Assembly: GCA_000830175.1 (NCBI GenBank)
Contig: JQIS01000010.1
Span: forward strand, 62,001-126,000
Direction of reading: 5' to 3'
From: Sulfurovum sp. FS08-3
Lineage (GTDB): Bacteria > Campylobacterota > Campylobacteria > Campylobacterales > Sulfurovaceae
Length of the DNA stretch: 64,000 nucleotides
In this document: positions 1-64,000 of the stretch, piece by piece
Position numbering within the stretch: position 1 is the stretch's first letter
Layout of the letters: every line of letters begins with the position of its first letter
Made by a program: the position numbers and the translations under genes
The notes under the pieces: generated by a model
Database searches by the model: none
What the model was told of the DNA's origin: nothing
The model's input: the letters and a program-made list of their open reading frames with translations, nothing else

Positions 1-221
1 ATAGCATCTTTTCCAAATATCTCAATTTGATGGTTTCCTGTAGCAACCTCTACCTTTATGCCCCCGTCACTATCGGTTGCAAGTATTGTTTTGCCATCGA
101 GTCGAACTTCGTTATTGGCTAGTGGCTTTCCATCTTTGAAGACAAAAACCGAAACGCTACCCGCACCAAATAACGATAGGCTCAAAAGCACCACGATGGT
201 AAAAATCTTAAATATTTTCAT
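1..221 (-). CDS. N-terminus of probable TonB-dependent outer-membrane receptor or carboxypeptidase-regulatory-like protein (partial)
   Basis: The minus strand opens with ATG at 221, directly abutting the TAG stop of the TPR gene, and stays open to the window edge (73 codons). Residues 1-20 form a signal peptide (MKIF start, hydrophobic core, cleavage near FGAG). What follows (VFVFKDGKPLANNEV, then a DSDGG turn) resembles the carboxypeptidase-regulatory-like beta-sandwich found at the N-terminus of many TonB-dependent receptors. Its place as last visible gene of a TonB/ExbB/ExbD/TPR operon supports a receptor. The barrel itself is outside the window, so this stays an inference. Confidence 0.6.
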   Translation of the reverse strand, partial: MKIFKIFTIVVLLSLSLFGAGSVSVFVFKDGKPLANNEVRLDGKTILATDSDGGIKVEVATGNHQIEIFGKDA

Positions 222-1496
222 CTATATACACTCCAAACTGCTATCTTTGCACTTTTCAATATTTTTACGAATTAAGGTGGCTTTTGAGAAGAGTTCGCTA
301 TCGTTGATTTGCTTAAACAACTCCTCCGCTGCGTCGTAATCTTTGATCATATAATAGGAGTATGCCAAGGCATACGCAATATTATCATCATCAAGCATGG
401 CGTAACGCTCCAGTGCATCCCTTAATCCAATAATAAATTCAAACTCACCCCGTGCAATGAAAATAGCCACTTTTTGTTTGAGTTTCTCTACTTCATCCCC
501 AATTTGAGAATTAAGATAGAGAGCATGGGGGAAATCGTTGGCTCGTCGATACATCTCAGAGGCCTCTTTTTTGTATTTGCTATCGTAGTGCGATGCCTCT
601 TCAAAGAGATGCGCTGTTGTATGGGGCATACCTTGTTTGAGATAGAGATGCCCCAAAAGCATACTGATTTTAGGCTCACTAGGATATTTTGACTTCGCCT
701 CTTCCAAAATTGTAAGGGCTTGTTCTTTTTGATTGGCACCCAAAAGCATTTGAGCCAATGTGATATACTCATTGGCTTTTGAGCCTTTGGCTACATTGAT
801 GTATTGTTTGGCAGCATCAATAGCTGCTTGATAGAGTTTGAGTTCGGCAAAGTAGTAGAAGCGTTGCTTTAAGAGTGTATCGTCACTAGGAAAGTGATTG
901 AGTCCTCTGCTTAGAGCATTCAAAGCTCCATCGTGATTTTCAAGCTTCCAGTAGCACTCTGCTCTAAGCGTAAAAAGTGAAGCACTCTCTACTCCCTTTT
1001 CCCCTGCATTATCCAAAGCACTAATGGTTCCTAAATAGTTTTTATTTTGATAGTAGGCTTGTGAAAGGTAGATATAGAGCGAATCAAGCTTATCTTGTTT
1101 GACCTTTTTGGCATCAAAAGGAATCTTTTTTTCCACTTTTTTGGGTTCTTCTTTGGTAAATACCTTAAAGAGATATTTGGGTTTTTCTTCAACTTCAGGC
1201 GGTGGCAAAAAGGTTTTGTTTTTGGTCGCTTCGATAGCTTTGTGAAAAAGATCAATGGCTTGTGCGTAATTTGAGCTTCTTAGCTCTACCATCGCCGCAG
1301 TGGTGTAGTACTTCTCTTTGTCAAAGTCAGGTTGGCTTTTGGCTACAAGCTTGAGTTCACCTCGTGCTTTGTCGTACTTGCCATCGTAAAACATCATCGT
1401 TGCAATGGCAAGGTGATCCTCTTTGGGGGCTTCTTCCTCATTGGCTCCAAAAGCCAAACCAACCAAGAGAGACAATAGTATATATTTTTTTAACAT
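222..1496 (-). CDS. TPR-repeat periplasmic protein of the TonB system
   Basis: A 424-residue protein with an N-terminal signal peptide (MLKKY start, ending near AFGA) followed by tetratricopeptide-type helical repeats through most of its length (for example the segments with KYDKARGEL, NYAQAIDLF and DYDAAEELF). I chose ATG at 1496 rather than the GTG two codons upstream because GGGAG lies 8 bases before it. In Vibrio-type TtpC/TonB2 operons a TPR protein follows tonB, and this gene has the same place, 12 bases after tonB. It probably helps assemble or regulate the TonB complex in the periplasm. The family role is known only broadly and the substrate is unknown. Confidence 0.8.
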   Translation of the reverse strand: MLKKYILLSLLVGLAFGANEEEAPKEDHLAIATMMFYDGKYDKARGELKLVAKSQPDFDKEKYYTTAAMVELRSSNYAQAIDLFHKAIEATKNKTFLPPPEVEEKPKYLFKVFTKEEPKKVEKKIPFDAKKVKQDKLDSLYIYLSQAYYQNKNYLGTISALDNAGEKGVESASLFTLRAECYWKLENHDGALNALSRGLNHFPSDDTLLKQRFYYFAELKLYQAAIDAAKQYINVAKGSKANEYITLAQMLLGANQKEQALTILEEAKSKYPSEPKISMLLGHLYLKQGMPHTTAHLFEEASHYDSKYKKEASEMYRRANDFPHALYLNSQIGDEVEKLKQKVAIFIARGEFEFIIGLRDALERYAMLDDDNIAYALAYSYYMIKDYDAAEELFKQINDSELFSKATLIRKNIEKCKDSSLECI

Positions 1497-1508
1497 TTTC
1501 ACACTCCC

Positions 1509-2147
1509 TTAGTTAAAATCAAATCGAATTTTTTGTTTTGCCCATACTTTGACGGGGTTGCCTTTGTATTTGGCGGGAATAAATCGCCAATTACGCACTC
1601 CATTGACCGCAACCGCATCAAAAACACCCGCAGGGCTAGACTCTAATACTTGTGCAGCCTCGACGCTTCCATCTACGGCAATAAGCAAGTTTACAATGAC
1701 ATACCCTTTGATACGTTTTTTCATTGCATCATCGGGATACTCCATGGGGCTTCGTGAGGCTACACGGGGTTTGCTATCAACACTTCCCTCGTTCATAGCA
1801 GCATCTTTAGCCATATCGCCCAATACGTCGCTTCCATCACCTGTAATATTATCGGTAGCAAACTCTGGGATATTCATCTCAATACCACCCAAAATCGAAT
1901 CAAGATTGGGCAGTGGAGCTTTGGGAGGAGCTGTTTTGGGCTTAGGTTTGGGCTTAGGTTTGGGCTTAGGTGGAGGCGTTGTTTTGTTCATTTTGACGTA
2001 ACGCATCTCTTTTTTGACTTTTTCCTCTTTTTGTTTAACAGGTTTATTAAACGCCACGACCAAAACCACCATCAACAATGCCCCAAATCCCATAGAGACA
2101 AGCGAGAAGAGTTTTGCTTTATTGCTATTGTACATTGTGGCTGTCAT
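1509..2147 (-). CDS. tonB: Energy transducer TonB
   Basis: A 212-residue TonB. There is one N-terminal transmembrane helix (about residues 13-32), a Pro/Lys spacer (KPKPKP tandem repeats, about residues 55-75) and a C-terminal TonB domain (about residues 130-212, with the YVIVNLLI, DGSVEAAQV and NWRFIPAKY strands). TonB spans the periplasm and passes proton-motive force from ExbB/ExbD to outer-membrane receptors. ATG 2147 follows exbD at 6 bases, with a GGGA ribosome site inside the exbD end. The KP repeat is encoded by a hexanucleotide-type DNA repeat, so its length may vary between strains. Confidence 0.93.
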   Translation of the reverse strand: MTATMYNSNKAKLFSLVSMGFGALLMVVLVVAFNKPVKQKEEKVKKEMRYVKMNKTTPPPKPKPKPKPKPKTAPPKAPLPNLDSILGGIEMNIPEFATDNITGDGSDVLGDMAKDAAMNEGSVDSKPRVASRSPMEYPDDAMKKRIKGYVIVNLLIAVDGSVEAAQVLESSPAGVFDAVAVNGVRNWRFIPAKYKGNPVKVWAKQKIRFDFN

Positions 2148-2153
2148 CTGTTG

Positions 2154-2558
2154 TTATCCCATCTCTTTGGTAGTCGATACGGCTACATCTTTAGCACCGC
2201 TCATACGGCACTCATCGACAACATTAATCAATACATCCACGGGAATATTGGTATCGGTAACGACCAAAACCGATTTATCCGTCGTGGTTCGCAACAAGTC
2301 TCTCACTTTGCTTTGAATAGCCCATAGTTTGACGGGTTGATTATCAATATAAATCTCCGATGAGCTGTCGATATAGACCCGTACAACTTTGGTATCTGAG
2401 CGTGATGCACTTGATGCGGCGGGTCGATTGATGTCAAGCTTCATATCCTTGACAAATGTTGTTGTTACCATAAAAAATATTAATAGAATAAAAACCATAT
2501 CAATCAATGGCGATAGATCAATATTGTCCACACTCTCTTTTTTGCTTCGTAGTCTCAT
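2154..2558 (-). CDS. exbD: Biopolymer transporter ExbD
   Basis: A 134-residue ExbD/TolR protein. A short cytoplasmic N-terminus leads into one transmembrane helix containing the essential Asp (LSPLIDMVFILLIFF, about residues 16-30), then a periplasmic domain. With ExbB it forms the proton-driven inner-membrane motor that energises TonB. It overlaps the upstream exbB by 4 bases (ATGA-type), which implies translational coupling. ATG 2558 has an AGGATG site. Confidence 0.93.
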   Translation of the reverse strand: MRLRSKKESVDNIDLSPLIDMVFILLIFFMVTTTFVKDMKLDINRPAASSASRSDTKVVRVYIDSSSEIYIDNQPVKLWAIQSKVRDLLRTTTDKSVLVVTDTNIPVDVLINVVDECRMSGAKDVAVSTTKEMG

Positions 2559-3157
2559 AATTCATCCTTTGTACACAAAACATCCGTAATCAGTTCAAAT
2601 TCCAATTCAAACTTATCCTCTTTTTTATCCAGTACTTTTCCCAAAATCAATCCTGGTACGGCTACTACGAGTCCTAGTTCGGTTGTAAAGAGAGCTTTGG
2701 AGATACCGCCTGATATACTTGAGCCTTGCCCAAACATCGCACTGTTTTGCAAAGCTTCAAAGGTCTCAATCATTCCCATAACGGTACCAAGTAGTCCTAC
2801 CAATGGGGCTAATATTACAATGGTTTTGACCATAATACCGTATTGACCGATAGCTACACGATAGGGAAAGAGAGCATCTTCGATATGGTTTCGATATCTC
2901 AACCCTTTGGCTTTGGCTTCATTGTAGGCTTCAATCGCATCAACAGTAGCGTAGTCAATGAGACCTTTCATCTTTTTGGTAGCACCCTTTTCAAAATGCT
3001 TATCAATGACTCTTCTTACAGAGCCTTTCATGCCCCTTTGCAAAATCAAGTAGCGATATCCCAATCCATACCAGAGCATCAAGTTGAGTAGAAAAAGTAC
3101 CCACATGACAGCCCCGCCCGCATTCATAAATGTAACAAATTGTTCAAAAAAGCCCAT
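2555..3157 (-). CDS. exbB: MotA/TolQ/ExbB proton channel protein (ExbB)
   Basis: A 200-residue three-helix ExbB. The C-terminal pair of helices carries the family signature (APLVGLLGTVMGMIETF, then GGISKALFTTELGLVVAVPGL). It is the smaller of two ExbB-type proteins in this operon, as in the Vibrio TonB2 system where a canonical ExbB2 accompanies the larger TtpC. It would form the proton channel with ExbD. It lies 4 bases after the TtpC-like gene. Confidence 0.92.
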   Translation of the reverse strand: MGFFEQFVTFMNAGGAVMWVLFLLNLMLWYGLGYRYLILQRGMKGSVRRVIDKHFEKGATKKMKGLIDYATVDAIEAYNEAKAKGLRYRNHIEDALFPYRVAIGQYGIMVKTIVILAPLVGLLGTVMGMIETFEALQNSAMFGQGSSISGGISKALFTTELGLVVAVPGLILGKVLDKKEDKFELEFELITDVLCTKDEL

Positions 3158-3161
3158 AATG

Positions 3162-4481
3162 TTATCTTAAATTATTTTTTTCAAATAGGTTTACGATATG
3201 TAAAGCACTATGCTCCATAGAATCCTTGATATTTTGAGCCCATCCTGTAAGCAAGTTGCCCAGTAGTAGCAATGGAATGGCTACAATAAGACCAAACATG
3301 GTTGTAACCAATGCCTCTGCAATACCCCCTGAAAGCAGCTTAGGATCACCCGTACCGTGTTCGGTGATAATATCAAAGGTTGCAATCATACCCGTAACCG
3401 TACCCAAAAGTCCAAGCAGTGGAGCAACAGCAGCAATAACAAGAACAAAGTTACCAAACTTATCAATGCGTGAACTCTCATTGAGAATATTTTCCATAAT
3501 AATATCCTCTACGTGTTCTCTGTTTTTGCCAATATTTCTAAGCGTTGCTTTGATAACTCTTGCGGTTGATCCCTCGTAGGCTTTGATGGCTTCCAGTGCT
3601 GCACCCGAACCCTCTCGATTGTTTACTTTCTCAACTACGATATTGGTAATCTCATCCACATTACTACCCGAACGAGAGAGCAACAAGGCTCTATAAGCAA
3701 GCAACAAGAGTCCAAAAATCCCTAGTATAAGTGTAATATATCCGATAGAACCACCCGCTCTTAGCGTATCTTTATAGGTTTTCTCTTTTTGATATTCCAC
3801 CTCTTTGTCAAGGTTTTCATAGACAAAAATATTCAAATCAGGAAGCATCTCTTTGGCAAAAAGGGCTTTGGCATCATCGGAGCTATCAGCAGCGTTCCAA
3901 AGCTTATAATTCCCTTCACCCGCAGGTGCTAATGCTCCTGTAGCCGTTGTTGAGATACCGTAAGCAGCGATGTTACCGACTTTGACAATATCGCCCTCGA
4001 CTACAGAACCGTTGGGTAAATAGAATTTTCCTTTGGTAGTCTCGATTGAGGAGAGTTTTGAGTAGAGTCCGATAGTAAAATCAAAAGCTTTTGTTGCTTT
4101 TTCTACGCTTGTGGTTTGATTGTTTTCGCTCAATTTAATACCATAAGGCTCTAGTGTGGTAGTCATTTGCATAATGACATTGGAGGTTAAATCTGTATTG
4201 CCTTGTTTGTCACCCAATTTTTTGGTCGCTTTTTCGAGTTCATCTTGCTTGAGTTGGAGTTCATTGGTAATGGCAATGAGATTTTCTCTTAGAGCCTCCA
4301 TTTTGAGCTTTGAGGCATTGACATCGGTATCTTGTTGGAGCTTTTCACTTACAAGTCGTGTTTCAAGTTCACTCTTTTGGGCTTTTAAAAAGGTGTATTC
4401 TTTTTGATAGGCATCGCTTAGTTGGCTACCGTAGAGAGCTGAACTAAGTAAAATCAGTGCAATAGTAGTAAGTTTTTTCAT
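3162..4481 (-). CDS. TtpC-like large MotA/TolQ/ExbB-domain protein
   Basis: A 439-residue protein with three parts. It has a signal peptide (to about residue 19), a long periplasmic coiled-coil region (about 20-115, rich in Glu/Lys/Leu) with a globular segment, and a C-terminal three-helix ExbB domain (about 245-435, with APLLGLLGTVTGMIATF and GGIAEALVTTMFGLIVAIPL). This matches TtpC of Vibrio-type TonB2 systems, where it is needed together with ExbB2-ExbD2-TonB2. ATG 4481 has a GGAGG site. It overlaps the DUF3450 gene by one base. The neighbourhood makes the TtpC assignment firm, but the transported substrate cannot be read from it. Confidence 0.88.
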   Translation of the reverse strand: MKKLTTIALILLSSALYGSQLSDAYQKEYTFLKAQKSELETRLVSEKLQQDTDVNASKLKMEALRENLIAITNELQLKQDELEKATKKLGDKQGNTDLTSNVIMQMTTTLEPYGIKLSENNQTTSVEKATKAFDFTIGLYSKLSSIETTKGKFYLPNGSVVEGDIVKVGNIAAYGISTTATGALAPAGEGNYKLWNAADSSDDAKALFAKEMLPDLNIFVYENLDKEVEYQKEKTYKDTLRAGGSIGYITLILGIFGLLLLAYRALLLSRSGSNVDEITNIVVEKVNNREGSGAALEAIKAYEGSTARVIKATLRNIGKNREHVEDIIMENILNESSRIDKFGNFVLVIAAVAPLLGLLGTVTGMIATFDIITEHGTGDPKLLSGGIAEALVTTMFGLIVAIPLLLLGNLLTGWAQNIKDSMEHSALHIVNLFEKNNLR

Positions 4482-5239
4482 TATTTGACCTCCGAGAGAA
4501 CAAGTGCGTTGGGAATTGAGAAGTAACCTGTGCGAATTTGTTTTTGCAAGGCATCAAAGAGTGCTACAATCTTTTGCACTTTGTCGCCATCTTCTTCCAA
4601 TTTGTAAGTATAGCCGTTACCCTCTTTGACGACATAACCTACTTGCTCATCGGGTGTTGCAAAGTAGAGTGCAATGGAACCTAGTTTGGCAACTTGAGCC
4701 ATTTTGGGTTCACCGTTAAGCTCAATGTTTTGTTTGAATAGACCAATCTCTTTGGTGATACGAAGTGCATCATCATAACTTGCCCATACCAATGATAGAG
4801 CTTTTTCTTGAGTAATCGCTCCCTCTTTGAGGTCGGTTTTGATTTTGGTAAGTGAAGCAAGTCGCTCTTGAACCTTGAAAGGGATACCTGCTTTAATCAG
4901 TGCTTCGAGTTTGGTGATAGCATCCGTTAAAACAGGTTGAAAATCTTGCGTAGAGCTACCCAATTTGACCAGTTGAGTATTGGTTTTTTCCAATTCAAGA
5001 TTGGTTAATTTTAATGTAGTCTCTTTTCTACCAATTTGTGCCTCAGTGTCGGCTACTTGCATCGCAATGGATTTCATTTGCGATTTGTAGTTCTCTTTGT
5101 TTTCATCAATCTTGGTATAAAGCCCCTCGACATCCGTTCGTAACTTCATAATAGAATCAACGATATTTTCACCGTAAAGGCTACTAGAAGATAGCAAAGC
5201 AAGAGCGGCTAAGATACTTTTATTGTATAGTTTAATCAC
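4481..5239 (-). CDS. DUF3450-family periplasmic protein
   Basis: About 252 residues when started at GTG 5239, which has GGGAG 8 bases upstream and puts a signal peptide at the N-terminus (hydrophobic ILAALALL, Ser-rich, cleavage near LYGE). A longer TTG start at 5311 would add residues without a signal-like layout, and it lies inside the repeated operator. The mature part begins with a coiled coil and ends in a beta-rich domain, as in DUF3450 proteins. Members of this family head TtpC/ExbB/ExbD/TonB/TPR operons. It is the first gene of the operon and sits just behind the tandem TAAC repeats. Confidence 0.82.
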   Translation of the reverse strand: MIKLYNKSILAALALLSSSSLYGENIVDSIMKLRTDVEGLYTKIDENKENYKSQMKSIAMQVADTEAQIGRKETTLKLTNLELEKTNTQLVKLGSSTQDFQPVLTDAITKLEALIKAGIPFKVQERLASLTKIKTDLKEGAITQEKALSLVWASYDDALRITKEIGLFKQNIELNGEPKMAQVAKLGSIALYFATPDEQVGYVVKEGNGYTYKLEEDGDKVQKIVALFDALQKQIRTGYFSIPNALVLSEVK

Positions 5240-5274
5240 TATAGGCTCCCATAAAAAAATTTTGCTAATCATAG

Positions 5275-5320
5275 TGACAAAAAATAACAGTTTGATAACA
5301 AAAGGTAACAAAGTGGTAAC
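5275..5320 (-). promoter_or_regulatory. Tandem ~10.5-bp direct repeats upstream of the TonB operon (candidate response-regulator operator)
   Basis: On the + strand, TGAC/TAAC(A) half-sites begin at 5275, 5285, 5296, 5306 and 5317, spaced 10 to 11 bases, so they fall on one face of the helix. Two carry the longer core GGTAACAAA. Such helically phased direct repeats are typical of OmpR/PhoB-family regulators. The array ends about 35 bases before the chosen GTG start of the DUF3450 gene. A matching array lies upstream of the beta-helix lipoprotein. Confidence 0.55.
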
Positions 5321-5363
5321 AAAATGATGGAGAAAGAGAGGAGCGAAATAAGAAAAAGGGCAA

Positions 5364-5387
5364 CAAGATAGGGAATTTCCTATCTTG
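5364..5387 (-). terminator. Probable intrinsic terminator after the beta-helix lipoprotein gene
   Basis: A perfect 9-bp inverted repeat (CAAGATAGG and CCTATCTTG) with a 6-base loop lies 17 bases beyond the lipoprotein stop. On the minus strand the hairpin is followed by a pyrimidine-rich run (TTGCCCTTTTTC). Confidence 0.6.
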
Positions 5388-5403
5388 CTAAAGAGTTAAT
5401 AAA

Positions 5404-7557
5404 CTATTTTGTGTTGCCTGTACCTGATGTGAATTTAGTTTCAACCAATGCTGTTTCAGCAGCATCTGCTTCAGTTTTTGCAACAATTTTTGGATTTGAC
5501 CCAGCTAATGTTACATTTGTGAAACTTGATTTAGTTTCATCAAAATCTCCACTTACTGCAATTGCACCTTTAGCTGTTGAGTTGTATGTGACTGTTACTG
5601 CTTCAAAGATACCGCCTACTGCTTCGCCATCACCTGCTTTAAAGTAAAGTCCACCTTCAGAGTCAGCAGAGTCAAGAGTAATGTTTACATTTCGATAAGT
5701 CGCTACCGTTGTACCAGACATTTCGATACCTGCTTTTTTACCATTTGTAATCATCAAGCCGTTTACAGCACCATTCCAACCGCTATCGGTATCAAATGAA
5801 TCATCTTGTGCACCATCAATTTTTACATTGGTAAGATTTACTGAACCACCCCAAATCTCAACACCATCATCACCTGAATGATTGACTAAGATGTTTGATA
5901 CAGTTGTGGCAGAACTTACACCAAAGAGTGAAAGACCGTTAATCTCTTTATCTTGCTCAACCGCAATACCTGTGTTGTTGATTACAACATAGTTTAATGA
6001 TCCAGAACTCTCTTTGCTTGTACCAGCTGTTGTTTTATCATCAACTTCATAAGCACCTGTTTGGTCGTTCGCATCATTACCTATAATACTAACACCACCC
6101 CATTGACCAGCAGCATCGCCTTCGCCATCAACTGCATCTTCAGATGTGAAAAGAATAGGTTTAGCAAAAGTACCTTCAGCTACCAATTTAGCACCTGAAT
6201 AGACGATTAACCATGCGTTTGTACCTGTACCACCAGCAACTACTGTTCCTGGCTCAACAGTCAATGTAGCTCCTGCCATTACTTCAACTTTACCACTGAG
6301 TACCCATGTTTTGTCTGCAGTAAGTGTCTTATCGGTTGTTATTTGACCAGAGATTGTCTCTTTGGTTGTTGGAGCTGTAGGGAGTACCATTTCTGTAGCT
6401 ACTGTATTGTTAGTACCTGTTTGGAATGCATTACCAACCAATGCCATCTCAGCAACATCAGCATCAGATTTTGCTACGATTGTTGGGTTAGAACCTGTCA
6501 ATGTTACATTTGTGAAGCTTGATTTAGTCTCATCAAAATCACCACTTACTGCAATTGCACCTTTAGCAGTTGCATTGTAGGCTACGGTTACTTTTTCAAA
6601 AGTACCACCTACTACTTCACCATCACCTGCTTTGAAGTAAAGACCACCCTCAGAATCTTCAGAAGAGAGTGTAATGCTTACGTTTTTGTAGGTAGCTGTT
6701 GTAGTACCTGACATTTCGATACCCGCTTTTTTACCGTTTGTGATTGTCAAACCATCTACTGTACCACTCCAACCGCTATCGGTATCAAATGAATCATCTT
6801 GTGCGCCATCAATCGTTACATTAGTAAGATTTACTGAACCACCCCAAATCTCAACACCGTCATCGCCTGAACGATTAACTGTAATATTTTCTACTGTTGT
6901 AGTATTGCTTACACCAAAGAGTGAAAGACCGTTAATCTCTTTATCTTGCTCAACCGCAACACCTGTGTTGTTGATAACAATGTGCTTTAATGAACCTGAA
7001 GTTGCTTTGCTTGTACCTGCTACTGTTACATCATCAACCTCATAAGCACCTGTTTGGTCGTTTGCGTCATTACCTACGATAGTAACACCACCCCATTGAC
7101 CAGCAGCTTCACCTTCGCCATCAAATGCATCTTCAGATGTAAAAGTAATTTTTTTATCTGCTGTACCTTCTGCCATCAAAGTAGCACCTGGGTAAACGAT
7201 CAACCATGCATTTGTACCTGTACCACCAACTACTGTTGTGCCTGGTTGAATTGTAAGTGTAGCACCTGCCATTACCTCAACTTTGCCATTAAGTACCCAA
7301 ACTTTATCAGCTGTTAGTGTTTTGTTTTCTGTGATTTGACCTGTGATTGTCTCTTTGCTTGGAGTTGCTGGAGTCTCAGGAGTTGTGTTGTTTGCCTCAG
7401 GAGTTGTTGGAGTTGTGTTGTTTGCCTCAGGAGTTGTTGGAGTTGTGTTGTTTGCCTCTGGTGTTGTTGCAGCTGGAGTAGATGAACCGCCTCCGCCTCC
7501 GCATGATGTGATAGTAAGAGCCGCTAAAGCCGAAAGTAATGCTACTGAGTATTTCAT
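5404..7557 (-). CDS. Beta-helix repeat lipoprotein with internal ~330-residue duplication
   Basis: A 717-residue surface or periplasmic lipoprotein. The N-terminus is a lipoprotein signal (TITSC, lipobox Cys followed by a Gly run), then a spacer of three TTPEANN repeats (about residues 32-62). Two near-identical modules follow, starting near residues 68 and 397. Each opens with KETI(T/S)GQIT and contains motifs such as AGATLT(I/V), GQWGGV, GDDGVEIWGGS and SGDFDETKSS, as expected of right-handed parallel beta-helices. The copies are also highly similar at DNA level, which points to a recent duplication or gene conversion. The upstream repeats match those of the TonB operon, so the two units may be co-regulated. 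The ligand is unknown. Confidence 0.75.
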   Translation of the reverse strand: MKYSVALLSALAALTITSCGGGGGSSTPAATTPEANNTTPTTPEANNTTPTTPEANNTTPETPATPSKETITGQITENKTLTADKVWVLNGKVEVMAGATLTIQPGTTVVGGTGTNAWLIVYPGATLMAEGTADKKITFTSEDAFDGEGEAAGQWGGVTIVGNDANDQTGAYEVDDVTVAGTSKATSGSLKHIVINNTGVAVEQDKEINGLSLFGVSNTTTVENITVNRSGDDGVEIWGGSVNLTNVTIDGAQDDSFDTDSGWSGTVDGLTITNGKKAGIEMSGTTTATYKNVSITLSSEDSEGGLYFKAGDGEVVGGTFEKVTVAYNATAKGAIAVSGDFDETKSSFTNVTLTGSNPTIVAKSDADVAEMALVGNAFQTGTNNTVATEMVLPTAPTTKETISGQITTDKTLTADKTWVLSGKVEVMAGATLTVEPGTVVAGGTGTNAWLIVYSGAKLVAEGTFAKPILFTSEDAVDGEGDAAGQWGGVSIIGNDANDQTGAYEVDDKTTAGTSKESSGSLNYVVINNTGIAVEQDKEINGLSLFGVSSATTVSNILVNHSGDDGVEIWGGSVNLTNVKIDGAQDDSFDTDSGWNGAVNGLMITNGKKAGIEMSGTTVATYRNVNITLDSADSEGGLYFKAGDGEAVGGIFEAVTVTYNSTAKGAIAVSGDFDETKSSFTNVTLAGSNPKIVAKTEADAAETALVETKFTSGTGNTK

Positions 7558-7632
7558 TGTGTCAATTCCTTAATTAAAAAATTTTAAATCTACAATCATA
7601 GATTTGTACACCGCAAGATTAGCAGTAAAAAG

Positions 7633-7669
7633 TTACAGCCGTATTACTTTTTGGAAACAAAATGGTAAC
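7633..7669 (-). promoter_or_regulatory. Tandem 11-bp direct repeats upstream of the beta-helix lipoprotein
   Basis: Half-sites TTAC, TTAC, AAAC and TAAC begin at 7633, 7644, 7655 and 7666, exactly 11 bases apart. The last two have the cores GGAAACAAAAT and GGTAACAAAAT, which match the core of the array at 5275-5320. The array lies about 75-110 bases before the lipoprotein ATG. It is probably the same response-regulator operator as upstream of the TonB operon. Confidence 0.55.
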
Positions 7670-7677
7670 AAAATTAA

Positions 7678-8466
7678 TTATAGGTAATCTTTGTCACTTA
7701 GGGGCTTTGCGTTTGGGTTGGTGGCGATTTTGTGTGCCATATCAATTTTTTTGATGTTGTGCAGTGGATTGAGTGAGGCGATAGTGGCGTTGCGAACGGC
7801 TTTGTTTTGGAGCAAATAGATGTTGAAACCATTTTCAAAGAGTGCCAAACGGGTTGCAATCGCCGTCGAATAGGTCGTAAGGATACCATCATTGGTCAAA
7901 AGCCTAGCAATATCGGCAAAATACTCACACGTCCACAACAAAGGGTTGGTTTTGGGAGAGAAAGCATCTTGATAGACAATGTCAAATTTTTGCGTAAGTT
8001 TGGGAATGCTTTCACGAGCATCACCCAGTAGAATGTTAATATCTACTCTTGGATTATGATAGGTTAGTTCTTTGGAGAGGGTGATAATAGTCTCTTTGAG
8101 GTTTTCAAACTCTTTGGGGTAGTGAAAATCTTTGAGTGAGCCGATGAGTTCTAGGTCAAATTCGGGCGAAACAATCTCAACGCTAATATCCAATTGATGC
8201 TTTTGGATATAATAAAGCGTCGCCAATGTATTGTACCCCAATCCAAAGCAGACATCCAAAATACGCAGATGTTTTTTGTGAGCATTCAACGCAAAAGCGG
8301 GGATAATATGTTTGTGAAGCGACTCGCTTAATGCCCCATCGTGGGTAGAGTGATAATGCTCTCTAAACTCATGCGAATAGAGCGTAGGGCTTCCATCGTG
8401 AGTTACTACAGACTCTTTGTGTGAACGTAGGGTTGGATTGTAAGGCTGGTTGTTACTCTTTTTCAT
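7678..8466 (-). CDS. mnmD: tRNA U34 5-aminomethyl methyltransferase-like protein (MnmD, DUF752)
   Basis: A 262-residue SAM-dependent methyltransferase matching the methyltransferase half of MnmC. It shows a Rossmann SAM motif (DVCFGLGYNTLA, about residues 93-104) and the family signature DAFSPKTNPLLWT (about 168-180). It would methylate the aminomethyl group on tRNA wobble uridine. There is no FAD oxidase domain, so this is a stand-alone MnmD. The start context is unusual: a TATAAT on the minus strand lies only 6 bases before the ATG, which would fit a very short or absent leader. Confidence 0.82.
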   Translation of the reverse strand: MKKSNNQPYNPTLRSHKESVVTHDGSPTLYSHEFREHYHSTHDGALSESLHKHIIPAFALNAHKKHLRILDVCFGLGYNTLATLYYIQKHQLDISVEIVSPEFDLELIGSLKDFHYPKEFENLKETIITLSKELTYHNPRVDINILLGDARESIPKLTQKFDIVYQDAFSPKTNPLLWTCEYFADIARLLTNDGILTTYSTAIATRLALFENGFNIYLLQNKAVRNATIASLNPLHNIKKIDMAHKIATNPNAKPLSDKDYL

Positions 8467-8507
8467 GATGCCATTATAGCTTCTCGAAATTAAAAAATGA
8501 TTTATGC

Positions 8508-8513
8508 TATAAT
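8508..8513 (+). promoter_or_regulatory. Extended -10 promoter element of the Uma2 gene
   Basis: TATAAT preceded by TGC (extended -10) lies 20 bases before the GTG start at 8534, in a divergent intergenic region with the mnmD gene. Confidence 0.5.
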
Positions 8514-8533
8514 AGACAAAAAAGGAGATTGTC

Positions 8534-9082
8534 GTGTCTAATCTTGAACTTTTACGCTATAGCTATGATGATTATTGCTTGTGGAAGGGGGATTGGGAGC
8601 TTATTGGAGGTATTGCGGTCTCAATGGCTCCTGCTCCATTGCGTGTGCATCAAAATATCGCAACGCAAATAATTTTTCATCTCAAAAGCAACTTTAACGA
8701 GGAGGAGTGTTTGGGGTGTGAAATCTCCTATGAAAACGATTGGAAAATTGCAAACGATACCGTTGTGCGACCCGATATTGTTGTGGTATGTCACGAGGAG
8801 CATGAAAAATACCTTACCAAAGCCCCCAAAGTCATTATTGAGGTATTGAGTCCCTCAACGGCCAAAAAAGATGAAACGATTAAATTTGCTATCTATGAAG
8901 CCCAAAGAGTAGAGTATTATATTTTGGTCTATCCTGAAGATTTGGTAGCTAAGGTTTATAAAATGAGGGAGGATAGATATACCAAAGTGGGTGATTTTAG
9001 CAATGAAAAACTCGATTTTGAAGATATTGAGTGCGAACTATCGCTTGATTTTGCTCAAGTGTTCAAAAAATTTCGACGCTAG
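8534..9082 (+). CDS. Uma2-family (DUF820) PD-(D/E)XK nuclease-like protein
   Basis: A 182-residue protein with GTG start and an AAGGAG site 7 bases upstream. It has the Uma2/DUF820 fold pattern: an N-terminal helix-strand (ELIGGIAVSM), then VRPDIVVVC (about residues 77-85, catalytic Asp) and KVIIEVLSPSTAKKD (about 99-113, catalytic Glu and Lys region). The family belongs to the PD-(D/E)XK nuclease superfamily and is found in many bacteria as single genes of unknown role. It stands alone, convergent with the GH57 gene. Confidence 0.8.
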   Translation: MSNLELLRYSYDDYCLWKGDWELIGGIAVSMAPAPLRVHQNIATQIIFHLKSNFNEEECLGCEISYENDWKIANDTVVRPDIVVVCHEEHEKYLTKAPKVIIEVLSPSTAKKDETIKFAIYEAQRVEYYILVYPEDLVAKVYKMREDRYTKVGDFSNEKLDFEDIECELSLDFAQVFKKFRR

Positions 9083-9091
9083 TTAGGGTTT

Positions 9092-11101
9092 TTACCCCAA
9101 CCCAACCGCCTCAAAGCTGTATGTCATGGTGAGCGTTTTTGCAAAAGGCTTGACAAAACCAATCGTAACGCCTTGGATGGTGTAGTCTATCCCCGATTCG
9201 CTTTGGCTAATGCTTTTGGTGGGATAGAGGTAAATCGTGCCTACTTCATCCAATTTAAAAATAAAGGTTTTCTTTAAATGTTGGTCTTTGATAATGAGTG
9301 CAGAGTCTTGCAACTCCATCGACTCTCCTAAATGCTCACCGTTAAACGTGACACGTTCATAATCGGCAAAATGTATATTCCACTCACTTACATAATAACA
9401 AGGCGTTTCAAAAGCACTATCGAGGGTGATTTGAGTTGCAATTTTGCCGTTTTTAAACTCAAAATGTTTGGTAAGTGTGGTATCGTATTTTTGCGTTGCA
9501 TAGATGCCGCCTTTGCGTTGAAGCGATAGACTCTCTTGGGTTGAGTCGGTCACGCAATAGCCTTGATTGGCAAAATCGCCGTACTCTTTGAAGCTGCACG
9601 TCCTAAAGCTTTCAAGACTCAACGTATCGGCGACAATATGGTCAATGGAGGATTTTTTGAGATACCAATCCTCGATGTGTTCAATATCCTCTGTCGTAGT
9701 GAGGAGATTGTGGTGGATAGTAGCACTCTCATCTTCTGGTTCTTCCATTGCTTCAAGCTCTGCTTCATCGGTTTTTTGGATTTTGTCGTGATAGGCTTCA
9801 TGGTAGCGTGTGAGGGTATTTTGGAGGTTAAAGCACTCTTTGCGTATATCAAGCTCGACGATTTGTCCCCCGTGGCTGGGTTTGATGATGGTGAGGAGCT
9901 TGGGAGTATAAAACTTGTACTCCAAATAGGAATCCATATCAATATCATAGACAACGCACTCGTTTTTAATCTCTTTGAGGTTTTCGCACTCGATAATGTA
10001 ACGATAGGCATTGTCTCGTAGATTGGGCAGATAGATGCCCCCAAAGACTCCGTGCCACAATACATCGTTGCATTGGGTTTTAAAGAGAGCCTTTTTGTAT
10101 TTTTTGCCTTTGATGCGTTCTTTGGAGAGTTCTAGGGAGCGTTTGTGTATCCAGTTGCTTTCACTGTATTTCAAAAAGAAGTTCTTCCAGATACCCCCAC
10201 GCACGAGATACTCATCCTCGCTGACTTGTTCAAGCAATTTGTGGTAATTGCTGCTAATATTACGCAACACCGACCACTCTCCCATCTCATGGTAGGAGAC
10301 CGTAGGCAAATAGACCAATCCCAAAGCGTGATTTTGGGTGTAGTACTCCTGATAGGTCATTACTTCAATCGATTCATCGGCTAAAGTTTGGGTAAAAAAC
10401 TGCTCCAACCACCCATCTTCATAGACTCTTTTGTGGGTTTTGGGCCAAATACCAAACTTCTCTCCATCATCAAAGATAATCGCAGCATTTTTGCCCTCAA
10501 ACTCTCTAAAGTCGTGAAGTTTTTGCATCGTGCGGTCAATGGATGTAAAAGGAATAGCGTAACGCAGCTCTTTGCTAATGGGAAAGAGTGCGATAGAGTT
10601 GTTGCTGTTTTCGGTCATAAAGTAGCCTTGCAAATCTTTGGGATTGTGTCCTGAGGCTATCAAGTGGTAATCATCAACAATGACATATTCAATGTTGCAT
10701 TTTGCCAAATCATCGATAATAGAGTCGTCCCAAATACGTTCGGTAAGCCAAAGCCCTTTGGGTGTTTGGTTGAAGTGCTTGATGATAAAGCGTGAGAGTT
10801 TATCGATTTGAGCTACTCTATCTTTGCTTGAAATCGATGCCAAAATGGGTTCGTAGTAACCGCCTGTAAAAAACTCCAATTGAGGAGAGAGTCGTTGCAT
10901 CAAAGCAAACAGTTCAGGGTCATTTTTGTAAACAAACTCCAATATCCAACCGCTAAAATGTATCGAGCATTTAAACTCGGGAAATCCCTCCAAAACCTGA
11001 AAAAAGGGCTTGTAGGATTTTTCGATGATCTCGTAAACAACATGGTCAAAATTATCAATAGGCTGATGGCAGTGGATACCAAAAAGTAGGGATGTTTTCA
11101 T
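9092..11101 (-). CDS. Glycoside hydrolase family 57, 4-alpha-glucanotransferase/alpha-amylase type
   Basis: A 669-residue GH57 enzyme. The N-terminal motif HCHQP (residues 10-14), the nucleophile region GLWLTERIWDDS (Glu, about residues 117-128) and the acid region IFDDGEKFG (Asp, about residues 210-218) are all present. The length and C-terminal beta domain (DUF1925/DUF1926 type) match the Thermococcus litoralis 4-alpha-glucanotransferase, so transglycosylation of alpha-1,4-glucans (glycogen metabolism) is most likely. It is cytoplasmic, with no signal peptide, and is a single-gene unit. Confidence 0.87.
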   Translation of the reverse strand: MKTSLLFGIHCHQPIDNFDHVVYEIIEKSYKPFFQVLEGFPEFKCSIHFSGWILEFVYKNDPELFALMQRLSPQLEFFTGGYYEPILASISSKDRVAQIDKLSRFIIKHFNQTPKGLWLTERIWDDSIIDDLAKCNIEYVIVDDYHLIASGHNPKDLQGYFMTENSNNSIALFPISKELRYAIPFTSIDRTMQKLHDFREFEGKNAAIIFDDGEKFGIWPKTHKRVYEDGWLEQFFTQTLADESIEVMTYQEYYTQNHALGLVYLPTVSYHEMGEWSVLRNISSNYHKLLEQVSEDEYLVRGGIWKNFFLKYSESNWIHKRSLELSKERIKGKKYKKALFKTQCNDVLWHGVFGGIYLPNLRDNAYRYIIECENLKEIKNECVVYDIDMDSYLEYKFYTPKLLTIIKPSHGGQIVELDIRKECFNLQNTLTRYHEAYHDKIQKTDEAELEAMEEPEDESATIHHNLLTTTEDIEHIEDWYLKKSSIDHIVADTLSLESFRTCSFKEYGDFANQGYCVTDSTQESLSLQRKGGIYATQKYDTTLTKHFEFKNGKIATQITLDSAFETPCYYVSEWNIHFADYERVTFNGEHLGESMELQDSALIIKDQHLKKTFIFKLDEVGTIYLYPTKSISQSESGIDYTIQGVTIGFVKPFAKTLTMTYSFEAVGLG

Positions 11102-11259
11102 CTAATAGCTCCAAAATATAAATCTTCTCCAAAGAGTATAGCATAACTCTATTCTATTAGTGTGACAATTGTTTTTATTTTTGTAACAAAATAAAATTAA
11201 AGGCTAACATAGCAGATAAAAATATGTTATATTGTGACCAAATAGCAAAAGGATAAACA

Positions 11260-11457
11260 ATGAAAGCGTTAATTGAGATTCATGAGCATTATACTTCGCA
11301 GTTTGAACATTGTATTCAAACACTCCCAAAAGGAGTTGTTAAGATAACACCTATTAAAAATGCTCTTGATATTGAGATGGATAAAAGAGTGGGGGAGATC
11401 CAAACAAAACCACTCAATGCTCTATCAAGCATTAGAGAGAGATATGTTCGCCCTTAA
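11260..11457 (+). CDS. Small hypothetical protein (65 aa), possibly antitoxin-like
   Basis: ATG at 11260 with an AAGGA site 9 bases upstream. The product is 65 residues, charged and mostly helical, ending in SSIRERYVRP. I do not recognise it securely. The size and style recall small antitoxins, but no partner toxin follows. The bases up to the next gene (11458-11592) show only short unconvincing frames. Confidence 0.4.
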   Translation: MKALIEIHEHYTSQFEHCIQTLPKGVVKITPIKNALDIEMDKRVGEIQTKPLNALSSIRERYVRP

Positions 11458-11592
11458 AACGATGACACATTTTGAGAGCTGTAGGTTCGGCTTTGCTCGT
11501 ATGTGTTCCTGTTGGGGAGGGATGGGAGCAAATAAAAGCATTTTTAAGTTTAATCAATGTGCAATACAACTCATTTTAAAAAAAGGATACTT

Positions 11593-11973
11593 ATGAAAAA
11601 AATTTCATTATTGGCGTTTGTGGGAGCAGCTATGATTGCAACATCTTGTGGAGGAGGAAGTGACTCTTCAGATACAAATACTTCAGGTAGCACTACACAT
11701 ACTTGTGAGTCACTTATTGCAACCAAAACAAATTGGACAGTTGAATTAAGTTGTGCTAACGGTTACAATGATGTTGCATCCATGACAATTGACCCAAATG
11801 GAACCTATTTTGGTGTAGATGGGGATGGTGAGACAGAAGAGGGAACATGGAGTTGTGTTGCAAATCAATTCATACCCAATGAAGAGTATGAAGATGCTTA
11901 TTCAGTCAAATCTAACTATTTTGAATTTTCTCGTACATTAGATAATCTTACTTGTACAACTAAAATCTTTTAA
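11593..11973 (+). CDS. Small lipoprotein, hypothetical
   Basis: A 126-residue protein starting at ATG 11593, with AAAGGA upstream. The N-terminus is a lipoprotein signal (MIATSC lipobox, then Gly/Ser/Thr-rich linker), much like that of the large beta-helix lipoprotein (TSCGGG). The mature part has Cys residues at several places and a YFGVDGDGETEEGTW strand-turn region suggestive of a small beta-sandwich. The function is unknown. Confidence 0.65.
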   Translation: MKKISLLAFVGAAMIATSCGGGSDSSDTNTSGSTTHTCESLIATKTNWTVELSCANGYNDVASMTIDPNGTYFGVDGDGETEEGTWSCVANQFIPNEEYEDAYSVKSNYFEFSRTLDNLTCTTKIF

Positions 11974-12006
11974 TTTAAGCTTTTTAGCAACCCCCTCACT
12001 TTACTC

Positions 12007-12030
12007 ATTATGAAGCTCCAGCTTCGTAAT
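12007..12030. repeat. REP-like palindrome
   Basis: An 11-bp inverted repeat (ATTATGAAGCT and AGCTTCGTAAT, one G-T pair) around a 2-base centre, between two convergent genes. The GAAGCTCCAGCTTC core resembles small repetitive extragenic palindromes. It could also act as a bidirectional transcription end. Confidence 0.4.
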
Positions 12031-12069
12031 GCCCTATTGGTCTGATGCATCACCATAATCTCTCTACCT

Positions 12070-12141
12070 TCAATAAATATATTTGGCTATATCTTGGGTG
12101 ATGGTTTTGATGGTATCTTTGGTGGTGATGTCTTTTTTCAT
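12070..12141 (-). pseudogene. Possible 5' remnant of an Rpn-type nuclease/transposase gene
   Basis: A 23-codon frame from ATG 12141 encodes MKKDITTKDTIKTITQDIA before a stop. From memory this resembles the N-terminus of Rpn/PD-(D/E)XK family proteins common in this phylum, but nothing downstream continues it. It is best seen as debris of a deleted gene. The rest of 11974-12207 holds only the palindrome and no convincing gene. Confidence 0.25.
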
Positions 12142-12207
12142 GGGGTTATTGTAGCGTAAAATGACAGAGAGGAAGATGAGGATGAATTGTATTGTGGAAT
12201 TTGTATT

Positions 12208-12660
12208 TTAGCGAGTGTAGTATTTATCCAAAAAGTTATTCAAGGTCGTTGCAAAATTGTGTGCATCTTTTTTGCCAAAAGGGGCGGGACCTTTGGTGAT
12301 TTCGCCGCTATCACGAATATCTTGCATAAGATTGCGAATAGCGAGGTACTGTTTGATATTTTCTGGGGTGTAGCGTTCGCCTCGATGGTCAATGGCGTGG
12401 GCATTGAGAGAGATGATACGGTCGGCTAAGGGAATATCGGCGGTAATCACAAGGTCATTGGGTTTGACAAGCTCCACGATACAATTATCCGCCTCATCGG
12501 CTCCTTGTTCTACGATAATGTACTCAATAGTAGGCGAAGTGCCGATGGAGATTTTTTTATTGGATACCACTTTGGTAGGGATACATAGACGCTCAATGGC
12601 TCGTAGCACAATAGGCTTAAGGAGGTTGGGCAAAGCATCGCCATCAATAAAAAGTTTCAT
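12208..12660 (-). CDS. YaiI/YqxD family (UPF0178, DUF188) protein
   Basis: A 150-residue protein with the family start KLFIDGDALPN and the conserved segment ITADIPLADRII (about residues 73-84) with VDH-like region NAHAIDHRGERYT. UPF0178 proteins have a PIN-like fold with conserved Asp residues, and their substrate is not established. ATG 12660 follows AAGGAG at good spacing. It lies downstream of ywbE on the same strand, separated by two small hairpins. Confidence 0.85.
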   Translation of the reverse strand: MKLFIDGDALPNLLKPIVLRAIERLCIPTKVVSNKKISIGTSPTIEYIIVEQGADEADNCIVELVKPNDLVITADIPLADRIISLNAHAIDHRGERYTPENIKQYLAIRNLMQDIRDSGEITKGPAPFGKKDAHNFATTLNNFLDKYYTR

Positions 12661-12672
12661 CTTAAAATCTCC

Positions 12673-12699
12673 TTTTCACTGAGCAAAGCCCAGTGAAAA
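12673..12699 (-). promoter_or_regulatory. Hairpin abutting the ribosome site of the UPF0178 gene
   Basis: A 9-bp inverted repeat (TTTTCACTG and CAGTGAAAA) with a 9-base loop. On the minus strand its 3' arm runs straight into the AAGGAG ribosome site at 12669-12675, so folding could limit translation of the downstream gene. A second small hairpin (TTGCC-GATA-GGCAA) lies just upstream. Confidence 0.35.
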
Positions 12700-12748
12700 T
12701 TCCTCTCACTAAAGCTTTGCCTATCGGCAAGAGAAAGCCTTAAGGATT

Positions 12749-12937
12749 TCATAAAATCTCTTTGACTCTTCCTACGTTGCCGTCCATTAGACGTACTTTG
12801 ATGCCGTGGGGGTGAGTAGGGGAGTTTGTCAAAATATCACGCACAATGCCATAGGTGAGGTTTCCGCTTCGTTGGTCGGCTTTGAGGACGATATGGACTT
12901 GACAACCCGATTTAATATTGGAGCGTTTGGTATGCAC
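12749..12937 (-). CDS. ywbE: YwbE family protein
   Basis: A 62-residue protein that matches the YwbE/DUF2196 family over its length (SGCQVHIVLKADQRSG, then NSPTHPHGIKVRL and VGRVKEIL). I chose GTG 12937, which has an AAGGA site 6 bases upstream and gives the usual ~60-residue size. The longer frame up to 13171 is a shadow of tsaB. The start overlaps the 5' side of the tsaB end region, so the two are probably co-transcribed. The function is unknown, with a KOW-like small basic fold inferred. Confidence 0.8.
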   Translation of the reverse strand: MHTKRSNIKSGCQVHIVLKADQRSGNLTYGIVRDILTNSPTHPHGIKVRLMDGNVGRVKEIL

Positions 12938-12947
12938 TTTTTTCCTT

Positions 12948-13436
12948 TTAGATCGCTGGGATAATGTAGAGAGGTTTGTTGTCGCAAGAGTGTAGATGCG
13001 AAATGCTTTGGGGTAGTTCAAAGACTTGTTCGAGTGTTTGTTCAAATTTTTGGGTGAGTATCTCCTCTCCTGCTTTGACAAAATAGAGATTGCCCAATGC
13101 TTTGATGGGTCTATTGCCATTAAAAGCAAAGGCATCGACACCCACAAACTCAACACCACGCACAATCTCAATTGTTTTGAGTATGATATAGGTGAGTTTT
13201 ATCGCCATAAAGCTACCTGGTCCATGGGTATAGAGGATTTGTTGGATGGGGTATCGCTCCAGAAGTTCAATAATCAGTGAGGCTAATACCTCGGAGGTTT
13301 TTTGTTCACTTACGATACTCTCTTGCAATCTATCATTGCAATAAATGCCCAATTGCAACGGCGTAGCAATCGAGAGTATCACCAAGCGGTAATTAGGCGA
13401 AACTTTTGGCAAGGACTCTACTTTTGACTTTATCAA
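12948..13436 (-). CDS. tsaB: tRNA threonylcarbamoyladenosine biosynthesis protein TsaB (divergent)
   Basis: A reduced TsaB homologue, up to 162 residues. The ASKHA-fold beginnings are visible (ILSIATPLQLGIY, then ILYTHGPGSFMAIKL, about residues 69-83, equivalent to the GPGSFTGLR motif). TsaB works with TsaD and TsaE in t6A37 formation. The start is uncertain: the long frame begins with TTG at 13436 inside lpxC, while family proteins usually begin just before the ILSI strand, where TTG/GTG codons at about 13383-13388 lack a ribosome site. It is coupled to lpxC by overlap or near-overlap. Confidence 0.75.
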   Translation of the reverse strand: MIKSKVESLPKVSPNYRLVILSIATPLQLGIYCNDRLQESIVSEQKTSEVLASLIIELLERYPIQQILYTHGPGSFMAIKLTYIILKTIEIVRGVEFVGVDAFAFNGNRPIKALGNLYFVKAGEEILTQKFEQTLEQVFELPQSISHLHSCDNKPLYIIPAI

Positions 13437-14277
13437 CGGCTACTATTTTGTAGTTTTGGGGATTTTTGAGTAGCTCTTTGGTGAGAAGATGATTGAGTTT
13501 GTGACTACCCGCAAAAGAGCTGTAGCTTCCTAGTATGGTATGTCCCATCACCATCATATCACCCATCGCATCAAGAATTTTGTGGCGTACAAACTCATTG
13601 TCAAATCGTAGTCCCTCAGGATTGAGTACACGGTGTTCATCAAGTCCTATGGCGTTGTTGAGACTCGCCCCTAAGGCTAGATTATTGCTTTGGAGAGTGT
13701 GAATATCTTTGAGAAATCCAAAGGTTCTAGCACGTGCTATCTCATCGACAAAGGTTTGGGTACTAAAATCAAAATCAAAAGATTGTTTGCCAATGACGGG
13801 GTGGTTAAAATCTATCGTAAAATCAAAAGAGGCTTTGGTGCTGGGTTTGAGCGATACAAATTTGTCGCCCTCCTCTACTCTAATCTCTTTTTTGATCTCT
13901 ATAATCTTTTTGGGTGCATCTTGCAAAGCAATACCTGCTTCATCTAGCAAAAGACAAAAACTAATAGCAGAACCATCCATTACAGGCATTTCGTTGCCAT
14001 TGATGATAATGCGTAAATTGTCGATACCGTAGGCGTAAAGAGAGGATAAAAAGTGTTCGATAGTGGAGATGGAGGCACTGTTTTTGCCAATAACGGTTGC
14101 CATTTGGGTATCAATCACGCTTTGGGGTGAAAGGGGAATTGTGGTGGCTAAATCATCACGATAAAAAACAATTCCGCCATCCACTTCAAAAGGTTCTAAT
14201 CGCATCCGAATCGGTTCGCCCTTGTGCAATCCAATCCCAACCACCTCAACGGGTTGCTTAATGGTTCTTTGGTTCAT
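13393..14277 (-). CDS. lpxC: UDP-3-O-acyl-N-acetylglucosamine deacetylase LpxC
   Basis: A 294-residue LpxC, full length. The zinc-binding and catalytic motifs are visible: STIEHFLSSLYAYGIDN (His near residue 77) and RHKILDAMGD (HKxxxD, about residues 231-240). It carries out the first committed step of lipid A synthesis, in the cytoplasm. ATG 14277 has an AAGGA site. It is followed closely by tsaB and ywbE. Confidence 0.95.
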   Translation of the reverse strand: MNQRTIKQPVEVVGIGLHKGEPIRMRLEPFEVDGGIVFYRDDLATTIPLSPQSVIDTQMATVIGKNSASISTIEHFLSSLYAYGIDNLRIIINGNEMPVMDGSAISFCLLLDEAGIALQDAPKKIIEIKKEIRVEEGDKFVSLKPSTKASFDFTIDFNHPVIGKQSFDFDFSTQTFVDEIARARTFGFLKDIHTLQSNNLALGASLNNAIGLDEHRVLNPEGLRFDNEFVRHKILDAMGDMMVMGHTILGSYSSFAGSHKLNHLLTKELLKNPQNYKIVAVDKVKSRVLAKSFA

Positions 14278-14380
14278 TGATTTCCTTAGATAAAGGTAAT
14301 ATTAAATAACAGTTTACCCTAAGTTTATTAATCATTATTATAAAAAAATTAACAAATAGTTTACCATAAATTAACTAAAA

Positions 14381-15202
14381 TTACGCCACAAGTCCAATAA
14401 TATTAATTGCACCCAATACTACTCCAATCGTAAGATTAATACGCACTGTATCGCCTATTGTAACCCGTGCTGTAGCGTTATCAACAAGATTAATCACCAC
14501 AAAAACAACACCAACCAAAACCATAGCCAAGGGTATATTATTACCCGCAAAGAGTATCAAAAGCAGATAGATAAAAACATACTCCAGCCATTTGGCGGTA
14601 TAGATAATCTCATAAAACATTCCGCTGTATTCAATCTCGACACCCCCTACAATCTCTTGATGGGCTTCGTTGGCGTCAAAGGGGGATTTTTTGAGTTTGA
14701 GCGGTATGGTAAACAAAAAAGCGATAAAAAGCAAAAAAAGCGGAAGAATTTGCGGTTCGTTGGTACGAATAACATCAATCGAAAAAGAGCCACCGTGTAG
14801 AAAAAAAGCAACCGCCATCAAGATAAAAATAGGTTCGTAGGCTATTATTGATAGAAGTTCACGGTTAGCACCAATGTGCGAATAGACACTACGTACACTA
14901 AATCCCGCAAAGATAATGAGTACACTTGAAATCAGATGCAAAAAGATAACATAGAGTAAACTTCCACCCATAATAATATAGCCAATCGTAATCCAAAGCG
15001 TCACAAAGTGTCCCAAGCCCAATACAATATGCAATCGATTGACATAAAAGCTCTCTTTGAGAAAAAACTTCACCGCATCATAAAAAGGTTGCAAGATAGG
15101 AGGACCTTGACGGTTTTGCATGCGTGCTTTAATGACTCGTTCCAAACCGTACATCAATCCCCCCACAATAGGAGCTAAGAGAATCAATACAATTTCCATC
15201 AT
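14381..15202 (-). CDS. hyfC: HyfC/NuoH-like membrane subunit (respiratory chain subunit 1 family)
   Basis: A 273-residue polytopic membrane protein of the NuoH/HycD/HyfC family. The quinone-pocket or interface motif ERVIKARMQNRQGPP (about residues 20-34) and the conserved acidic loop SPFDANEAHQEIVGGVEIEY (about residues 173-192) are both present. ATG 15202 overlaps the upstream hyfB-like stop (ATGA), so the pair is coupled. In hydrogenase-4/FHL complexes HyfC anchors the soluble hydrogenase arm. No hydrogenase or other Nuo-like genes are adjacent, so the partner is unknown. Confidence 0.88.
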   Translation of the reverse strand: MMEIVLILLAPIVGGLMYGLERVIKARMQNRQGPPILQPFYDAVKFFLKESFYVNRLHIVLGLGHFVTLWITIGYIIMGGSLLYVIFLHLISSVLIIFAGFSVRSVYSHIGANRELLSIIAYEPIFILMAVAFFLHGGSFSIDVIRTNEPQILPLFLLFIAFLFTIPLKLKKSPFDANEAHQEIVGGVEIEYSGMFYEIIYTAKWLEYVFIYLLLILFAGNNIPLAMVLVGVVFVVINLVDNATARVTIGDTVRINLTIGVVLGAINIIGLVA

Positions 15203-16941
15203 AACACACCCCCTACAACCAGTAACGCCCAAAAAATCAATGAGAGATAAATCCAACGCTCTTGTTGCTTCAAATCAAAATAGTAGATAGAGATTTCAAA
15301 CGTATCAATTTCACCGCAATTGTACTCGTGCATGGGTTTGGAGTGCGATAGATTCATACGCCAAAAGAGCGGCAAAAACAAGATAATCATCAGTGCCAAA
15401 AGCGATTCAATAGCTCCCAAATGCTCATAGATAGACCAAACGCATACGACTAAAAGTCCCACAAGTAGAGTTGAAGGGATAAAATAGAGTAGCGGTATCT
15501 TTTCGTTTGGAGAGTTATGCGTTGTATCAATAGCCAACAGTTTGGAGGCGACTTTGAAATAGAGAATGGCTAAAACAATCCCTCCAACGATAAGACAAAG
15601 CAACACAAAGAGGTAGAGAGGATTGGTAACAATAGCTTCGCTTAGGGCTTCAAGTGCCATAAATTTGGCTACAAAAGCCCCAAAAGGAGGCAACATCAAA
15701 CTCGCAAATCCTATCAAAATAAAAAAGATAGTTCGAGGGGCTTTGTCCACCAAAGAGTTAATATCGCTAATGTATTTGGCATGGTAGAGTTTCTCAAGGA
15801 CTCCTGCTTGTAAAAAAAGTAACGCTTTGGATATGGCGTGAAAAAAGATAAGTATCATAGCCGCCATCGTCGCCTTTTCGTCGCCCAAAGCCGCCAAAGC
15901 CATCATAAGTGCCAAAAGTGCTACCGTTGAAAGGGCTAAAATCTCTTTGAAAAAATCTCGATTGAGTGCCATAAGTGAAGCCACCACAAAGACAAATCCA
16001 CCCAAAAGCGCTACCGTAGTCGATAGAAAAAGTGAGAAACTAGGGGCTAGTTTGAGGATCAAAAAAGGAGCGATTTTCACCATTGTAGCACTGTGAAGTA
16101 TCGCACTTACAGGCGTGGGAGCTACCATTGCCCCTAGTAGCCACGAATGAAAAGGAAACATAGCCCCCTTGACAAAAGCTGCAAAAATCAAAAAGACAAC
16201 AGGCAAAAGCATCTGCCCCGAAGCACTGGCGATAAGCCTATCAAAATAGAGCGTAGCGTAGAGCATGATGGAGCTTAATATTCCCAACAGTATTGCCACT
16301 CCGCCGATTTGATTCATCCAAAGAGCTTTGAGGGAGTTGGTGATAGAAATCTCATCTTGACGATACCCAATAAGCAAATAAGAACTAAGCGTTGTGAGTT
16401 CAAAAGCCAAAAAGAATATCTCGATATTATTAGCCGATACCGCAAGATTCATTATTCCCAAAAAGAGCATCAAAATCGCAACAAAGCGGTTTTTTTTGGC
16501 TTGTGCAAAAGGTTCTGTTTCGATGTACTCCAAGGCATAAACGACAATAACACCCCCGACAATATTAATGACAAGATACATCATCGCACTTAGCCTATCG
16601 ACTACTATATCGTTGCCGCTCTCATAGGGGGCAATCCAAAGCACCCCTACAAAAAGCAACAATTGCACAATCGCCAAAAGGCTAACAAGTCTCTGCTTCC
16701 TACGCCATCCCACCCATACAAAAAAGAGCAAAAGCAACGTATCGACACAGATGAAAAGGTATTTGATGAGATGGTGGAGTTCAAACGATACCACTCTCCC
16801 CTCAAACCAAACAAAGAGTGTTATAATTGATAAACTCAAAACTCCCACAATAGCAACGCTGTTGCGAACCCGACGATTCAAAAAGCTCACAAGCGTAGCA
16901 AATAGAAGCGGCAAAACAAGCAGTAGAATAATCGCTACCAT
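15199..16941 (-). CDS. hyfB: HyfB/NuoL-like proton-pumping membrane subunit
   Basis: A 580-residue protein with about 14-16 transmembrane helices from the Mrp/NuoL family. It has the signature HSWLLGAMVAPTPVSAIL followed by HSATMVKIAPFL with the conserved Lys, and FFHAISKALLFLQAGVLE, as in HyfB/HycC. I chose ATG 16941 (AAAGGG upstream), since the longer frame has no membrane start. It forms a two-gene operon with the HyfC-like gene. It probably moves H+ or Na+, driven by an unseen redox or other partner. Confidence 0.88.
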   Translation of the reverse strand: MVAIILLLVLPLLFATLVSFLNRRVRNSVAIVGVLSLSIITLFVWFEGRVVSFELHHLIKYLFICVDTLLLLFFVWVGWRRKQRLVSLLAIVQLLLFVGVLWIAPYESGNDIVVDRLSAMMYLVINIVGGVIVVYALEYIETEPFAQAKKNRFVAILMLFLGIMNLAVSANNIEIFFLAFELTTLSSYLLIGYRQDEISITNSLKALWMNQIGGVAILLGILSSIMLYATLYFDRLIASASGQMLLPVVFLIFAAFVKGAMFPFHSWLLGAMVAPTPVSAILHSATMVKIAPFLILKLAPSFSLFLSTTVALLGGFVFVVASLMALNRDFFKEILALSTVALLALMMALAALGDEKATMAAMILIFFHAISKALLFLQAGVLEKLYHAKYISDINSLVDKAPRTIFFILIGFASLMLPPFGAFVAKFMALEALSEAIVTNPLYLFVLLCLIVGGIVLAILYFKVASKLLAIDTTHNSPNEKIPLLYFIPSTLLVGLLVVCVWSIYEHLGAIESLLALMIILFLPLFWRMNLSHSKPMHEYNCGEIDTFEISIYYFDLKQQERWIYLSLIFWALLVVGGVL

Positions 16942-17085
16942 ATCTATCCCTTTGGAGTTGTAGTGGGATAATTTTAGCAAAAAAAGATAACAAGATAGCT
17001 TTTGTGAAACCTCTAATTTTTAACCCCACTTTATAAAATCATAATGTATAATCCCCGTTACATTATCCACAAAGAGGTCTATCGT

Positions 17086-17568
17086 ATGAAACTAACTTTT
17101 AAGTCCATTCTTGCTTTGCTTTTTGTCATCCTTTTGAGCGGTTGTGTGCATCAACCAAGCGTGGGTCACGATGGAGTTTTATCGGCACTTCAAAAATACG
17201 ATCCCCAGCTTAAGCGTGAGCATTTTGTCTCCAGTGCTGTTGATCTCAACGACGATGAGTGCCAAGATGCCGTAGTCCTTATGAATCGCAAAAGTCGCTA
17301 TTGCGGCAAGAGAGGATGCGTGATGCTTGTGTTGTTGTGCCAAGAGGGTGAGCTTGCACCTATTGCCAAAACCACCCATGTTAATCCCGTCGTTTCAACT
17401 TCTCGCAACAAAACACTCGGATTGAAAAATATTGATGTTGTGGTCTATCCAGAGGGTGAATCTCCCCATCAAGTATCACTCCACTACAACGGCAAAAGCT
17501 ACCCCATGAGTGCTTTGTTTGGCTACAAAATCGAAAAGAGAACACTCGAACGAGTACTCTTTAAATAA
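17086..17568 (+). CDS. Lipoprotein, hypothetical
   Basis: A 160-residue lipoprotein from ATG 17086 (GAGG 8 bases upstream) with lipobox LLSGC (Cys at about residue 20). The mature region contains DLNDDECQDAVVLM and a Cys pair (SRYCGKRGC), which suggests a small disulfide-bonded periplasmic domain. I do not recognise the family. It is a single gene, divergent from hyfB. Confidence 0.7.
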   Translation: MKLTFKSILALLFVILLSGCVHQPSVGHDGVLSALQKYDPQLKREHFVSSAVDLNDDECQDAVVLMNRKSRYCGKRGCVMLVLLCQEGELAPIAKTTHVNPVVSTSRNKTLGLKNIDVVVYPEGESPHQVSLHYNGKSYPMSALFGYKIEKRTLERVLFK

Positions 17569-17667
17569 TAGAGACTCCAAAGCACAATGGTCAAAATGTA
17601 GCTAGGATTAACAAATTTTTGGATAAAATATTCCATTTTAAAAAACTACTAGGAAATTAAATATACT

Positions 17668-19011
17668 ATGGTAAGAAAACATAAAAAGATTGTTTTGGTT
17701 GGATTTATCGCCTCCATTACATTAGCATCCATTGCATTCACTGCCAAACTCGATGCCAAAAGCACTGCTCAAGAGAAGCAAGAACTCTCCAAACTTGAAT
17801 CCTACGTCAAGTTTACACGGGTTATGAACTTCATAGAAGCAGAGTATGTCGATGAGGTCAATACCACCGATTTGATTGACAAAGCACTCAACGGAATGCT
17901 TCAAAATCTCGACCCTCACTCAAGCTTTCTTGATAAAAATGCCTTAGAGCAGATGAATATCCAAACCAAAGGGGAGTTTGGAGGATTGGGCATTAGTATT
18001 GGCAAAAAAAATGGAGTGCTTACAGTCATTAGCCCCCTCGACAACACCCCCGCCTACCATGTAGGTATCAAAGCAGGGGATGTAATTGTCAAAATTGGCG
18101 ATAAAAATGCACTGGAGATGGAGCTTGATGAGGCTGTCTCTATCATGCGTGGTAAACCCAAAACCTCTATCGAACTCACTATTGCACGAGAGGGAGAGTC
18201 TAAGCCACTTGTTTTTAAGATTGTACGAGACATTATCAAACTCGACTCCGTTTATGTCAAAAAAATTGACTCTCATGAGGATGTGCTTTATATTCGTGTC
18301 GCTACCTTTGATTCAAAAGTCGTCAAAGATGTCACCAAAGCTATCAAAGAGAATCCTACCAAAAAGGGAATTATTTTGGATTTGCGAAACAACTCAGGCG
18401 GTTTGTTGGATCAAGCCGTAGGACTTGTCGATATCTTCGTCGATGAGGGTGTTATTGTGAGTCAAAAAGGCAAAGCCCAACCCAAAGAGGAGTACCGAGC
18501 CAGCAAACTCAATACCCTCACCAAGCTTCCTTTGGTAGTGCTTATCAATGGTGGAAGTGCGAGTGCGAGTGAGATTGTAAGCGGAGCTTTGCAAGACCAT
18601 AAACGTGCCGTACTCGTAGGAGAGCTAACCTTTGGCAAAGGAAGCGTTCAACAAATCCGTCCCATTTCGCAAACCGAGGCGGTTAAGCTCACAACGGCCA
18701 AATACTTTTTGCCAAGTGACCGAACCATACAAGCCGTAGGGGTTACGCCCGATGTGGAGGTTGCTTTTGGAGAGATACTCAAAGGCGACAAAGATAGCTT
18801 TGAAATCAAAGAGAAGGATCTCAAAAAGCATCTCGAGAGTGAACTTCTCAAAGTAGAGACCAAAAAGAGCGACAAAGAGAACAATGCGTCGCAAGAGAAC
18901 AATACAACCTTTATTAGCAAAGAGATTGTCTATCAAGATGCTCAGCTCAAAAGTGCTATTGATATTCTCAAAGCCTTAATTACATTAAACAAAGAGGAGT
19001 TAAAACAGTGA
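17668..19011 (+). CDS. ctpA: Carboxyl-terminal processing protease CtpA (S41 family)
   Basis: A 447-residue S41A protease. It has a signal or anchor helix (about residues 9-28), a PDZ domain (about 100-180, [13 protein letters not shown] at its start) and a protease core with the catalytic Ser in [15 protein letters not shown] and the catalytic Lys in LTFGKGSVQ. It cleaves periplasmic proteins from the C-terminus. The C-terminal ~60 residues are charged. It is the first gene of a cluster with purC-purS-purQ, and its TGA overlaps the purC GTG. Confidence 0.94.
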
Positions 19012-19727
19012 CAAAAACAGAGCTTCTGTATGAAGGAAAAGCCAAAAAAATTTGGGCTACGCAAGATACTAATTTTCTTATTTCAGAATTTAAAGATGAC
19101 CTCACCGCTTTTAATGGAGAGATGAAATCTTCAGAGGCAGGAAAAGGGGCATTGAACAACAAAATCTCAACAGAGCTTTTTAAGTTGCTTGATCTCCACA
19201 AAATTCCTACACACTTTGTCGAGATGATAGATGACAATCATATGTTGCACAAAGCGTGTGATGTGATATTGATTGAAGTGATTGTTCGCAATATTGCTAC
19301 AGGAAGCTTGAGTCGCAATTTGGGGATAGAAGATGGCACGATACTCCCTTTTACGTTGGTGGAGTTTGACTACAAAAATGATGCTTTGGGCGACCCCAAA
19401 CTCAACGACCAACACGCTTTAATTTTGGGCTTGGTAGAGTATCAAGATGAGCTTGACAAATTACGCCGTATGGCACGACAAATCAATGACATACTCAAAC
19501 CCTACTTTTTTGAAAAAGGTCTTAAGTTAGTTGATTTTAAGCTTGAATTTGGAAAAGATAGAGAGGGAAATATTATTCTAATCGATGAAATCTCTCCCGA
19601 TAATTGTCGTTTTTGGGATGTGGAATCGGGCGAATCAATGGATAAAGACCGATTTAGAAAAGGTAAAGGCGGACTTAAAGTCGCTTACGAAAATGTATTA
19701 AACAGAATTTTGAATGGGGAAAAATAA
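19008..19727 (+). CDS. purC: SAICAR synthetase PurC
   Basis: A 239-residue PurC with the typical start [11 protein letters not shown] and ATP/aspartate motifs ASGSLSR-like ([15 protein letters not shown]) and [13 protein letters not shown]. It joins aspartate to CAIR in purine synthesis. It has a GTG start overlapping the ctpA stop (GTGA), with GAGG upstream. Confidence 0.97.
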
Positions 19728-19966
19728 TGAGAGCTGTCGTGAATGTCTATCTAAAAGAGGGAGTATTGGATCCTCAAGGCAAAGCCATTGCACATGCACT
19801 TGACTCTTTGGGATTTGGAGAGCTTGTTAAGGGTGTACGAGTAGGTAAACAGATGGTGCTTGAGCTTGATTCCAACGATGAGGCAAGTGCCAAAGTAGAA
19901 GTTGAAAAGATGTGTGAAACGCTACTAGCCAATACGGTTATCGAAGACTATACGATAGAGTTTTAA
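19727..19966 (+). CDS. purS: FGAM synthase subunit PurS
   Basis: A 79-residue PurS (VNVYLKEGVLDPQGKAI, then LGFGELVKGVRVGK). This small subunit bridges PurQ and PurL in formylglycinamidine ribonucleotide synthase. It overlaps the purC stop by one base. Confidence 0.96.
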   Translation: MRAVVNVYLKEGVLDPQGKAIAHALDSLGFGELVKGVRVGKQMVLELDSNDEASAKVEVEKMCETLLANTVIEDYTIEF

Positions 19967-19968
19967 AA

Positions 19969-20640
19969 ATGAGAGTAGCCGTATTACGTTTTCCTGGAAC
20001 CAATTGTGAATTGGATACCCATCATGCTTTTACACAATTGGGTGCTGATGTAGAGATTGTTTGGCACAATGAGCAAAAACTTCCAGAGGCTATTGATTTG
20101 GTCGTATTAGCGGGAGGTTTTTCTTATGGAGATTATCTTCGTTCGGGTGCTATCGCACGATTTTCACCTATTATGAAAGCTGTTGTGGAGTATGCCAATG
20201 AGGGCAATTGTGTGCTAGGAATTTGCAATGGTTTTCAAATTTTAACAGAGATTGGACTTTTGCCTGGAGCATTGAAGCGTAACAACAATTTGCACTTTAT
20301 CTCCAAATTCCAAACCATCAAAGTGATTCATAACGATAATAAATTTCTATCCCAATGCTCTACACAAGAGATACTCAATGTCCCTATAGCACATGCCGAT
20401 GGTAACTACTATATCAATCCCGAGCAACTTGATGAGATTGAATCCAATGGGCAGGTACTTTTACGCTACTGCGATAGTGACGGAGAGCCTTTGGCAATAA
20501 ACGGTTCACTCAATGCCATTGCAGGAGTGTGCAACAAAAATAAAAATGTTTTTGGTCTTATGCCGCATCCCGAACGTGCCATGGAAGCTATTTTGGGTTC
20601 TATGGACGGCAAAAAGATGCTTGAAGGATTTATGAATTAA
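19969..20640 (+). CDS. purQ: FGAM synthase glutaminase subunit PurQ
   Basis: A 223-residue class I glutamine amidotransferase. The nucleophile Cys is in VLGICNGFQILTE (about residues 83-95), and the His/Glu pair is in LMPHPERAME near the C-terminus. It supplies ammonia to PurL. It lies 2 bases after purS. purL is not in this window. Confidence 0.97.
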   Translation: MRVAVLRFPGTNCELDTHHAFTQLGADVEIVWHNEQKLPEAIDLVVLAGGFSYGDYLRSGAIARFSPIMKAVVEYANEGNCVLGICNGFQILTEIGLLPGALKRNNNLHFISKFQTIKVIHNDNKFLSQCSTQEILNVPIAHADGNYYINPEQLDEIESNGQVLLRYCDSDGEPLAINGSLNAIAGVCNKNKNVFGLMPHPERAMEAILGSMDGKKMLEGFMN

Positions 20641-21686
20641 TGGTCAAAAGAGTAATCTTTTTTATAGCTGCATTCATCGTTTTTTCAACGGCTTTGGTGG
20701 CTCAAACGGAGTATCGCTACAGCTATTTGCCCAAAAAGATATACAAAAATCAAATATTTCCTGTGACGATTTTGGCTATGGGTATTGGAGAGAAGAGCAA
20801 AGAACTCTATTTTAAATTTGATAGAGATTCAGACAACCAACCCCTTTTTGATGAACCGCTTATTGTTCAAAACAATCAAGATTGCTTTTATACTTTCTAT
20901 TTCAAAAACAGTGAGAAAGAGGAGTTTAAACTCCCTTTGCTCTTTATCAAATCCAAAGAGGCGGATATGATTTTGGATGAGCATTTCCTTAGCGTCTCCA
21001 AACTTGAATCGCCCAAAGATTTTTCAGGTGTCATAGCTGCCGATATCAAAGTCACTACCTATCAAGCCTCTACTTTTGATGAGACGCAAAATCTTATCAC
21101 CGTTGCTTTTGAGGCTTTTGAGGCCAATATTGAAAATATAAATATCAAAAAATATCGACAACAAGGAATTGAAAACATCAAACGTGAAAACTCAAAAGTC
21201 AAAGCCGAGTACTTTGTGGTTGTGCCTTCCAATGTCAATACACTAAACTTTACCTATTACAATACCATCAAAGAGCAGTTTGTGCCTATCACCGTACCTA
21301 TCAAAGTCATTGAGACCAAACTCACGACACAACTCGAACCCAATCCTAAAAACGACAGTTTTGAAGAGATCAAAAAGATGACCATAGCGGGATTTATTAT
21401 CTTTTTTGCTTTGATGTTTTTGTGGAAACGAGATTTTCTCTATCTTATTGTCATAGCCCTTTTAATCATCGTTTTGATTCGTTTCTATACGCCGCTCCAA
21501 AAGATATGTATCCAAGAGGGTACTAAGGTACATATTCTTCCAACCCAAAAAAGTCGCATAAGCTATCTCATCGATCACAAAATGGATAAAGTTACCAAAC
21601 TTGCCACAAAAGACAAGTATGTAAAAATAGAATATAAACAAGATCGTGTGGGCTGGATTAATGAAGAAGATATGTGCAAAAATTAG
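20640..21686 (+). CDS. Membrane protein with C-terminal SH3-like domain
   Basis: A 348-residue protein with a signal peptide (to about residue 22), a beta-rich periplasmic region and two close transmembrane helices (about residues 250-285). The C-terminal bacterial SH3-like region (TKVHILPTQKSRISYLI through VGWINEEDMC) may bind peptidoglycan. It overlaps purQ by one base (TAATG) and the next gene plsC by about 26 bases, so it is co-transcribed, but a link to purine synthesis is not obvious. The family is not recognised beyond the SH3 fold. Confidence 0.75.
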   Translation: MVKRVIFFIAAFIVFSTALVAQTEYRYSYLPKKIYKNQIFPVTILAMGIGEKSKELYFKFDRDSDNQPLFDEPLIVQNNQDCFYTFYFKNSEKEEFKLPLLFIKSKEADMILDEHFLSVSKLESPKDFSGVIAADIKVTTYQASTFDETQNLITVAFEAFEANIENINIKKYRQQGIENIKRENSKVKAEYFVVVPSNVNTLNFTYYNTIKEQFVPITVPIKVIETKLTTQLEPNPKNDSFEEIKKMTIAGFIIFFALMFLWKRDFLYLIVIALLIIVLIRFYTPLQKICIQEGTKVHILPTQKSRISYLIDHKMDKVTKLATKDKYVKIEYKQDRVGWINEEDMCKN

Positions 21687-22374
21687 ATTTTACTATGGAG
21701 CTTTTATAATATCTTTTGTAACAGCTATTGTGATGATACCTCTCATCATGCTTTTTCAAAATTATCGTGCAACCATTCGCCACAAACTCAACGCCCTTAT
21801 GCTCTATTTGTTGGGAGGCAAGGTGGTCAAAGAGGGGCAAATTGACCGTGACGCTCAAATCTATATCATGAATCATCAAGGCATTGTCGATATTATTGCT
21901 CTTGAGGCGACTCATAATATTGATATAAGTTGGGTTGCCAAAAAAGAGCTTTTTGATGCCCCATGGTTTGGCAAGGTACTCAAATACAGCGATATGATAT
22001 CGATCAATCGAAACGATAAGCGTGGACTTTTGAAGTTGTTAAAAGATGTTAAGCAAAGACTCTATCATCAAAAACGCCCCATTGCTATCTTTCCAGAGGG
22101 GACAAGAAGCAACAAACAACACCTTTTGCCTTTTAAAGCAGGTGCTAAGCTCCTAGCAGAGTCTCTTAAGCTTAGGGTGCAACCCATCGTCATTACGGGT
22201 AGCAAAAAGCTTTTAAATGAACACAACAAAGAGGCAAACTCCTCCACCGTGCATTTTAAATACCTACCCACGATTGATGTAGCCAGTAGCGATGAGCAGT
22301 GGTATGAGAATGCCAAAATCGATATGCAAAGAGAGATAGATTATGAATATACCCACCATCATCGCAGTCGTTAG
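21661..22374 (+). CDS. plsC: 1-acyl-sn-glycerol-3-phosphate acyltransferase PlsC
   Basis: A 237-residue acyltransferase with an N-terminal transmembrane helix, the catalytic NHQGIVD (Hx4D) and the substrate motif FPEGTRS. It makes phosphatidate in the inner membrane. The start is ATG 21661, while a GTG at 21646 is possible. It overlaps the genes on both sides. Confidence 0.92.
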   Translation: MKKICAKIRFYYGAFIISFVTAIVMIPLIMLFQNYRATIRHKLNALMLYLLGGKVVKEGQIDRDAQIYIMNHQGIVDIIALEATHNIDISWVAKKELFDAPWFGKVLKYSDMISINRNDKRGLLKLLKDVKQRLYHQKRPIAIFPEGTRSNKQHLLPFKAGAKLLAESLKLRVQPIVITGSKKLLNEHNKEANSSTVHFKYLPTIDVASSDEQWYENAKIDMQREIDYEYTHHHRSR

Positions 22375-22735
22375 CGGTGGAGCTTTGGGAGCTTTGGGGC
22401 GACTCATTGTCCTAGAGACTACCCGTCGCTACTTACCCGATGCCACTTTTCCTTTGGGGACACTCTATGTCAATCTTATTGGGAGTTTTTGTGTGGGTAT
22501 TTTATTTGCCTATTTCAACCACACCAATCTATCGCCCTATATCAAACTCTTTGTGGCTACGGGATTTTTGGGGGCTTTTACGACTTTTTCGACGTTTGCT
22601 ATCGAGAGCGTGATGCTTATGGAAAATTCTAAATTTCTTTATGCTCTTTTTAACGTAGTTGCCAATACGCTAGGCTCGATTGTAGCTGCTGCTGTTGCTT
22701 ATTTTGTCACAACAGCGTTATTGCGTTCGCTGTGA
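22343..22735 (+). CDS. crcB: Fluoride ion channel CrcB/FluC
   Basis: A 130-residue four-helix membrane protein with the Fluc signatures GGALGALGRL, NLIGSFCVGI and GFLGAFTTFSTF (Phe box). It exports fluoride as a dual-topology dimer. It overlaps plsC by 32 bases and runs convergently into the transglutaminase gene (18-base overlap). No fluoride riboswitch was seen. Confidence 0.95.
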   Translation: MNIPTIIAVVSGGALGALGRLIVLETTRRYLPDATFPLGTLYVNLIGSFCVGILFAYFNHTNLSPYIKLFVATGFLGAFTTFSTFAIESVMLMENSKFLYALFNVVANTLGSIVAAAVAYFVTTALLRSL

Positions 22736-24661
22736 TGAGTTTTTGAGTTGCACAAGGGTCGCATCGATACGCTTTTGCAAAAGCTCTAATGGCTCTTGAT
22801 GGTTTGAGTATTTGATGCTGTGATAGAGTCTTGAAATCTCTTGAAGATTTGGCACTTTGATATCTGCATCGACTCTCTCCAAAAAACTCTGCATCGTCTC
22901 ATAGGAGGCTTTGGAGTAGCCGAGTTTTTCGAGTCTATGGAGCAAGGGCTTGATGGCACACAAGGCTCTATCGGTGCATTTTTGGCGTTGGAGCATCAAA
23001 AAGAGCGCAATACTAAGCAGTGTAATGAGAGCGATAGAGGCTAGAATTTTGATTAAAAAAACGGTATTTTGGAGTATCTCTTGCCAAATTTGTCGCTGTT
23101 TGGAGCGGTTGTAATCAAGTATCCAGTTGTTGATAAGGTATTTGATATACATAAACTGCATATTGATTTCTTTAAAAATTGAGTTTTGGCTCATAGAACC
23201 CTCAAGATTATCGACCGTATCAAGTATGCGTGCCGCTGTTGCCGTAGGCTCGTAGCGTACCCACCCTTTGCCTTGAAGATAAAGCTCTACCCATGCGTGT
23301 GCATCTTTCTCTTTGACAATCAGGTAGTTTTCAACCATATTTTTGCGAGAGGCTTTAAATCCTGTGACGATACGAGAGGGAATCCCCGCCATTCTTGCAC
23401 TTTTGGCAAACGCCGATGCAAAGTGGACGCAATAGCCCTCTTTTTGTTCAAACACAAACGAATCAATGGAGCGATTGAGATCAAGAGGCTTGGGACGCAA
23501 GGTGTAGGCAAGATTTTGAGAGGCAAATAGCTCCATAATGGCGTTTGCTTTGGCTTCATCGCTCACATTTTGGGCTTTGAGTCGCTTCATCTTCATAGCC
23601 ATTTGAGGATTTTGGGTGCGATTGACCCACAACGCCTCTTTGGGATAGCTCATGTCGAAATTAAATTGATAACTCAGTGCCGATGTGACTTCGTAGCGGT
23701 GTATCTCTTCGATTTTTTTGTCGTTGATGGTTATAAAGTCATAATTTAATTTGCTTCTATCGGGGAGTAGCAGAGGTGCATCGAGGGTATAGAGCCAATA
23801 TTGATTGTGCGGATGGAGTAGGATTTGATACCTCACCACGCTTTGACGTGTATAGGTGAGCTTTGGGGTTTTGATTTGTTGCATATTCAAAGGCAACCAA
23901 AGCGTACCTTGGTCAATATACAAAGTACTTCCTCTAAAGTAGAGTTGATTATCGGCTGGAATTTTATCTTTGGGGAACATTACCTCCATGACGACTTTTT
24001 GAGAGGGTACAAGCAAGGCGTTGGAGTCAAGATGCATCTTGCCATCATGCCCTGTTCGCATCTCTACTTCACCCTTGAAACCAAACTCCGCTTTTTTAAA
24101 CGAGATACGAGGAAAGACGATAAAAAGCACAATCACGACAGGAAGCGAGAGCATAAAAAGCATCGTAGTGGTGCGGATAAGCGTTGAAAGTTTCGCCTCC
24201 ATCTTCTCCCAAATAGCCAAAAGCACAAAGACAAAAAGCACAAAGATAGTATAGATGAGCATCGTAATGGTAGTGTAGTAAAAAAAGACAAGCATCATCA
24301 ATAGGGCAGGGGAGATTTTGAGATAGCTGTTGTACTCCCCCTTGAGACGTTGCAACGCAATAGCATAGAGCAACAATCCATTGACCACCGAAACAAAAAA
24401 GAGCATACGGCTAAAATCAGAGAAGTTGTAGCTATCAAAAAAGCTTATCCCAAACGCCGCAAGTCCTAGCACGGTAGCGATGTGTTGGTAGCGTGTGCTG
24501 GTACGATGGGTGAGGATAAAAACAAAACTCATCAACAAAAAAAGCAACATCGGAAGCTTTTGCAAAAAAAGATGCGGAACAATAGCCAAAACCAAAGCAA
24601 TATCCATCCGTTGTTCGTAGGAGAGCCTATCAATATCAAGGAGTTTTTTGAGAGGTTTCAT
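22718..24661 (-). CDS. TgpA-like membrane transglutaminase (DUF3488/transglutaminase-like)
   Basis: A 647-residue protein with about 6 N-terminal transmembrane helices (residues 20-190) and a periplasmic transglutaminase domain with catalytic Cys (EGYCVHFASAFA), His (KDAHAWVELY) and the third acidic position in RYEPTA. A further transmembrane helix lies near residue 545, with a C-terminal cytoplasmic tail. TgpA-like proteins usually sit next to MoxR and DUF58 genes. Here that pair lies about 10 kb away (34871-36632), so the module is split. Confidence 0.85.
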   Translation of the reverse strand: MKPLKKLLDIDRLSYEQRMDIALVLAIVPHLFLQKLPMLLFLLMSFVFILTHRTSTRYQHIATVLGLAAFGISFFDSYNFSDFSRMLFFVSVVNGLLLYAIALQRLKGEYNSYLKISPALLMMLVFFYYTTITMLIYTIFVLFVFVLLAIWEKMEAKLSTLIRTTTMLFMLSLPVVIVLFIVFPRISFKKAEFGFKGEVEMRTGHDGKMHLDSNALLVPSQKVVMEVMFPKDKIPADNQLYFRGSTLYIDQGTLWLPLNMQQIKTPKLTYTRQSVVRYQILLHPHNQYWLYTLDAPLLLPDRSKLNYDFITINDKKIEEIHRYEVTSALSYQFNFDMSYPKEALWVNRTQNPQMAMKMKRLKAQNVSDEAKANAIMELFASQNLAYTLRPKPLDLNRSIDSFVFEQKEGYCVHFASAFAKSARMAGIPSRIVTGFKASRKNMVENYLIVKEKDAHAWVELYLQGKGWVRYEPTATAARILDTVDNLEGSMSQNSIFKEINMQFMYIKYLINNWILDYNRSKQRQIWQEILQNTVFLIKILASIALITLLSIALFLMLQRQKCTDRALCAIKPLLHRLEKLGYSKASYETMQSFLERVDADIKVPNLQEISRLYHSIKYSNHQEPLELLQKRIDATLVQLKNSSQRTQ

Positions 24662-24700
24662 GGGGTTTCCTTATTGGTCTTCATATATTTTGCTCCTGAA

Positions 24701-24718
24701 GGGTGGATGCAACCCACC
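24701..24718. repeat. REP-like palindrome at the left edge of the ATPase/HNH operon
   Basis: GGGTGGATGCAACCCACC is a near-perfect inverted repeat. It lies in the gap between the transglutaminase start and the HNH gene end. A related copy in the same orientation (GTGGATTACACCCAC) lies at 28022-28036, at the other edge of the same operon. Confidence 0.45.
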
Positions 24719-24733
24719 GATTATTTAAATGTC

Positions 24734-25660
24734 TCATATTAGCCCCAACTCCTGCGAAATATCTTTGATGAGTTTGGAGAGTGGGCGTTTGTCTATATCT
24801 TCATCATTTATATATCCACAAGTAATAAGCCTAAGCAAATCTTCTCGATTTTTAAATAAAGTCCCCTCATAATTTTTAAAAAGTTCATCAATGTAGCTAT
24901 CGTTGTAAATTCGTGCTTTTTGGATGAGTTCGAGAATGGTGTCTTTGTGGTTTTGGTATAAATCTTTCAATTCAAAATCATTTAAATTATTTTCTATTCT
25001 ATTTTTCTCATCGGCTGATATTTTTTGATTAAATTTATAGTCTATTTTAAATCCATCTACAGAGTGATAAAAGGTAGCATCTTTGAGTTTGAAGCTAAAT
25101 TTCATATTTTTATTGGGGTCAAATCTCATGTCGTAGGGGTTGATATACTCTTTGTCATCATTATCAAGCTTGATCTTATTACAAACTTTACAGCTTGGGA
25201 TGAGATTGTAGAATGAAATAGCTAAGAATGGATATTTGGACTGCGGATAGAAGTGATCAAGTTCGGAAGTTCGTCTTTTGGTATAGCGTAGATTATAGAT
25301 CGTATTACGATTACAGTATGGGCATACTGTCACACCTAACTTTACAATAAGCTCATAGGCTTGATAGGGTTTATCGTCCTGATCGGTAAATTTATCGCTT
25401 TGATTGAGATAGCTATAGAGAGTCTCAAAATATCCAAAAACATTACAACACTTCGACTTGTACTGATTTGCCAATAGTTCAAGTTCGTGAGGTTTAGCCA
25501 ATATCAGCTTTTGGAAATTCCACTCATTGCCAAAGCAGTTCTGTACCCATTGCTCTACCATAGAAATATTATAGGTACTTCGGTTAACAATATACTTTTT
25601 GATCGCCTGATAATGCTCCTGTGCGATCCTCTCAAGAACGGGGTGTTTGATTTGTGTCAT
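24734..25660 (-). CDS. HNH endonuclease, effector-like (Septu PtuB-type)
   Basis: A 308-residue nuclease. The HNH core has zinc-binding CPYC (Cys113, Cys116) and SCKVC (Cys157, Cys160) knuckles around ELDHFYP (Asp135-His136) and CNKIK (Asn161). The N- and C-terminal regions are helical. It is the last gene of a four-gene set and overlaps the HepT gene by 29 bases. A similar ATPase + HNH arrangement is found in Septu (PtuA/PtuB), although the sequence around the zinc knuckles differs from the PtuB form I know best. I infer it cuts nucleic acid when released by the ATPase. Confidence 0.8.
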   Translation of the reverse strand: MTQIKHPVLERIAQEHYQAIKKYIVNRSTYNISMVEQWVQNCFGNEWNFQKLILAKPHELELLANQYKSKCCNVFGYFETLYSYLNQSDKFTDQDDKPYQAYELIVKLGVTVCPYCNRNTIYNLRYTKRRTSELDHFYPQSKYPFLAISFYNLIPSCKVCNKIKLDNDDKEYINPYDMRFDPNKNMKFSFKLKDATFYHSVDGFKIDYKFNQKISADEKNRIENNLNDFELKDLYQNHKDTILELIQKARIYNDSYIDELFKNYEGTLFKNREDLLRLITCGYINDEDIDKRPLSKLIKDISQELGLI

Positions 25661-25997
25661 TTTGAACTTTCACAAGCTTCTCTTTGAGTTGAGGCAGATA
25701 GTCCCTGACTATATTTTCGATATAGCCTAAATCGACACCTTCGTAGTCATGCACGATATAGTTGCGAGTCAGATAAGCTCCGTTTTGGTCATGCTTTAGG
25801 TTATATTGAGCTATTAGTTCCGTGTCTAGTTTTTTGATAGTTTCGCCTATTTGCGATATGCCCATTAGTATGGACATTTGCCCCTCTATATCTCCGAGTG
25901 CTTGACTCACTCCTCCATGTCTTTGTGTGATAAATTCGATATTGCCAATCATCTCTACGATGAAGTCGATTTTGGCATTGGTGGATTTTTTAGACAT
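25632..25997 (-). CDS. hepT: HepT-like HEPN ribonuclease toxin (DUF86)
   Basis: A 121-residue HEPN protein with the catalytic Rx4HxY motif intact (Arg78, His83, Tyr85 in RNYIVHDY). HepT toxins of the HepT-MntA type are RNases silenced by AMPylation of the Tyr by MntA. It overlaps the MntA gene by 8 bases and the HNH gene by 29 bases. The placement inside an ATPase/HNH operon is unusual. Confidence 0.88.
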   Translation of the reverse strand: MSKKSTNAKIDFIVEMIGNIEFITQRHGGVSQALGDIEGQMSILMGISQIGETIKKLDTELIAQYNLKHDQNGAYLTRNYIVHDYEGVDLGYIENIVRDYLPQLKEKLVKVQNDTNQTPRS

Positions 25998-26301
25998 AGA
26001 CTACCTCGCTCAAAATATATTTTTCACCTGTTTTGGATAGTCCGTTCTTTGAAGCGATATCGACATCTTTATGTATCTCTTTTGAGATCATCTCTTTGAT
26101 CTCATCGAGCTTGGAAAATCCCACAAATCCAGTGTACTTGCCAAAGAACGGCTCTTCCAAATGATACAAGATATCTACATCGCTCTTGTCCGTATAATCT
26201 CCCCTAGCATACGAGCCGAAGATACCGTCGATCACGAAGCCCTCTTTTATAAGGATGGTTTTGAGTTGTTTGATTTTATTGAATATCTGATTTTTTGTCA
26301 T
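25990..26301 (-). CDS. mntA: MntA-like minimal nucleotidyltransferase antitoxin
   Basis: A 103-residue nucleotidyltransferase with the polymerase-beta signature GSYARGDYTDKSDVD (residues 29-43, metal-binding Asp41 and Asp43). MntA modifies HepT with AMP to neutralise it. ATG overlaps the ATPase stop by 4 bases (ATGA), and its own stop lies 8 bases inside hepT, so translation is coupled on both sides. Confidence 0.88.
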   Translation of the reverse strand: MTKNQIFNKIKQLKTILIKEGFVIDGIFGSYARGDYTDKSDVDILYHLEEPFFGKYTGFVGFSKLDEIKEMISKEIHKDVDIASKNGLSKTGEKYILSEVVYV

Positions 26302-28004
26302 CTTTTTAGCTCCTTGAGGGATTGTTTCAAGCGTCTAATATCTTGCTCTATTTTATCAATTTTATCCACTTTTTTCAACCTCTTACTATCGAGCATCCTT
26401 TGGAGTTGGTTTTTGATAATGGGTTCACCGATGATAGAGATAATCTGTTCACAGTGTTTCAATTCACTTTTTGATAGTTTGTCTTTATTCAAAAGTGTGA
26501 TGACCTCATCTATCTTGCTCTTAGCAAACTCCCCCATCAGCCCACCGCTCATAAAGAAACTATCGCTTAGGAGAGTATGGATATTGGCTCCGAAGGTCTG
26601 CTTCTTCTCCACCCCTGCGACTTGTTTGCCATCTTTGAGGAAGATGATGTTTTGTTTGGGGAGGTCAGAGATGAGGAATGGGGAATGAGAAGCAAAAATT
26701 AAATGAAAGTTTTTTGCAGGAATCAATTTTAAAAAGTCTATCATATAACCAATCACTCTTTTTTGCCAGTCAGGATGAAAACCTATATCTATTTCATCTA
26801 ATAAAATAATTAAATCATTAATTTCTTTCTTTTGAATGATTGTGTTTTTGAATGAAAAAAGTTGATTCAAGATAAATAATAATTGTTGTTCTCCAAAACT
26901 TAATTCGTTGAGATTTTTATTATTTTTATCAAACAACTCTATAGCAAAAAATGGATAGCTAAAGGTAGAAAGAATTATATCGACTTCATTTTGATATAAT
27001 TGATTTATATCCCACTTAAAAAATATTTCTCCAGCGTGGACATCCTTAAATGGATTATAACCTATAGATTTAGCAATTTTTACATTTTGATTATCAGATC
27101 GAACATTGAATGACTTAAATGAATTTTGATAACAACGAAAATCTCCCATTCGATTACCTTTATGAAATTGATACAGGTTTTTTTGATATAAACTTTCGGG
27201 TAAATTTCTACCAGAAGCGTTTTTTTTAGCCTCTTTAATAAATTCTTCTGCACTACAATGATTACTTTCAGCATGTGGCATATGTAAAATATATAAAAGG
27301 TTTTCTATTGCTTCGTTTGGTTTATTTTCCTCAAACAAACTGATAGTTTCATCAATTATTTGTTTAAAAGCATTGCCTAGATTTGTATCTAGGTGTTCTA
27401 GTTTTAAATTTTCAATATATGATGTAACAGAAACTTGTATAATGTGGGGAGTGAAATACTTTCCAAATACATGATTTAAATTTTTTTCTTTAATAAACAA
27501 ATAATTGCGTACAATATTTTCTAAATTTTGCTCTAACTCTTCATTGAGATTAATTATTCCATTCAGTTTTTTGGGAAATTGCAATTCACTAAAATTGCCG
27601 ATAGTCTTCTCGTATGTAAAAGAATAATCAAAGATAGGAAATGATATCCTATCCGTATCAATTTTCTTATATTGCTCCTTCCCTATGTATTTCTCTTTAT
27701 CTCCTAAATAATATTTTTCATTAGCACAATCAATAAATATAGCGAATCCATCTTGTCCATCTCGAAGTCGGTTACTGCTTAAAAGGTTTAAAAAAATCAA
27801 CAAACTACTCTTCCCGCTCCCATTCTCCCCCACAATAGCCGTGATATTGATATTGGGAGGGAAGATATCGACGAAGTCGGGATTGTCTTCTATCGTGAGT
27901 TTATTTGATTCATCGTCATACTCACAGCGAAACCTCGGCGAAAAATTAAACCCCTGCTCTTTGATATTTTTATACTCTTCAACCCAAAGATAAACTAATT
28001 CCAT
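26298..28004 (-). CDS. AAA/ABC-type ATPase of a defence operon (Septu PtuA-like)
   Basis: A 568-residue SMC/ABC-like ATPase with Walker A GENGSGKSS (residues 59-67), signature LNELSFGEQQLL (about residue 370), Walker B ILLDEIDIGFHPDW (about residue 400), H-loop FASHSPFLI and a charged C-terminal tail. The central part (about 26700-27700) is clearly more A+T-rich than neighbouring housekeeping genes, which suggests transfer. It is the first gene of the overlapping set ATPase-MntA-HepT-HNH. The likely job is sensing infection and controlling the nuclease(s). Confidence 0.82.
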   Translation of the reverse strand: MELVYLWVEEYKNIKEQGFNFSPRFRCEYDDESNKLTIEDNPDFVDIFPPNINITAIVGENGSGKSSLLIFLNLLSSNRLRDGQDGFAIFIDCANEKYYLGDKEKYIGKEQYKKIDTDRISFPIFDYSFTYEKTIGNFSELQFPKKLNGIINLNEELEQNLENIVRNYLFIKEKNLNHVFGKYFTPHIIQVSVTSYIENLKLEHLDTNLGNAFKQIIDETISLFEENKPNEAIENLLYILHMPHAESNHCSAEEFIKEAKKNASGRNLPESLYQKNLYQFHKGNRMGDFRCYQNSFKSFNVRSDNQNVKIAKSIGYNPFKDVHAGEIFFKWDINQLYQNEVDIILSTFSYPFFAIELFDKNNKNLNELSFGEQQLLFILNQLFSFKNTIIQKKEINDLIILLDEIDIGFHPDWQKRVIGYMIDFLKLIPAKNFHLIFASHSPFLISDLPKQNIIFLKDGKQVAGVEKKQTFGANIHTLLSDSFFMSGGLMGEFAKSKIDEVITLLNKDKLSKSELKHCEQIISIIGEPIIKNQLQRMLDSKRLKKVDKIDKIEQDIRRLKQSLKELKR

Positions 28005-28021
28005 AATCTACCTTTCACAGC

Positions 28022-28036
28022 GTGGATTACACCCAC
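28022..28036. repeat. REP-like palindrome at the right edge of the ATPase/HNH operon
   Basis: GTGGATTACACCCAC matches GTGGATGCAACCCAC at 24703-24717 in 12 of 15 positions and in the same orientation. It lies just upstream of the ATPase gene and just past the truncated yhcG gene. The remaining bases to 28186 hold no convincing gene. Confidence 0.4.
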
Positions 28037-28186
28037 TCTACGTGTATTAAGAGTAAAATAGCTCTCTTTTAAATCCATAACTCCAATAGGTGTCTCTAGG
28101 TAGGAGTTTGGGAAGGAGGAGAATATTTTGCATTGTATTGGTTTTGCGTTCGATGAAAGCAAACCTACATACTTAATGTTTATCAT

Positions 28187-28642
28187 TTAAACCCTCTCTA
28201 TTTGGTGAATGAGTAGATTGCGACTGTAGCTACTCTCTTTGGTTTTTTGTATATAAAAGATTGCTTCTTTGATGCTTTTACTCTTTTGTATAATAGCGAT
28301 ATTGTGTCCCCATGGTATCTCAACCAATTGTGAAACAACTTGTTTCGCAATTGCATCATCTTGAGAATAGAAAAGATACCACTTTCGTATAAGCTCTAAG
28401 TTTCTTTTGGAAAAGCCTTTCATGGTGGGAAACTCTTTTGATAAATCTTGGCTCATTTGAGTCAAAAAACCACTGCCCCAATGAGTATCTTTTTGTTTGG
28501 CTACAATATCAGCTCCCAACTCCCAATAAAATTGAAGCAGTTCACTATTGACTTTGAGAGAGGCTTTTATTTGAACTTGTCGTACTCTGTTTTTAATACT
28601 TTGTAGAAACTCTTGATACTCTTGGCTTTGGATGTTTGACAT
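28187..28642 (-). pseudogene. Truncated YhcG/DUF1016 nuclease (N-terminal domain only)
   Basis: The 151-residue frame matches the DUF1016 N-terminal domain (LLQFYWELGADIV-type helix, FPTMKGFSKRNLELIRKWY, then VEIPWGHNIAII). Full-length YhcG proteins are about 340 residues, with a PD-(D/E)XK nuclease domain that is missing here. The frame stops exactly where the linker to the nuclease domain would begin. The first ten codons are duplicated just upstream. It is probably a leftover from insertion or deletion next to the ATPase operon. Confidence 0.75.
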
Positions 28643-28713
28643 ATTGCTTCGCTTTTTGGATTATGGAAAGATAGAGACTTGATACTCTTGGCTTTGGATG
28701 TTTGACATATTGC
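28612..28713. repeat. 36-bp direct repeat, 66-bp period, duplicating the yhcG 5' end
   Basis: The 36 bases at 28612-28647 recur exactly at 28678-28713. Each copy holds the ATG and first ten codons of the yhcG-like gene. The upstream copy is followed by a different 30-base segment and has no open frame of its own. Confidence 0.85.
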
Positions 28714-28753
28714 AATCCTAATTTCTTTTAAAATACAGTTTTTACAAAATATT

Positions 28754-28906
28754 TTATGAATCTTTCAACTCCCCGTTTTCATCGAGCATATCGATACGTC
28801 TGCCTTGGGGGTCGAATTTGTTGCGGTAGTAGGCACGGATAAAGCCAAAGGTTAAAATCACAAAAAAAGTAGCCGCTACTATGTAAAAAATCTCTCCGAT
28901 ACTCAT
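28754..28906 (-). CDS. Small single-TM membrane protein (50 aa)
   Basis: ATG 28906 overlaps the trmL stop (ATGA). The product has one transmembrane helix (about residues 6-24) followed by RAYYRNKFDPQGRRIDMLDE and a short acidic tail. The frame looks real by composition and coupling, but I do not recognise the family. Confidence 0.6.
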   Translation of the reverse strand: MSIGEIFYIVAATFFVILTFGFIRAYYRNKFDPQGRRIDMLDENGELKDS

Positions 28907-29394
28907 ATTTTATCCTTCATCTCTATTGTTATTTTTTGAAATCCCTCATAGTTTTGACGCAACGCTTCATAGGCTACTATCCCTACCGATACGCTTAGAT
29001 TGAGGCTTCTTCCCTCGCCGCCCATGGGAATGGTGAGGCATCTATCGGGGTTGTTTTGGAGTACTTTTTCATCCAAACCTTTGGACTCTGAACCAAAGAG
29101 TAGGTAATCCCCCTTGCAAAAGGTCGCATCAAAGTAGAGATTATCGGTTTTGGTTGTCGCTAAATGGGTTGTTTTGTCGATAGGGTGTGCCTCCAAAAAA
29201 TCCTCAAAGCTCTCCCAAACCACCAAATCAAGCTTGTGCCAATAATCCAGTCCTGCCCGACGCACCGCTTTTTGACTAATATCAAAGCCCAATGGCTTCA
29301 CAAGATGGAGCGTTGCCCCCAAATTGACGCAGAGTCTCCCAATCGTCCCCGTGTTTTGAGGAATCATGGGTTCAACGAGTACAATATTAAACAT
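28903..29394 (-). CDS. trmL: tRNA (cytidine(34)-2'-O)-methyltransferase TrmL
   Basis: A 163-residue SPOUT methyltransferase. It has the motifs MIPQNTGTIGRLC (about residues 9-21), LLFGSESKGLD and the knot region LTIPMGGEGRSLNLSVSVGIV. It methylates the wobble ribose of tRNA-Leu. It lies directly after purU on the minus strand. Confidence 0.93.
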   Translation of the reverse strand: MFNIVLVEPMIPQNTGTIGRLCVNLGATLHLVKPLGFDISQKAVRRAGLDYWHKLDLVVWESFEDFLEAHPIDKTTHLATTKTDNLYFDATFCKGDYLLFGSESKGLDEKVLQNNPDRCLTIPMGGEGRSLNLSVSVGIVAYEALRQNYEGFQKITIEMKDKI

Positions 29395-30228
29395 CTAAAA
29401 GACAATCGTGCGGTTTTGATGGATAAAGACTCTATCGTTGAGTACCAAATGCAACGCACGAGAGAGGACAATCTTCTCCACATCACGCCCAGCACTTTGC
29501 ATATCTTGCCAACTGTAGTTGTGATTGACGGCTATAACATCTTGTGAGATAATAGGCCCCTCATCCAAATCGCTTGTCACAAAATGCGCCGTAGCCCCGA
29601 TAATCTTAACCCCTCTCTCATAGGCCTGTTTGTAGGGATTAGCACCAATAAAAGCAGGAAGAAAGGAGTGGTGAATATTGATGATTTTCCACTCAAATCG
29701 TTTGACAAAGTTATCGCTAAGGATACGCATGTATTTTGCCAACACGATATAATCAAACGACAACTCACCCAAAACCTCAATCATGCGTTTTTCATGCTCG
29801 TGGCGGTCGATACCCTCCGTCGATACATGTATAAAAGGAATATCAAAACGTCTTGTCAAGGCTTTGAGATCTTTGTGATTGGCAATGACGGCTTCGATTT
29901 GGGCATTAAGCTCTCCCGCCTCCCAGCGTATCAAAATATCACCCAAAGCATGGGACTCTTTGGTAGCGAGTAAAACAATTCTTTTTTTTGCAGGGACTAT
30001 CACACGCACATGCGCTTCATGAGGTACAACCGCTTTGATGGCATTTTGAAGCGTATCGACTTCAAATATTCCGCTTACTTTGGTACGCATAAAAAATTTA
30101 TTGGTCTGTTCATCTACAAACTCTTGGTTTTTGTCGATATTGAGTCCCATCTCATAAAAAACTTTACTGATTTTATAAACCAACCCCTTCTCATCAGAAC
30201 AGTCGATTAGTACTCTGGCTTCTTTCAT
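29395..30228 (-). CDS. purU: Formyltetrahydrofolate deformylase PurU
   Basis: A 277-residue protein with an N-terminal ACT domain (about 1-80) and a formyltransferase-fold C-terminal domain carrying INIHHSFLPAFIGANPY (catalytic His region) and GATAHFVTSDLDEGPII (Asp region). It releases formate from 10-formyl-THF. It abuts rpiB upstream without a gap. Confidence 0.94.
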   Translation of the reverse strand: MKEARVLIDCSDEKGLVYKISKVFYEMGLNIDKNQEFVDEQTNKFFMRTKVSGIFEVDTLQNAIKAVVPHEAHVRVIVPAKKRIVLLATKESHALGDILIRWEAGELNAQIEAVIANHKDLKALTRRFDIPFIHVSTEGIDRHEHEKRMIEVLGELSFDYIVLAKYMRILSDNFVKRFEWKIINIHHSFLPAFIGANPYKQAYERGVKIIGATAHFVTSDLDEGPIISQDVIAVNHNYSWQDMQSAGRDVEKIVLSRALHLVLNDRVFIHQNRTIVF

Positions 30229-30681
30229 CTACAAATCCGCCCCAAAGCTGCAACTTTCGATTTTGGCAACTCTATCACTGTGGCGACCCCCCTCAAACTC
30301 ACTGCTACTAAAAGCATCAAGCATACTCTCTATCACGCCCAATCCCACCACACGACTACCAAAACACAAAATATTGGCATCGTTGTGGTTGCGTGTAATA
30401 CCTGCTGTGTAGGCATCGTGGCACAAAGCCGCTCTCACACCTGCGATTTTGTTGGCAGCAATCGAGATACCAATACCCGTACCGCAAATCAAAATCCCAA
30501 AACTACCCTTATCGCTCACAACGGCATTAGCACACGCTTTGGCAAAATCGGGATAATCAACCCGCTCACTGCTATGGGGGCCCAAATCTATAATCTCATG
30601 CCCTTTGCTTCGCAGATACTCTACCACAAAATCCTTGACCTCAAAGCCCGCATGGTCGGTGGCTATGTAAAATTTTTTCAT
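30229..30681 (-). CDS. rpiB: Ribose-5-phosphate isomerase B
   Basis: A 150-residue RpiB with DHAGFEVKD near the N-terminus, ILICGTGIGISIAANK (Cys/Thr active site) and RNHNDANILCFGSRVVG. It interconverts ribose-5-P and ribulose-5-P. It starts 8 bases after the AriB-like gene ends. Confidence 0.95.
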   Translation of the reverse strand: MKKFYIATDHAGFEVKDFVVEYLRSKGHEIIDLGPHSSERVDYPDFAKACANAVVSDKGSFGILICGTGIGISIAANKIAGVRAALCHDAYTAGITRNHNDANILCFGSRVVGLGVIESMLDAFSSSEFEGGRHSDRVAKIESCSFGADL

Positions 30682-30689
30682 TTTTTTCC

Positions 30690-31556
30690 TTATTGTTTAA
30701 ATAAATTCTTATTCATTTGAAGACTCCAATTGAACAAAGAGTTGTAAAGTTGAGAATTTTTAAAATACTCCATCGAATAAGCAACTCGTAAAGCTTTTTC
30801 TATCTCATTTCCATTAAAGCTTTTTAATAAATATTTGGCAATCAATTTTGTTACATCGTGTCCGCAAGATATTTGCAATTTATCCATTGATAACCTTTGT
30901 AAATCCTCTATTGTCTCTTGTAAACTTTGTGACGTTAAGGATAAATTTGCATTTTTATTTCTCGAATGTTCCAAAAGTGTTTTTAAAAAACTCTCTTGAT
31001 TAAAATTCACTCCTGTACTCCCTTGTTGAATAAAAGAACCGAAATTCAAGCCCTCAAATAATAAAGTATTATTGCCTTGTTTGTGATTAAACCATCGCAA
31101 ATAACCAATAGTTATCGCAGTATCATAAATGTTGTCTTTAAGATTTGAAAAAAACGCCGAGTTATTTGATTGAGTATGAGCATATTCACAAATAAGTGCT
31201 TCTAGTGCATCAGATTCTATCATCGAGATTTCTATATCATGATAATCAGTCATAAATAAATTTTCTATCGTTTGGGTATTTTCCAAATGGTCAAAATCGG
31301 CATCTTTGATACCAATGACGTGTTGATAGCCCTCTTCTTGAAGTTTTTGAAGGGCTTGAATGACTTTCTTATTTCCATTAAGTGATTCAACCTCAACGCA
31401 ATTCAAATCAAAGAGCTTTTTGAATAATCTAATATCTGTTTCACCCTCTAATAATACTAAAACTTTCTCTTCATTAGAGGGATGTTTAAGTATTAATCGA
31501 ATAGCTACCAACTTAGATGACAACTCATTGGAGGTTTCTCTTAGGCTATTGGACAA
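30690..31556 (-). CDS. ariB: AriB-like DUF4435 (TOPRIM) effector of a PARIS-type defence pair
   Basis: A 288-residue DUF4435 protein. The TOPRIM-like core is visible: VLVLLEGETDIRLF (Glu38), then IGIKDADFDHL (Asp85, Asp87, Asp89) and a later DIEISMIES strand. I accept a TTG start at 31556 because GGAGGAG lies 7 bases upstream, inside the ariA end, and the genes overlap by 11 bases. In PARIS, AriB is a nuclease released by the AriA ATPase when an anti-restriction protein is sensed. The pair is A+T-rich and inserted between rpiB and lepB. Confidence 0.8.
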   Translation of the reverse strand: MSNSLRETSNELSSKLVAIRLILKHPSNEEKVLVLLEGETDIRLFKKLFDLNCVEVESLNGNKKVIQALQKLQEEGYQHVIGIKDADFDHLENTQTIENLFMTDYHDIEISMIESDALEALICEYAHTQSNNSAFFSNLKDNIYDTAITIGYLRWFNHKQGNNTLLFEGLNFGSFIQQGSTGVNFNQESFLKTLLEHSRNKNANLSLTSQSLQETIEDLQRLSMDKLQISCGHDVTKLIAKYLLKSFNGNEIEKALRVAYSMEYFKNSQLYNSLFNWSLQMNKNLFKQ

Positions 31557-32868
31557 TCTCAGACTCCTCCAAATTAACGGTCAAATCCCACCTCTCATCA
31601 ATAATAAAAGGTGAATGCGTTGCAATAACAATATCCATCTTTTGGAGTTTGATAATATCTTCAATATCTTTCAAAAATGCTTTTTGCCATACAACATGGA
31701 GTGATATTTCAGGCTCATCAAGAAGCACCAAAGAGTTCTCTTGTACTTTAAACAAAAGCTCAAAAAGCAAAACAACCTCATGCTGTTCACCCGATGAGAG
31801 GTCGGTAAGTTTTAAAATATCACCTTTTTTTGTTTTGAAGATAAAGCCTTTTTCTTTGTCTATTTCAATGGATTTAAAATTAAAGCGTCGTTCATTGAGA
31901 ATATCACTAAAAAGTTCTATTTTTTGAATGAGTGCATCAAATACAGAGAGTTTTTGCTCATTATCTGCAATATACAGTGACAAAACCTTTGTTTCGCTCT
32001 CTTCAATACTATCATTTGAAAAGAGTGAGGTATCATCATCAAGTTTCAACAACCCATATTCAGATATCTTTTGTCGTTTTTCTTGTAGATTATTGAGTTT
32101 ATCTTTGAGTTCATCAACAGAGTAGGAGTGACTATTTTGCCCAAAAAGTCTTTTGGGAAAGCTACTATCGAGCGATTGGGTAATTTGTGCATATTCACCA
32201 ATCTTTTGTTTAATCAGTTTACTTAACTCTTGAGAGTATTTTTCTATTGTATCGGTGATAACTACATTTTCTCTCATACGATGGTCAGAGATTGGTTTTC
32301 TTAAAATCAAGCGTTGTTCTTGAATAAAATAGACGCTCATCTCTTTCAAGAAACTACTTATCTCCTTGGGAATATTACCATTAATGCGTTCTAATATCTC
32401 ATCTGGAAATTCATCATTATACTGCTCTAATATCTCTTGGGTTGTTAATCGTTCACCTGATAATTCATGAAGCCATCGATCAGCTCCTACTCTTCGTATA
32501 AACGGTGGTGTGAAATCTTCGATTATATGAGAGGGTATCGTATGTCTTATCTCTTTTTCCATCTCTTTTGTTGGGTAATGAAATATTGTTGCTTTGTTAT
32601 TTTTCTTTCTTAATATAAACTCTATTTTATCTTTTTTTTGTATCTCTAGTGTGTCATGATTCTTAAAAGTAAAAATAATTTTATCAAATACTAATTTAGT
32701 AAAAAATACAAATTTGTTATTAAATAAACTATAGATTATTTTAAGAGCTATTGTTTTGCCATAGCCATTGGGAGCAGTAAGAATGGTGATTCGCTCATCT
32801 TGATTTAAATCAATATCGTGATTAAAAGTTCCAAACAAACTATAGATTTTGACATTTAAAAGTTTCAT
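31546..32868 (-). CDS. ariA: AriA-like ATPase of a PARIS-type defence pair
   Basis: A 440-residue ABC/OLD-like ATPase. It has Walker A in TAPNGYGKT (residues 31-39, with Ala in place of the first Gly), a long coiled-coil middle (about 200-300), signature LSSGEQHEVVLL, Walker B SLVLLDEPEISLH and H-loop IATHSPFII. It is followed by the DUF4435 partner with an 11-base overlap, the AriA-AriB order. The pairing is what supports PARIS rather than a generic ATPase. The trigger specificity cannot be read from sequence. Confidence 0.8.
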   Translation of the reverse strand: MKLLNVKIYSLFGTFNHDIDLNQDERITILTAPNGYGKTIALKIIYSLFNNKFVFFTKLVFDKIIFTFKNHDTLEIQKKDKIEFILRKKNNKATIFHYPTKEMEKEIRHTIPSHIIEDFTPPFIRRVGADRWLHELSGERLTTQEILEQYNDEFPDEILERINGNIPKEISSFLKEMSVYFIQEQRLILRKPISDHRMRENVVITDTIEKYSQELSKLIKQKIGEYAQITQSLDSSFPKRLFGQNSHSYSVDELKDKLNNLQEKRQKISEYGLLKLDDDTSLFSNDSIEESETKVLSLYIADNEQKLSVFDALIQKIELFSDILNERRFNFKSIEIDKEKGFIFKTKKGDILKLTDLSSGEQHEVVLLFELLFKVQENSLVLLDEPEISLHVVWQKAFLKDIEDIIKLQKMDIVIATHSPFIIDERWDLTVNLEESEIVQ

Positions 32869-32890
32869 TCTTTGCCCCTTTGTGCTTTAT

Positions 32891-33877
32891 TTACTCTATC
32901 GGCTTCTCAAACTGCAAGGTGTCGATATTGCGTCCTATGCGTCCCCAGCGGATAGAGAAGCGTTCTTTGTTCCATAAGGCTTCGCACTCTTTTGAGTCAA
33001 GTTCTATTTTGCCGCACACTTCGCCTAGTCGTGCATGGTCTCTTCCTATGCCGCCAAAGCCCTCGCCTTTTAATACTTCATCGTAGCTTCGATGCTCTAC
33101 GCTAAAGTAAATAGCCCACGGCTTGCCCACGACCAAACGATAGGGGACTGATCCCCAAAATCGGCTATCGTTGGAGTTGTCACGGTTATCGCCTATCATA
33201 TAGAAGTGATCCTCTTCGACTTTTTTGTACAAAGCATTGACGGGTTTTTGTTCCAATTTATAAGCAGGTGCATCAAGCCCGTGGACAAAAACAGGGTGCA
33301 TATCAATATCTTTGTTGTACAAAACATAATTGAGGAGTATCTCAAAAATTGAGCTTTCCCCCTCGGGTTTGTATTGGATACCTGGGTATTTGGCTTGATA
33401 GGGATTGACCACCCAGAGTTTATCGTTGAGCTTTAGGATTTTGTTGGATGGATAGTTGCTTTTGATGTACTCATCGCCCTCGTGAAAGTGAATGAGCAAT
33501 CGATTTTCGACGTAGAGTATCTCATCGCCCCCCACGGCAACGCAACGTTTGACGTAATGGACTTTTTCGTTTTGAGGATAACGGAAGATAACAATATCCT
33601 CACGTTTGGGTCGCTCACCCCCAAAGAGATGCCCATCTCCATCAAAATCTGGCACAATAGGAATCTCAAGCCATGGCAAATGGGGGGTTGGGATACCGTA
33701 GCTAAACTTTTTGGCAAACAAAAAATCACCGATAAGCAATGTACGTTTCATCGAACCGCTAGGAATCACAAAGGATTGGGCTACAAAAAAGATCAAAAAG
33801 AGTACAATCACAATCGTACCCGTCCATGTTCCTGAGAAGTGATAAAGCTTGAGTAAAAACTCTTTTGTTTTTTTCAA
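32891..33877 (-). CDS. lepB: Signal peptidase I
   Basis: A 328-residue LepB with one N-terminal membrane helix, the catalytic Ser in IPSGSMKRTLLIGDFL (about residues 35-50), the catalytic Lys in YVKRCVAVGGDEI, and GDNRDNSNDSRFWG near the C-terminus. It cleaves signal peptides at the periplasmic face. The start is TTG 33877, with AAGGA upstream in the folD tail. It is coupled to folD. Confidence 0.93.
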   Translation of the reverse strand: MKKTKEFLLKLYHFSGTWTGTIVIVLFLIFFVAQSFVIPSGSMKRTLLIGDFLFAKKFSYGIPTPHLPWLEIPIVPDFDGDGHLFGGERPKREDIVIFRYPQNEKVHYVKRCVAVGGDEILYVENRLLIHFHEGDEYIKSNYPSNKILKLNDKLWVVNPYQAKYPGIQYKPEGESSIFEILLNYVLYNKDIDMHPVFVHGLDAPAYKLEQKPVNALYKKVEEDHFYMIGDNRDNSNDSRFWGSVPYRLVVGKPWAIYFSVEHRSYDEVLKGEGFGGIGRDHARLGEVCGKIELDSKECEALWNKERFSIRWGRIGRNIDTLQFEKPIE

Positions 33878-33878
33878 A

Positions 33879-34733
33879 TTAGTTGTCCTTGTTTCTATTT
33901 TGTGCCGATTTGAGGGTATTGCTTAGCAACATAGCAATCGTCATAGGCCCCACGCCTCCAGGTACGGGAGTAATGTAACTGCACTTTTTGCTTACGTTTT
34001 CAAAATCAACATCCCCCACCAAAGAGCCATCTTCTAAGCGGTTGATACCAATATCAATCACAATAGCCCCCTCTTTAATCATCTCTGATTTGATAAGCTT
34101 GGGTACACCTACGCCTACAATGACAATATCGGCTTTGGAGGTGTGCGATGCTAAATCTTTTGTAAAAATATGCGTGATAGTGACCGTTGCATGGGCATTG
34201 AGCATCAGAGATGCCATAGGTTTACCCACGATATTACTAGCCCCTACTACGCATACATCTTTGCCTTGAAGTTCAATAGCGTACTCTTTGAATATCTCCA
34301 TTACCCCCAGTGGAGTACAAGCCACAAAGCTATCAAGCCCTGTCACCAATCTTCCGACATTGTAAGCATGAAATCCATCCACATCTTTGATAGGGTCTAT
34401 CACTTCTAAAATTTTAGTCGTGTCGATATGTTTTGGCAGGGGAAGCTGCACCAATATGCCATCAATGCGAGGATTTTTATTCATCATTTTGATGGTTTCG
34501 ATAATCTCCTCTTGGGTAATTGTATTGGGCATTTCGTGGACGATAGAGTAAAACCCTACCTCTTTGCACGCTTTGGCTTTCATAGCGACATAGGCTCTTG
34601 AAGCGGGGTCGTCGCCTACGATAACAACGGCAAGACCAGGGATAATGTTTTTTTCTTCAATGAGCTTGGCGGTGGACTCTTTGATACTGTTTTTGATTTT
34701 TTGCGCTAACGCTTTTCCATCCATTAATTGCAT
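33879..34733 (-). CDS. folD: Bifunctional methylenetetrahydrofolate dehydrogenase/cyclohydrolase FolD
   Basis: A 284-residue FolD. The motifs seen are the catalytic Lys region SRAYVAMKAKACKEVGF, QLPLPKH, the NADP site VVGASNIVGKPMASLML and TPVPGGVGPMTIAML. It interconverts one-carbon folates. It is the first gene of the folD-lepB unit, with a TATAAT about 30 bases upstream on the minus strand. Confidence 0.96.
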   Translation of the reverse strand: MQLMDGKALAQKIKNSIKESTAKLIEEKNIIPGLAVVIVGDDPASRAYVAMKAKACKEVGFYSIVHEMPNTITQEEIIETIKMMNKNPRIDGILVQLPLPKHIDTTKILEVIDPIKDVDGFHAYNVGRLVTGLDSFVACTPLGVMEIFKEYAIELQGKDVCVVGASNIVGKPMASLMLNAHATVTITHIFTKDLASHTSKADIVIVGVGVPKLIKSEMIKEGAIVIDIGINRLEDGSLVGDVDFENVSKKCSYITPVPGGVGPMTIAMLLSNTLKSAQNRNKDN

Positions 34734-34837
34734 TGTAATGACTCTTTAAATTTTTGTGACATTATAGCAAAAAAAGATAATAGCACTAAAACGTTGCGAT
34801 AATCCACGCCTATAAGTCAAACTTCAAGAGATAGTGA

Positions 34838-34867
34838 GTATCCTACCAAAAACAGTTTTGAGGATAC
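34838..34867 (+). promoter_or_regulatory. 5'-UTR hairpin sequestering the moxR ribosome site
   Basis: GTATCCT (34838-34844) pairs with AGGATAC (34861-34867), and inside it CAAAA pairs with TTTTG around an ACAG loop, about 12 paired bases with a 2-base bulge. The 3' arm contains the GAGGATA ribosome site of the ATG at 34871. Folding would block initiation, so this could be a temperature- or factor-responsive switch. Confidence 0.45.
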
Positions 34868-34870
34868 CCA

Positions 34871-35800
34871 ATGAATGATAGTATGAAATTAATCGCAAAC
34901 ATTATTAATGAGTGTTCAAAGGTCATTGTCGATAAAGAGTTTCAAATCAAACTCTCCTTAGCTACTTTTTTTGGAGGAGGGCATATTTTGATCGAAGATA
35001 TTCCAGGGGTAGGCAAAACGACTCTAGCCAAAACCTTAAGCCATGTATTGGGGCTTGATTACGCCAGAGTGCAATTTACCTCCGATTTGCTCCCCTCGGA
35101 TATTTTGGGTGTAAACTACTACGATACCAAAGAGGCGACCTTTACCTTCAAAAGAGGACCTGTTTTTACTCAATTTCTCTTAGCCGATGAGATCAATAGA
35201 GCTTCAAGCAAAACCCAAAGTGCCTTGCTAGAAGCCATGGAGGAGCGTTACGTCACCATTGATGGCAAATCAATTGCTTTGCCCTACCCCTTTTTCGTCA
35301 TTGCTACCAAAAACCCTTTTGAGGAGATTGGTACTTATGAGCTACCCTCATCGCAACTTGACCGTTTTGCCGTCTCTTTTTCATTGGGTTATCCCAGTGC
35401 CAAAGCCGAGCGTGAAATACTCAAAAAAGCCCAAAAAGCCGATATTCATACCCTACAAGCCCTTACACAAGATGAGCTAGAGAGCATTTTTGCCTCCTAC
35501 AAAACCATCTATCTTAGTGAAGATATTTTGGATTATATTCAAGAGGTGCTTGATTTTACCCGTAGCAGTGGGCTTTATAAGGTAGGTCTTTCGACTCGTA
35601 GTGCTTTGATTTTGGTCGATATTGCCAAAGGGTGGGCTTTGGTTCACGGCAGAGATTACGTCACGCCTCAAGATGTTAGCACCGTTTTACCTACGGTTAC
35701 CTATCATCGCCTCAGTGCCATCGAGGGAAGAAAAAATGCAGGGGAGATAGCCGATGAAATACTTAAAAATGTTCATCCAGATAACCCTAACCGTCGTTAA
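34871..35800 (+). CDS. MoxR-family AAA+ ATPase
   Basis: A 309-residue MoxR ATPase with Walker A IPGVGKTTLAKTL, Walker B FLLADEINRAS, sensor VIATKNPFEEIGTYELP and the C-terminal lid (STRSALILVDIAKGWAL). MoxR proteins act as chaperones for VWA or DUF58 partners. It overlaps the DUF58 gene by 47 bases. No VWA gene follows; a VWA-like gene is 10 kb downstream and a TgpA-like transglutaminase 10 kb upstream. Confidence 0.93.
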   Translation: MNDSMKLIANIINECSKVIVDKEFQIKLSLATFFGGGHILIEDIPGVGKTTLAKTLSHVLGLDYARVQFTSDLLPSDILGVNYYDTKEATFTFKRGPVFTQFLLADEINRASSKTQSALLEAMEERYVTIDGKSIALPYPFFVIATKNPFEEIGTYELPSSQLDRFAVSFSLGYPSAKAEREILKKAQKADIHTLQALTQDELESIFASYKTIYLSEDILDYIQEVLDFTRSSGLYKVGLSTRSALILVDIAKGWALVHGRDYVTPQDVSTVLPTVTYHRLSAIEGRKNAGEIADEILKNVHPDNPNRR

Positions 35801-36632
35801 ATCTCGTCCTACAAAATATTTTTGGTTTGTAATTGCTTCGCTTTTTATACTCTTTTTACAAGCCTATATGCACAATTTCAACATTGTCTTTATTGTCATG
35901 TTTTTTATCTTCTCCATTGCGGGAAGTTCGGGGCTTTTGGGACGGCTTAATGTCTATTTTTTGGACGTTGCGTATCTCTCTAGTGAACGCTTTTTTGCAG
36001 GTGAAGTCTCTAGCTATCGACTCCTTATCACCAATAACTTTCGTGCTAGCAGCTACTCTTTGGAGTTTATCAATGACCTCTTTTTAACCCCACTAGCTAC
36101 CATCAAACCCTACGAACAAAAGATTGTCCAACTCCCCTATCACTACACCACACGAGGCGAAAAACCACTCCCTCAACTCATGATAAAAAGCACCTACCCC
36201 TTGCCGCATGAGTTTTTTTATCGTGACAAAATTGATATAAATCAAAGCATTGTTGTTTTTCCTGCACCACTGGGTGTATCGCTCTTTTCTACCAAACTCT
36301 ACAACCCCAATCTCGACGGTGAAATCAGTGACTTTGAGGGCATACGACGCTTTAACGACGGAGAATCGCTCTCGATGGTACACTGGGCGACACTTGCCAA
36401 ATCGGGTGAGTTTATGTCCAAAAAATTTCTCTATCAAAATGAAGATAGTGTGATACGATTGGTTTTTAGGGAGATAGAGGGAGATGATGAGTTTAGACTT
36501 TCGCAACTCACCCTATGGGTACTCGAATGCGAAGCCAATGGATTGAAATTTAGCATCGAAATCGACAACCAAACCCTAGAGTCCCACAAGATGAGCATTT
36601 TTGATATATTGAGCCTTTTGGGGAGGTATTAG
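35754..36632 (+). CDS. DUF58-domain membrane protein
   Basis: A 292-residue protein with two N-terminal transmembrane helices (about 22-65) and a DUF58 region with the usual RRFNDGESLSMVHWATLAKSGE segment in shortened form. It is the standard companion of MoxR. Its frame begins inside the moxR end. It is somewhat shorter than typical DUF58 proteins (300-400 residues). Confidence 0.85.
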   Translation: MKYLKMFIQITLTVVKSRPTKYFWFVIASLFILFLQAYMHNFNIVFIVMFFIFSIAGSSGLLGRLNVYFLDVAYLSSERFFAGEVSSYRLLITNNFRASSYSLEFINDLFLTPLATIKPYEQKIVQLPYHYTTRGEKPLPQLMIKSTYPLPHEFFYRDKIDINQSIVVFPAPLGVSLFSTKLYNPNLDGEISDFEGIRRFNDGESLSMVHWATLAKSGEFMSKKFLYQNEDSVIRLVFREIEGDDEFRLSQLTLWVLECEANGLKFSIEIDNQTLESHKMSIFDILSLLGRY

Positions 36633-36778
36633 AGTTTCTACTCACAAGCACTCTGGAAGTCGAGAAGATAAAATAAATAAGAATGAGATAGATTAAGGCT
36701 TATAGCCTAAAATCACGAGAAAGATATGCATTTTTGCCAAGCACTTTAAGGCTGGAGCAAGGTGGTTATTTCACGGTC

Positions 36779-36943
36779 TTAGGAGAGGTGGAATGAGGAA
36801 AATGCCCACATATAATTGATGGGATTGAGAGCCTTAAAAAACTTAAACTTATTTTTGGGCTTATGGTGCTTGGCATCATCCATACCGCTATCGTATCCAT
36901 CTTTTGAGTAGTCGCCACTGTAGATTTTGAAGGTGTTATTCAT
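36779..36943 (-). CDS. Small ORF (54 aa) coupled to the PIN toxin gene, possibly truncated
   Basis: ATG 36943 overlaps the PIN-gene stop (ATGAATAA) and has AAGG 7 bases upstream, inside the PIN coding end. The peptide has a coding-like composition (IYSGDYSKDGYDSGMDDA, then KALNPINYMWAF). The GYxxGxxDA style recalls longer proteins with repeated G-Y-x-x-G helices, so the 3' part may have been lost. The rest of 36633-36778 shows no gene. Confidence 0.4.
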   Translation of the reverse strand: MNNTFKIYSGDYSKDGYDSGMDDAKHHKPKNKFKFFKALNPINYMWAFSSFHLS

Positions 36944-37409
36944 CGCAAAACCTTAGAACATCATTATATACCTTACGACTAATCCATCGACCTCTCACAA
37001 TCATCTCATTAAGCAGTGGGGCAATCTCATCTATATAGCCTTTTTGCTTGGAGGCTATCAAAAATGATAAAGTTCTCTTGACATTTAGCTCTTGTGATTT
37101 GGCAATATTATAACCGATGGTCTCATCTATCAAGACAATATCAGCACTCATCTCTTTTGCCAAAACAATAGTTTGAGCCTCTCCCAAATCCAAATCATTG
37201 AGCAATATATTTTGTGCAAATTCATCTCTGATACGCTCTACTTGAAAGAACACATCATCAATCTCTTTGTAACCAAATGCCTTTTTGGATTTTATCTCAT
37301 CATAAACAGCTTGAGGTATATAGACTCTATCAAAAAAATGTCTCAAAATATCTATCCTACCGATAGAAGCCAATGAGATAATGGGTGTAGCATTGGATAC
37401 CACTATCAT
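36936..37409 (-). CDS. DUF3368 PIN-domain toxin
   Basis: A 157-residue PIN-like protein. The start VVSNATPIISLA has Asn at the usual first Asp, which is common in DUF3368. The second acidic site is in DLDLGEAQTIVLA and the third in DIVLIDETIG. The partner UPF0175 gene overlaps by 4 bases (ATGA). It is a predicted RNase toxin of a type II pair. Confidence 0.85.
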   Translation of the reverse strand: MIVVSNATPIISLASIGRIDILRHFFDRVYIPQAVYDEIKSKKAFGYKEIDDVFFQVERIRDEFAQNILLNDLDLGEAQTIVLAKEMSADIVLIDETIGYNIAKSQELNVKRTLSFLIASKQKGYIDEIAPLLNEMIVRGRWISRKVYNDVLRFCDE

Positions 37410-37690
37410 TTGAGCATATCCACCAAACTATCAGCGTCATCAAAAATCTCACTCATCTCTCTATGGGAGTAGTCAAATATCGGTATATTATCTTGTTTGA
37501 GTAGTTCAATAAAGCCCAATCTATCCATCCCAACAAATTGAGCCGATTTACCCAACGAGAGTTGTCTCTTTTGATACAAAGCTATAGCAGTATAGAGTTT
37601 CATCTTATAAGCCAACTCTTCTTTGGTAGATTTGAGTGAGATTAAGATAGAGTCATCTATTTGTATATTTGGTAGTGTTATTGTTTGCAT
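37406..37690 (-). CDS. UPF0175 antitoxin
   Basis: A 94-residue UPF0175 protein with an N-terminal strand, a KMKLYTAIALYQKRQLSLG helix and a helix-turn-helix-like AQFVGMDRLGFIELL segment. It precedes and overlaps the DUF3368 toxin gene, the usual antitoxin-first order. Confidence 0.85.
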   Translation of the reverse strand: MQTITLPNIQIDDSILISLKSTKEELAYKMKLYTAIALYQKRQLSLGKSAQFVGMDRLGFIELLKQDNIPIFDYSHREMSEIFDDADSLVDMLK

Positions 37691-37722
37691 TTTTTAGCTC
37701 CTTTTTGTATGATTGATAAGCT

Positions 37723-38007
37723 TTAACTCTCGTATGCATTCCCACGCAGGGGCGATGGGAATGAGTTAAGAGCTTCTAACTCCGCTTCTATATCATAATC
37801 ATCAATAGCAGGTATTTGATGTTTGTTTAGAAGCTTCATAAAAGAGTAAATATCCATATCCAAAAATTTAGCTCCTTGTGAGATAGATATTTTATGATTT
37901 TTGCAAAGTTCTAGTGCCAACTTTTGTTTAGCCAACTCTATTAAGTTTTGTTTACTCTCATTGATACTCAAAAAGAGTTCATCGGGTATCTCTATCGCTA
38001 GTTGCAT
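37723..38007 (-). CDS. UPF0175 antitoxin without adjacent toxin
   Basis: A 94-residue second UPF0175 protein (MQLAIEIPDELF start, ISISQGAKFLDMDIYSFM helix-turn-helix), very similar to the one at 46203-46460. It lies 32 bases upstream of the first pair and has no PIN gene of its own. Its C-terminus (SFPSPLRGNAYES) looks unlike the family and may come from fusion to flanking DNA after loss of its toxin. Confidence 0.8.
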   Translation of the reverse strand: MQLAIEIPDELFLSINESKQNLIELAKQKLALELCKNHKISISQGAKFLDMDIYSFMKLLNKHQIPAIDDYDIEAELEALNSFPSPLRGNAYES

Positions 38008-38133
38008 TTTTTGCTCCTTTTATTAATTTTTTCTATCTCACTATGTATCATATACTCATCGCTCTTTGGGATTATAATTTCTCTTAACATGAGTATATCT
38101 TTGGATTATTATAGCCTATTTTGATAATCAAAA

Positions 38134-38637
38134 CTACCACACTTTTCCTAGTAGCTCCAAATGGATAAGGTAGAGTCGTGTGTGAAATTCATATTCGCTG
38201 TAGTGAGGTTCGATGTGGGTGCAGAGTTGATAAAAGGCTTTGTTGTGTTCTTTTTCTTTGAGGTGGGCGAGTTCGTGTACGACAATCATACGCAAAAATT
38301 CAAGAGGGGTTTGTTTGAAAAGTGTGCCTATGCGTATCTCATTTTTGCGTTTGATTTTGTTGCCTTGGAGACGGTGTGCGTAGGTGTGAAGCCCCAGTGC
38401 GTCGTGAAGTGTGTGGATGGTGTTGTCGTAGATGACTTTGCTAAGGGGTGGTGTTTTTTTGAGATAGTCGTTTTTGATCTCTACCGTGTAGTCGTAGAGG
38501 GCTTTGTCGGTGGTGATAGCATGGAGGGTAGGGTAGCGTTGCTTTAAAAAATCGGTAAGTCTCTTTTGCTCAATGATTTGTGTGACTTTGTGAATGGTAG
38601 CAGGAGAGTATCCATTGAGATAGCGTAGGGGTTTCAT
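38134..38637 (-). CDS. YgjP-like zinc metallopeptidase (DUF45/M48-type)
   Basis: A 167-residue protein from ATG 38637 with the zinc motif VVHELAHLKEKEHN (HExxH, third ligand in the following KEHN helix). It has the YgjP/SprT-like size and is probably cytoplasmic. It is coupled to the DsrE-like gene by TAATG overlap. Confidence 0.82.
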   Translation of the reverse strand: MKPLRYLNGYSPATIHKVTQIIEQKRLTDFLKQRYPTLHAITTDKALYDYTVEIKNDYLKKTPPLSKVIYDNTIHTLHDALGLHTYAHRLQGNKIKRKNEIRIGTLFKQTPLEFLRMIVVHELAHLKEKEHNKAFYQLCTHIEPHYSEYEFHTRLYLIHLELLGKVW

Positions 38638-38984
38638 TAGAGTGTTAAGAGTGCCCAATCTCTATCGTTTTGGAGTGCAGTAGTCAAAAGTTCACCCGTA
38701 TGGTTGCAAACCACCCCCAAAGCTTCGAGTTTTTGCGTGGCGTGATACTCATTGGCACATACGATACAAGAGCTAAACTCTACACCCTCTTGTAGCATCG
38801 TTTGGACTTTTTGTTGCACCGTTTCATCGCTTACAAGCGTTTGGATAGAGGCTCCCCAAAACATAATGTGTACCCGCTTCCAATACCCCCTAGGCAACGC
38901 AACCCCTCCATAAAGCAAGGGAAATTTCAAGATAGAATCACGATCATCGGTAGCTATTACTATAAGCAAATTCTCTTTTTGCAT
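38637..38984 (-). CDS. DsrE-family-like protein
   Basis: A 115-residue alpha/beta protein from ATG 38984. The strand pattern LLIVIATDDRD, HIMFWGASIQTLV and FSSCIVCANEYHA (with one Cys) matches DsrE/DsrF-like folds, linked to sulfur transfer or metabolism in the family. The call rests on fold pattern and size. A TATAAT lies about 25 bases upstream. Confidence 0.6.
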   Translation of the reverse strand: MQKENLLIVIATDDRDSILKFPLLYGGVALPRGYWKRVHIMFWGASIQTLVSDETVQQKVQTMLQEGVEFSSCIVCANEYHATQKLEALGVVCNHTGELLTTALQNDRDWALLTL

Positions 38985-39138
38985 GGTTTTCTCTTTTTTT
39001 GGTGCTATTATAGCGTTTTTGTGATTTTTTTCTCTTTTTGCAATTGTATTATATTTGGAAATAAACAAACTCAGCTAAAGTCGAGGCTACATATTCTAGT
39101 TCAAAGATGATTTGATGGGCGAAGTGCGTAATATCGGT

Positions 39139-39522
39139 TTATAAAAGCTCTTTAATACTTTCGCCTACTCTTCTAGCAATATCAAGGCATTCATAGCAGA
39201 TTGTTTCATCAGGAGAGAAATCAGGCAATACAGAACCTAATGGATATTTGGAAACCAAATAGATTGAATCCATCAAGTCAATTTCATCTTCTGAAATATC
39301 AACAAAGACTTTTCGCTCTTTTAAAGTCTGCACAAGCGATGATAGTGAGTGTATTTTTTGTAATCTAATTCCCTTTTCTATGTAGTAGGCTTTGAGGTAT
39401 TTTTCACTTGCTTGTTGGGCGTTTTGTAGAGATGGATTAAAGAGCATACTGTTGAGCAGTACTTTAGCAGATTGTAAATTTTCATCTGCATACTCTAGCC
39501 ACAGTTTGGTTTCATCTTTCAT
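39139..39522 (-). CDS. HEPN-domain protein (toxin of a HEPN/MNT pair)
   Basis: A 127-residue HEPN protein starting at ATG 39522, which overlaps the MNT stop and has GAG/AAGG upstream. It has the classic HEPN helices (LWLEYADENLQSAKVLL, QNAQQASEKYLKAYYI) and IHSLSSLV. The Rx4-6H site is less clear than in HepT, so RNase activity is uncertain. Confidence 0.8.
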   Translation of the reverse strand: MKDETKLWLEYADENLQSAKVLLNSMLFNPSLQNAQQASEKYLKAYYIEKGIRLQKIHSLSSLVQTLKERKVFVDISEDEIDLMDSIYLVSKYPLGSVLPDFSPDETICYECLDIARRVGESIKELL

Positions 39523-39811
39523 AGATGACTCTACCTTCATTAATCTCTTGCATAAAGACCCCTTGTGTATTTTTTTTGATGGGTATAATATCAAGAGGAA
39601 TATCTTGGGAGAGTTCTCGCAACACTTTGCGATACTTGAGCGATAGTGTCAAAAAGTTTTGATTGGAGTTTTGAATAATGGCTATATCAATATCGTGAGG
39701 GCTGGAAGAACTCAAAAAAGAGCCAAAAACAATCACTTTATCAACCTCTACACATTGCGATAATTTCTCTCTAATGATTTGTAAACAGTTGTTTTTATTG
39801 ATTTGATTCAT
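39512..39811 (-). CDS. Minimal nucleotidyltransferase (MNT) antitoxin
   Basis: A 99-residue nucleotidyltransferase with VIVFGSFLSSSSPHDIDIAI (GS plus DxD motif). It is the upstream partner of the HEPN gene and overlaps its start. It differs clearly from the MntA at 25990, so this is a separate module. Confidence 0.82.
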   Translation of the reverse strand: MNQINKNNCLQIIREKLSQCVEVDKVIVFGSFLSSSSPHDIDIAIIQNSNQNFLTLSLKYRKVLRELSQDIPLDIIPIKKNTQGVFMQEINEGRVIYER

Positions 39812-40002
39812 ATTTTGCCCTTTGGCTCAATTGTATTGTGTAGTGTCTATTATCGTTATTGTATCAAAATTTCACTATATACTCTACAACGCATCATCTC
39901 AAATGCTATGGATTGCTTCACCCCAAAGGGTTCGCAATGTCTAAACCCTAACCCAAATCAGATACTAGGTGTACCATTTTGGAGGTAATGATACAGGGTG
40001 GT

Positions 40003-41175
40003 TTATAGGGGGTCATTGGGGTGTTTCTTATTGGAAACTTCTTTTTTATTTTTAAGATTATTGTACTCTGCCTCACTAATAATATATTGTTTTTTTGAAT
40101 CATATTTTAATTCATCTGAACCAAAACTCAATAAAAAATTTTCATTTGGCTTTTTTAAATCATAAGGACTACTATAGTATTCTTTTTTTAATTTACTATC
40201 AATAACTCTTTCGGGCGATAAGATAATGACTCTTTGTGATTTAAATGATGGAAATCCCCAATAATGATCTATCTCAGGTACTTCATTTTCCCAATGCCAA
40301 CCATTAATAATTGGCTCTATATCATCTGATACTTCTAATCTCAAATTAGATATATTACAATGATTAAATATTAATGTATTGTTTTTATAGGGAATAACTC
40401 GTGAATGACTTAAATCACAATTAGAAAAACTCGTTCGTTCTTGGCAATATAAAATACTCCAACTTAAGTCACTATTTTGAATTAAACCATTTGGCATATC
40501 CAATTTCAATACTCCGTGCAAATCTAAGTTATTAAAAAGAACAACTTGATTTAAATCTTTTATTGTATGTTTTTTCAAAAGTGATACATAGTGTTGAAAA
40601 CAGAGATTTTGAGAATATGTAATAGGTTCACGACTATACCACTGTTTTACTTTTTCGTCTAAATCTAATTTTTTTGTTTTTTTATCAAAAGCTTCAAACG
40701 ATTTTTTTATATTCAAATTCTCTTTGAGATATGCAGATAAAATTTGAAAAATCACCTCATTAAAATTATCATTTTTTTCAATCAATTCGGATAGCATTAC
40801 AAGAGCAGAAATTCTATTGGGTTCTGAATCCGATTCTAATAAATCAACAGCTTTATGAAATTTTTCATTATCAATTTTCAAATTAGAGTTTTGTAGTTCG
40901 TTATTTGCAATGACTCCTCTCCAAAGAGCAATAATAATAGCTCCTATACCAAGCAAAACTAATCCTATGTTTCTTATAGTCTCTGCACGATTCAAATTAT
41001 CTTTATCACCCCAATATTCTAGTTCAAAATATTTTGAATCAATATATTGTCCTAATAAATAGATTAGTATAAAAATTAAAATAAATAAAAATAATATTTT
41101 ATACTTATTATATAATTCAGAAATCTGTTTTTTTATTTTATGCTTTATGCTATTAATTTTTTGTTGAATTTTCAC
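40003..41175 (-). CDS. Two-TM membrane protein with pentapeptide-like C-terminal region
   Basis: A 390-residue A+T-rich gene with GTG start and AGAAGG upstream. There are two transmembrane helices (about residues 26-47 and 70-88), then a KAVDLLESDSEPNRISALVMLSEL helix typical of the membrane-linked pentapeptide-repeat proteins. The region about 210-270 has N-D-L-x-x and S-N-C-D-L-like repeats. The function is unknown. It lies between toxin-antitoxin modules and a STAND defence gene, so a defence role is possible. The gap to the RHH gene (41176-41409) holds only a TTTGGC-ACT-GCCAAA hairpin at 41341-41355. Confidence 0.6.
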   Translation of the reverse strand: MKIQQKINSIKHKIKKQISELYNKYKILFLFILIFILIYLLGQYIDSKYFELEYWGDKDNLNRAETIRNIGLVLLGIGAIIIALWRGVIANNELQNSNLKIDNEKFHKAVDLLESDSEPNRISALVMLSELIEKNDNFNEVIFQILSAYLKENLNIKKSFEAFDKKTKKLDLDEKVKQWYSREPITYSQNLCFQHYVSLLKKHTIKDLNQVVLFNNLDLHGVLKLDMPNGLIQNSDLSWSILYCQERTSFSNCDLSHSRVIPYKNNTLIFNHCNISNLRLEVSDDIEPIINGWHWENEVPEIDHYWGFPSFKSQRVIILSPERVIDSKLKKEYYSSPYDLKKPNENFLLSFGSDELKYDSKKQYIISEAEYNNLKNKKEVSNKKHPNDPL

Positions 41176-41409
41176 CGTTTACCTTCTCTCGTTACGAAAT
41201 TAAATTGCGTAATACCTATTAAACCCTCAACCTCTCCCAACCATTCCGCCTTGTCAGACGATGCAATGAGAAGAAACTTTTACAATTAATAATTATATAT
41301 TATATCAAAGTAGCTTTAATATTTTGTAGGTTTTCGTAGGTTTGGCACTGCCAAACGACAAAGTTAAATTCAAACAATTCAATAACTTTGCACCTGCACC
41401 TAAAGCACC

Positions 41410-41676
41410 TCAAACACTCAATTTAATCTTATCCGTAGCGTATTGATGAATCAGTGCGTTAATCAATGTCTGATAAGGAATCCCTAGCTCTCGTGATTTG
41501 CTTTTGATTCCCTCCAAATCGACTCCATTGATACGAATGGTGATATTTTTGGATTTGGATAGATGCTCTTTGGCGTATCTTTTGGCTAATGCTATCTCTC
41601 CGTTGGCATCTATTGAGCGTTTGATTGTATCATTTTCGAGGGCTTCTAATATCTCTAACTCTTCTTTGTCAAACAT
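41410..41676 (-). CDS. Ribbon-helix-helix antitoxin
   Basis: An 88-residue protein with a charged N-terminal region and a C-terminal RHH segment (KNITIRINGVDLEGIKSK, then GIPYQTLINALIHQYATDKI), as in CopG/BrnA-type antitoxins. The gene just upstream is a remnant of the toxin, so the antitoxin appears orphaned. Confidence 0.8.
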   Translation of the reverse strand: MFDKEELEILEALENDTIKRSIDANGEIALAKRYAKEHLSKSKNITIRINGVDLEGIKSKSRELGIPYQTLINALIHQYATDKIKLSV

Positions 41677-41679
41677 CGG

Positions 41680-41841
41680 CTATCCTTTATATTTTTTCTT
41701 GGCTTTTCGACTGGGTATTATGGTTTTAAGAAAGCGTTTATCTCCATCAATGACAAAAGGCACAAGATAAACATATCCCAACGCCTCTACCACATAGATT
41801 TTTTGGTTGGGATAATCAAGCTCATTAGGATGGGTATATTG
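41680..41841 (-). pseudogene. Remnant of a BrnT-like toxin gene
   Basis: An open frame without start codon encodes YTHPNELDYPNQKIYVVEAL, then YVYLVPFVIDGDKRFLKTII and PSRKAKKKYKG before a TAG stop 3 bases upstream of the antitoxin ATG. This is the C-terminal half of toxins that pair with RHH antitoxins of this kind (ending IIPSRKAxKKY). The frame is closed by TGA at 41842-41844, and the N-terminal half is missing. Confidence 0.7.
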
Positions 41842-41983
41842 TCATTATAAAAGGAGCTTACTTAAAGTTGTATAAGAGTTGAGGATTTTTCTCGTTCCAT
41901 AATGGTATTGCACAATGCAGATGCTCTCAAATGCGATGTGGGAATAAGAAAAAAATATTCAACACCTAAGCCGTGCCGTTTTT

Positions 41984-44900
41984 TTAATAATCTTCCATAA
42001 AGTTTCTTCGTTTTTCATTTTTAATCTTTGTTTCTATCTCTTTAATGATATTTTGTACTTTTAGTCTGTGTCGAATAAATGTCACCCCCGATAAAAGACT
42101 TTCAAAGGATTGAAGATACTCTTTGTATTGTTCTAAGCTTGGAACCATACTGTTGCCACGCCAACTCCAAGAATAGGGTTTATAAAAAACTTTATCAAAT
42201 AGTTCAAATGAGTCATTACACTCTAAAAAATATGGTATCCACTCTTTTTTTGCTCATATGGGTATTCATCAATAAACTTAAATATAAACTTGCTACGCTC
42301 TTCATCTGTAGCATACTTTTGGATAAGTTTTTTGATTGTTGTATTAACCTTTTCCTCGCCTATTTCTTTATCTTCAAAAAAGGATTTAAGCTCTTTACTA
42401 TCAATATAATGATTTTTTTGATAAATTTTAAAAAAAGTCTCTACTAATCTAAAGATAATACGCTCATAATCTTCTCTCTCCCAAATTATGGAAAATTCAC
42501 GATTAACACTGTGATTAGAAGATGAAAAGCCTTGTTTATCATAATGGTGATAGATGTAATCTTCAATAAATAAGTCATCCATAGTGAGTATTTTATTAAA
42601 AATAGTATAGTCATAATCACGATCATATTCGTGGTTCGCTGTATGTAAAAAATAGAGTTCTTTAAGTAAGTCGATATTATTTTCAAAATACATTTCTAAG
42701 TTTTTATAGATATTTGTATTTGGATTAAAGATACCACTTAATAGGCTAATAAAGCTTTCCTCTTCGTTCTTAATTCGCTTATATACAATATCAACAATCT
42801 CTTGAAATATCGTTGGTTTGATATGCATATATTTTTCAATGAAGTCAGAAGATGGAATATTAAGTATTGATTGTGTAGAACGATAAAAATCTAACAGTTG
42901 CTTGACTTCATATTCGCCTATTTGCTCTTGTGATAATAAATAAAAAAAGTTTAACAGAGATGCATCTTTGTTTTGGCAATCGTATTGATTGATAAGTTTA
43001 TAGGCTTCCTCTTTACCTAAAGTTTCTATTAAATGAAAAACATTGATATCAAGGGAGAGTTTGTTACCTGATTTTAAAGACTCTTTAATGACTTCAATAT
43101 ACAATTTTTGGTTATAAATTACGAGTTCACTAAGTGCATACTCTATATTATTTGTTCTTATTCTATCGTTTATTCTTATTGATAAATTCAAGAGATATTT
43201 CCAATCTTTAAATTTATACTCTTTAAAGAAACTCCATAATCTTCCTTTCAATTCTTCTTCAATAGCTTTCCGATCATGTTTTTCTTCTTCTTTTTCGAGA
43301 GCAATACTTACTTTATCTAAGAGCAATACTTTTTCAATTACATAATCTTTATGATTAAATATATTACGAATTTCTTGCTGATATTCCATCTTGCGGTTGT
43401 CCAAAAAATCTAAAAAGTGTTGCATGATTGAACACTCTTCATAATTAGTTATATCAAAAGTTGTTTGCATAAAATTGAGTATTTGTTCGCTATCCCATTG
43501 CTCTATCTCTGTAATACCAATATGAATACTTATTCCTTTGGGATATATTGAAATAAGTGTAAAAATATCATCTTTGTAGTTTTTCTTATCATACAACGAA
43601 AAGACTCTATCTAAAACAGTTTTGCGTAGTTCTTTTAATTCATCTGTTTGAGCAGGTTTATAGTGGATTGTTTGGATTGTATTTTTGTTCTTTTTTACTA
43701 GAGTATCTTGAAATTCTGTTTTTAGTAGCTCACTAGATACTCTAATAAAGAGTTTCGTTATTAAAATATTTTCTCCATTTTGAGTAAAATTCCATAAAGT
43801 ATCTATTAAGTGCTTCTCTTTTGAATATTCATAATGATGACTATCTTTCTTGTAGGTAAAATTTTTTGTTAAAATGCTAATAGTTGCAGATAACTGTAAA
43901 GGCTCTTTTTCTAAATATTTAATAATTAGTTCTATTGCAGATGAAATATTTTCATTATCATTGCCAAAAAAAGATAATATTTCTAAAATTTCATTATTTA
44001 AATAACTACTTTTATCTTTCCAAAAATCCAATGAATCTACGTCAACAACTTGCTGTTGCACTTTTTCTATTTTATCATTCACATAGACCAAGGTATCAGT
44101 TTTTTTCATAAACCAAAAGAGCCTTATAGCTTCTAATAAGTTTGTTTTATCGTTATAATATTTACTCCATAGGTTATCAATAGAGCTTTGTAGTACTTCT
44201 TTAATGGTATCATGGTTAAAAGTTTCAATAATTGGATTTAAAGTATCAATAAATCGTTGTTTGTATTTAGGAAAGAAGTTATCCAATAAAAGATAAAAAT
44301 TAATTTGCTTCTCCACAAACACAATTTTATAAAAAAGATAAGTAGATAAAATTTGGTCAGATACCTTTACAACTTCATTTTGGTACAAATCCACTATCTC
44401 TAAACGATTAAGTTTTACTACTTGCTCCCAAAAATCCTTGGAGGATATGCTAAAAACTTTTTCAATTAATTGCATCTGTTCGTCGTGAGATTTATCAACA
44501 GCTCTAAAAAATGAGATAACCGTAAGAGATACAACTTGATTATGGTTATTTAAAATATCTATATCATCTTTGACACTTTTAAAATACTCATCATATATTT
44601 TAGTAGCATCGTAGATTGATTTTAGACTTTTTGTCTCTTTAGCAACCCTAGCAGCCATTAAAGCAAGTCTTGGATTACCTTGAGAAACCCGCCAAATTTG
44701 TTCATGATAGTCAGGATTTTTGATTTGATATATATCTTCTACGAGACTTGTTATCTCTTTTTCGTCAAATGGTTTAAGTTCTATCTCTGCTTTACTAATA
44801 AGTGTGGGGATTTTATCAAAAGTTGCTTTTTGAGCATAATCTCTAACCGTAGCTACAATTTTAATTTGATGATTATTGATTTTGTGTTTATGATAATTTA

Positions 44901-45732
44901 AAATATAATCCAAAACTTGATAGACTCTATTAATATCATCAATCAAAATAAGATATTTTTTATCATCCCCAAAATAGGCTTTTATATCATCAAATAAATC
45001 CACACTTTTATTGAATATAGCTTTAAAAATATATTGATTGTTTTTAGCATAACTTTGGCACTCTTCTAATGCAAATTTTGTTTTGCCTACTCCTGCCTTT
45101 CCTGTTATAAAAAGTATTTGATTGCTATCTAGCAACTCATAGAATTGTTTTTTTTCATCCTCTCTAAATTTAAATTGATTATTTAGTTTCGTTGTATATC
45201 TGCTACTGTCATCATAAGTCTTTATAAAATCATCATAATCTAAAATTTGATTGGTATCGATTTCTATATTTAAAAAGTCTTTAGCTACTTTTGCATAGTT
45301 ATTATTAATATCAATGCTCATCATCGAATTTGTCAAAATTTCACATTGATTAACCCTATGCTCTTTGCATCTGTTTTGAAGAGTCTCTATATCGGATAGT
45401 TTCAAATTTCTGTTACAAGCCAATATAATTTTTTCTATTTGTGATACGGCTATGCCTGTCTTGGATTCATTAAAACATTTATCTAAATCTTCTAATAACT
45501 TCTCTAATATTCCCGTTTCTCTAGTTGTATATTCCATAAATAGATATTGACCATTGTCAAGTATAGCAAAACTATCAGGAGTACCAGTAGTTGATTTATC
45601 TTCTCCAAGCTTTGTCCCATTTGACTGTATTATATAACCATATTTTTTATTAAGATAGTTATCAACAAGTTTATGAAACTTAGTAGCATCCATTTCAATT
45701 AAAGTTTTTTCAATTTGGTTGATTTTACTCAT
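41984..45732 (-). CDS. Nuclease-STAND NTPase (Avs-like, nSTAND3 type), interrupted by a -1 frameshift site
   Basis: The main frame (42223-45732) gives 1169 residues. An N-terminal PD-(D/E)XK-like domain has GTPDSFAI (Asp53) and FMEYTTRE (Glu68). A STAND NTPase follows, with Walker A GKAGVGKT (211-218) and Walker B ILIDDINRV (Asp265/266), then a long helical sensor region. The frame ends in TAG soon after CAA AAA AAG (42244-42252). In the -1 frame, reading on from the A7 run gives 86 more residues (EWIPYFLECND to NFMEDY, stop 41984-41986) with a strongly coding look (PYSWSWRGNSMVPSLEQY), which I judge to be the natural C-terminus. The slip site is a perfect A AAA AAG heptamer. Programmed frameshift, phase variation, decay and sequencing error are all possible. 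The remaining bases to 41842 hold nothing evident. Confidence 0.8.
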
Positions 45733-45744
45733 ATTGTTTTAAAT

Positions 45745-46206
45745 CTACTCTCCAAATTCTCGTAAAATTGTCTCAAGTAAATGTTTTGATATAAATAGAT
45801 TTGAGTTTTGTAGTTTTTCTAAATCATCTTTGATGGATGAGATGAAATTTTTCTCTTTTGCCAATATCAAAACACCCAATGAGCCAATCACATTTACACC
45901 ATTAAGCTGTGCAAAACTTTTGGCTCGTTTATCATCAATCAATAAAAAGTCGGCATTCATATCTTTATAGAGCCGTATGGCTTCAAGTTCGCCTTGCCCC
46001 AAACCCATTTTACTAATATCGAGTTCTACTTTTTTGACTCTATTGGCTAAAAATATTTTAAGTTTACTGCTTTGTGGTTTTTGTGTAATGGTCACTTCAT
46101 CATAAACGGCTTGTGGTACATAGATGGTATCAAAAATCTTTTCAAGTAACTCCAATCTATCCATCGTAGCCAAAGCCACAAGAGCTGAACTATCCCCTAT
46201 AATCAC
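45745..46206 (-). CDS. DUF3368 PIN-domain toxin (second)
   Basis: A 153-residue PIN protein with intact first Asp (IIGDSSALVALA), LGQGELEAIRL and DFLLIDDKRAKSFA acidic sites. It forms a 4-base-overlap pair with the UPF0175 gene. It follows the same design as the pair at 36936-37690 but is diverged. Confidence 0.87.
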   Translation of the reverse strand: MIIGDSSALVALATMDRLELLEKIFDTIYVPQAVYDEVTITQKPQSSKLKIFLANRVKKVELDISKMGLGQGELEAIRLYKDMNADFLLIDDKRAKSFAQLNGVNVIGSLGVLILAKEKNFISSIKDDLEKLQNSNLFISKHLLETILREFGE

Positions 46207-46460
46207 TTTAAAATACTCTTAGCACGAGCTACTTCATCTAAAATATCATAATCATCAATGACTGCAATACCGTTTTGACTCACTAACTCCATAAAGGTAT
46301 AAATATCCATTGAGAGCATTTTTGCTCCTTGTGAGAGTGATATTTGGTGCAATTTATAAAGCTCTAATACCAACTTTTCTTTCATGAGCTTTGTTAAACT
46401 CTGTGGAGTTTGATTAATACCGTAAAAGATATTATCGGGTATATCAATAGCTAATTGCAT
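46203..46460 (-). CDS. UPF0175 antitoxin (third)
   Basis: An 85-residue UPF0175 protein (MQLAIDIPDNIF start, LSQGAKMLSMDIYTFMELV helix-turn-helix). It closely resembles the lone antitoxin at 37723-38007 and much less the one at 37406-37690. Confidence 0.87.
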   Translation of the reverse strand: MQLAIDIPDNIFYGINQTPQSLTKLMKEKLVLELYKLHQISLSQGAKMLSMDIYTFMELVSQNGIAVIDDYDILDEVARAKSILK

Positions 46461-46576
46461 AATTTGCCCTCCATTGTTTTTAGTGTATTATAACACAACT
46501 CTTATTCCTTTTTTTGGCGATATTAAAGCATTTTTAGGATTTTTTGTTATAATGATTTTATTTCCAAGGTCAAACC

Positions 46577-47680
46577 ATGTCCCACCGCACTATACCCCTC
46601 AAAATAGCACACGCCAAAGCCAAATTGATGCTTGATAATCCCTATTTTGGTTCTATTGTCTCTACATTGGAGCTTTGCCACGACTCCACACTTGCGACCT
46701 ACAAAGGTAAAGGTGCGAAACTTTTGTACAATGAGGAGTATATCAACACCCTTGAATACGAGGAGGTAGAGGCTCTTTTGGCGAGTGTGGCGACGCAAAG
46801 GGTACTACAACATCAACACCGAGCCTTCAAGGGCTACTCCAAAGTGTGGCAATTGGCTTCAGAGCTTGTAGCCAATGCGATAGTGGTGCAAAACGGCTTT
46901 GAGCTTCCTTTGGAGATGAGCTATCAAGATAGGTTTCGAGGGATGTATCTCGAAGAGGTCTATCGGGTATTGTGCGATGAGATGGAGGATGAGTATGTGC
47001 TAGATAATGAAGAGCAAATCATCCACGATGAGAGCCTCGATGAGGAGTTTTTGGAGCAACTCTACACAAAGTTTGAAGATACCTTAGCCTTGCCCAAAGA
47101 TTTACACTCTATCCTCAAACCACGCCAAAGCCACGCTATCAATTGGAGAGATAAGCTCTATCGACATATATCAGCGTACGACAAATCGCAATTTAGCTTC
47201 TTCCCGCCCAATCGAAAATATCTCTATCGTGGAGTCTATATCCCCTCTTTGAGCAGTGATTTGCTTAGCATCGTTGTGGCCATTGATACCTCTGCGTCGA
47301 TTGATGATGAGCTTTTGGCACTCTTTTTGGGTGAGATAGAAGCGATCATGCAAAACTACCCCCACTATCAAATCGACCTTATTCAAGCCGACCACAAAAT
47401 CCAATCGCACGAGGTCTTCACCACAGGCGAAACGCTTAGCTACACCATCAAAGGACGAGGAGCGACCCACTTCGCCCCCACCTTTGACTACATCGATGAG
47501 CATTTGGATACTCCTACACTTTTGCTATACTTTAGCGACGGCATGGGAGAGTTCCCACCCCATCAACCCCCCTACGATGTACTCTGGGTCTCCCCAAAAC
47601 CCATCAACGTACCCTTTGGGGAGAATATCGTGATGGAAACAAAAAAAGATACCAAAGCACCCCCAAAAGGGAGCTTTTAG
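46577..47680 (+). CDS. VWA-like domain protein (DUF2201) with degenerate peptidase motif
   Basis: A 367-residue protein. The N-terminal half is like the DUF2201 putative metallopeptidase domain, but the expected HExxH helix reads ATQRVLQHQHRAF, so metal binding looks lost. The C-terminal half is a VWA-like domain with SIVVAIDTSASIDDELL (MIDAS DxSxS) and LLYFSDGMGEFP. Such proteins normally pair with a MoxR ATPase. None is adjacent here, but one lies at 34871-35800. It is convergent with the lipoprotein gene (4-base overlap). Confidence 0.83.
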   Translation: MSHRTIPLKIAHAKAKLMLDNPYFGSIVSTLELCHDSTLATYKGKGAKLLYNEEYINTLEYEEVEALLASVATQRVLQHQHRAFKGYSKVWQLASELVANAIVVQNGFELPLEMSYQDRFRGMYLEEVYRVLCDEMEDEYVLDNEEQIIHDESLDEEFLEQLYTKFEDTLALPKDLHSILKPRQSHAINWRDKLYRHISAYDKSQFSFFPPNRKYLYRGVYIPSLSSDLLSIVVAIDTSASIDDELLALFLGEIEAIMQNYPHYQIDLIQADHKIQSHEVFTTGETLSYTIKGRGATHFAPTFDYIDEHLDTPTLLLYFSDGMGEFPPHQPPYDVLWVSPKPINVPFGENIVMETKKDTKAPPKGSF

Positions 47681-49653
47681 AGTCCAATCGTAATAGGTGT
47701 CGCAAACTCTTGGGGCATATCGGGGAGTTTGGGTTGGGGCAAGGTGATGGTTCGAGGCGTGGTTGTTTGGGTGACTCTATTGTCTTCTACACTAATGACC
47801 ACAGAGCTTTTTTGTACCACTTTGATCTCTATTTCAATCTTAATCTTGGCTATGGTTTTGACTCTATCGATGGTATCGTCTAGGGCAATATCTTGGCTTA
47901 TTGTTTGAGCTTCGTCGTAGGTTTGATCAAATTTTGTCGCCTCAAAGGAGTCGCTAAGATCAACAAAAAGCAACTCTAGCACCTTGATTTGGTTTTGCAA
48001 ATCGTTGATGCGTTGCATAAGGGTAGCGTAGAGTGCTTCACTGCTTTGTTTGGTTGTCTCATCAAAGGTTTTGATGTGGATGCTTAGCTTGATAGAGCTT
48101 ACGACTTTGGCAGAGGCGACGTATTGGACTCGCTCTTCGTGGCTAAGTTTTGTTTTTTTGGCTTTGAGGGTTACTTTGGTTTTGATGTGTGTTTTGAGCG
48201 TATCGATGAGTAGGTCATTTTTGACTACTGCTTCATTAGCCTCTTTGATTGCTGTTGGGGTGGTTTGATTGTTCTCTACCTTTTGGGCGATGTTTGAAGC
48301 CAAAGTATCGCTTAATTCATCATCAAGCTGGGTTGGAATCTCTCCCTCTTCGACTACCTTGGAGGCTATATCATCGGCACTCTTTTCAAGCTCATTTAAG
48401 CTACTCTCATCATCAAGCATCTCACCAACTTTATCATAATCCTCTAATCGAGCATTTTTGTAGATAAGCTTGACTAGCTTTTTGATTTTGAGCTTTTTAA
48501 TTGTTTGGTACTTTTTGGTTGATTGAACGACTTTGATTTTGAGTCTATCGACATCTTCGCTAAGGTTGGCTTTGATAATCTTGGCTACCAAATCAATAGT
48601 ATCACTATCACTGCTATTGAGGTCACTGCTATCAAGCATCGCTTGGATAGAACTCTCTAAGTTATCAACGATTAAAGCCAACTTTTCATTATCTAGCTCA
48701 TCACTACTACTCTCTTCAATGGCTCTGAGTAGCTCTTGGAGGGTTGCGTAGCTTGATACTACATCTTTTTGCTCTTCGTTGCTCATGGTAGCTTTTACTT
48801 GGATTTTGGTTACGACTTTGACTATCTGTTTTTTGACAATCTCTTGGGATAGTGCGAGTTTACTTACCTCTTGGTCTGAGATACCCTCAATCTCATCGAA
48901 GATATGGCTAAGGTTAAGGTCATCCATATCGACTCCCATATCTCCAATGCTTACTTTGATTTTCTTTTTGACCACCACTTTGGCAATGGCTTTGATAGAA
49001 ATGCTCTTATCCTCTACGGGCGTAATCTTGGCTAGTAGTGCAATCAAATTCCCCACACGATTAAGCGTATGGTGCTTTTGGGTATCTATCTTGCAAAGGC
49101 TTCGATTGTCATCTATGCCAAAGCTCTCTTTGACTTGCTCCTCTGCTTCTTCAAGTGGTATTGCACCCTCCTCGACAATATTTTGCACCAATGTCGTAGC
49201 GGGGTTTACAAATGCCATAGAGGTATTGCTATCGCTCTCTTCTCGTTCCACAATCGCCCCCATCTCAAAGCCTAGCTCCTCATCGTTGGCGTTGGCTTCG
49301 TGATCGACTCCTTTGTCTTTTCCGCCTGTGACTTTGAGCTTGTAGCGTTTGGGCAAATCGCTCACATTGGCTTCAAAGCTTCCGTTTGTATCGGTGGTAG
49401 TCGTAGCAAGAAGCGTATCGTTTATATCAAGTATCTCTACTACCGCTCCTGCAATCTCCCCATCGACCGCATTGCCCACGACTCTAAATTGAGCCTCGTT
49501 TTGGGCTAGGGTTTGGTTGTTGTCGGGTTGTTGGGCTGTGTTGTTGGTATCATTATTGACAAGAGGTGGTGTATTGACACAGCTATCACCCCCGCATCCT
49601 GCCATTATCAAACCTGTAACCGCAATGGCTACCAATGTACTTAATCTTCTCAT
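47677..49653 (-). CDS. Large lipoprotein with carboxypeptidase-regulatory-like domain
   Basis: A 658-residue lipoprotein (lipobox LIMAGC). A Cna-B/carboxypeptidase-regulatory-like module lies at about residues 55-115 (GAVVEILDINDTLL, then DTNGSFEANVSDL). After that comes a long Glu/Lys/Ser-rich helical region with many VKVVTKIQVK-like strands and helices. It is the last gene of a surface operon with two SLH-domain proteins. The function is unknown; an outer-membrane or surface scaffold is a reasonable guess. Confidence 0.65.
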   Translation of the reverse strand: MRRLSTLVAIAVTGLIMAGCGGDSCVNTPPLVNNDTNNTAQQPDNNQTLAQNEAQFRVVGNAVDGEIAGAVVEILDINDTLLATTTTDTNGSFEANVSDLPKRYKLKVTGGKDKGVDHEANANDEELGFEMGAIVEREESDSNTSMAFVNPATTLVQNIVEEGAIPLEEAEEQVKESFGIDDNRSLCKIDTQKHHTLNRVGNLIALLAKITPVEDKSISIKAIAKVVVKKKIKVSIGDMGVDMDDLNLSHIFDEIEGISDQEVSKLALSQEIVKKQIVKVVTKIQVKATMSNEEQKDVVSSYATLQELLRAIEESSSDELDNEKLALIVDNLESSIQAMLDSSDLNSSDSDTIDLVAKIIKANLSEDVDRLKIKVVQSTKKYQTIKKLKIKKLVKLIYKNARLEDYDKVGEMLDDESSLNELEKSADDIASKVVEEGEIPTQLDDELSDTLASNIAQKVENNQTTPTAIKEANEAVVKNDLLIDTLKTHIKTKVTLKAKKTKLSHEERVQYVASAKVVSSIKLSIHIKTFDETTKQSSEALYATLMQRINDLQNQIKVLELLFVDLSDSFEATKFDQTYDEAQTISQDIALDDTIDRVKTIAKIKIEIEIKVVQKSSVVISVEDNRVTQTTTPRTITLPQPKLPDMPQEFATPITIGL

Positions 49654-49656
49654 GGC

Positions 49657-51669
49657 TTACTCCTTTTCACACAATACAAAGTATCCATCGTTTTGATAGA
49701 TATTGCTAAAGCTCTCTAGTGTCTCGTGTACTCTATCGGGCATAAAGAGAGTGGGCATATCTCCCATTAGCTTAATGGCTGCAATCATCGTGTAGTTGGG
49801 TTGGCTACACTCCACGCCTGTAATGCTTAGCCCTATATTGTCCGCTCCGTGCATTGATAGGCTATTGCCGTAAATATGCGTCGCTTCTATGGGCGTATCA
49901 TCCCCTACATCGATCGTCGTATCCTCTGTAGCCCAAACAAGCACGGCTTTGTGCGGTGGGATACTCCCCTCTATGAGTCGATACTTGGCTTTGATTTGCT
50001 CTTGTACATCGGTGTGAGGAGAGTAGCCGTACCACTTAGCGTTATCGACTATCCAAATCGCATAGATTGCATCGCTTAGATTGTCAATCGCAATGTTTCC
50101 GCTAATGAGGCTTCGTCCTTTGGGGATAGCAATTTTATTTTCAATAGCCGTTATCACCTCACCGCTTCGCATCATCGCTATGACCTTGTCAATCTCGGCT
50201 TTGAGCCTATCGATAGCACTTTGTGAGTTGTCCTCATCTTGCTTGTAGCCATCAATCATCTTTTTAATATCATCAATCGCCTTTTTGATACCATCCGCCT
50301 CTTTTTTGAGTGCATCTTTTTCATCATTATCAGCGATAGTGTTATCGATAGCTTGTTTGATGTCATCGATTGACTTCTTGGCATCGTCAAGCTCTTTTTT
50401 GATTGCATCAAATTCTTGCTTTAATTTATCATTGGCTCTTAGATTGGTATTAAAATCAAGCAGGGCATCAAGTCGTTTTTTGATTGCTTCAAGTTTGGCA
50501 ATGGCATCTTTGATTTTGCTAATGATGGTTTCATTGGTAATCTTTTTGCCGTTGAGTCCATAGACAATCGTTTCGCCTTGGATAATCTCTCCTGCTTCAT
50601 TGATTGAGAGTGTTGTAACCATTACCTTGCCTAAGCTTGTAATTACGGCTAGTTTGATAGTAGTGGCTTTGCCATTGGGAATTGTGACACGCACTTTTTT
50701 GTATTTGTATATGCTCTTATCCTCAGCAGAGGTCAAATCACCAAACTCTACCCCATCGCCTCTCCACATCGTACCAAAGGACAATTCATGACTCTCCCCC
50801 TCTGTATCGATACAGCTTTGAGTGCCACCGCTTGTGAAGTATTCCAAATCCAAAATACGATTGTTGTTGCTATCTTGTGTATTATTTTCTACCTTTAGAT
50901 CCAAAGCAGGTGCAGTGGTATCAAAACATCGATAGGGTTCAAACCAATGCTCAAAACCACCTTGTGCTACTTCATTGACTGCTTCTGTGGTATCTTCATT
51001 GCTACTATTGCTCTCTTGGGTGGTGGTATTGTTTTGCTCATTTGTAGGCTCTTCCACTGTAGGCGTTTCATTTTCCTGAGTGGTTGGCTCTTCTACTTGC
51101 GGTTCTTCTGTTGCTGGTTGCTTATTGGGGTCGGCTTGTATCGTGCGTACCATATAGACAAAGTAGTCACGATTGATAGTCGCACTCGGTGCTAGTTTGA
51201 AGCCATAAAGCGACATTTTAGCCAAATAGCCATCATACCAATTGGTTGATGTTTCGCTATAGCTCTCATGGGTGAGAGTGCGAAGTATGAGCTTGGAAGC
51301 CTCTGCGAAATTGACACTATCAGCAGGTGAAAAACTACTACGATTTACCAATAAACCGCTATTTTTGCCATAACAGACATAGGGATTCATCCAATCACCA
51401 GTTGGCACATCATCAAAGCACTGCTCGGTCGTAGCAGGTGGATTAACCCCACTAGCCACAATTACCATCTTAAGAGCCTCTATGCGATTGGTCGCCCTAT
51501 AAGGCTCAAATGTATCTCTACAGCTAATCCACCCTTCATCACTCGCTACCAAAATATCACTCTTGTAGCTACTACCGTCAATATCGGTAAATGTTGTGCA
51601 TTCTGTAGCCAAAACCATGATTGGTAATAAAAGTATTACTAATGCAATTTTTAGTTTTTTAGTTATCAT
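49657..51669 (-). CDS. SLH-domain surface protein with coiled coil
   Basis: A 670-residue protein with a signal peptide (to about residue 21) and SLH-like repeats in residues 25-180 (TNRIEALKMVIVASGV; NFAEASKLILRTL; NRDYFVYMV). A Thr/Glu/Asn/Gln-rich linker follows (about 182-240), then a cysteine-bearing beta region, a coiled coil (about 385-505, repeated DDIKKxID patterns) and a C-terminal globular domain. It overlaps the upstream SLH gene by one base (TAATG). SLH domains usually anchor proteins to the cell wall or envelope. Their use in this phylum suggests an S-layer-like surface system. Confidence 0.75.
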   Translation of the reverse strand: MITKKLKIALVILLLPIMVLATECTTFTDIDGSSYKSDILVASDEGWISCRDTFEPYRATNRIEALKMVIVASGVNPPATTEQCFDDVPTGDWMNPYVCYGKNSGLLVNRSSFSPADSVNFAEASKLILRTLTHESYSETSTNWYDGYLAKMSLYGFKLAPSATINRDYFVYMVRTIQADPNKQPATEEPQVEEPTTQENETPTVEEPTNEQNNTTTQESNSSNEDTTEAVNEVAQGGFEHWFEPYRCFDTTAPALDLKVENNTQDSNNNRILDLEYFTSGGTQSCIDTEGESHELSFGTMWRGDGVEFGDLTSAEDKSIYKYKKVRVTIPNGKATTIKLAVITSLGKVMVTTLSINEAGEIIQGETIVYGLNGKKITNETIISKIKDAIAKLEAIKKRLDALLDFNTNLRANDKLKQEFDAIKKELDDAKKSIDDIKQAIDNTIADNDEKDALKKEADGIKKAIDDIKKMIDGYKQDEDNSQSAIDRLKAEIDKVIAMMRSGEVITAIENKIAIPKGRSLISGNIAIDNLSDAIYAIWIVDNAKWYGYSPHTDVQEQIKAKYRLIEGSIPPHKAVLVWATEDTTIDVGDDTPIEATHIYGNSLSMHGADNIGLSITGVECSQPNYTMIAAIKLMGDMPTLFMPDRVHETLESFSNIYQNDGYFVLCEKE

Positions 51670-53307
51670 TATTTTGCTCCTTTGCTACATTTACCAATGA
51701 CTTCTATCTGATTTGCATAAAATGAATATACCATCATTTTGCTAAGCTCGGCTCTATTGATTTTATTATAAGGTTTAAATTCTCCTCCAGGGTATCCATT
51801 TATTATTTCTCGCTCACATAAAAATAGAAGATTACTTTTTTCTACATCATTTAATTTTGATATATCTGTAAAAACTGTGCAAACTTTTTTCCGTTTCGTC
51901 TTCTCTAGCAATGGTTTTAATATATTAACAACTTCAATTCTTGTTATTGCTTCGTTGAAGAACCCTTCTTCATCCTTATGCTCGTCCCATATACTAATAT
52001 ATAAATAAGATCTTGCTTTGTTTAAATATTCTGCAAACCAAGTATCAAAGGTGAAAAATTTGTCATACTTATCTGTTGAGTTTCCAGTCACATCAATGTA
52101 AATTTTATTTAATATTTTAATAAATTCTGCACGTGTTATATCTTTATCAGGACCAAAGTATGAGTAATTTTCAAATTTATCTTGATAGCCATGAAGTATT
52201 TTATCCTCATATTCTTCTTCATGAAAATATAAATAGTTTATGTATCCAGTAAACCAGTCAGTTCTTAAAGTGTCAATAAATACAGGACCGCACCAATCTT
52301 TATAATTCAGGTCGATAAATTGATTTGCATAACTTTCTTTTGCCCAGTAACCATTTTTATTATCTAAATCAATATATATTGTTCTGCCAAATTCTTTTTC
52401 TTTTAAGTATTCTTGTAAATTATAAAATCGTGTTCCTTCATATACCGCTGTGCCTATATAGTCAACTGCTTTAGCATAAAATGCACCTTTATCAAGGTTT
52501 TTTGTGACTGCAAATCTTTTATCACCATTTAAAATCATTTCAGTTAAAGAACCAATTGCACTATAAATAACTTCATTCATTGTTTCGGTATTTTGTTTCA
52601 ATAGTGTCTCTTTAAAGTTTCTAAAAACCTCTGTTTTTATAAAAGTTTTTATTAAAGCTTCAAGCTGTCTTGCATTGACAGGATAATTTAATTTTTTTGT
52701 GAGATTTTTTTCCCCAAGAATTTTTACCGCTATTTCAATAGCCGATTCAAGCAAATTAGCTACTAGAGCATTTTCACTAATGTATGAAATTTTTAGTAGA
52801 TTATTTTCTGATGCCGTAGAAAAACTTATTGTAGTTTTTTTGTATGGAACAGTTCCTGTTATGTTTGTAGAGCCATATTGAATTGTATTAGATACTCTTT
52901 CATATTGATCTACAATAAAATAATAAGGCAATTTTCCATCCAAAATAGATGTTGGTATTGCTTCTGCTTTTGGAATTATATAAACTTCCTTGATTTCATC
53001 TTTGCCTATAACCTCAATTACCGCATTAAGATTACTATAGGTGAAAACAGAAAAAGAAACTTTTTTATTATCTTTTAGATTTTCAATTTTAAAATCTTCA
53101 ATTATTAAGCCAATAAACTTTTCAGTTGTTAAGCTATACATATTTTTTGTATAATATTCAACATCTTTATGTTCAATATTATCATATGGTTTATATGAGT
53201 CAAGTGATTCTATTTTTTTTAAATACAGTTTTATTTTCAGATAATAAAACTGTATTTAATGCAATCAAAACCAAAAAGCCCCTCAAAAGCCTAAACCTAT
53301 CTCTCAT
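51669..53307 (-). pseudogene. SLH-domain surface protein, frameshifted in a poly-A tract (possibly phase-variable)
   Basis: ATG 53307 (AAGGAG upstream) starts a signal peptide (LLRGFLVLIALNTVLLS), but the frame stops at TGA after an A8 run (53213-53220). Removing one A joins it to KKIESLDSYKPYDNIEHKDV and on without a stop through 490 further residues from the Met at 53141. The C-terminal third holds SLH repeats (ITRAEFIKILNKIYI; ITRIEVVNILKPLL; INRAELSKMMVYSF). It is more A+T-rich than the two genes after it. The frame change may be phase variation, transcriptional slippage, decay or a sequencing error. Confidence 0.7.
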
Positions 53308-53384
53308 AACGCACTCCTTAATATTTTTTACACAAACAAACCAAACACACAGGCACAGCAGGGATTTTAAACAAGCCTATTGTA

Positions 53385-53405
53385 TTTAAAAGTAGTTTAA
53401 AGTAG
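53385..53405 (-). promoter_or_regulatory. Tandem TTTAAA(A)GTAG repeat upstream of the SLH operon
   Basis: TTTAAAAGTAG at 53385 and TTTAAAGTAG at 53396 are head-to-tail, 11 bases apart, about 80 bases before the first SLH gene. The phase fits a direct-repeat regulator site. The rest of 53308-53595 shows no gene apart from very short frames. Confidence 0.25.
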
Positions 53406-53595
53406 TGTTAATTGGTAGGTGTTTAAGTTTGCTAAATGGTAAGTGGTGGATTGGGTGACATTTTGTGATTTTTTGAGGGTCATTAAAATGTTCACTATAT
53501 TTATCAAACAGAGTTTACGGTTTGAAAATCTACTCATTCTGGACACACACCTCTTGATAGACCATAGGAGCAATCATAATCGTATCACCAAACAA

Positions 53596-53799
53596 TCACT
53601 CTTTGTTGCTACACCCCAGTAGATTATAAAGAATATTCTCAATGCTCTCTATCTCTTGGGTGGTTAGTATATCTATATCATCAAGTCCATCAAGTAGCGT
53701 ATCATCTTCTTGGGTTTGCTGGGACGCAAGGGCAAGATTGCGTTTTAAAAAGTGTTGATACTCTATCTCCTCTAATATCTCTGGACTTTTTATTGACAA
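53596..53799 (-). CDS. Small acidic hypothetical protein (67 aa)
   Basis: A TTG start at 53799 with GGGG 9 bases upstream, 3 bases past the mltG stop. The acidic helical product (LLDGLDDIDILTTQEIES) has no recognised domain. It is likely co-transcribed with mltG. The start codon and reality are uncertain. Confidence 0.4.
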   Translation of the reverse strand: MSIKSPEILEEIEYQHFLKRNLALASQQTQEDDTLLDGLDDIDILTTQEIESIENILYNLLGCSNKE

Positions 53800-53802
53800 T
53801 TA

Positions 53803-54750
53803 TTACCACCCCTTTTTGATATTTTCGATGTGTTTGCCGTAGGTTTGGGTGAAGTCGTGGGTGCCTTGTGCGTTTTTGACGAAGTAGAGGTAGTCGGTGG
53901 TGGCGGGTTTGAGGGCGGCACGGATAGCGGGGGCGGATACCGATGAGACAGGGTAGGGCGGGAAGCCTTTGTTTTTGTAGGTGTTGAAGGGGGTGGTGTC
54001 CTCTTTGATACGCTTAGCGGTGACTTTGATGTGGGAGTATTTGCCGTAATTGAGTGTGCCATCCATTTGCAAAGGCATATCTTGGGCAAGGCGGTTGTAG
54101 ATTACAGAGGCGACGATAGGCATCTCGGCTTCATTGGCGGCCTCTTTTTGGATAATCGAAGCTAGGGTTAAGATGGTGTTGAAGGTATAAATATCAAGCG
54201 TTTGGTTGGTCTCTTGGGTGTAGATTGTGGCGTATTTTTTGTTGCTTTGGGCTACCAAAAAGGCTATGAGTTTCTCCTCTTTGATACCGTGGGGTAGGTG
54301 GTAGGTGTCGGGATAGATTCCCGCTTCTTTGTAGGGGGATTGCTTGTCGTACTCACTTAAGAGTTTGGCTTCATCGAGTCTAAGCTGAGCGGCTATCTCT
54401 TGGAGAAAAATATAGGTGGTTTCGCCTGGAATGAGGGTGATTTTTTGGATAGCAAAACGTGCGTTGGTAAGAGCCATCAAAAACTCTATTCGGTTCATGG
54501 TGGTAGAGGGCATTTGGATATGACCGCTTTTGGGTGAGCCAATAAGACGCATCAAATAGGTATCAATTAGTGATAAATTGTGTCCGTTTTTAGTTAGATG
54601 TGTTATAATTTTGCCAATCGATCCCTTGGGGATATAGAGTGTTTTTTGTGTGGTGACAGGCACGGAGAGGTAAAAAAGGAGTGAAAAAGTGATTATCAAA
54701 ACCGTATCGACTATCCACGCTATTATTCGTAATATTGTGCTTTTTATCAT
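53803..54750 (-). CDS. mltG: Endolytic murein transglycosylase MltG
   Basis: A 315-residue YceG/MltG protein with one N-terminal membrane helix (about residues 12-32), a LysM-like region and the catalytic Glu in LASIIQKEAANEAEMP, followed by VIYNRLAQDMPLQMDGTLNY. It trims nascent glycan strands. The ATG at 54750 lies 62 bases inside the divergent AsmA-like gene, with a weak ribosome site. Confidence 0.92.
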   Translation of the reverse strand: MIKSTILRIIAWIVDTVLIITFSLLFYLSVPVTTQKTLYIPKGSIGKIITHLTKNGHNLSLIDTYLMRLIGSPKSGHIQMPSTTMNRIEFLMALTNARFAIQKITLIPGETTYIFLQEIAAQLRLDEAKLLSEYDKQSPYKEAGIYPDTYHLPHGIKEEKLIAFLVAQSNKKYATIYTQETNQTLDIYTFNTILTLASIIQKEAANEAEMPIVASVIYNRLAQDMPLQMDGTLNYGKYSHIKVTAKRIKEDTTPFNTYKNKGFPPYPVSSVSAPAIRAALKPATTDYLYFVKNAQGTHDFTQTYGKHIENIKKGW

Positions 54751-57295
54751 TGCTTTAATTCTATCCCTTGTCGTTTGGCTCTATGCAGGTATTTCGATTG
54801 AGAAATTCAAACTCTACAACATCAGTGTGGATGGATTATACCTAAAACTAGATAAAAAACTTATTCTAAAAGCCAAACAGGTGGTGCTTCAAAAAACCAA
54901 ACAGAGTCCAAAAATTGAAAATATTGACCAAATATTTGATCGTATCAAGTATGGATTTACCTTTTTTGAGTTGGTACAGCTTGAAAAAGTTGTCTTCAAA
55001 AACAACCACTACGCCATCAACTACGTCAATAATCTCTTGCACGTTGTGAGCGATGAGTACGAGAGCGTAGTCGATATCAAACGTCATGGTCAAGAACTCC
55101 ACGCCGATGTATCGTTGCTCTATATCAAACAAGAGGATATTACACTCTGGGGCAAAGTGGTTTATCATTTAAAAAGCGGCACGATAGAGAGCAAAGGAGG
55201 GTATCGAGCCTACGACATTGAGGGGAAGTTTGATTTTGGCAAAGTCAAAAATCTCGTAGCGTTGAAGATTGATGCCAATGAGACAGGCTCTATCGAACGT
55301 ATCATCCATCGCTTTATCAAAAAGCCCAAAACCAATGAGTGGATACTTAAACGTGCCTTAGCCAAACGCTACAGAGTCAATCACTTTGAAGCCAAAGGGG
55401 AGATTGTCAATGGTGCGTTTAAGCTTGATATGGATTCGCTCTACGGTGAAGCGTACGCCCAAGGACTTAAGGTCTATTTTCAAGAAGATCTCAATGAGTC
55501 GGTTGATATTCCAGAGGTAGCCATACGCTACCAAAAGGGCAATTTATACTTTTACCCACGCCACGCCACCTACAAAGACAAAAACATCACCTCTGCGTTT
55601 GTAGCCATTGAGGATTTGGATGAAAGTGTACAACATCTCAAAGTCCAACTCAACCTTACCTCTCAACTCGATAGCACCATCAAAGAGATACTTGATGCTT
55701 ACAAACTCCAATTCCCTATCGTGCAAAAGCGTGGAGTCACAGAGGCTTTGTTGCGTATCGGGGTCAATCTCAAAACCCATCAAGCCACCTTTGAGGGTGA
55801 TTTCAATCTCACCAAAGGAGAAGTACACATCGCCAAAGCCCCTTTGCCTATCAACGAGGCAAAAATTAGCTACGCCAACAAAATAGTCACTCTCAAAGAG
55901 GTCTATTTGGAGACTCCACTCTACAAAGGCAAAGTGACAGGAGAGGTGAAATTGGCTCACAAAAAGGCGGATTTGGATGTCGATTTGGAGCGTTTTAGTG
56001 TCACCAAAGGCAAAAAGAGGATTGTCGATGCCTCCGATATGAAGCTCCCCGTTACGCTGGAGTACGATAAAGGGGTACGCTTTAGTATTCCCGCTCTTCA
56101 AACCGTTATCTATACGAAACAATCGAGCGTTGTGATGGATTTTGAAGATATTAACCGTATCAAACCCTATCTCAAAGTTTTACCCTCCGATATTGATGGT
56201 GGAAAGCTTACATTAAATACGCATGATTTTCATGATTTTACCCTAAGCGGTTACGCCCAGTGGAGAGAGTGTTTTTTGTACTCCCAAAAAGATGTGTGCC
56301 ATACCCGTTTGCCCTTTGAGGGAAGTATCACAAAAGGGGAGCTTAAGCTCAAAATCTTTGGCAACAAAATCAACTACTCTACCTATAATAATACCGTCTA
56401 TGTCAAGGATTTGCATATCGATTTGCACAAATTGCTCCAAAAGCCAAACGGCAAGAGCAGTGGCAGTGGCAATGGCAATGGTAAAACCGACTCATCCAAG
56501 ATTCATAATCTCACCATTTTGGGCAAAAACTCTATCATCTCCTACAAAAATTATCGGCTCAAAACCCCTCACTACTCTATCGATATAGATGGCAATCGAC
56601 TCCTTTTCCAAAGCAACGACGGCGTTGCTAATCTCTATTTCAAAAAAGTAGGCGACAAGATTGCTATTGATGCGGTCAATATTGATGATGCGATGCTCCA
56701 TCCCCTTATCAACTTCGATGCTCTAAAGGGCGGAAGATACACGCTTCATCTAGCAGGAGACACCCCAAAGCAAATAGAGGGCAAGATAGTGATTGAGGGT
56801 GGTACACTTGAGAGATTTCAAGGCTACAACAATGTCGTAGCGTTTCTCAACGCCATTCCCGCACTTGTCGCCCTCTCCAATCCAGGATTTAATGACAAAG
56901 GCTACGAGATAAAAGAGGGTGCAATAGAGTATAGCATCATCAACCAAAACCTTATCAAACTCAAATCGATTCGCATTATAGGAGGCTCATCGACGATTGT
57001 GGGAGCAGGGGAGATCAATGTAGCTACCCAATTGGTATCCATAGATTTGGCTATACAAACCGCACGAGAGATTGGCAAAGTAGTGGGTTCTATTCCTATT
57101 GTGGGGTATATTTTGGTAGGCGATGGCAAGAGTGTCGCTACGGGAATCACAGTACGAGGCTCACTAAACAATCCCAAAGTCGAATCACACGCTATCAAAG
57201 ATATGGTTTCGCTTCCATTGGGCATGATTGAACGACTGCTTAAATCCCCCGCACGGCTTATTGATGGGAACAAAAAAGCTAACTCTAAACGATAA
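54689..57295 (+). CDS. Large AsmA-like (YhdP/DUF3971-type) envelope protein
   Basis: An 868-residue protein with one N-terminal anchor helix (about residues 14-34) and a long beta-rich periplasmic body. The end resembles AsmA-like C-terminal regions (IRIIGGSSTIVGAGEINV, GYILVGDGKSVATGI). Such proteins bridge the periplasm in lipid transport. A Gly/Ser/Asn run lies near residue 590. GTG 54689 has AAGGAG 8 bases upstream. The 5' end overlaps mltG head-on by 62 bases. Confidence 0.82.
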   Translation: MIIKTVSTIHAIIRNIVLFIIALILSLVVWLYAGISIEKFKLYNISVDGLYLKLDKKLILKAKQVVLQKTKQSPKIENIDQIFDRIKYGFTFFELVQLEKVVFKNNHYAINYVNNLLHVVSDEYESVVDIKRHGQELHADVSLLYIKQEDITLWGKVVYHLKSGTIESKGGYRAYDIEGKFDFGKVKNLVALKIDANETGSIERIIHRFIKKPKTNEWILKRALAKRYRVNHFEAKGEIVNGAFKLDMDSLYGEAYAQGLKVYFQEDLNESVDIPEVAIRYQKGNLYFYPRHATYKDKNITSAFVAIEDLDESVQHLKVQLNLTSQLDSTIKEILDAYKLQFPIVQKRGVTEALLRIGVNLKTHQATFEGDFNLTKGEVHIAKAPLPINEAKISYANKIVTLKEVYLETPLYKGKVTGEVKLAHKKADLDVDLERFSVTKGKKRIVDASDMKLPVTLEYDKGVRFSIPALQTVIYTKQSSVVMDFEDINRIKPYLKVLPSDIDGGKLTLNTHDFHDFTLSGYAQWRECFLYSQKDVCHTRLPFEGSITKGELKLKIFGNKINYSTYNNTVYVKDLHIDLHKLLQKPNGKSSGSGNGNGKTDSSKIHNLTILGKNSIISYKNYRLKTPHYSIDIDGNRLLFQSNDGVANLYFKKVGDKIAIDAVNIDDAMLHPLINFDALKGGRYTLHLAGDTPKQIEGKIVIEGGTLERFQGYNNVVAFLNAIPALVALSNPGFNDKGYEIKEGAIEYSIINQNLIKLKSIRIIGGSSTIVGAGEINVATQLVSIDLAIQTAREIGKVVGSIPIVGYILVGDGKSVATGITVRGSLNNPKVESHAIKDMVSLPLGMIERLLKSPARLIDGNKKANSKR

Positions 57296-57334
57296 TTGGG
57301 GATAATTCAGGTTTATGAAGAGAAATGGAATACA

Positions 57335-58429
57335 ATGAAAATTAAGACCGATATTGCACACTTTACCTCCCCTTTGTATCTTGAGAGTGGGCGGATACTT
57401 GAACCTTACGATATCGCCTATGAGACCTATGGAGAGCTAAATGTTGATAAAAGTAACGCCATTTTAATTTGCCATGCACTAAGCGGTTCGCACCATGCAG
57501 CGGGGTTTTATGAAAATGACCGCAAAGCGGGTTGGTGGGATGGTTTGATTGGCAGTGGCAAAGCGATTGATACCAATAGATATTTTGTCATTTGCACCAA
57601 TACACTAGCATCGTGTTTTGGAAGTTCGGGACCTATGAGTCAAAATTACCCCAGTGAGCAACCCTATCGCTTCAAGTTTCCCGTTGTGACAATCAAAGAT
57701 ATGATAAAAGCCCAAAAAAACTTTTTGGCGACATTGGGAATCTATCACCTTAGAGCCATTGTGGGAGGTTCGATGGGGGGAATGCAAGCGTTGCAGTTTG
57801 CTGTGGATTTTCCAGACTTTGCCGATGATATTATCCCTATGGCGACCACCTACGCCACTCGCCCGTGGACGATAGCGTTTAACAAAGTCGCCATGGAGGC
57901 TATTCGCAAAGACCCACGATTCAAAGATGGAAATTACGACAAAGATGCGTTCAAAGAGGAGGGGTTGGATGGTTTGGCAATCGGTAGGGTAGCGGGACAC
58001 ATCTCTTACCTCTCGCCCTTTTCGATGGACAAAAAATTTGGACGCAATTACGTCAATAACGATGGACTCTTTGAGCTTTTTGGACGCTACGAAGTGGAGC
58101 GTTATATGGAGTATAATACCGCCAATTTTGCCAAGATGTTTGATCCTCTTAGCTACCTCTACATCATCAAAGCTATCAATACCTTTAATCTCTCACGAGG
58201 TTACGACTCGCTTTATGAGGCTATTGGGCGTATCAAAGCCTCCATTCATTTGATCAGTTTCAAAGCCGATTACCTCTTTTTCCCTGCCGAAATGGAGCAT
58301 ATCTACAAAATGATGCAACGCAACAAACAAAAGGTAAGCTACCACGAAATCGACAGCGACTACGGACATGATGCTTTTTTGGTAGAGATTGAGAAGTTTG
58401 ACACCATTGTGCGAGAGGTGCTGCAATAA
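57335..58429 (+). CDS. metX: Homoserine O-acetyltransferase MetX
   Basis: A 364-residue alpha/beta hydrolase-fold acyltransferase. The nucleophile Ser is in VGGSMGGMQALQFA, the Asp in FKADYLFFP and the His in DYGHDAFLVE. It acylates homoserine for methionine synthesis. I chose ATG 57335 because the protein then starts like the family (TSPLYLESGRILEPYDIAYE). Confidence 0.94.
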   Translation: MKIKTDIAHFTSPLYLESGRILEPYDIAYETYGELNVDKSNAILICHALSGSHHAAGFYENDRKAGWWDGLIGSGKAIDTNRYFVICTNTLASCFGSSGPMSQNYPSEQPYRFKFPVVTIKDMIKAQKNFLATLGIYHLRAIVGGSMGGMQALQFAVDFPDFADDIIPMATTYATRPWTIAFNKVAMEAIRKDPRFKDGNYDKDAFKEEGLDGLAIGRVAGHISYLSPFSMDKKFGRNYVNNDGLFELFGRYEVERYMEYNTANFAKMFDPLSYLYIIKAINTFNLSRGYDSLYEAIGRIKASIHLISFKADYLFFPAEMEHIYKMMQRNKQKVSYHEIDSDYGHDAFLVEIEKFDTIVREVLQ

Positions 58430-58432
58430 GTG

Positions 58433-59320
58433 CTATCTCAACCTCCCCACAACTTCCAAAGCCTCCATCTCAAACTTAGAAAATGCAAACCATTTTTTGC
58501 CCAAATCTTTGAGACTCGCTCCGATGTGGTAAATCTCCACACCATCAAGTATCAAAAATCTATCGTGAGCTTTTTTGAACTCTTGAAGTTCTATGTTTTT
58601 ATATTGGGCTTTGTATTTTTGGTAGTCTAAACTCAACTGTTTGGAAAGGGTTGTCGTATAGATTTTAAACCTAATGTTTGGGTATTTGCTAAAGAGTGTA
58701 AAAACGGTGTCGTCGATGTAATTATCTATAAACACTACCTCCTTTTTTGCACTCTTTAGCAAACCGTTTACAAAAGCATAAGCATCGTAAATTTGCCCAT
58801 CATAAAAGATGCCCTCGTTTGGTTTTTTGTTTTTCTCTTCAAGTGCATTTAGGATTTGTTCTATTTTTTCATCTGTTTTAAGCTCATAGGTTATTTGTCG
58901 TTTTTCCAAAGCTTCCATCTTGGCAAATAGCAAACTATTTGAACCAATAATTTTTCGCATCTCCACAAAAGCTCGAATGATTTTGACGCTTATATCTACC
59001 GCTACGGTGCTTTTTAACACCGCACTAAGCATCGAAACGCCTTGCTCTGTGAAAGCATACGGCGGTCTTCTTAAGCCCATTTTATCGGAATTGGAAGTCA
59101 CAAATTGTGACCTCCAATTTTCAAACTCCTCTTGTGAGAGTTGAAACATAAAGTCTATAGGAAATCTATGTATATTTCTTTTTACGGCTTGATTGAGTGC
59201 TTTTGTCTCCACATTGTAAAGCTCTGCCAAATCACGATCTAGCATCACTTGAAGCCCACGAATGGTGTGGATTTTGGTTTGTAGGTTTTGATGGTCTATT
59301 GTTTGCAGTTTATTATTCAT
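58433..59320 (-). CDS. ORF6N-domain protein with PLD-like C-terminal domain
   Basis: A 295-residue protein. An ORF6N DNA-binding domain occupies about residues 12-110 (VMLDRDLAELYNVETKALNQ, FPIDFMFQL, YAFTEQGVSML). A short coiled coil follows, then a phospholipase-D-like C-terminal domain (VVFIDNYIDD, HDRFLILDG, YHIGASLKDLGKKW). The HKD motif is HDR here (Lys to Arg), as I recall is usual for this family. It is associated with phages and mobile DNA, and is a single gene here. Confidence 0.85.
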   Translation of the reverse strand: MNNKLQTIDHQNLQTKIHTIRGLQVMLDRDLAELYNVETKALNQAVKRNIHRFPIDFMFQLSQEEFENWRSQFVTSNSDKMGLRRPPYAFTEQGVSMLSAVLKSTVAVDISVKIIRAFVEMRKIIGSNSLLFAKMEALEKRQITYELKTDEKIEQILNALEEKNKKPNEGIFYDGQIYDAYAFVNGLLKSAKKEVVFIDNYIDDTVFTLFSKYPNIRFKIYTTTLSKQLSLDYQKYKAQYKNIELQEFKKAHDRFLILDGVEIYHIGASLKDLGKKWFAFSKFEMEALEVVGRLR

Positions 59321-59389
59321 CTTGGCTCACTCCTTTTTGATTCATTCCTATTTGTATCGCTCTGATTTTTTGCGGTGGGGGTTGTTTTT

Positions 59390-59539
59390 CATCTTCTATT
59401 ACGAGTTACATTGGCAATGGTTGCTTCTAAAACTTGCCAACTCATATTGTTAAGTCTATTGATTTTGAAATAAAAATCATTATTGTGTTTTGCTATAAAA
59501 CCCTCTTTTTTGACTACAAAAAATATTTTAATGATTATA
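59390..59539 (-). pseudogene. Remnant coding segment (about 48 aa, no start codon)
   Basis: A minus-strand frame reads FFVVKKEGFIAKHNNDFYF, KINRLNNMSWQVLEATIANV, TRNRR, then stop. The composition is protein-like, but no start codon precedes it before an in-frame TAA. It is likely the tail of a deleted gene. The family is not recognised. The rest of the 59321-59679 gap shows no gene. Confidence 0.35.
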
Positions 59540-59679
59540 TCTTATTTTGTTTATGCCCTCACACTCTTCTAAGGTAGAATAAATAGTACAAGAGGATACA
59601 AGGGAGGGTTCTTTTCAATTAATAATTAACGGCAAATAAGATACAATATCCATTAAACTATTTGGCAAAGAGATTGAGA

Positions 59680-59895
59680 ATGAAACCCAAAACATTTGAA
59701 GAGAAGCTAGAGTACTCCAAGGAGATACTAGAGAAGTTGATGAATCCAGAAATTACCCTTGAAGAGTCGCTTAGGCTCTACGAAGAGGGAATCAAAAATA
59801 TCAAAGAGGCTCAAAATTTGATAGAAAAGGCCAAAACCAAGATTGAAATCATCGAACAAAAACATTTTGGAGAAGATAATGACCCGAGAGATTAA
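59680..59895 (+). CDS. xseB: Exodeoxyribonuclease VII small subunit XseB
   Basis: A 71-residue XseB with the typical FEEKLEYSKEILEKL and EITLEESLRLYEEGIKNI segments. I chose ATG 59680 rather than TTG 59662 because it gives the normal N-terminus. It overlaps the nitrilase-like gene by 17 bases. xseA is not in the window. Confidence 0.93.
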   Translation: MKPKTFEEKLEYSKEILEKLMNPEITLEESLRLYEEGIKNIKEAQNLIEKAKTKIEIIEQKHFGEDNDPRD

Positions 59896-60697
59896 AGTCG
59901 CCGCACTCCAACTCCCAACGCTGGGGATGAATGCTACGAAATTGGAATTTTATATCCAAAACGCCCACAAAAGAGGGGCAAAAATTATTGTTTTTGGAGA
60001 GTATGTACTCAATCATTTCTTCAAAGAGCTTGAATCGATGCCCCAAGCGATGATCAAAGAGCAGACCCAAAAGAACATCGGCACACTCAAACGCTACGCC
60101 ATGGAGTACGATATTACCTTTATTGCTCCCATTGTCACCGTCAAGCGACGAAAGTTTTACAAAGAGATTGCTAAAATCGCCCCCAAATCGATTGCTTATT
60201 ACACCCAACAAATCCTTATTCCCTACAGTCATTGGAATGAGAAGTACTTTTTTTCCAATCCTACACAGCCCCTACAAGAGCCGATGATTTTCAATGTGGA
60301 GGGTATCAAGGTGTGCGTCTTTGCAGGGTTTGAGTTGCATTTTGACTACTTTTGGCAAGTGGTGATGAGAAAACGGGTCGATTTGGTTATTTTGCCTACC
60401 GTTTCAACCTTTGAATCGCACAATCGATGGCGTGAAATTCTCAAAACCAAAGCCTTTTTGCACGGATGTTATATCCTAAGAGCCAATCGTGTAGGCGAAT
60501 ACATCGACAAAAAATTTAGCTGGAACTTCTACGGCGATACGATGATAGTCGATCCCAAAGGGCATGTCGATATGATGCTTGAAGACAAAGAATCAATGCT
60601 TATTGAAACCATCTCCAAAAATATCACCATTGCCCACCGCAAAGATTGGGGATTTCATAGAGAACTCAAAATGCGAGGAGAGATATTTGATAATTGA
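59879..60697 (+). CDS. Nitrilase-superfamily protein lacking canonical catalytic residues
   Basis: A 272-residue carbon-nitrogen hydrolase fold. Glu41 of the triad is present (VFGEYVL). The Lys region reads YYTQQILIP, with Gln110 at the usual Lys, and the nucleophile region reads GIKVCVFAGFELHF, with Gly150 at the usual Cys and a Cys four residues earlier. The gene is nested in xseB and tatD by overlaps, so it is expressed. It may be a pseudoenzyme or a divergent hydrolase. Confidence 0.8.
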   Translation: MTREIKVAALQLPTLGMNATKLEFYIQNAHKRGAKIIVFGEYVLNHFFKELESMPQAMIKEQTQKNIGTLKRYAMEYDITFIAPIVTVKRRKFYKEIAKIAPKSIAYYTQQILIPYSHWNEKYFFSNPTQPLQEPMIFNVEGIKVCVFAGFELHFDYFWQVVMRKRVDLVILPTVSTFESHNRWREILKTKAFLHGCYILRANRVGEYIDKKFSWNFYGDTMIVDPKGHVDMMLEDKESMLIETISKNITIAHRKDWGFHRELKMRGEIFDN

Positions 60698-61484
60698 TAC
60701 CCATTGTCATCTTGATGATGCGTGCTACTTTGATGATTTTGAAAAGGTGTTGCAAGACGCCCAAGAGGCTAGGGTAGAGCGATTTATCATCCCCGCCGCC
60801 CATCCTGCTACCTTGCAAAGAGCGTTGGAGTTGTCGCAGCGTTATGACTCTATCTATTTTAGCGTAGGAGTCCACCCCTACGATGCCAATCTCTACGATA
60901 GAGCCTTTGTGGAGGAGTTTGTGACGCATCCCAAATGCGTAGCGGTAGGGGAGTGCGGACTTGACTATTACCGTTTGCCCGAAGACAAAAGTGCAATTGA
61001 GAGCTACAAAGCGTTGCAAAAAGAGGTCTTTGTTGATCACATCAATCTTGCCAAAAAGTACCAAAAGCCTTTGATTGTGCATATTCGAGAGGCTTCGCAA
61101 GATAGTATGGCATTGCTATTGGAGCATGAGGCGGGAGAAGTGGGGGGAGTATTGCACTGCTACAATGCCGATGCTATGTTGCTTCCATTGGCTCAGCATA
61201 ACTTCTATTTTGGTATTGGAGGAGTGATTACTTTTAAAAATGCACGAAAATTGATAGAGGTCTATCCGCACATTCCGCCCCACAAACTTCTCATCGAAAC
61301 CGACGCTCCCTATCTCACTCCCCACCCCCATCGAGGCAAACGCAATGAGCCTAGCTATTGTCGTATCATCGCCCAAAAGATGGCGGATTTGAGCCACATA
61401 GGCTTAGAGGAGATGGAAACCCTCACGACTCAAAATGCCTATCGATTGTTTAATCTATCCGCAATCGATACCCTTGACGCTTGA
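60687..61484 (+). CDS. tatD: TatD-family metal-dependent DNase
   Basis: A 265-residue TatD with DTHCHLDD (HxH), GECGLDYYR, VHIREASQD, LHCYNAD and ETDAPYLTPHPHRG metal-site motifs. I chose TTG 60687, which has GAGGAG 6 bases upstream and gives the normal start just before the HxH strand. It overlaps the nitrilase-like gene by 11 bases and the response-regulator gene convergently by 35 bases. Confidence 0.93.
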   Translation: MIIDTHCHLDDACYFDDFEKVLQDAQEARVERFIIPAAHPATLQRALELSQRYDSIYFSVGVHPYDANLYDRAFVEEFVTHPKCVAVGECGLDYYRLPEDKSAIESYKALQKEVFVDHINLAKKYQKPLIVHIREASQDSMALLLEHEAGEVGGVLHCYNADAMLLPLAQHNFYFGIGGVITFKNARKLIEVYPHIPPHKLLIETDAPYLTPHPHRGKRNEPSYCRIIAQKMADLSHIGLEEMETLTTQNAYRLFNLSAIDTLDA

Positions 61485-62124
61485 TGCTCTCGATTTTTTC
61501 TTTGCCCAAAATTTTACGCAAGTGTTTGATGTAGGTACGCAGTGACGTATCGCTAGGGGTCTCATCAAAGCTCCATAAATGGCTAAAGATATACTCGTGG
61601 GTTAAGACTTCATTGGTGTGCTTGACAAAGATTTTAAGCAACTGTGACTCTTTTTTGCCCAAAGCATAGGCTCGATCGTCGATGATAAGCTCACTGCTTT
61701 GGGTATTGTAACCGATACGTTCATCAATGGCAAGGATGGTCTGTTTGCGACTTGCAAAGCTACGTTTGAGGAGTGTTTCGATACGGATAAGCAACTCTTT
61801 GAGGATAAAAGGTTTGCGGATATAGTCATCGCACCCACTTGCAAAACCCATCTCCAAATCATCGACACTATTAAGCGACGTGATGAAGATGGTGGGGGTA
61901 TCTATCCCTTGCTCTCTTGCCCATCGAAGCAACTCAAACCCGTTGGGGGAGGGGACATTGACATCAAGCAAAAGCAAATCAAAGCGTTTTTCGTAGAGCA
62001 AATCTTGTGCTTCCATTCCACTAAACGCTGCTTCAACGCTGTAGTGATTATCCTCCAAAAAGTCGGCAATGGTATCGTTGAGATTGCTATCGTCTTCGAG
62101 TATGAGCAGGTGAGCTTTGGACAT
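61450..62124 (-). CDS. OmpR-family response regulator
   Basis: A 224-residue response regulator. The receiver has LILEDDSNL, phospho-accepting Asp in DLLLLDVNVPSP and Lys in DYIRKPF. The C-terminal winged helix has ELLIDDRAYALGKKESQLL and DTSLRTYIKHLRKIL. ATG 62124 overlaps the thioredoxin stop (TAATG). There is no histidine kinase gene next to it in the window. Its DNA-binding class fits the 11-bp repeats found near 5.3 and 7.65 kb, but no link is shown. Confidence 0.9.
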   Translation of the reverse strand: MSKAHLLILEDDSNLNDTIADFLEDNHYSVEAAFSGMEAQDLLYEKRFDLLLLDVNVPSPNGFELLRWAREQGIDTPTIFITSLNSVDDLEMGFASGCDDYIRKPFILKELLIRIETLLKRSFASRKQTILAIDERIGYNTQSSELIIDDRAYALGKKESQLLKIFVKHTNEVLTHEYIFSHLWSFDETPSDTSLRTYIKHLRKILGKEKIESIKRQGYRLRID

Positions 62125-62552
62125 TATCGGTATTGGTTTATCCAATTGATAAGCCGTGCTTCGTTTAACGCTCCGCTTACTCTATCGACCTCAACGCCGT
62201 TTTTGAAGAGTATCAACGTAGGAATAGAACGAATGGCGTATGTGGCACTAAGATTTTGCTCTTCGTCGCTATTGACTTTGAGAAGCGTGGCGTGAGGCGA
62301 GAGCTTTTTGGATACGGCATTAAAAACAGGAGCCATTTGCATACAAGGCCCACACCACGAAGCCCAAAAATCGACCACTACGGGAATATCGCTATTGACA
62401 AGGAAGCGTTCAAATTGGCTTTGGTTTACGCTTTTGGCGTCGACTCCTAGCAGTGAAGCTTTGCACGCACCGCAGTTGGCTTTGGCATAAGCCTCTTTTG
62501 CGGGAATCTTATTGACTTTGAGACAATGCGGACAGACAACATTTACAGACAT
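62124..62552 (-). CDS. trxC: Thioredoxin with N-terminal zinc ribbon (TrxC/Trx2 type)
   Basis: A 142-residue thioredoxin. The N-terminal zinc ribbon (CPHC at residues 7-10, CGAC at residues 27-30) is followed by a thioredoxin fold with WASWCGPCMQM. It is a cytoplasmic disulfide reductase. It sits 8 bases after the gene at 62561 and overlaps the response regulator by one base. Confidence 0.93.
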   Translation of the reverse strand: MSVNVVCPHCLKVNKIPAKEAYAKANCGACKASLLGVDAKSVNQSQFERFLVNSDIPVVVDFWASWCGPCMQMAPVFNAVSKKLSPHATLLKVNSDEEQNLSATYAIRSIPTLILFKNGVEVDRVSGALNEARLINWINQYR

Positions 62553-62560
62553 AGTGACTC

Positions 62561-62818
62561 CTAAATTTGCATCAGTTGATGTTTATTTTTTTCATAATTT
62601 AATTTTTTGATAAGGTTTTGTTGCATCTCATCCAATCGCTGAGCATCCACACGAAGTTTGAGCAACTTTTCGTCGATGGAGAGATGGGCATCATTATACT
62701 CAATTATCTTAAACTCTTTTTTGGTGAGGAGTCGTTTGAGTACGATTTTTAGCTCCTCTTCCTCTTTGAGAGGATAGGAGAGTTTTTTGATGTAGGGGGT
62801 AATGGTATCGTGCAGCAT
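62561..62818 (-). CDS. Small charged helical protein (85 aa), hypothetical
   Basis: Begins at ATG 62818, with AAAGG 9 bases upstream. The product is rich in Lys, Glu and Leu and is mostly helical, likely partly coiled-coil (LLKLRVDAQRLDEMQQNLI). It is not recognised. It is the first gene of a set with trxC and the response regulator. Confidence 0.6.
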   Translation of the reverse strand: MLHDTITPYIKKLSYPLKEEEELKIVLKRLLTKKEFKIIEYNDAHLSIDEKLLKLRVDAQRLDEMQQNLIKKLNYEKNKHQLMQI

Positions 62819-62946
62819 AAAATTTTGCCTTTGTTGTAATGGATTTGTTATTTTAACATAATTTGCTTGTAAGGCTATTGACACACCTTCGCAAGGCTTT
62901 AATAGCAATCTAGTTATAATTATCCCATCAAAAACAAGGAGCAACT

Positions 62947-63315
62947 ATGGAAGAGTTTTTTGGCAAGGCGTTGGGGGTAGTTAAGGGCAATGATGGAGTA
63001 ATGCCCATTGCAATAATGTTTGTATTTGCGTTAGGTATGACACTTATCCTAAGCAAAACCATCAAACTCAATCAAAAACAGAGCTATGTCATGCTAAGTA
63101 TGGTATTTGTCGGAATGATGCTGTTTTTAATAGGGCTTTATGCGATGTTTTTGAAGCCAAATGGTAAAAGTGAGGCAAATGCTACAAAGGGTGGCAATAT
63201 AAATATCTATAAAGAGAATAAACGAGTCGATGCAAACATATCCAACAAGAGTGGAAACAATACCAATGAGGCGAGAGGCAATGAAGATGGCACAGTTGTT
63301 ATCATCAACAACTAA
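62947..63315 (+). CDS. Small two-TM membrane protein, hypothetical
   Basis: A 122-residue protein from ATG 62947 (AAGGAG upstream) with two transmembrane helices (about 20-35 and 48-68) and a hydrophilic Asn/Gly/Lys-rich C-terminus. It precedes the TPR gene by 7 bases. The function is unknown. Confidence 0.6.
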   Translation: MEEFFGKALGVVKGNDGVMPIAIMFVFALGMTLILSKTIKLNQKQSYVMLSMVFVGMMLFLIGLYAMFLKPNGKSEANATKGGNINIYKENKRVDANISNKSGNNTNEARGNEDGTVVIINN

Positions 63316-63322
63316 AGGCTAA

Positions 63323-64000
63323 ATGATGAGATATTTACTACTCCTTTGTATAGTGCTTATGAGCTTAAACGCCGATAATAATAATATCGTTAAAGACAAC
63401 AACAATTCAACAATACACATTGTCAATATCACTCTTGGCGAAAATACACCCGAAGAAAGAAGATATGATATTGCTAAACAGTTAGATCTTTTTTTCACCA
63501 CCAAAACCACCAAAACGCAAGAAGAGAACGATGAGCTAAAAGAGGAAATAAAAAGACTACTCAAACAACTCGATGGCAAAACGACTATCGAAGAGATTTT
63601 GGCTGAAGAGCGAAACAAACGAATCGCACTCCAAAAAGAGCTAGAAGAGTTGAGAAAATCAAACCCAAATATGGAGACGATTACAACCCAACTCGAAGAG
63701 GCATTGGCAAACTTCCGATACAAAGAGTATCACGATATTATCGACAACTACACCAAAGACAAAGAGAGTGCCAAATTAAAATATTTGAGTGCAAAAGAGT
63801 ATTTTGATAGATTGCTCTACGACAAAGCCCTCAAAGAGATAAAAAAAGCTCTCAGTCTCGATGAAGAAAAAACCGATACCTACATAGACCTCTATGCACT
63901 AATAAACTATACAGTGGGCAATTACAACGAAGCACTCAAATACTATCAAAAGTCTCTAGCTTTTAGAGAAAAAGCTCTAGGCAAGAAGCACCCCGATACC
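63323..64000 (+). CDS. TPR-repeat periplasmic protein (partial, runs off window)
   Basis: ATG 63323 (or the next codon, also ATG) opens a frame still open at 64000 (226 codons). There is a signal peptide (LLLLCIVLMSLNAD), an Asn-rich stretch, a coiled coil (about 65-130) and the first tetratricopeptide repeats (YFDRLLYDKALKEIKKALSL; GNYNEALKYYQKSLAFREKA). The LGKKHPDT ending is typical of kinesin-light-chain-type TPRs, so more repeats probably follow. Confidence 0.75.
   Translation, partial: MMRYLLLLCIVLMSLNADNNNIVKDNNNSTIHIVNITLGENTPEERRYDIAKQLDLFFTTKTTKTQEENDELKEEIKRLLKQLDGKTTIEEILAEERNKRIALQKELEELRKSNPNMETITTQLEEALANFRYKEYHDIIDNYTKDKESAKLKYLSAKEYFDRLLYDKALKEIKKALSLDEEKTDTYIDLYALINYTVGNYNEALKYYQKSLAFREKALGKKHPDT

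Follow-up and report, generated by a model that had tools for sequence, protein, structure and literature searches.

A MntA–HepT-like module between the ATPase and HNH genes of a Septu-like PDC-M62 operon in Sulfurovum sp. FS08-3

Results

The stretch of Sulfurovum sp. FS08-3 DNA analyzed here (64,000 nucleotides; hereafter the window) carries four intact genes, read as open reading frames (ORFs) on the minus strand, in the order ATPase, MNT, HepT and HNH. The first (26298..28004; 568 amino acids) encodes a PtuA/AriA-like ABC-type ATPase of the AAA_21/AAA_15 kind, identified from its ORF, Pfam and PADLOC as PDC-M62A, with the Walker A motif GENGSGKS at residues 59–66 (27807..27830), a Walker B region ending in D403 E404 (LLDE; 26793..26813) and intact LSFGE and SHSP motifs. 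It is followed by a gene for a MntA-like minimal nucleotidyltransferase (MNT) antitoxin (25990..26301; 103 amino acids), in which a GSx10DxD motif spans residues 29–43 (G29 S30..D41 x D43; 26173..26217), and by a gene for a predicted HEPN RNase toxin, HepT (25632..25997; 121 amino acids), with the Rx4HxY motif RNYIVHDY at residues 78–85 (25743..25766). The last gene (24734..25660; 308 amino acids) encodes a predicted HNH nuclease, PDC-M62B, whose intact core CPYC..DH..N..CKVC (25181..25324) consists of C113 P Y C116, D135 H136, N152 and C157 x x C160. All of these coordinates are on the minus strand. In alignments of 38 relatives for each protein, the motif residues of the ATPase are invariant or nearly so (G59, N61, G62, G64 and K65 of Walker A and the Walker B residues invariant), as are those of the HNH protein, where only Y115 is nearly rather than strictly invariant; for MNT and HepT, motif conservation extends across the 4–5 modules aligned.

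Consecutive genes overlap by 4, 8 and 29 bp. The ATPase stop and the MNT start share an ATGA (26298..26301), MNT and HepT overlap by 8 bp, and the end of HepT overlaps the start of HNH over 25632..25660. This last overlap arises because HepT in the window no longer has a stop codon of its own: the frame runs on into HNH, so that the HepT C-terminal tail is encoded by the start of the HNH gene, a scar compatible with insertion. A first-pass annotation of this DNA had described four overlapping genes with these overlaps and intact motifs, a description that ORFs, motif alignments and recurrence elsewhere uphold. An assembly or annotation artifact was ruled out, as the same order recurs in other genomes, including one (G397) in which it lies on a single 3.0-Mb contig. 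Tight packing alone is weak evidence for one system, because the 8-bp overlap is typical of free-standing modules and Campylobacterota genes are dense anyway: across the Campylobacterota loci examined, 65% of same-strand neighbors lie within 30 bp of each other, and the 8-bp overlap, found in 20 of 27 MNT–HepT modules, the majority of them not near M62, is a trait of the module itself and no sign of a composite system. A search for an internal promoter serving MNT–HepT returned one promoter-like site (26378..26350, minus strand), of a kind no commoner than in shuffled sequences.

Profile searches placed the outer pair clearly in PDC-M62. The ATPase matched PADLOC PDC-M62A over residues 1–565 of 568 (E = 1.6e-105) and the HNH protein matched PDC-M62B over residues 14–306 of 308 (E = 7.6e-73), with the PADLOC PtuA/PtuB and AriA profiles far behind. 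Pfam assigned AAA_21 and AAA_15 to the ATPase and, just under the cut-off, HNH to its partner, which also matched TIGR02646 below cut-off; scores against the NCBI models were 43.5 bits for PtuA (NF041760; cut-off 500) and 20.4 bits for PtuB (cut-off 150). The solved chains nearest to the ATPase were retron Ec78/Ec83 PtuA, Septu PtuA and AriA, and a fold search agreed, its PtuA matches backing the sequence result and no more, as the predicted ATPase structure is of low overall confidence (pLDDT 65). For the HNH protein, the nearest solved chain was 9n69_F, a TIGR02646 protein of a retron I-A complex (E = 1.3e-4); the AlphaFold2 model of the window's HNH protein is confident (pLDDT 90.8) and gave no usable match in a fold search.

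The outer pair belongs to M62 and probably works like Septu, without being PtuAB proper; the earlier reading of ATPase plus HNH as Septu-like is thus borne out by the PDC-M62A/B, PtuA and retron HNH matches. With Septu (PtuA/PtuB) and retron I-A (Ec78/Eco7, Ec83) it shares an ABC-type ATPase and an HNH protein with Walker and HNH motifs intact, but the window proteins are longer than those effectors, fall far under the NCBI PtuA/PtuB cut-offs and come with MNT–HepT. The gene order is that of PDC-M62, although PADLOC lists A and B alone, whereas here MNT and HepT stand between them (637 bp). In one survey, many PDC-M62 and Septu calls were treated as duplicate annotations of each other (PMC11811056). 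As for a retron, there was no Rfam match at 24–33.5 kb in the window, and no reverse-transcriptase-like ORF was noticed among those at 21–32 kb, of which selected ones were scanned with Pfam. PtuAB are the nearest effectors that have been studied: those of retron-Eco7 and of Septu EcB88 cleave tRNA-Tyr, and a further Septu is reported to act on DNA (PMC11555353, PMC13096335). The HNH protein had earlier been called DNA-cutting, which is not established, since PtuAB relatives cleave DNA or tRNA-Tyr; because some of them act on tRNA-Tyr, both effectors of the locus, HNH and HepT, may by analogy be RNases.

The inner pair scored above the Pfam cut-offs for NTP_transf_2 (PF01909; MNT, also matched by PDC-S09) and HepT-like (PF01934; HepT, E = 7e-10), and its nearest solved structures were 5yep/7aer MntA for MNT and 5yep/6m6u for HepT. 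The AMPylation-controlled HepT/MntA module is defined by GSx10DxD in MntA and Rx4HxY in HepT (PMC7641770), and the identification of the pair as MntA/HepT in the first-pass annotation agrees with motifs, Pfam and structure matches alike. The likeness to the type VII toxin–antitoxin HepT/MntA (SO_3166/SO_3165) extends to the MNT-then-HEPN order and side-by-side placement, but the window pair lies within another operon and below the NCBIfam equivalog cut-offs, the two scores being 31.6 and 25.2 bits against a cut-off of 60 (NF047752 is the model matched by MNT). Because both proteins fall under these cut-offs, their sequences mark them as a divergent subfamily of HepT/MntA, and AMPylation by the window's MNT is proposed by analogy only. 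Modules of this kind mostly stand alone, in many cases next to housekeeping genes, and free-standing relatives of the window's pair sit in operons with genes that, judging by eye from their sequences, we take to be murG, priA, dxr and valS, and with others, some with overlapping ends.

To place the locus in context, we surveyed M62 more widely. M62B was present in 71 of 397 Campylobacterota genomes, and the stronger of the Campylobacterota loci together with 80 further relatives from named genomes gave 130 distinct M62 loci spanning Campylobacterota, Bacteroidota and Bacillota. The ATPase and HNH genes were directly adjacent in 120 of these, with a median overlap of 4 bp; a further four had no ATPase upstream and three were cut by contig ends. 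Only three of the 130 had a long gap between the two genes, and in all three (the window, L053 in genome G122 and L121 in Aliarcobacter sp. STC_124) the gap was MNT–HepT. Across the 130 loci, no other genes were found at the ATPase–HNH junction, and none of the Bacteroidota and Bacillota members held MNT–HepT inside M62. A fourth four-gene locus, in G397 (L222/L291), came from a search for the HepT subfamily through three families, so that besides the window the carriers are three Arcobacteraceae genomes with the same gene order. This recurrence makes the order more than chance. Conserved co-occurrence, proposed earlier as a check, holds for these genomes, which belong to other genera, and fails for most M62 pairs, which lack MNT–HepT; likewise, of the two observations said to mark a chance insertion, normal adjacency of ATPase and HNH without MntA/HepT is true and restriction to one strain is false. 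The four-gene arrangement had been noted as not known as a described system, and we found no description of the combination in the literature searched (most subscription journals and all bioRxiv preprints lay outside the search), where PDC-M62 was met only in one survey.

MNT/HEPN modules also occurred immediately beside M62. In L161, a MNT–HepT pair of the same subfamily lies 409 bp upstream of the M62 ATPase; in L292, a MNT/HEPN module lies 64 bp upstream of M62; and in L043, a different MNT/HEPN pair is divergent from M62 at a distance of 184 bp. Within 5 kb of M62 in 59 M62 genomes, PF01934 was found at three loci (window, G122 and G291) versus approximately 0.6 expected by rough uniform placement, a weak result in that the window is itself one of the three. 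A phage or plasmid origin of the locus was rejected: searches returned no DNA match in phages, one protein match of 25% identity, no relatives on viral contigs and, among plasmids, distant ATPases only.

Phylogenies of the parts rejected a single clade of four-gene loci for MNT–HepT (97 modules, p-AU = 0.0035; 22 modules, p-AU = 1.7e-6), HNH (p-AU = 3.6e-54) and ATPase (p-AU = 0.02). In the 97-module tree, the window's pair falls among free-standing modules (99/96 and 100/99 sets), the nearest of which are 65% identical to it, and the three Arcobacteraceae pairs form a clade of their own next to another free-standing module. Because all three sets of trees reject a single clade, these sequence relationships indicate that the module entered the M62 junction at least twice or that parts were swapped repeatedly.

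The Arcobacteraceae provide a view of the same site with and without the module. In about ten fetched genomes, the region adjoining a gene that we take, by eye from its sequence, to be luxS carries M62; L121 and L291 have MNT–HepT there, whereas L050, L031 and others have M62 without it, and the flanks of the latter are approximately 80–90% identical to L121 over kilobases. Because orthologous sites exist with and without MNT–HepT, the module is optional in place. Comparing STC_124 with G397 at this site, MNT and HepT are each 97% identical, with dN/dS of 0.058 and 0.055, whereas the ATPase is 53% and the HNH protein 50% identical. The differences are concentrated: the ends of both proteins are approximately 90–100% identical, but the middle of the ATPase and the N-terminal part of the HNH protein look unrelated and, from these alignments, appear to have been replaced. 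The same comparison indicates that MNT–HepT is under purifying selection and has been maintained while the surrounding defense cores were exchanged, which fits a functional module independent of the variable parts of its neighbors.

Discussion

The MNT–HepT pair is a recurrent, selected and optional add-on to M62 and not a wholly new system. The reading we favor, with fair though far from full confidence, is that a PDC-M62 (Septu/PtuAB-like) operon acquired a mobile, self-contained MntA–HepT cassette at its ATPase/HNH junction, as an accessory and not as a dedicated subunit. In these families, infection sensing and control of the HNH nuclease fall to the ATPase, and MntA AMPylates HepT and thereby holds its RNase off; sensing, nuclease, AMPylation and RNase activities are attributed to the window proteins by analogy with their families. 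MNT–HepT is probably co-transcribed with ATPase–HNH, and we infer both a trigger and a benefit as back-up or guard. A single transcript would yield all four proteins, the ATPase acting as an infection sensor that would hold and license the HNH nuclease. On infection, HNH would cut nucleic acid of the host or the phage, be it DNA or tRNA, and growth would stop. MntA, made just ahead of HepT, would put AMP on HepT Y85 and so keep the RNase off; were operon expression or the AMP/ATP supply disturbed, unmodified HepT would impose a second growth arrest, or a penalty for loss of the operon. Repeated acquisition at the exact ATPase/HNH junction could nonetheless point to a functional tie more specific than the word 'accessory' conveys.

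The pair could instead be a neutral or selfish hitch-hiker, a mobile MntA–HepT prone to land in operons and found here by chance, serving its own persistence with no gain for defense. Its close relatives in housekeeping operons, some with overlapping ends, and an 8-bp overlap that is the module's own property, would suit such a history. Against it, HepT-like genes within approximately 0.5 kb of the 130 M62 loci numbered four (L053, L121, L161 and L043, three of them independent; the window and loci found through HepT excluded) versus approximately 0.1 expected under uniform placement, a null that is lenient because defense genes cluster, and we regard chance hitch-hiking as unlikely, if worth keeping in view.

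Unlikely too, in our judgment, is an integrated composite with MntA/HepT under direct physical control of the ATPase (or HNH). Infection would then arm two effectors together, the nuclease HNH and the RNase HepT, or HepT would be kept back until a phage disabled the HNH arm, as in PrrC/PrrI-like logic. We would give the same low standing to a related dual-effector reading, in which the AMPylation state of HepT shifts when the cell is infected or when a phage blocks one of the two arms, through a link that evolved at least twice. Entry of the module at this one junction on at least two independent occasions, the other MNT/HEPN modules beside M62 (L161, L292, L043) and an ATPase C-terminal part that stays constant beside the module while the ATPase middle varies all speak for integration, as does the precedent of HEPN toxins acting as second-line effectors within restriction operons, a principle already set out (PMC3710099). 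However, 120 of the 130 M62 loci lack the module, also at orthologous sites, the module is mostly free-standing, and MNT–HepT is constant though the ATPase and HNH cores are replaced, so that any contact would need to use their conserved ends. The inference drawn earlier from tight coupling to one composite system is thus unsupported, given the many M62 pairs without the module, its free-standing habit and its repeated acquisition. A single ancestral four-gene system that later lost MNT–HepT in most lineages and swapped parts is very improbable: the HNH proteins of the window and G122 are not firmly separable (p-AU = 0.064) and ATPase and HNH ends recombine, but the window's MNT–HepT lies inside the free-standing modules, away from the Arcobacteraceae trio, and M62 of Bacteroidota and Bacillota is without it throughout.

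The locus has known parallels. PrrC–PrrI and HEPN toxins in restriction operons likewise place a HEPN RNase within a defense operon, possibly as a second line (PMC3710099), but PrrC is an ABC–HEPN fusion held by a restriction enzyme, whereas the window's HepT has its own antitoxin. The CreTA guards of CRISPR–Cas are likewise a toxin–antitoxin within a defense locus with a possible guard role (PMC9458426); CreTA differs in being RNA-based and in its repression by Cascade. The locus represents a natural, repeated experiment in which two growth-arrest modules are combined in one operon. Work by Payne et al. reportedly concerns defenses embedded in other defenses and may be relevant. The orthologous sites with (L121/L291) and without (L050/L031) the pair allow a direct test of whether it strengthens, guards or rides on the defense system.

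Exchange and recurrence of M62 operons

The region beside luxS in Arcobacteraceae chromosomes (luxS and murG were named by eye from sequence) is a recurrent site for operons of PDC-M62 (M62), the Septu/PtuAB-like ATPase and HNH pair, with occurrences in fetched loci L031, L034, L036, L050, L082, L084, L119, L121, L147 and L291. Comparison of L121 (Aliarcobacter sp. STC_124) with L291 (genome G397) at one site revealed only about 10–30% identity across the middle of the ATPase and 3–23% across the N-terminal part of the HNH protein, while the ends of both genes remained about 90–100% identical. This is a matched, cassette-like exchange, which perhaps reflects diversification of the sensor.

MNT-HepT modules, pairing an MntA-like antitoxin with a HEPN RNase toxin, also occur elsewhere. 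In two genomes (L201 and L203), a module of the window's subfamily lies just downstream of murG, a possible recurrent landing site, and in L292 (7554–9448) a more distant module ends 64 bp ahead of an M62-type ATPase that is interrupted by the contig end. The HepT gene in the window lacks its own stop codon and runs on into the beginning of the HNH gene, which, read in a different frame, supplies HepT's final residues (25632–25660).

Two M62 loci are degraded. An internal deletion in L096 (5731–6597) joins the ATPase start to HNH, and L094 (6001–6942) retains HNH without its ATPase, placed 290 bp after an apparent RelBE-type pair. In G122 the ATPase coding sequence falls into two frames close to a seven-T run (L053, about 8100–8150), through either sequencing error or slippage.

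Neighboring putative defense genes

Immediately upstream of the window's M62 operon, a minus-strand gene of 151 aa (28187–28642) carries only the N-terminal domain of DUF1016 (PADLOC candidate profile PDC-S02); several complete profiles span 200–357 positions, and the gene is probably a truncated remnant. About 2.7 kb upstream of the operon, beyond ordinary-looking genes, lies a second ATPase, paired with a DUF4435 protein, the two resembling PARIS AriA (E = 3.1e-21) and AriB (E = 1.2e-20; 30690–32868, minus strand). Another possible defense locus (42223–46206, minus strand) comprises a protein of 1169 aa that weakly matches nSTAND3 and, beside it, a 153-aa protein matching candidate profile PDC-S70.

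Follow-up and report, generated by a model that had tools for sequence, protein, structure and literature searches.

The 64,000-nucleotide window, the whole stretch of Sulfurovum sp. FS08-3 DNA analysed here, carries on its minus strand a gene for a STAND NTPase that is interrupted by a frame break close to its 3' end (Table 1). The ORF starts at the ATG at 45732, and the N-terminus that it encodes, MSKINQIE, is kept in most relatives in the alignment. Few parts of the window are as low in GC as this gene (27.5% GC against 38.7% for the window as a whole), which appears to have been acquired horizontally.

Table 1. Features at the STAND locus, with positions in the window.
Feature	Coordinates	Strand	Basis
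UPF0175/DUF3368 (PIN-like) toxin-antitoxin pair, upstream of the STAND gene	45745..46460	-	
STAND NTPase ORF, zero frame, 1169 aa, truncated, Avs-like	42223..45732	-	ORF reading; start conserved
N-terminal ~165 aa, putative PD-(D/E)xK-type nuclease effector	45238..45732	-	invariant residues, fold
Walker A region ITGKAGVGKT (GKAGVGKT = residues 211-218)	45079..45111	-	invariant
Walker B YLILIDD (residues 260-266)	44935..44955	-	D265, D266 invariant
A AAA AAG heptamer, end of A7 run, -1 slip phase	42244..42250	-	sequence
Premature zero-frame stop TAG, six codons past the heptamer	42223..42225	-	sequence
Detached C-terminus, -1 frame, 86 codons + TAA	41984..42244	-	in frame in 9/9 intact relatives
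TAA closing the -1 frame	41984..41986	-	
CopG/BrnA-like antitoxin + C-terminal remnant of toxin gene, downstream	41410..41841	-	

The STAND gene and its setting

The N-terminal domain has an alpha/beta fold in the structure model, and its GTPD motif (residues 50-53), E67 and T69 are invariant in alignment A1; its Pfam REase matches are weak (AHJR-like, 0.026). We regard residues 1-165 as a putative PD-(D/E)xK-type nuclease domain, with a presumptive catalytic assignment. The same N-terminal domain sits on differing STAND/NACHT cores within the same bacterial family (L003/L007, L006 and L008, from G012, G022 and G096) and is 52-54% identical in the proteins of two of these three genomes; such an effector-like domain appears to be swapped as a module among STAND/NACHT cores. 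Next along the protein is a P-loop NTPase of the STAND kind, in which the Walker A GKAGVGKT and the Walker B LIDD are both conserved in the alignment. The match of this domain to Pfam nSTAND3 (PF20720), at 27.5 bits, exceeds the curated cut-off of 27.2 by a tiny margin, and some relatives fit other P-loop models better; all five members scanned gave nSTAND3 matches below E = 1. The C-terminal part is modelled as an all-helical alpha-solenoid (pLDDT 85), presumed to be the ligand sensor, and in the model the break removes its last four helices.

When the N-terminal model was searched with Foldseek, the top matches were Avs4 (PDB 8dgf) and Avs3 (PDB 8dgc), with E values of 2e-9 to 2e-8 and low TM-scores to the Avs structures (about 0.3); the C-terminal solenoid model resembles generic HEAT-type proteins only. 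The gene shares with Avs systems (Avs4, Avs3 and also Avs5, PDB 9jap) the order of effector, STAND NTPase and alpha-helical C-terminal solenoid, as well as a setting in which relatives of the gene lie among restriction genes. It differs in that no significant sequence match was found in the PADLOC Avs models or the PDB Avs chains. We predict that the STAND gene is an Avs-like defence gene.

Several toxin-antitoxin genes share the AT-rich stretch that contains the window copy. Similar UPF0175/DUF3368 pairs (36936-38007 and 45745-46460, minus strand) flank the stretch, and a HEPN/nucleotidyltransferase pair lies inside it at 39139-39811. Ahead of the downstream antitoxin gene, only ~53 codons from the 3' end of the toxin gene are left; the 5' part of the toxin gene is absent beside the end of the STAND gene. 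In the closest relative, L019, the STAND gene belongs to a type I restriction-modification operon (L019:99-9245) of hsdM, two Bro-N genes, hsdS, STAND and RhuM, where it directly follows hsdS and its start overlaps the hsdS end by 4 nt; in L015 it adjoins an MmeI-type restriction-modification gene and an integrase. These neighbourhoods fit a defence role.

A frame break ahead of a conserved C-terminus

The zero frame closes with CAA AAA AAG AGT GGA TAC CAT ATT TTT TAG. The first-pass annotation had reported this reading, with the TAG six codons on, the -1 frame open for 86 codons and the heptamer in the phase of dnaX-type sites, and on all of these points its coordinates and reading are exact. 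The openness of the 86 codons is by itself only moderately unusual, as open off-frame stretches of this length have a frequency of 0.9% inside real genes of the genome. Codon statistics fit the -1 frame, which scores -0.01 nats/codon; the two alternative frames score -0.38 and -0.55. That the segment is coding is established by its homologues, which encode the same residues in frame: the 86 residues, already noted as protein-like in the first-pass annotation, are a real protein segment.

The homologues comprise nine full-length relatives, ~30-54% identical, from Campylobacterota, a Gracilibacteria MAG and a mussel symbiont. Five (L015-L018 and L058) come from related genomes and four from GTDB genomes, namely L019, from a Campylobacterales MAG and the closest at 54% identity, L020 from Sulfuricurvum MLSB, L021 from Gracilibacteria and L022 from a Bathymodiolus thiotrophic symbiont. 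Every one of the nine has a single uninterrupted ORF of ~1250 codons with the 86-residue segment in frame, and the first, five-row alignment has N1173, E1177, F1179, G1193, S1195, H1222 and F1245 as invariant C-terminal residues. A search of GTDB genome contigs with the window protein alone as query returned zero relatives, and the alignment as query recovered L019-L022; zero relatives were found in the viral contigs searched, and a plasmid search gave only distant Leptospira matches (~26% identity) ending short of the C-terminus.

Against L019, 306 positions were compared ahead of the break and 80 beyond it, with identities of 45% and 40%, respectively, and the detached end contains no additional stops past the break. 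Since the post-break identity is near the pre-break value and further stops are lacking, the lesion would be recent, and the detached C-terminus has not decayed. The description of the gene as a STAND NTPase whose conserved C-terminus is no longer in frame is borne out.

Possible slippage at the A run

The headline proposal of the first-pass annotation was that programmed -1 ribosomal frameshifting of the dnaX type may yield two forms of the sensor. The heptamer, A AAA AAG, is indeed a perfect match in sequence and phase to dnaX-type sites, and is among the most efficient heptamers in E. coli if stimulators are present (PMC4066793); the product of a -1 shift would, moreover, match the ancestral protein. 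Against this, neither A AAA AAG nor any A7+ run is present at the aligned codons in any of the nine relatives, which need no shift, and the two frames overlap in none of them; L019, for example, has GAA AGA AGA AAA GAG. Comparison with homologues was the refutation that the first-pass annotation had set for itself, and its outcome, with the 86 residues always in frame and the heptamer never conserved, goes against the two-form proposal. Unlike dnaX-type sites, the STAND site also lacks stimulators: no SD-like motif (GAGG/GGAG/AGGA/GGNGG/AGGKG, the set taken from PMC4066793) occurs in the 30 nt upstream of the heptamer, and the folding of the RNA downstream of it is no stronger than that of shuffled controls (z = 0.08), with no stem-loop found. 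Nor is the heptamer rare, as it occurs in phase 25 times in 172 ORFs of at least 250 aa of the Sulfurovum sp. FS08-3 genome and a second time in the same STAND gene, unused, at gene nt 2036; it is common by chance in this genome. We consider programmed frameshifting very improbable.

The heptamer can instead be read as a by-product of the loss of one A from an ancestral A8 run. An A8 at a codon boundary before G, minus one A, necessarily gives A AAA AAG in slip phase, and because a single loss yields both, the heptamer and the frame break would be one event and not two coincidences.

Rescue of the frame by transcription was also considered, and was down-weighted. E. coli RNA polymerase needs at least seven T's in a row for productive slippage (PMC6260861), and restoration of the reading frame by transcription error was not seen in E. 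coli and Buchnera (PMC5574713). In tssM1 of C. rodentium, transcriptional slippage of ~20% at an A11 tract restores the frame (PMC4256274). Like the STAND gene, it has a premature stop preceded by a poly-A run, its conserved C-terminus lies in another frame, and ribosomal stimulators are absent; it differs in that its slippage was measured and in that its A11 is much longer than the A7 here. With no stimulator present, -1 heptamers in E. coli exceed a 0.055% background by a factor of about 10 at most (PMC4066793). With slippage so low in the absence of stimulators, and an A7 in place of the much longer tssM1 tract, we expect the truncated protein to predominate and the full-length form to be made in traces.

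It is conceivable, given that the nearest relative is just 54% identical, that this lineage only has recruited the A run, slippage then supplying full-length STAND sensor at a low, tuned level beside an abundant truncated form. We give this very little credence; if true, such lineage-specific slippage might damp autoimmunity or supply a regulatory short isoform.

Homopolymer lengths and the favoured reading

Whether the A7 run is real bears on the organism's gene, which would be intact if A7 were a consensus or assembly error. The assembly is a draft of 68 contigs for a 2.54 Mb genome, with a completeness of 100%, which speaks against such an error, as does a survey of 20 stretches of the genome (354 kb in total). 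In this sample only one other convincing homopolymer-split gene was found, at an A20 tract, and 51 A/T7+ runs inside 14 low-GC ORFs are undisturbed, a count that takes in the STAND zero-frame ORF and thus the break-site run itself. In simulation, the frame-aware coding model used picked up 56 of 80 single-base deletions at the looser setting; loosened to a penalty of -10 it flagged mostly ordinary operon overlaps, and the STAND gene, atypical in its codon usage, went unflagged. Homopolymer error is not pervasive in the assembly as sampled.

A further STAND copy, in G271 (C1:1640643-1644486; L048, L057), is 92% identical to the L016 gene with about 60 indels, almost all of them in A/T runs of at least 4 (4 to 5, 5 to 7, 6 to 5 or 7) and none in G/C runs. 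The indels are mostly confined to a low-GC stretch, and an adjacent 399-aa gene is clean; the pattern resembles a sequencing artefact local to that stretch. Its candidacy as a second decayed copy was dropped on account of these artefact-like indels, and it was left out as evidence of decay. That this same gene shows artefact-like A/T-run indels elsewhere beside clean neighbours, together with the draft state of the assembly and the low GC of the STAND gene relative to its window, gives an assembly error some weight; set against the survey, we hold it to be possible, though on balance unlikely. The balance tips somewhat towards a real, recent mutation over an assembly miscall, because homopolymer error is not pervasive in the sample.

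Defence genes are common targets of phase variation, and the break is a single-base difference in a homopolymer, as would be expected if the A run were a selected switch that turns the gene reversibly on and off. The same genome also has a tract that varies in length in another gene. This A20 run (G000:C63:26848-26867; L024:6848-6867) is on the same contig, outside the window, and the 2.54 Mb genome has no other A12+ tract; the run splits an HTH/TM gene, RodZ-like by eye, that lies between rlmB-like and aminotransferase genes. Two same-genus relatives, G003 and G004, have A10 at this position and the gene in frame, and the tract is a good phase-variation candidate, or else a length miscall. 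The STAND run, by comparison, has no A7+ counterpart at the site in the nine relatives and is of an ordinary kind, with 310 A/T7+ runs in the 354 kb sampled. At A7, or A8 before the break, it is also shorter than the at least 10 bases from which poly-A/T phase variation is usually called in Campylobacter (PMC6321876). A selected switch is improbable here.

Our favoured reading, which we hold with moderate confidence, is that a genuine and recent one-base deletion of an A occurred near the 3' end of an ancestrally single-ORF, horizontally acquired, Avs-like STAND gene, and that the heptamer is its by-product. The ancestral state would have been one ORF of ~1249 codons, in which an A8 run before a G lost one A, leaving A7 and breaking the frame. 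We infer that the DNA is truly A7 in the organism. The main product would then end at 1169 aa, minus the last four solenoid helices, and would probably be off or impaired, with unaided ribosome or polymerase slippage adding a trace of full-length protein at most; we likewise infer that the truncation abolishes function. Decay, homopolymer error and phase variation, which the first-pass annotation had listed as alternatives, remain live explanations, and what has fallen away is its inference of two forms.

The event is thus probably a real and recent homopolymer frameshift of an ordinary kind in an Avs-like STAND gene, and bacterial immunity loses a tempting but unsupported example of programmed frameshifting. 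The analysis also describes a small family of Avs-like STAND proteins, found in defence neighbourhoods and not represented as such in the PADLOC version used; its member in Sulfurovum sp. FS08-3 illustrates how a perfect dnaX-type heptamer can arise from an indel in an A run.

Follow-up and report, generated by a model that had tools for sequence, protein, structure and literature searches.

Gene A and its two reading frames

The window analysed here is the whole stretch of 64,000 nucleotides from the sulfur-cycling bacterium Sulfurovum sp. FS08-3, and the locus under study consists of genes A, B and C on its minus strand (Table 1). Genes A and B share 1 nt, at the stop codon of the former and the ATG of the latter; a separate Shine-Dalgarno sequence, AAAGGAG (51683-51677), belongs to gene B.

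Table 1. Features of the locus in the window and bodies found behind the shared leader in related genomes
Feature	Position	Strand	Basis or remark
Shine-Dalgarno sequence AAGGAG of gene A	53314..53319	-	read directly from sequence
Signal-peptide ORF of gene A, 35 aa, TGA at 53202-53200	53200..53307	-	ATG 53307; N-terminus homologous to gene A starts of five relatives
Near-perfect palindrome, 41 nt, 20-nt arms, 95%	53219..53259	.	17-bp RNA stem, base running 2 nt into A8
A8 tract, position of the frame break	53213..53220	-	sequence, frame analysis and codon usage
Mature (cargo) frame of gene A, first ATG 53141 (490 aa)	51669..53212	-	frame and codon analysis
SLH domain, partial match	52119..52160	-	Pfam
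SLH domain, best match (PF00395)	51744..51872	-	Pfam
Gene B, 670 aa: own signal peptide, ECTTF SLH-like N-terminus, coiled region, conserved C-terminus	49657..51669	-	sequence, ORFs, domain search
Gene C, 658 aa, lipoprotein-like, conserved in operon	47677..49653	-	ORFs, domain search, relatives
Relative body: FAD oxidoreductase, three SLH matches	L049
Relative body: SLH-ended orphan	L048
Relative body: M23 peptidase and C-terminal AHH nuclease, 1945 aa	L029:6521-12355
Relative body: esterase-type protein	L028 (G002)
Relative body: TIG repeats	L050

Gene A is divided between two frames. The 35-codon ORF with which it opens (53307-53200, minus strand) contains a hydrophobic, signal-peptide-like stretch, and the frame of the mature protein, whose product we call the cargo, is +1 relative to it, so that the signal peptide does not stand in frame with the body as it should in an SLH surface protein. 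The mature frame is open from 53255, and its sole stop past 53258 is that at 51671-51669. The third frame is closed by TAG at 53212, directly behind A8, and joining the signal peptide to the cargo needs the loss of one A or the gain of two.

A preliminary description of this DNA had proposed an SLH surface gene switched off at A8, with a product ending at 35 residues and an open mature frame behind the tract; its coordinates, including those of the tract, and both of these features are confirmed by the sequence and the ORFs. It had also named additional disabling mutations downstream as an observation that would speak against it, and frame analysis down to 51669 reveals none in the mature frame.

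Judged by stop codons alone, the break could sit anywhere from 53258 to 53202. Two codon-usage models were used, trained either on the window or on 464 kb of the genome comprising the window and a further 400 kb; in both, the coding signal of the mature frame sets in at 53219, where A8 has its edge. For the 24 codons that follow the tract, this frame gives +10.4 bits, against a mean of 9.1 bits and a minimum of 3.2 in the rest of it, and the other two frames give -16.0 and -37.6 bits. The signal extends 78 nt upstream of the internal ATG at 53141, and no Shine-Dalgarno sequence precedes this ATG.

The cargo begins with an orphan N-terminal part and carries its SLH repeats at the C-terminus, the two SLH stretches jointly exceeding the Pfam cut-off (41.7 bits vs. 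20.8); SLH proteins act outside the cell. The gene forms an island of low GC content (24-30%), while windows over neighbouring genes mostly give 37-51%. We searched for relatives of the cargo in 99 genomes (the relatives search), 397 genomes of the phylum, all 175 genomes of the family, contigs of 84,980 species, plasmids and phages, and found none beyond the SLH repeats except a weak 75-residue match (E 5e-4, genome G371). A sequence search of the PDB with the cargo matched the SLH part only (best E 0.012), NCBIfam gave nothing, and SLH was the only Pfam family above the cut-off. The AlphaFold single-sequence model (mean pLDDT 33.3) was too poor for use.

The operon and its relatives

A relative of gene B is present in all five genomes of the genus examined, that of the window included; the named relatives are Sulfurovum, Sulfurovaceae and Campylobacteraceae metagenome assemblies, and the gene B N-terminus is matched in 8 of the 175 family genomes. 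Ahead of gene B, five relatives share a start and a signal peptide of the type RFR..KGFLFLILFLP, after which the bodies are unrelated (Table 1). The gene A start, AAGGAG followed by ATGARAGA..., recurs once in genome G001 and once in G002. Gene A is the exchangeable, body-swapping gene at the head of a surface-protein operon of the Sulfurovaceae, ahead of genes B and C, since the same leader precedes unrelated bodies in these five relatives.

In all five relatives, the leader is joined in frame to the body. Damage of other kinds occurs at these loci: gene A of G002 carries a stop and a frameshift further into the gene, and in G001 (contig C26) gene B is frameshifted and the preceding gene starts beside a transposase end. 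Reading frames resembling transposases occur in G002 (L028:10683-11300), upstream of where gene A sits, and in G001:C26 (L025:3347-3424), at the contig end; they end in the same C-terminal residues and are a possible agent of body swapping.

The arrangement resembles that of polymorphic, cassette-swapped secreted proteins such as the polymorphic toxins (PMC3482391), in which a constant secretion-signal part is followed by unrelated bodies at one locus, and one relative ends in an AHH nuclease. That 1945-aa protein with M23 and AHH domains, at the operon position of gene A, is a polymorphic-toxin-like cargo in its own right. The cargo in the window does not qualify as a polymorphic secreted toxin: neither Pfam nor NCBIfam recognised a toxin domain in it, and no gene for immunity was found. 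Several bodies at the locus carry SLH repeats.

The A8 tract and the palindrome at the joint

By itself, A8 is not a credible switch; the real oddity of the locus is the joint between a hairpin and A8. The tract is ordinary for this genome: a 464-kb sample (~18% of the genome) contains 48 other A8 runs and 2 A9 runs within intact ORFs, and in a gene so rich in A, a Markov model gives a mean of 1.2 A8 per gene, with a fraction of 0.71 of simulated genes containing one. As in contingency genes, a change of one unit would restore the frame, but the tract is not of hypermutable length and does not stand out from coding sequence. Viral contigs, scanned by exact matching for versions of the tract with a different length, gave 0 matches.

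Frame breaks at homopolymers are rare by comparison. At least three were recognised in the 464 kb, against 50 in-frame A8 or A9 runs within ORFs: A8 of gene A, A7 of a STAND-type gene, and G7 in the stretch L060. The survey yielded 28 candidates among 514 coding segments, of which 11 were inspected by eye, plus the A7 case; the candidates left out were mostly short segments or those at the edge of a fetched stretch, so that three is a lower bound.

The STAND-type NTPase gene (window positions 41984-45732, minus strand, 1169 aa, Pfam nSTAND3) seems to run on for ~88 codons in another frame. Its A7 junction (42251-42245) reads CAA AAA AAG, with no stable structure around it (z 0.19), and the heptamer A_AAA_AAG in it is known as a -1 ribosomal slippery site. 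The change at G7 (L060:18590-18645, corresponding to ~78590-78645 of G000:C62) marks a candidate G-tract phase-variable gene, with a membrane part in one frame and, in another, a continuation bearing a DMHIGG motif and phosphoesterase-like by eye. Elsewhere in the genome (L071:6008-6015 and 6092-6100, G000:C59), an intact ORF (5180-6133) contains G8 and A9 at a distance of ~80 nt from each other; both are possible contingency tracts.

What sets A8 of gene A apart is the palindrome immediately 5' of it. Its AU-rich RNA stem of 17 bp (-15.8 kcal/mol, z -7.6) abuts the tract and ends inside it. The inverted-repeat score is 17, compared with a null maximum of 13 in 600 simulated genes; no other inverted repeat in the window scores 12 or more, and the palindrome is the stronger of two scoring at least 13 in the 464-kb sample. 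The other one (L073:12573-12623) has a score of 14 and a 15-nt loop. Within the left arm of the palindrome, the signal peptide of the window's gene A leaves the family consensus (..LP.LV.G).

The palindrome is absent from all 98 relatives among the 99 genomes searched, and none of the five gene A starts in the relatives has such a hairpin. We rejected two ordinary explanations of the structure. A repeated or mobile element would recur, whereas the exact arm and the palindrome occur only at this site in its own genome and the 99 genomes searched; a terminator is not supported, there being no T-run after it on either strand.

Origin of the break and possible expression of gene A

We tentatively read gene A as a real and recent OFF allele whose break is linked to the palindrome, rather than as a classical poly-A phase switch, and give this reading somewhat less than an even chance. 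It is the simplest one, and it fits the decay seen in gene A of G002 and in gene B of G001:C26. The palindrome and the frame break are probably linked, because one of very few such repeats falls on one of very few homopolymer breaks.

According to this reading, ribosomes starting at 53307, where the Shine-Dalgarno sequence is good, would reach a stop at 53200 after 35 codons, with no efficient initiation at 53141; the mature frame is otherwise undamaged. The likeliest cause would be a recent palindrome-linked mutation at the joint of signal peptide and cargo, either a template switch during replication, one arm being rewritten from the other with a shift of frame, or slippage at the adjoining A8. 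We infer in this way the mutational origin of the break, its recency and the lack of a product. A template switch is the probable origin: such an event can create a perfect hairpin stem in one step, as PMC8794818 describes, and it would account for three features together: the arms are perfect, the signal peptide deviates from consensus in the left arm, and the frame is lost. No close relative carries the cargo, so that the unbroken ancestor is not seen, which leaves the template switch an indirect conclusion. It should be noted that a recoded or phase-variable gene would equally be expected to keep its 490 codons intact behind the break.

Among mechanisms that would keep gene A in use, -1 ribosomal frameshifting at A8 is rejected, since it would run at once into the TAG at 53212. 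Slippage of RNA polymerase on the bare tract, which the preliminary description had suggested, does not suffice either, because slippage on homopolymers in E. coli and Buchnera is dominated by insertions in the account of PMC5574713, and PMC6260861 reports no deletions from its E. coli tests of poly(A) runs, while gene A needs one A fewer or two more.

Slippage assisted by the hairpin is rather unlikely but deserves more weight. The nascent 17-bp stem behind an RNA polymerase standing on A8 would melt the upstream edge of the RNA-DNA hybrid and push the RNA forward by one, giving transcripts that lack one A and encode the secreted SLH protein. The last pairs of the stem reach 2 nt into A8, and the loss of one nucleotide exactly joins the two frames. 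The layout is comparable to that of the Roseiflexus IS630 element (Penno et al. 2015, as described in PMC5009743), where an inverted repeat lies directly 5' of the slippage motif and the frame likewise needs transcripts minus one nucleotide. That case differs from gene A in several respects: it concerns a transposase, a U5C5 motif and a GC-rich 6-bp stem and was shown experimentally, whereas gene A encodes an SLH protein, has A8 and an AU-rich stem of 17 bp, and is known from sequence alone. In Citrobacter rodentium tssM1, too, a gene is interrupted near a poly-A run and its frame is restored in RNA, but there the run is A11, A's are inserted, and the word "hairpin" does not appear in the text (PMC4256274).

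The absence of the stem from the relatives, although conservation does not strictly define such systems, helps to keep the probability of this candidate mechanism low, and the cleavage site of the window's signal peptide, judged by eye, is weak. Stem-loop-mediated slippage has, to our knowledge, been documented in very few genes. Were it to operate here, gene A would be a cellular surface gene expressed only through hairpin-driven slippage, a fraction of its transcripts encoding the secreted SLH cargo, with a built-in RNA-level control of dose or bet-hedging at the cargo-swap joint; we regard such control as possible and, on balance, improbable.

Classical phase variation, in which replication slippage would alter the length of A8 among cells and switch the surface protein on and off, is quite unlikely. 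The homopolymer does sit exactly at the joint of signal peptide and body, and the mature frame is intact. A similar layout is reported in PMC9187656 for the pilin loci bbr_0113 and bbr_1889 of Bifidobacterium breve, where signal peptide and body lie in two ORFs that only a homopolymer indel joins and the second ORF has neither a Shine-Dalgarno sequence nor a signal peptide. Those G-tracts (G11, G12 at bbr_0113), as that source presents them, were shown to vary in the population as a replication-slippage switch, unlike the A8 and 17-bp hairpin of gene A, which are known from one sequence. Eight is also below the cut-off of at least 10 that PMC6321876 gives for phase-variable A/T tracts in Campylobacter surveys, and the Campylobacter switches covered in PMC8355987 rely on G/C tracts. 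The many A8 and A9 runs inside intact ORFs further argue that this genome does not handle A8 as a hot spot. Of the earlier proposal of an SLH surface gene switched off at A8, the SLH-type protein, the out-of-frame signal peptide and the OFF state as read are retained, and A8 as a switch in its own right is not. That proposal had no place for the palindrome fused to A8, for the operon with its swapped cargoes or for the orphan cargo of low GC content, all of which alter the interpretation.

An assembly or sequencing error, with a different true tract length and gene A simply intact, seems to us just as improbable. A homopolymer beside a strong hairpin is a hard template, and the breaks at A7 of the STAND-type gene and G7 of L060 occur in the same genome; however, homopolymer breaks are rare beside the in-frame runs, and no general homopolymer problem is apparent. 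Finally, expression of the body alone from an internal promoter, as an unsecreted 490-aa protein starting at 53141, is highly improbable: a promoter-like site (TTGACT, 16 nt, TAATAT with TG) does lie at 53203-53176, but nine such sites against 3.8 expected in this AT-rich stretch make one site mean little, the ATG has no Shine-Dalgarno sequence, the coding signal begins upstream of it, and an SLH protein would be out of place inside the cell.

Literature searches for Sulfurovum with S-layer homology and, separately, for Sulfurovum with phase variation found no paper in the collection consulted. If gene A is OFF, ribosomes would drop off the mRNA 1.5 kb ahead of gene B, and polarity could lower the expression of genes B and C as well. 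If the hairpin drives slippage, a chromosomal cargo gene, and not an insertion sequence, would use stem-loop-mediated RNA-polymerase slippage, for which AU stems and A-runs would suffice. If the palindrome is the scar of a template switch, it would provide a clear example of a single mutation silencing a surface gene that had been swapped in. In both cases, the locus presents an operon of Sulfurovaceae with SLH proteins in which signal peptides are shared and bodies are swapped.
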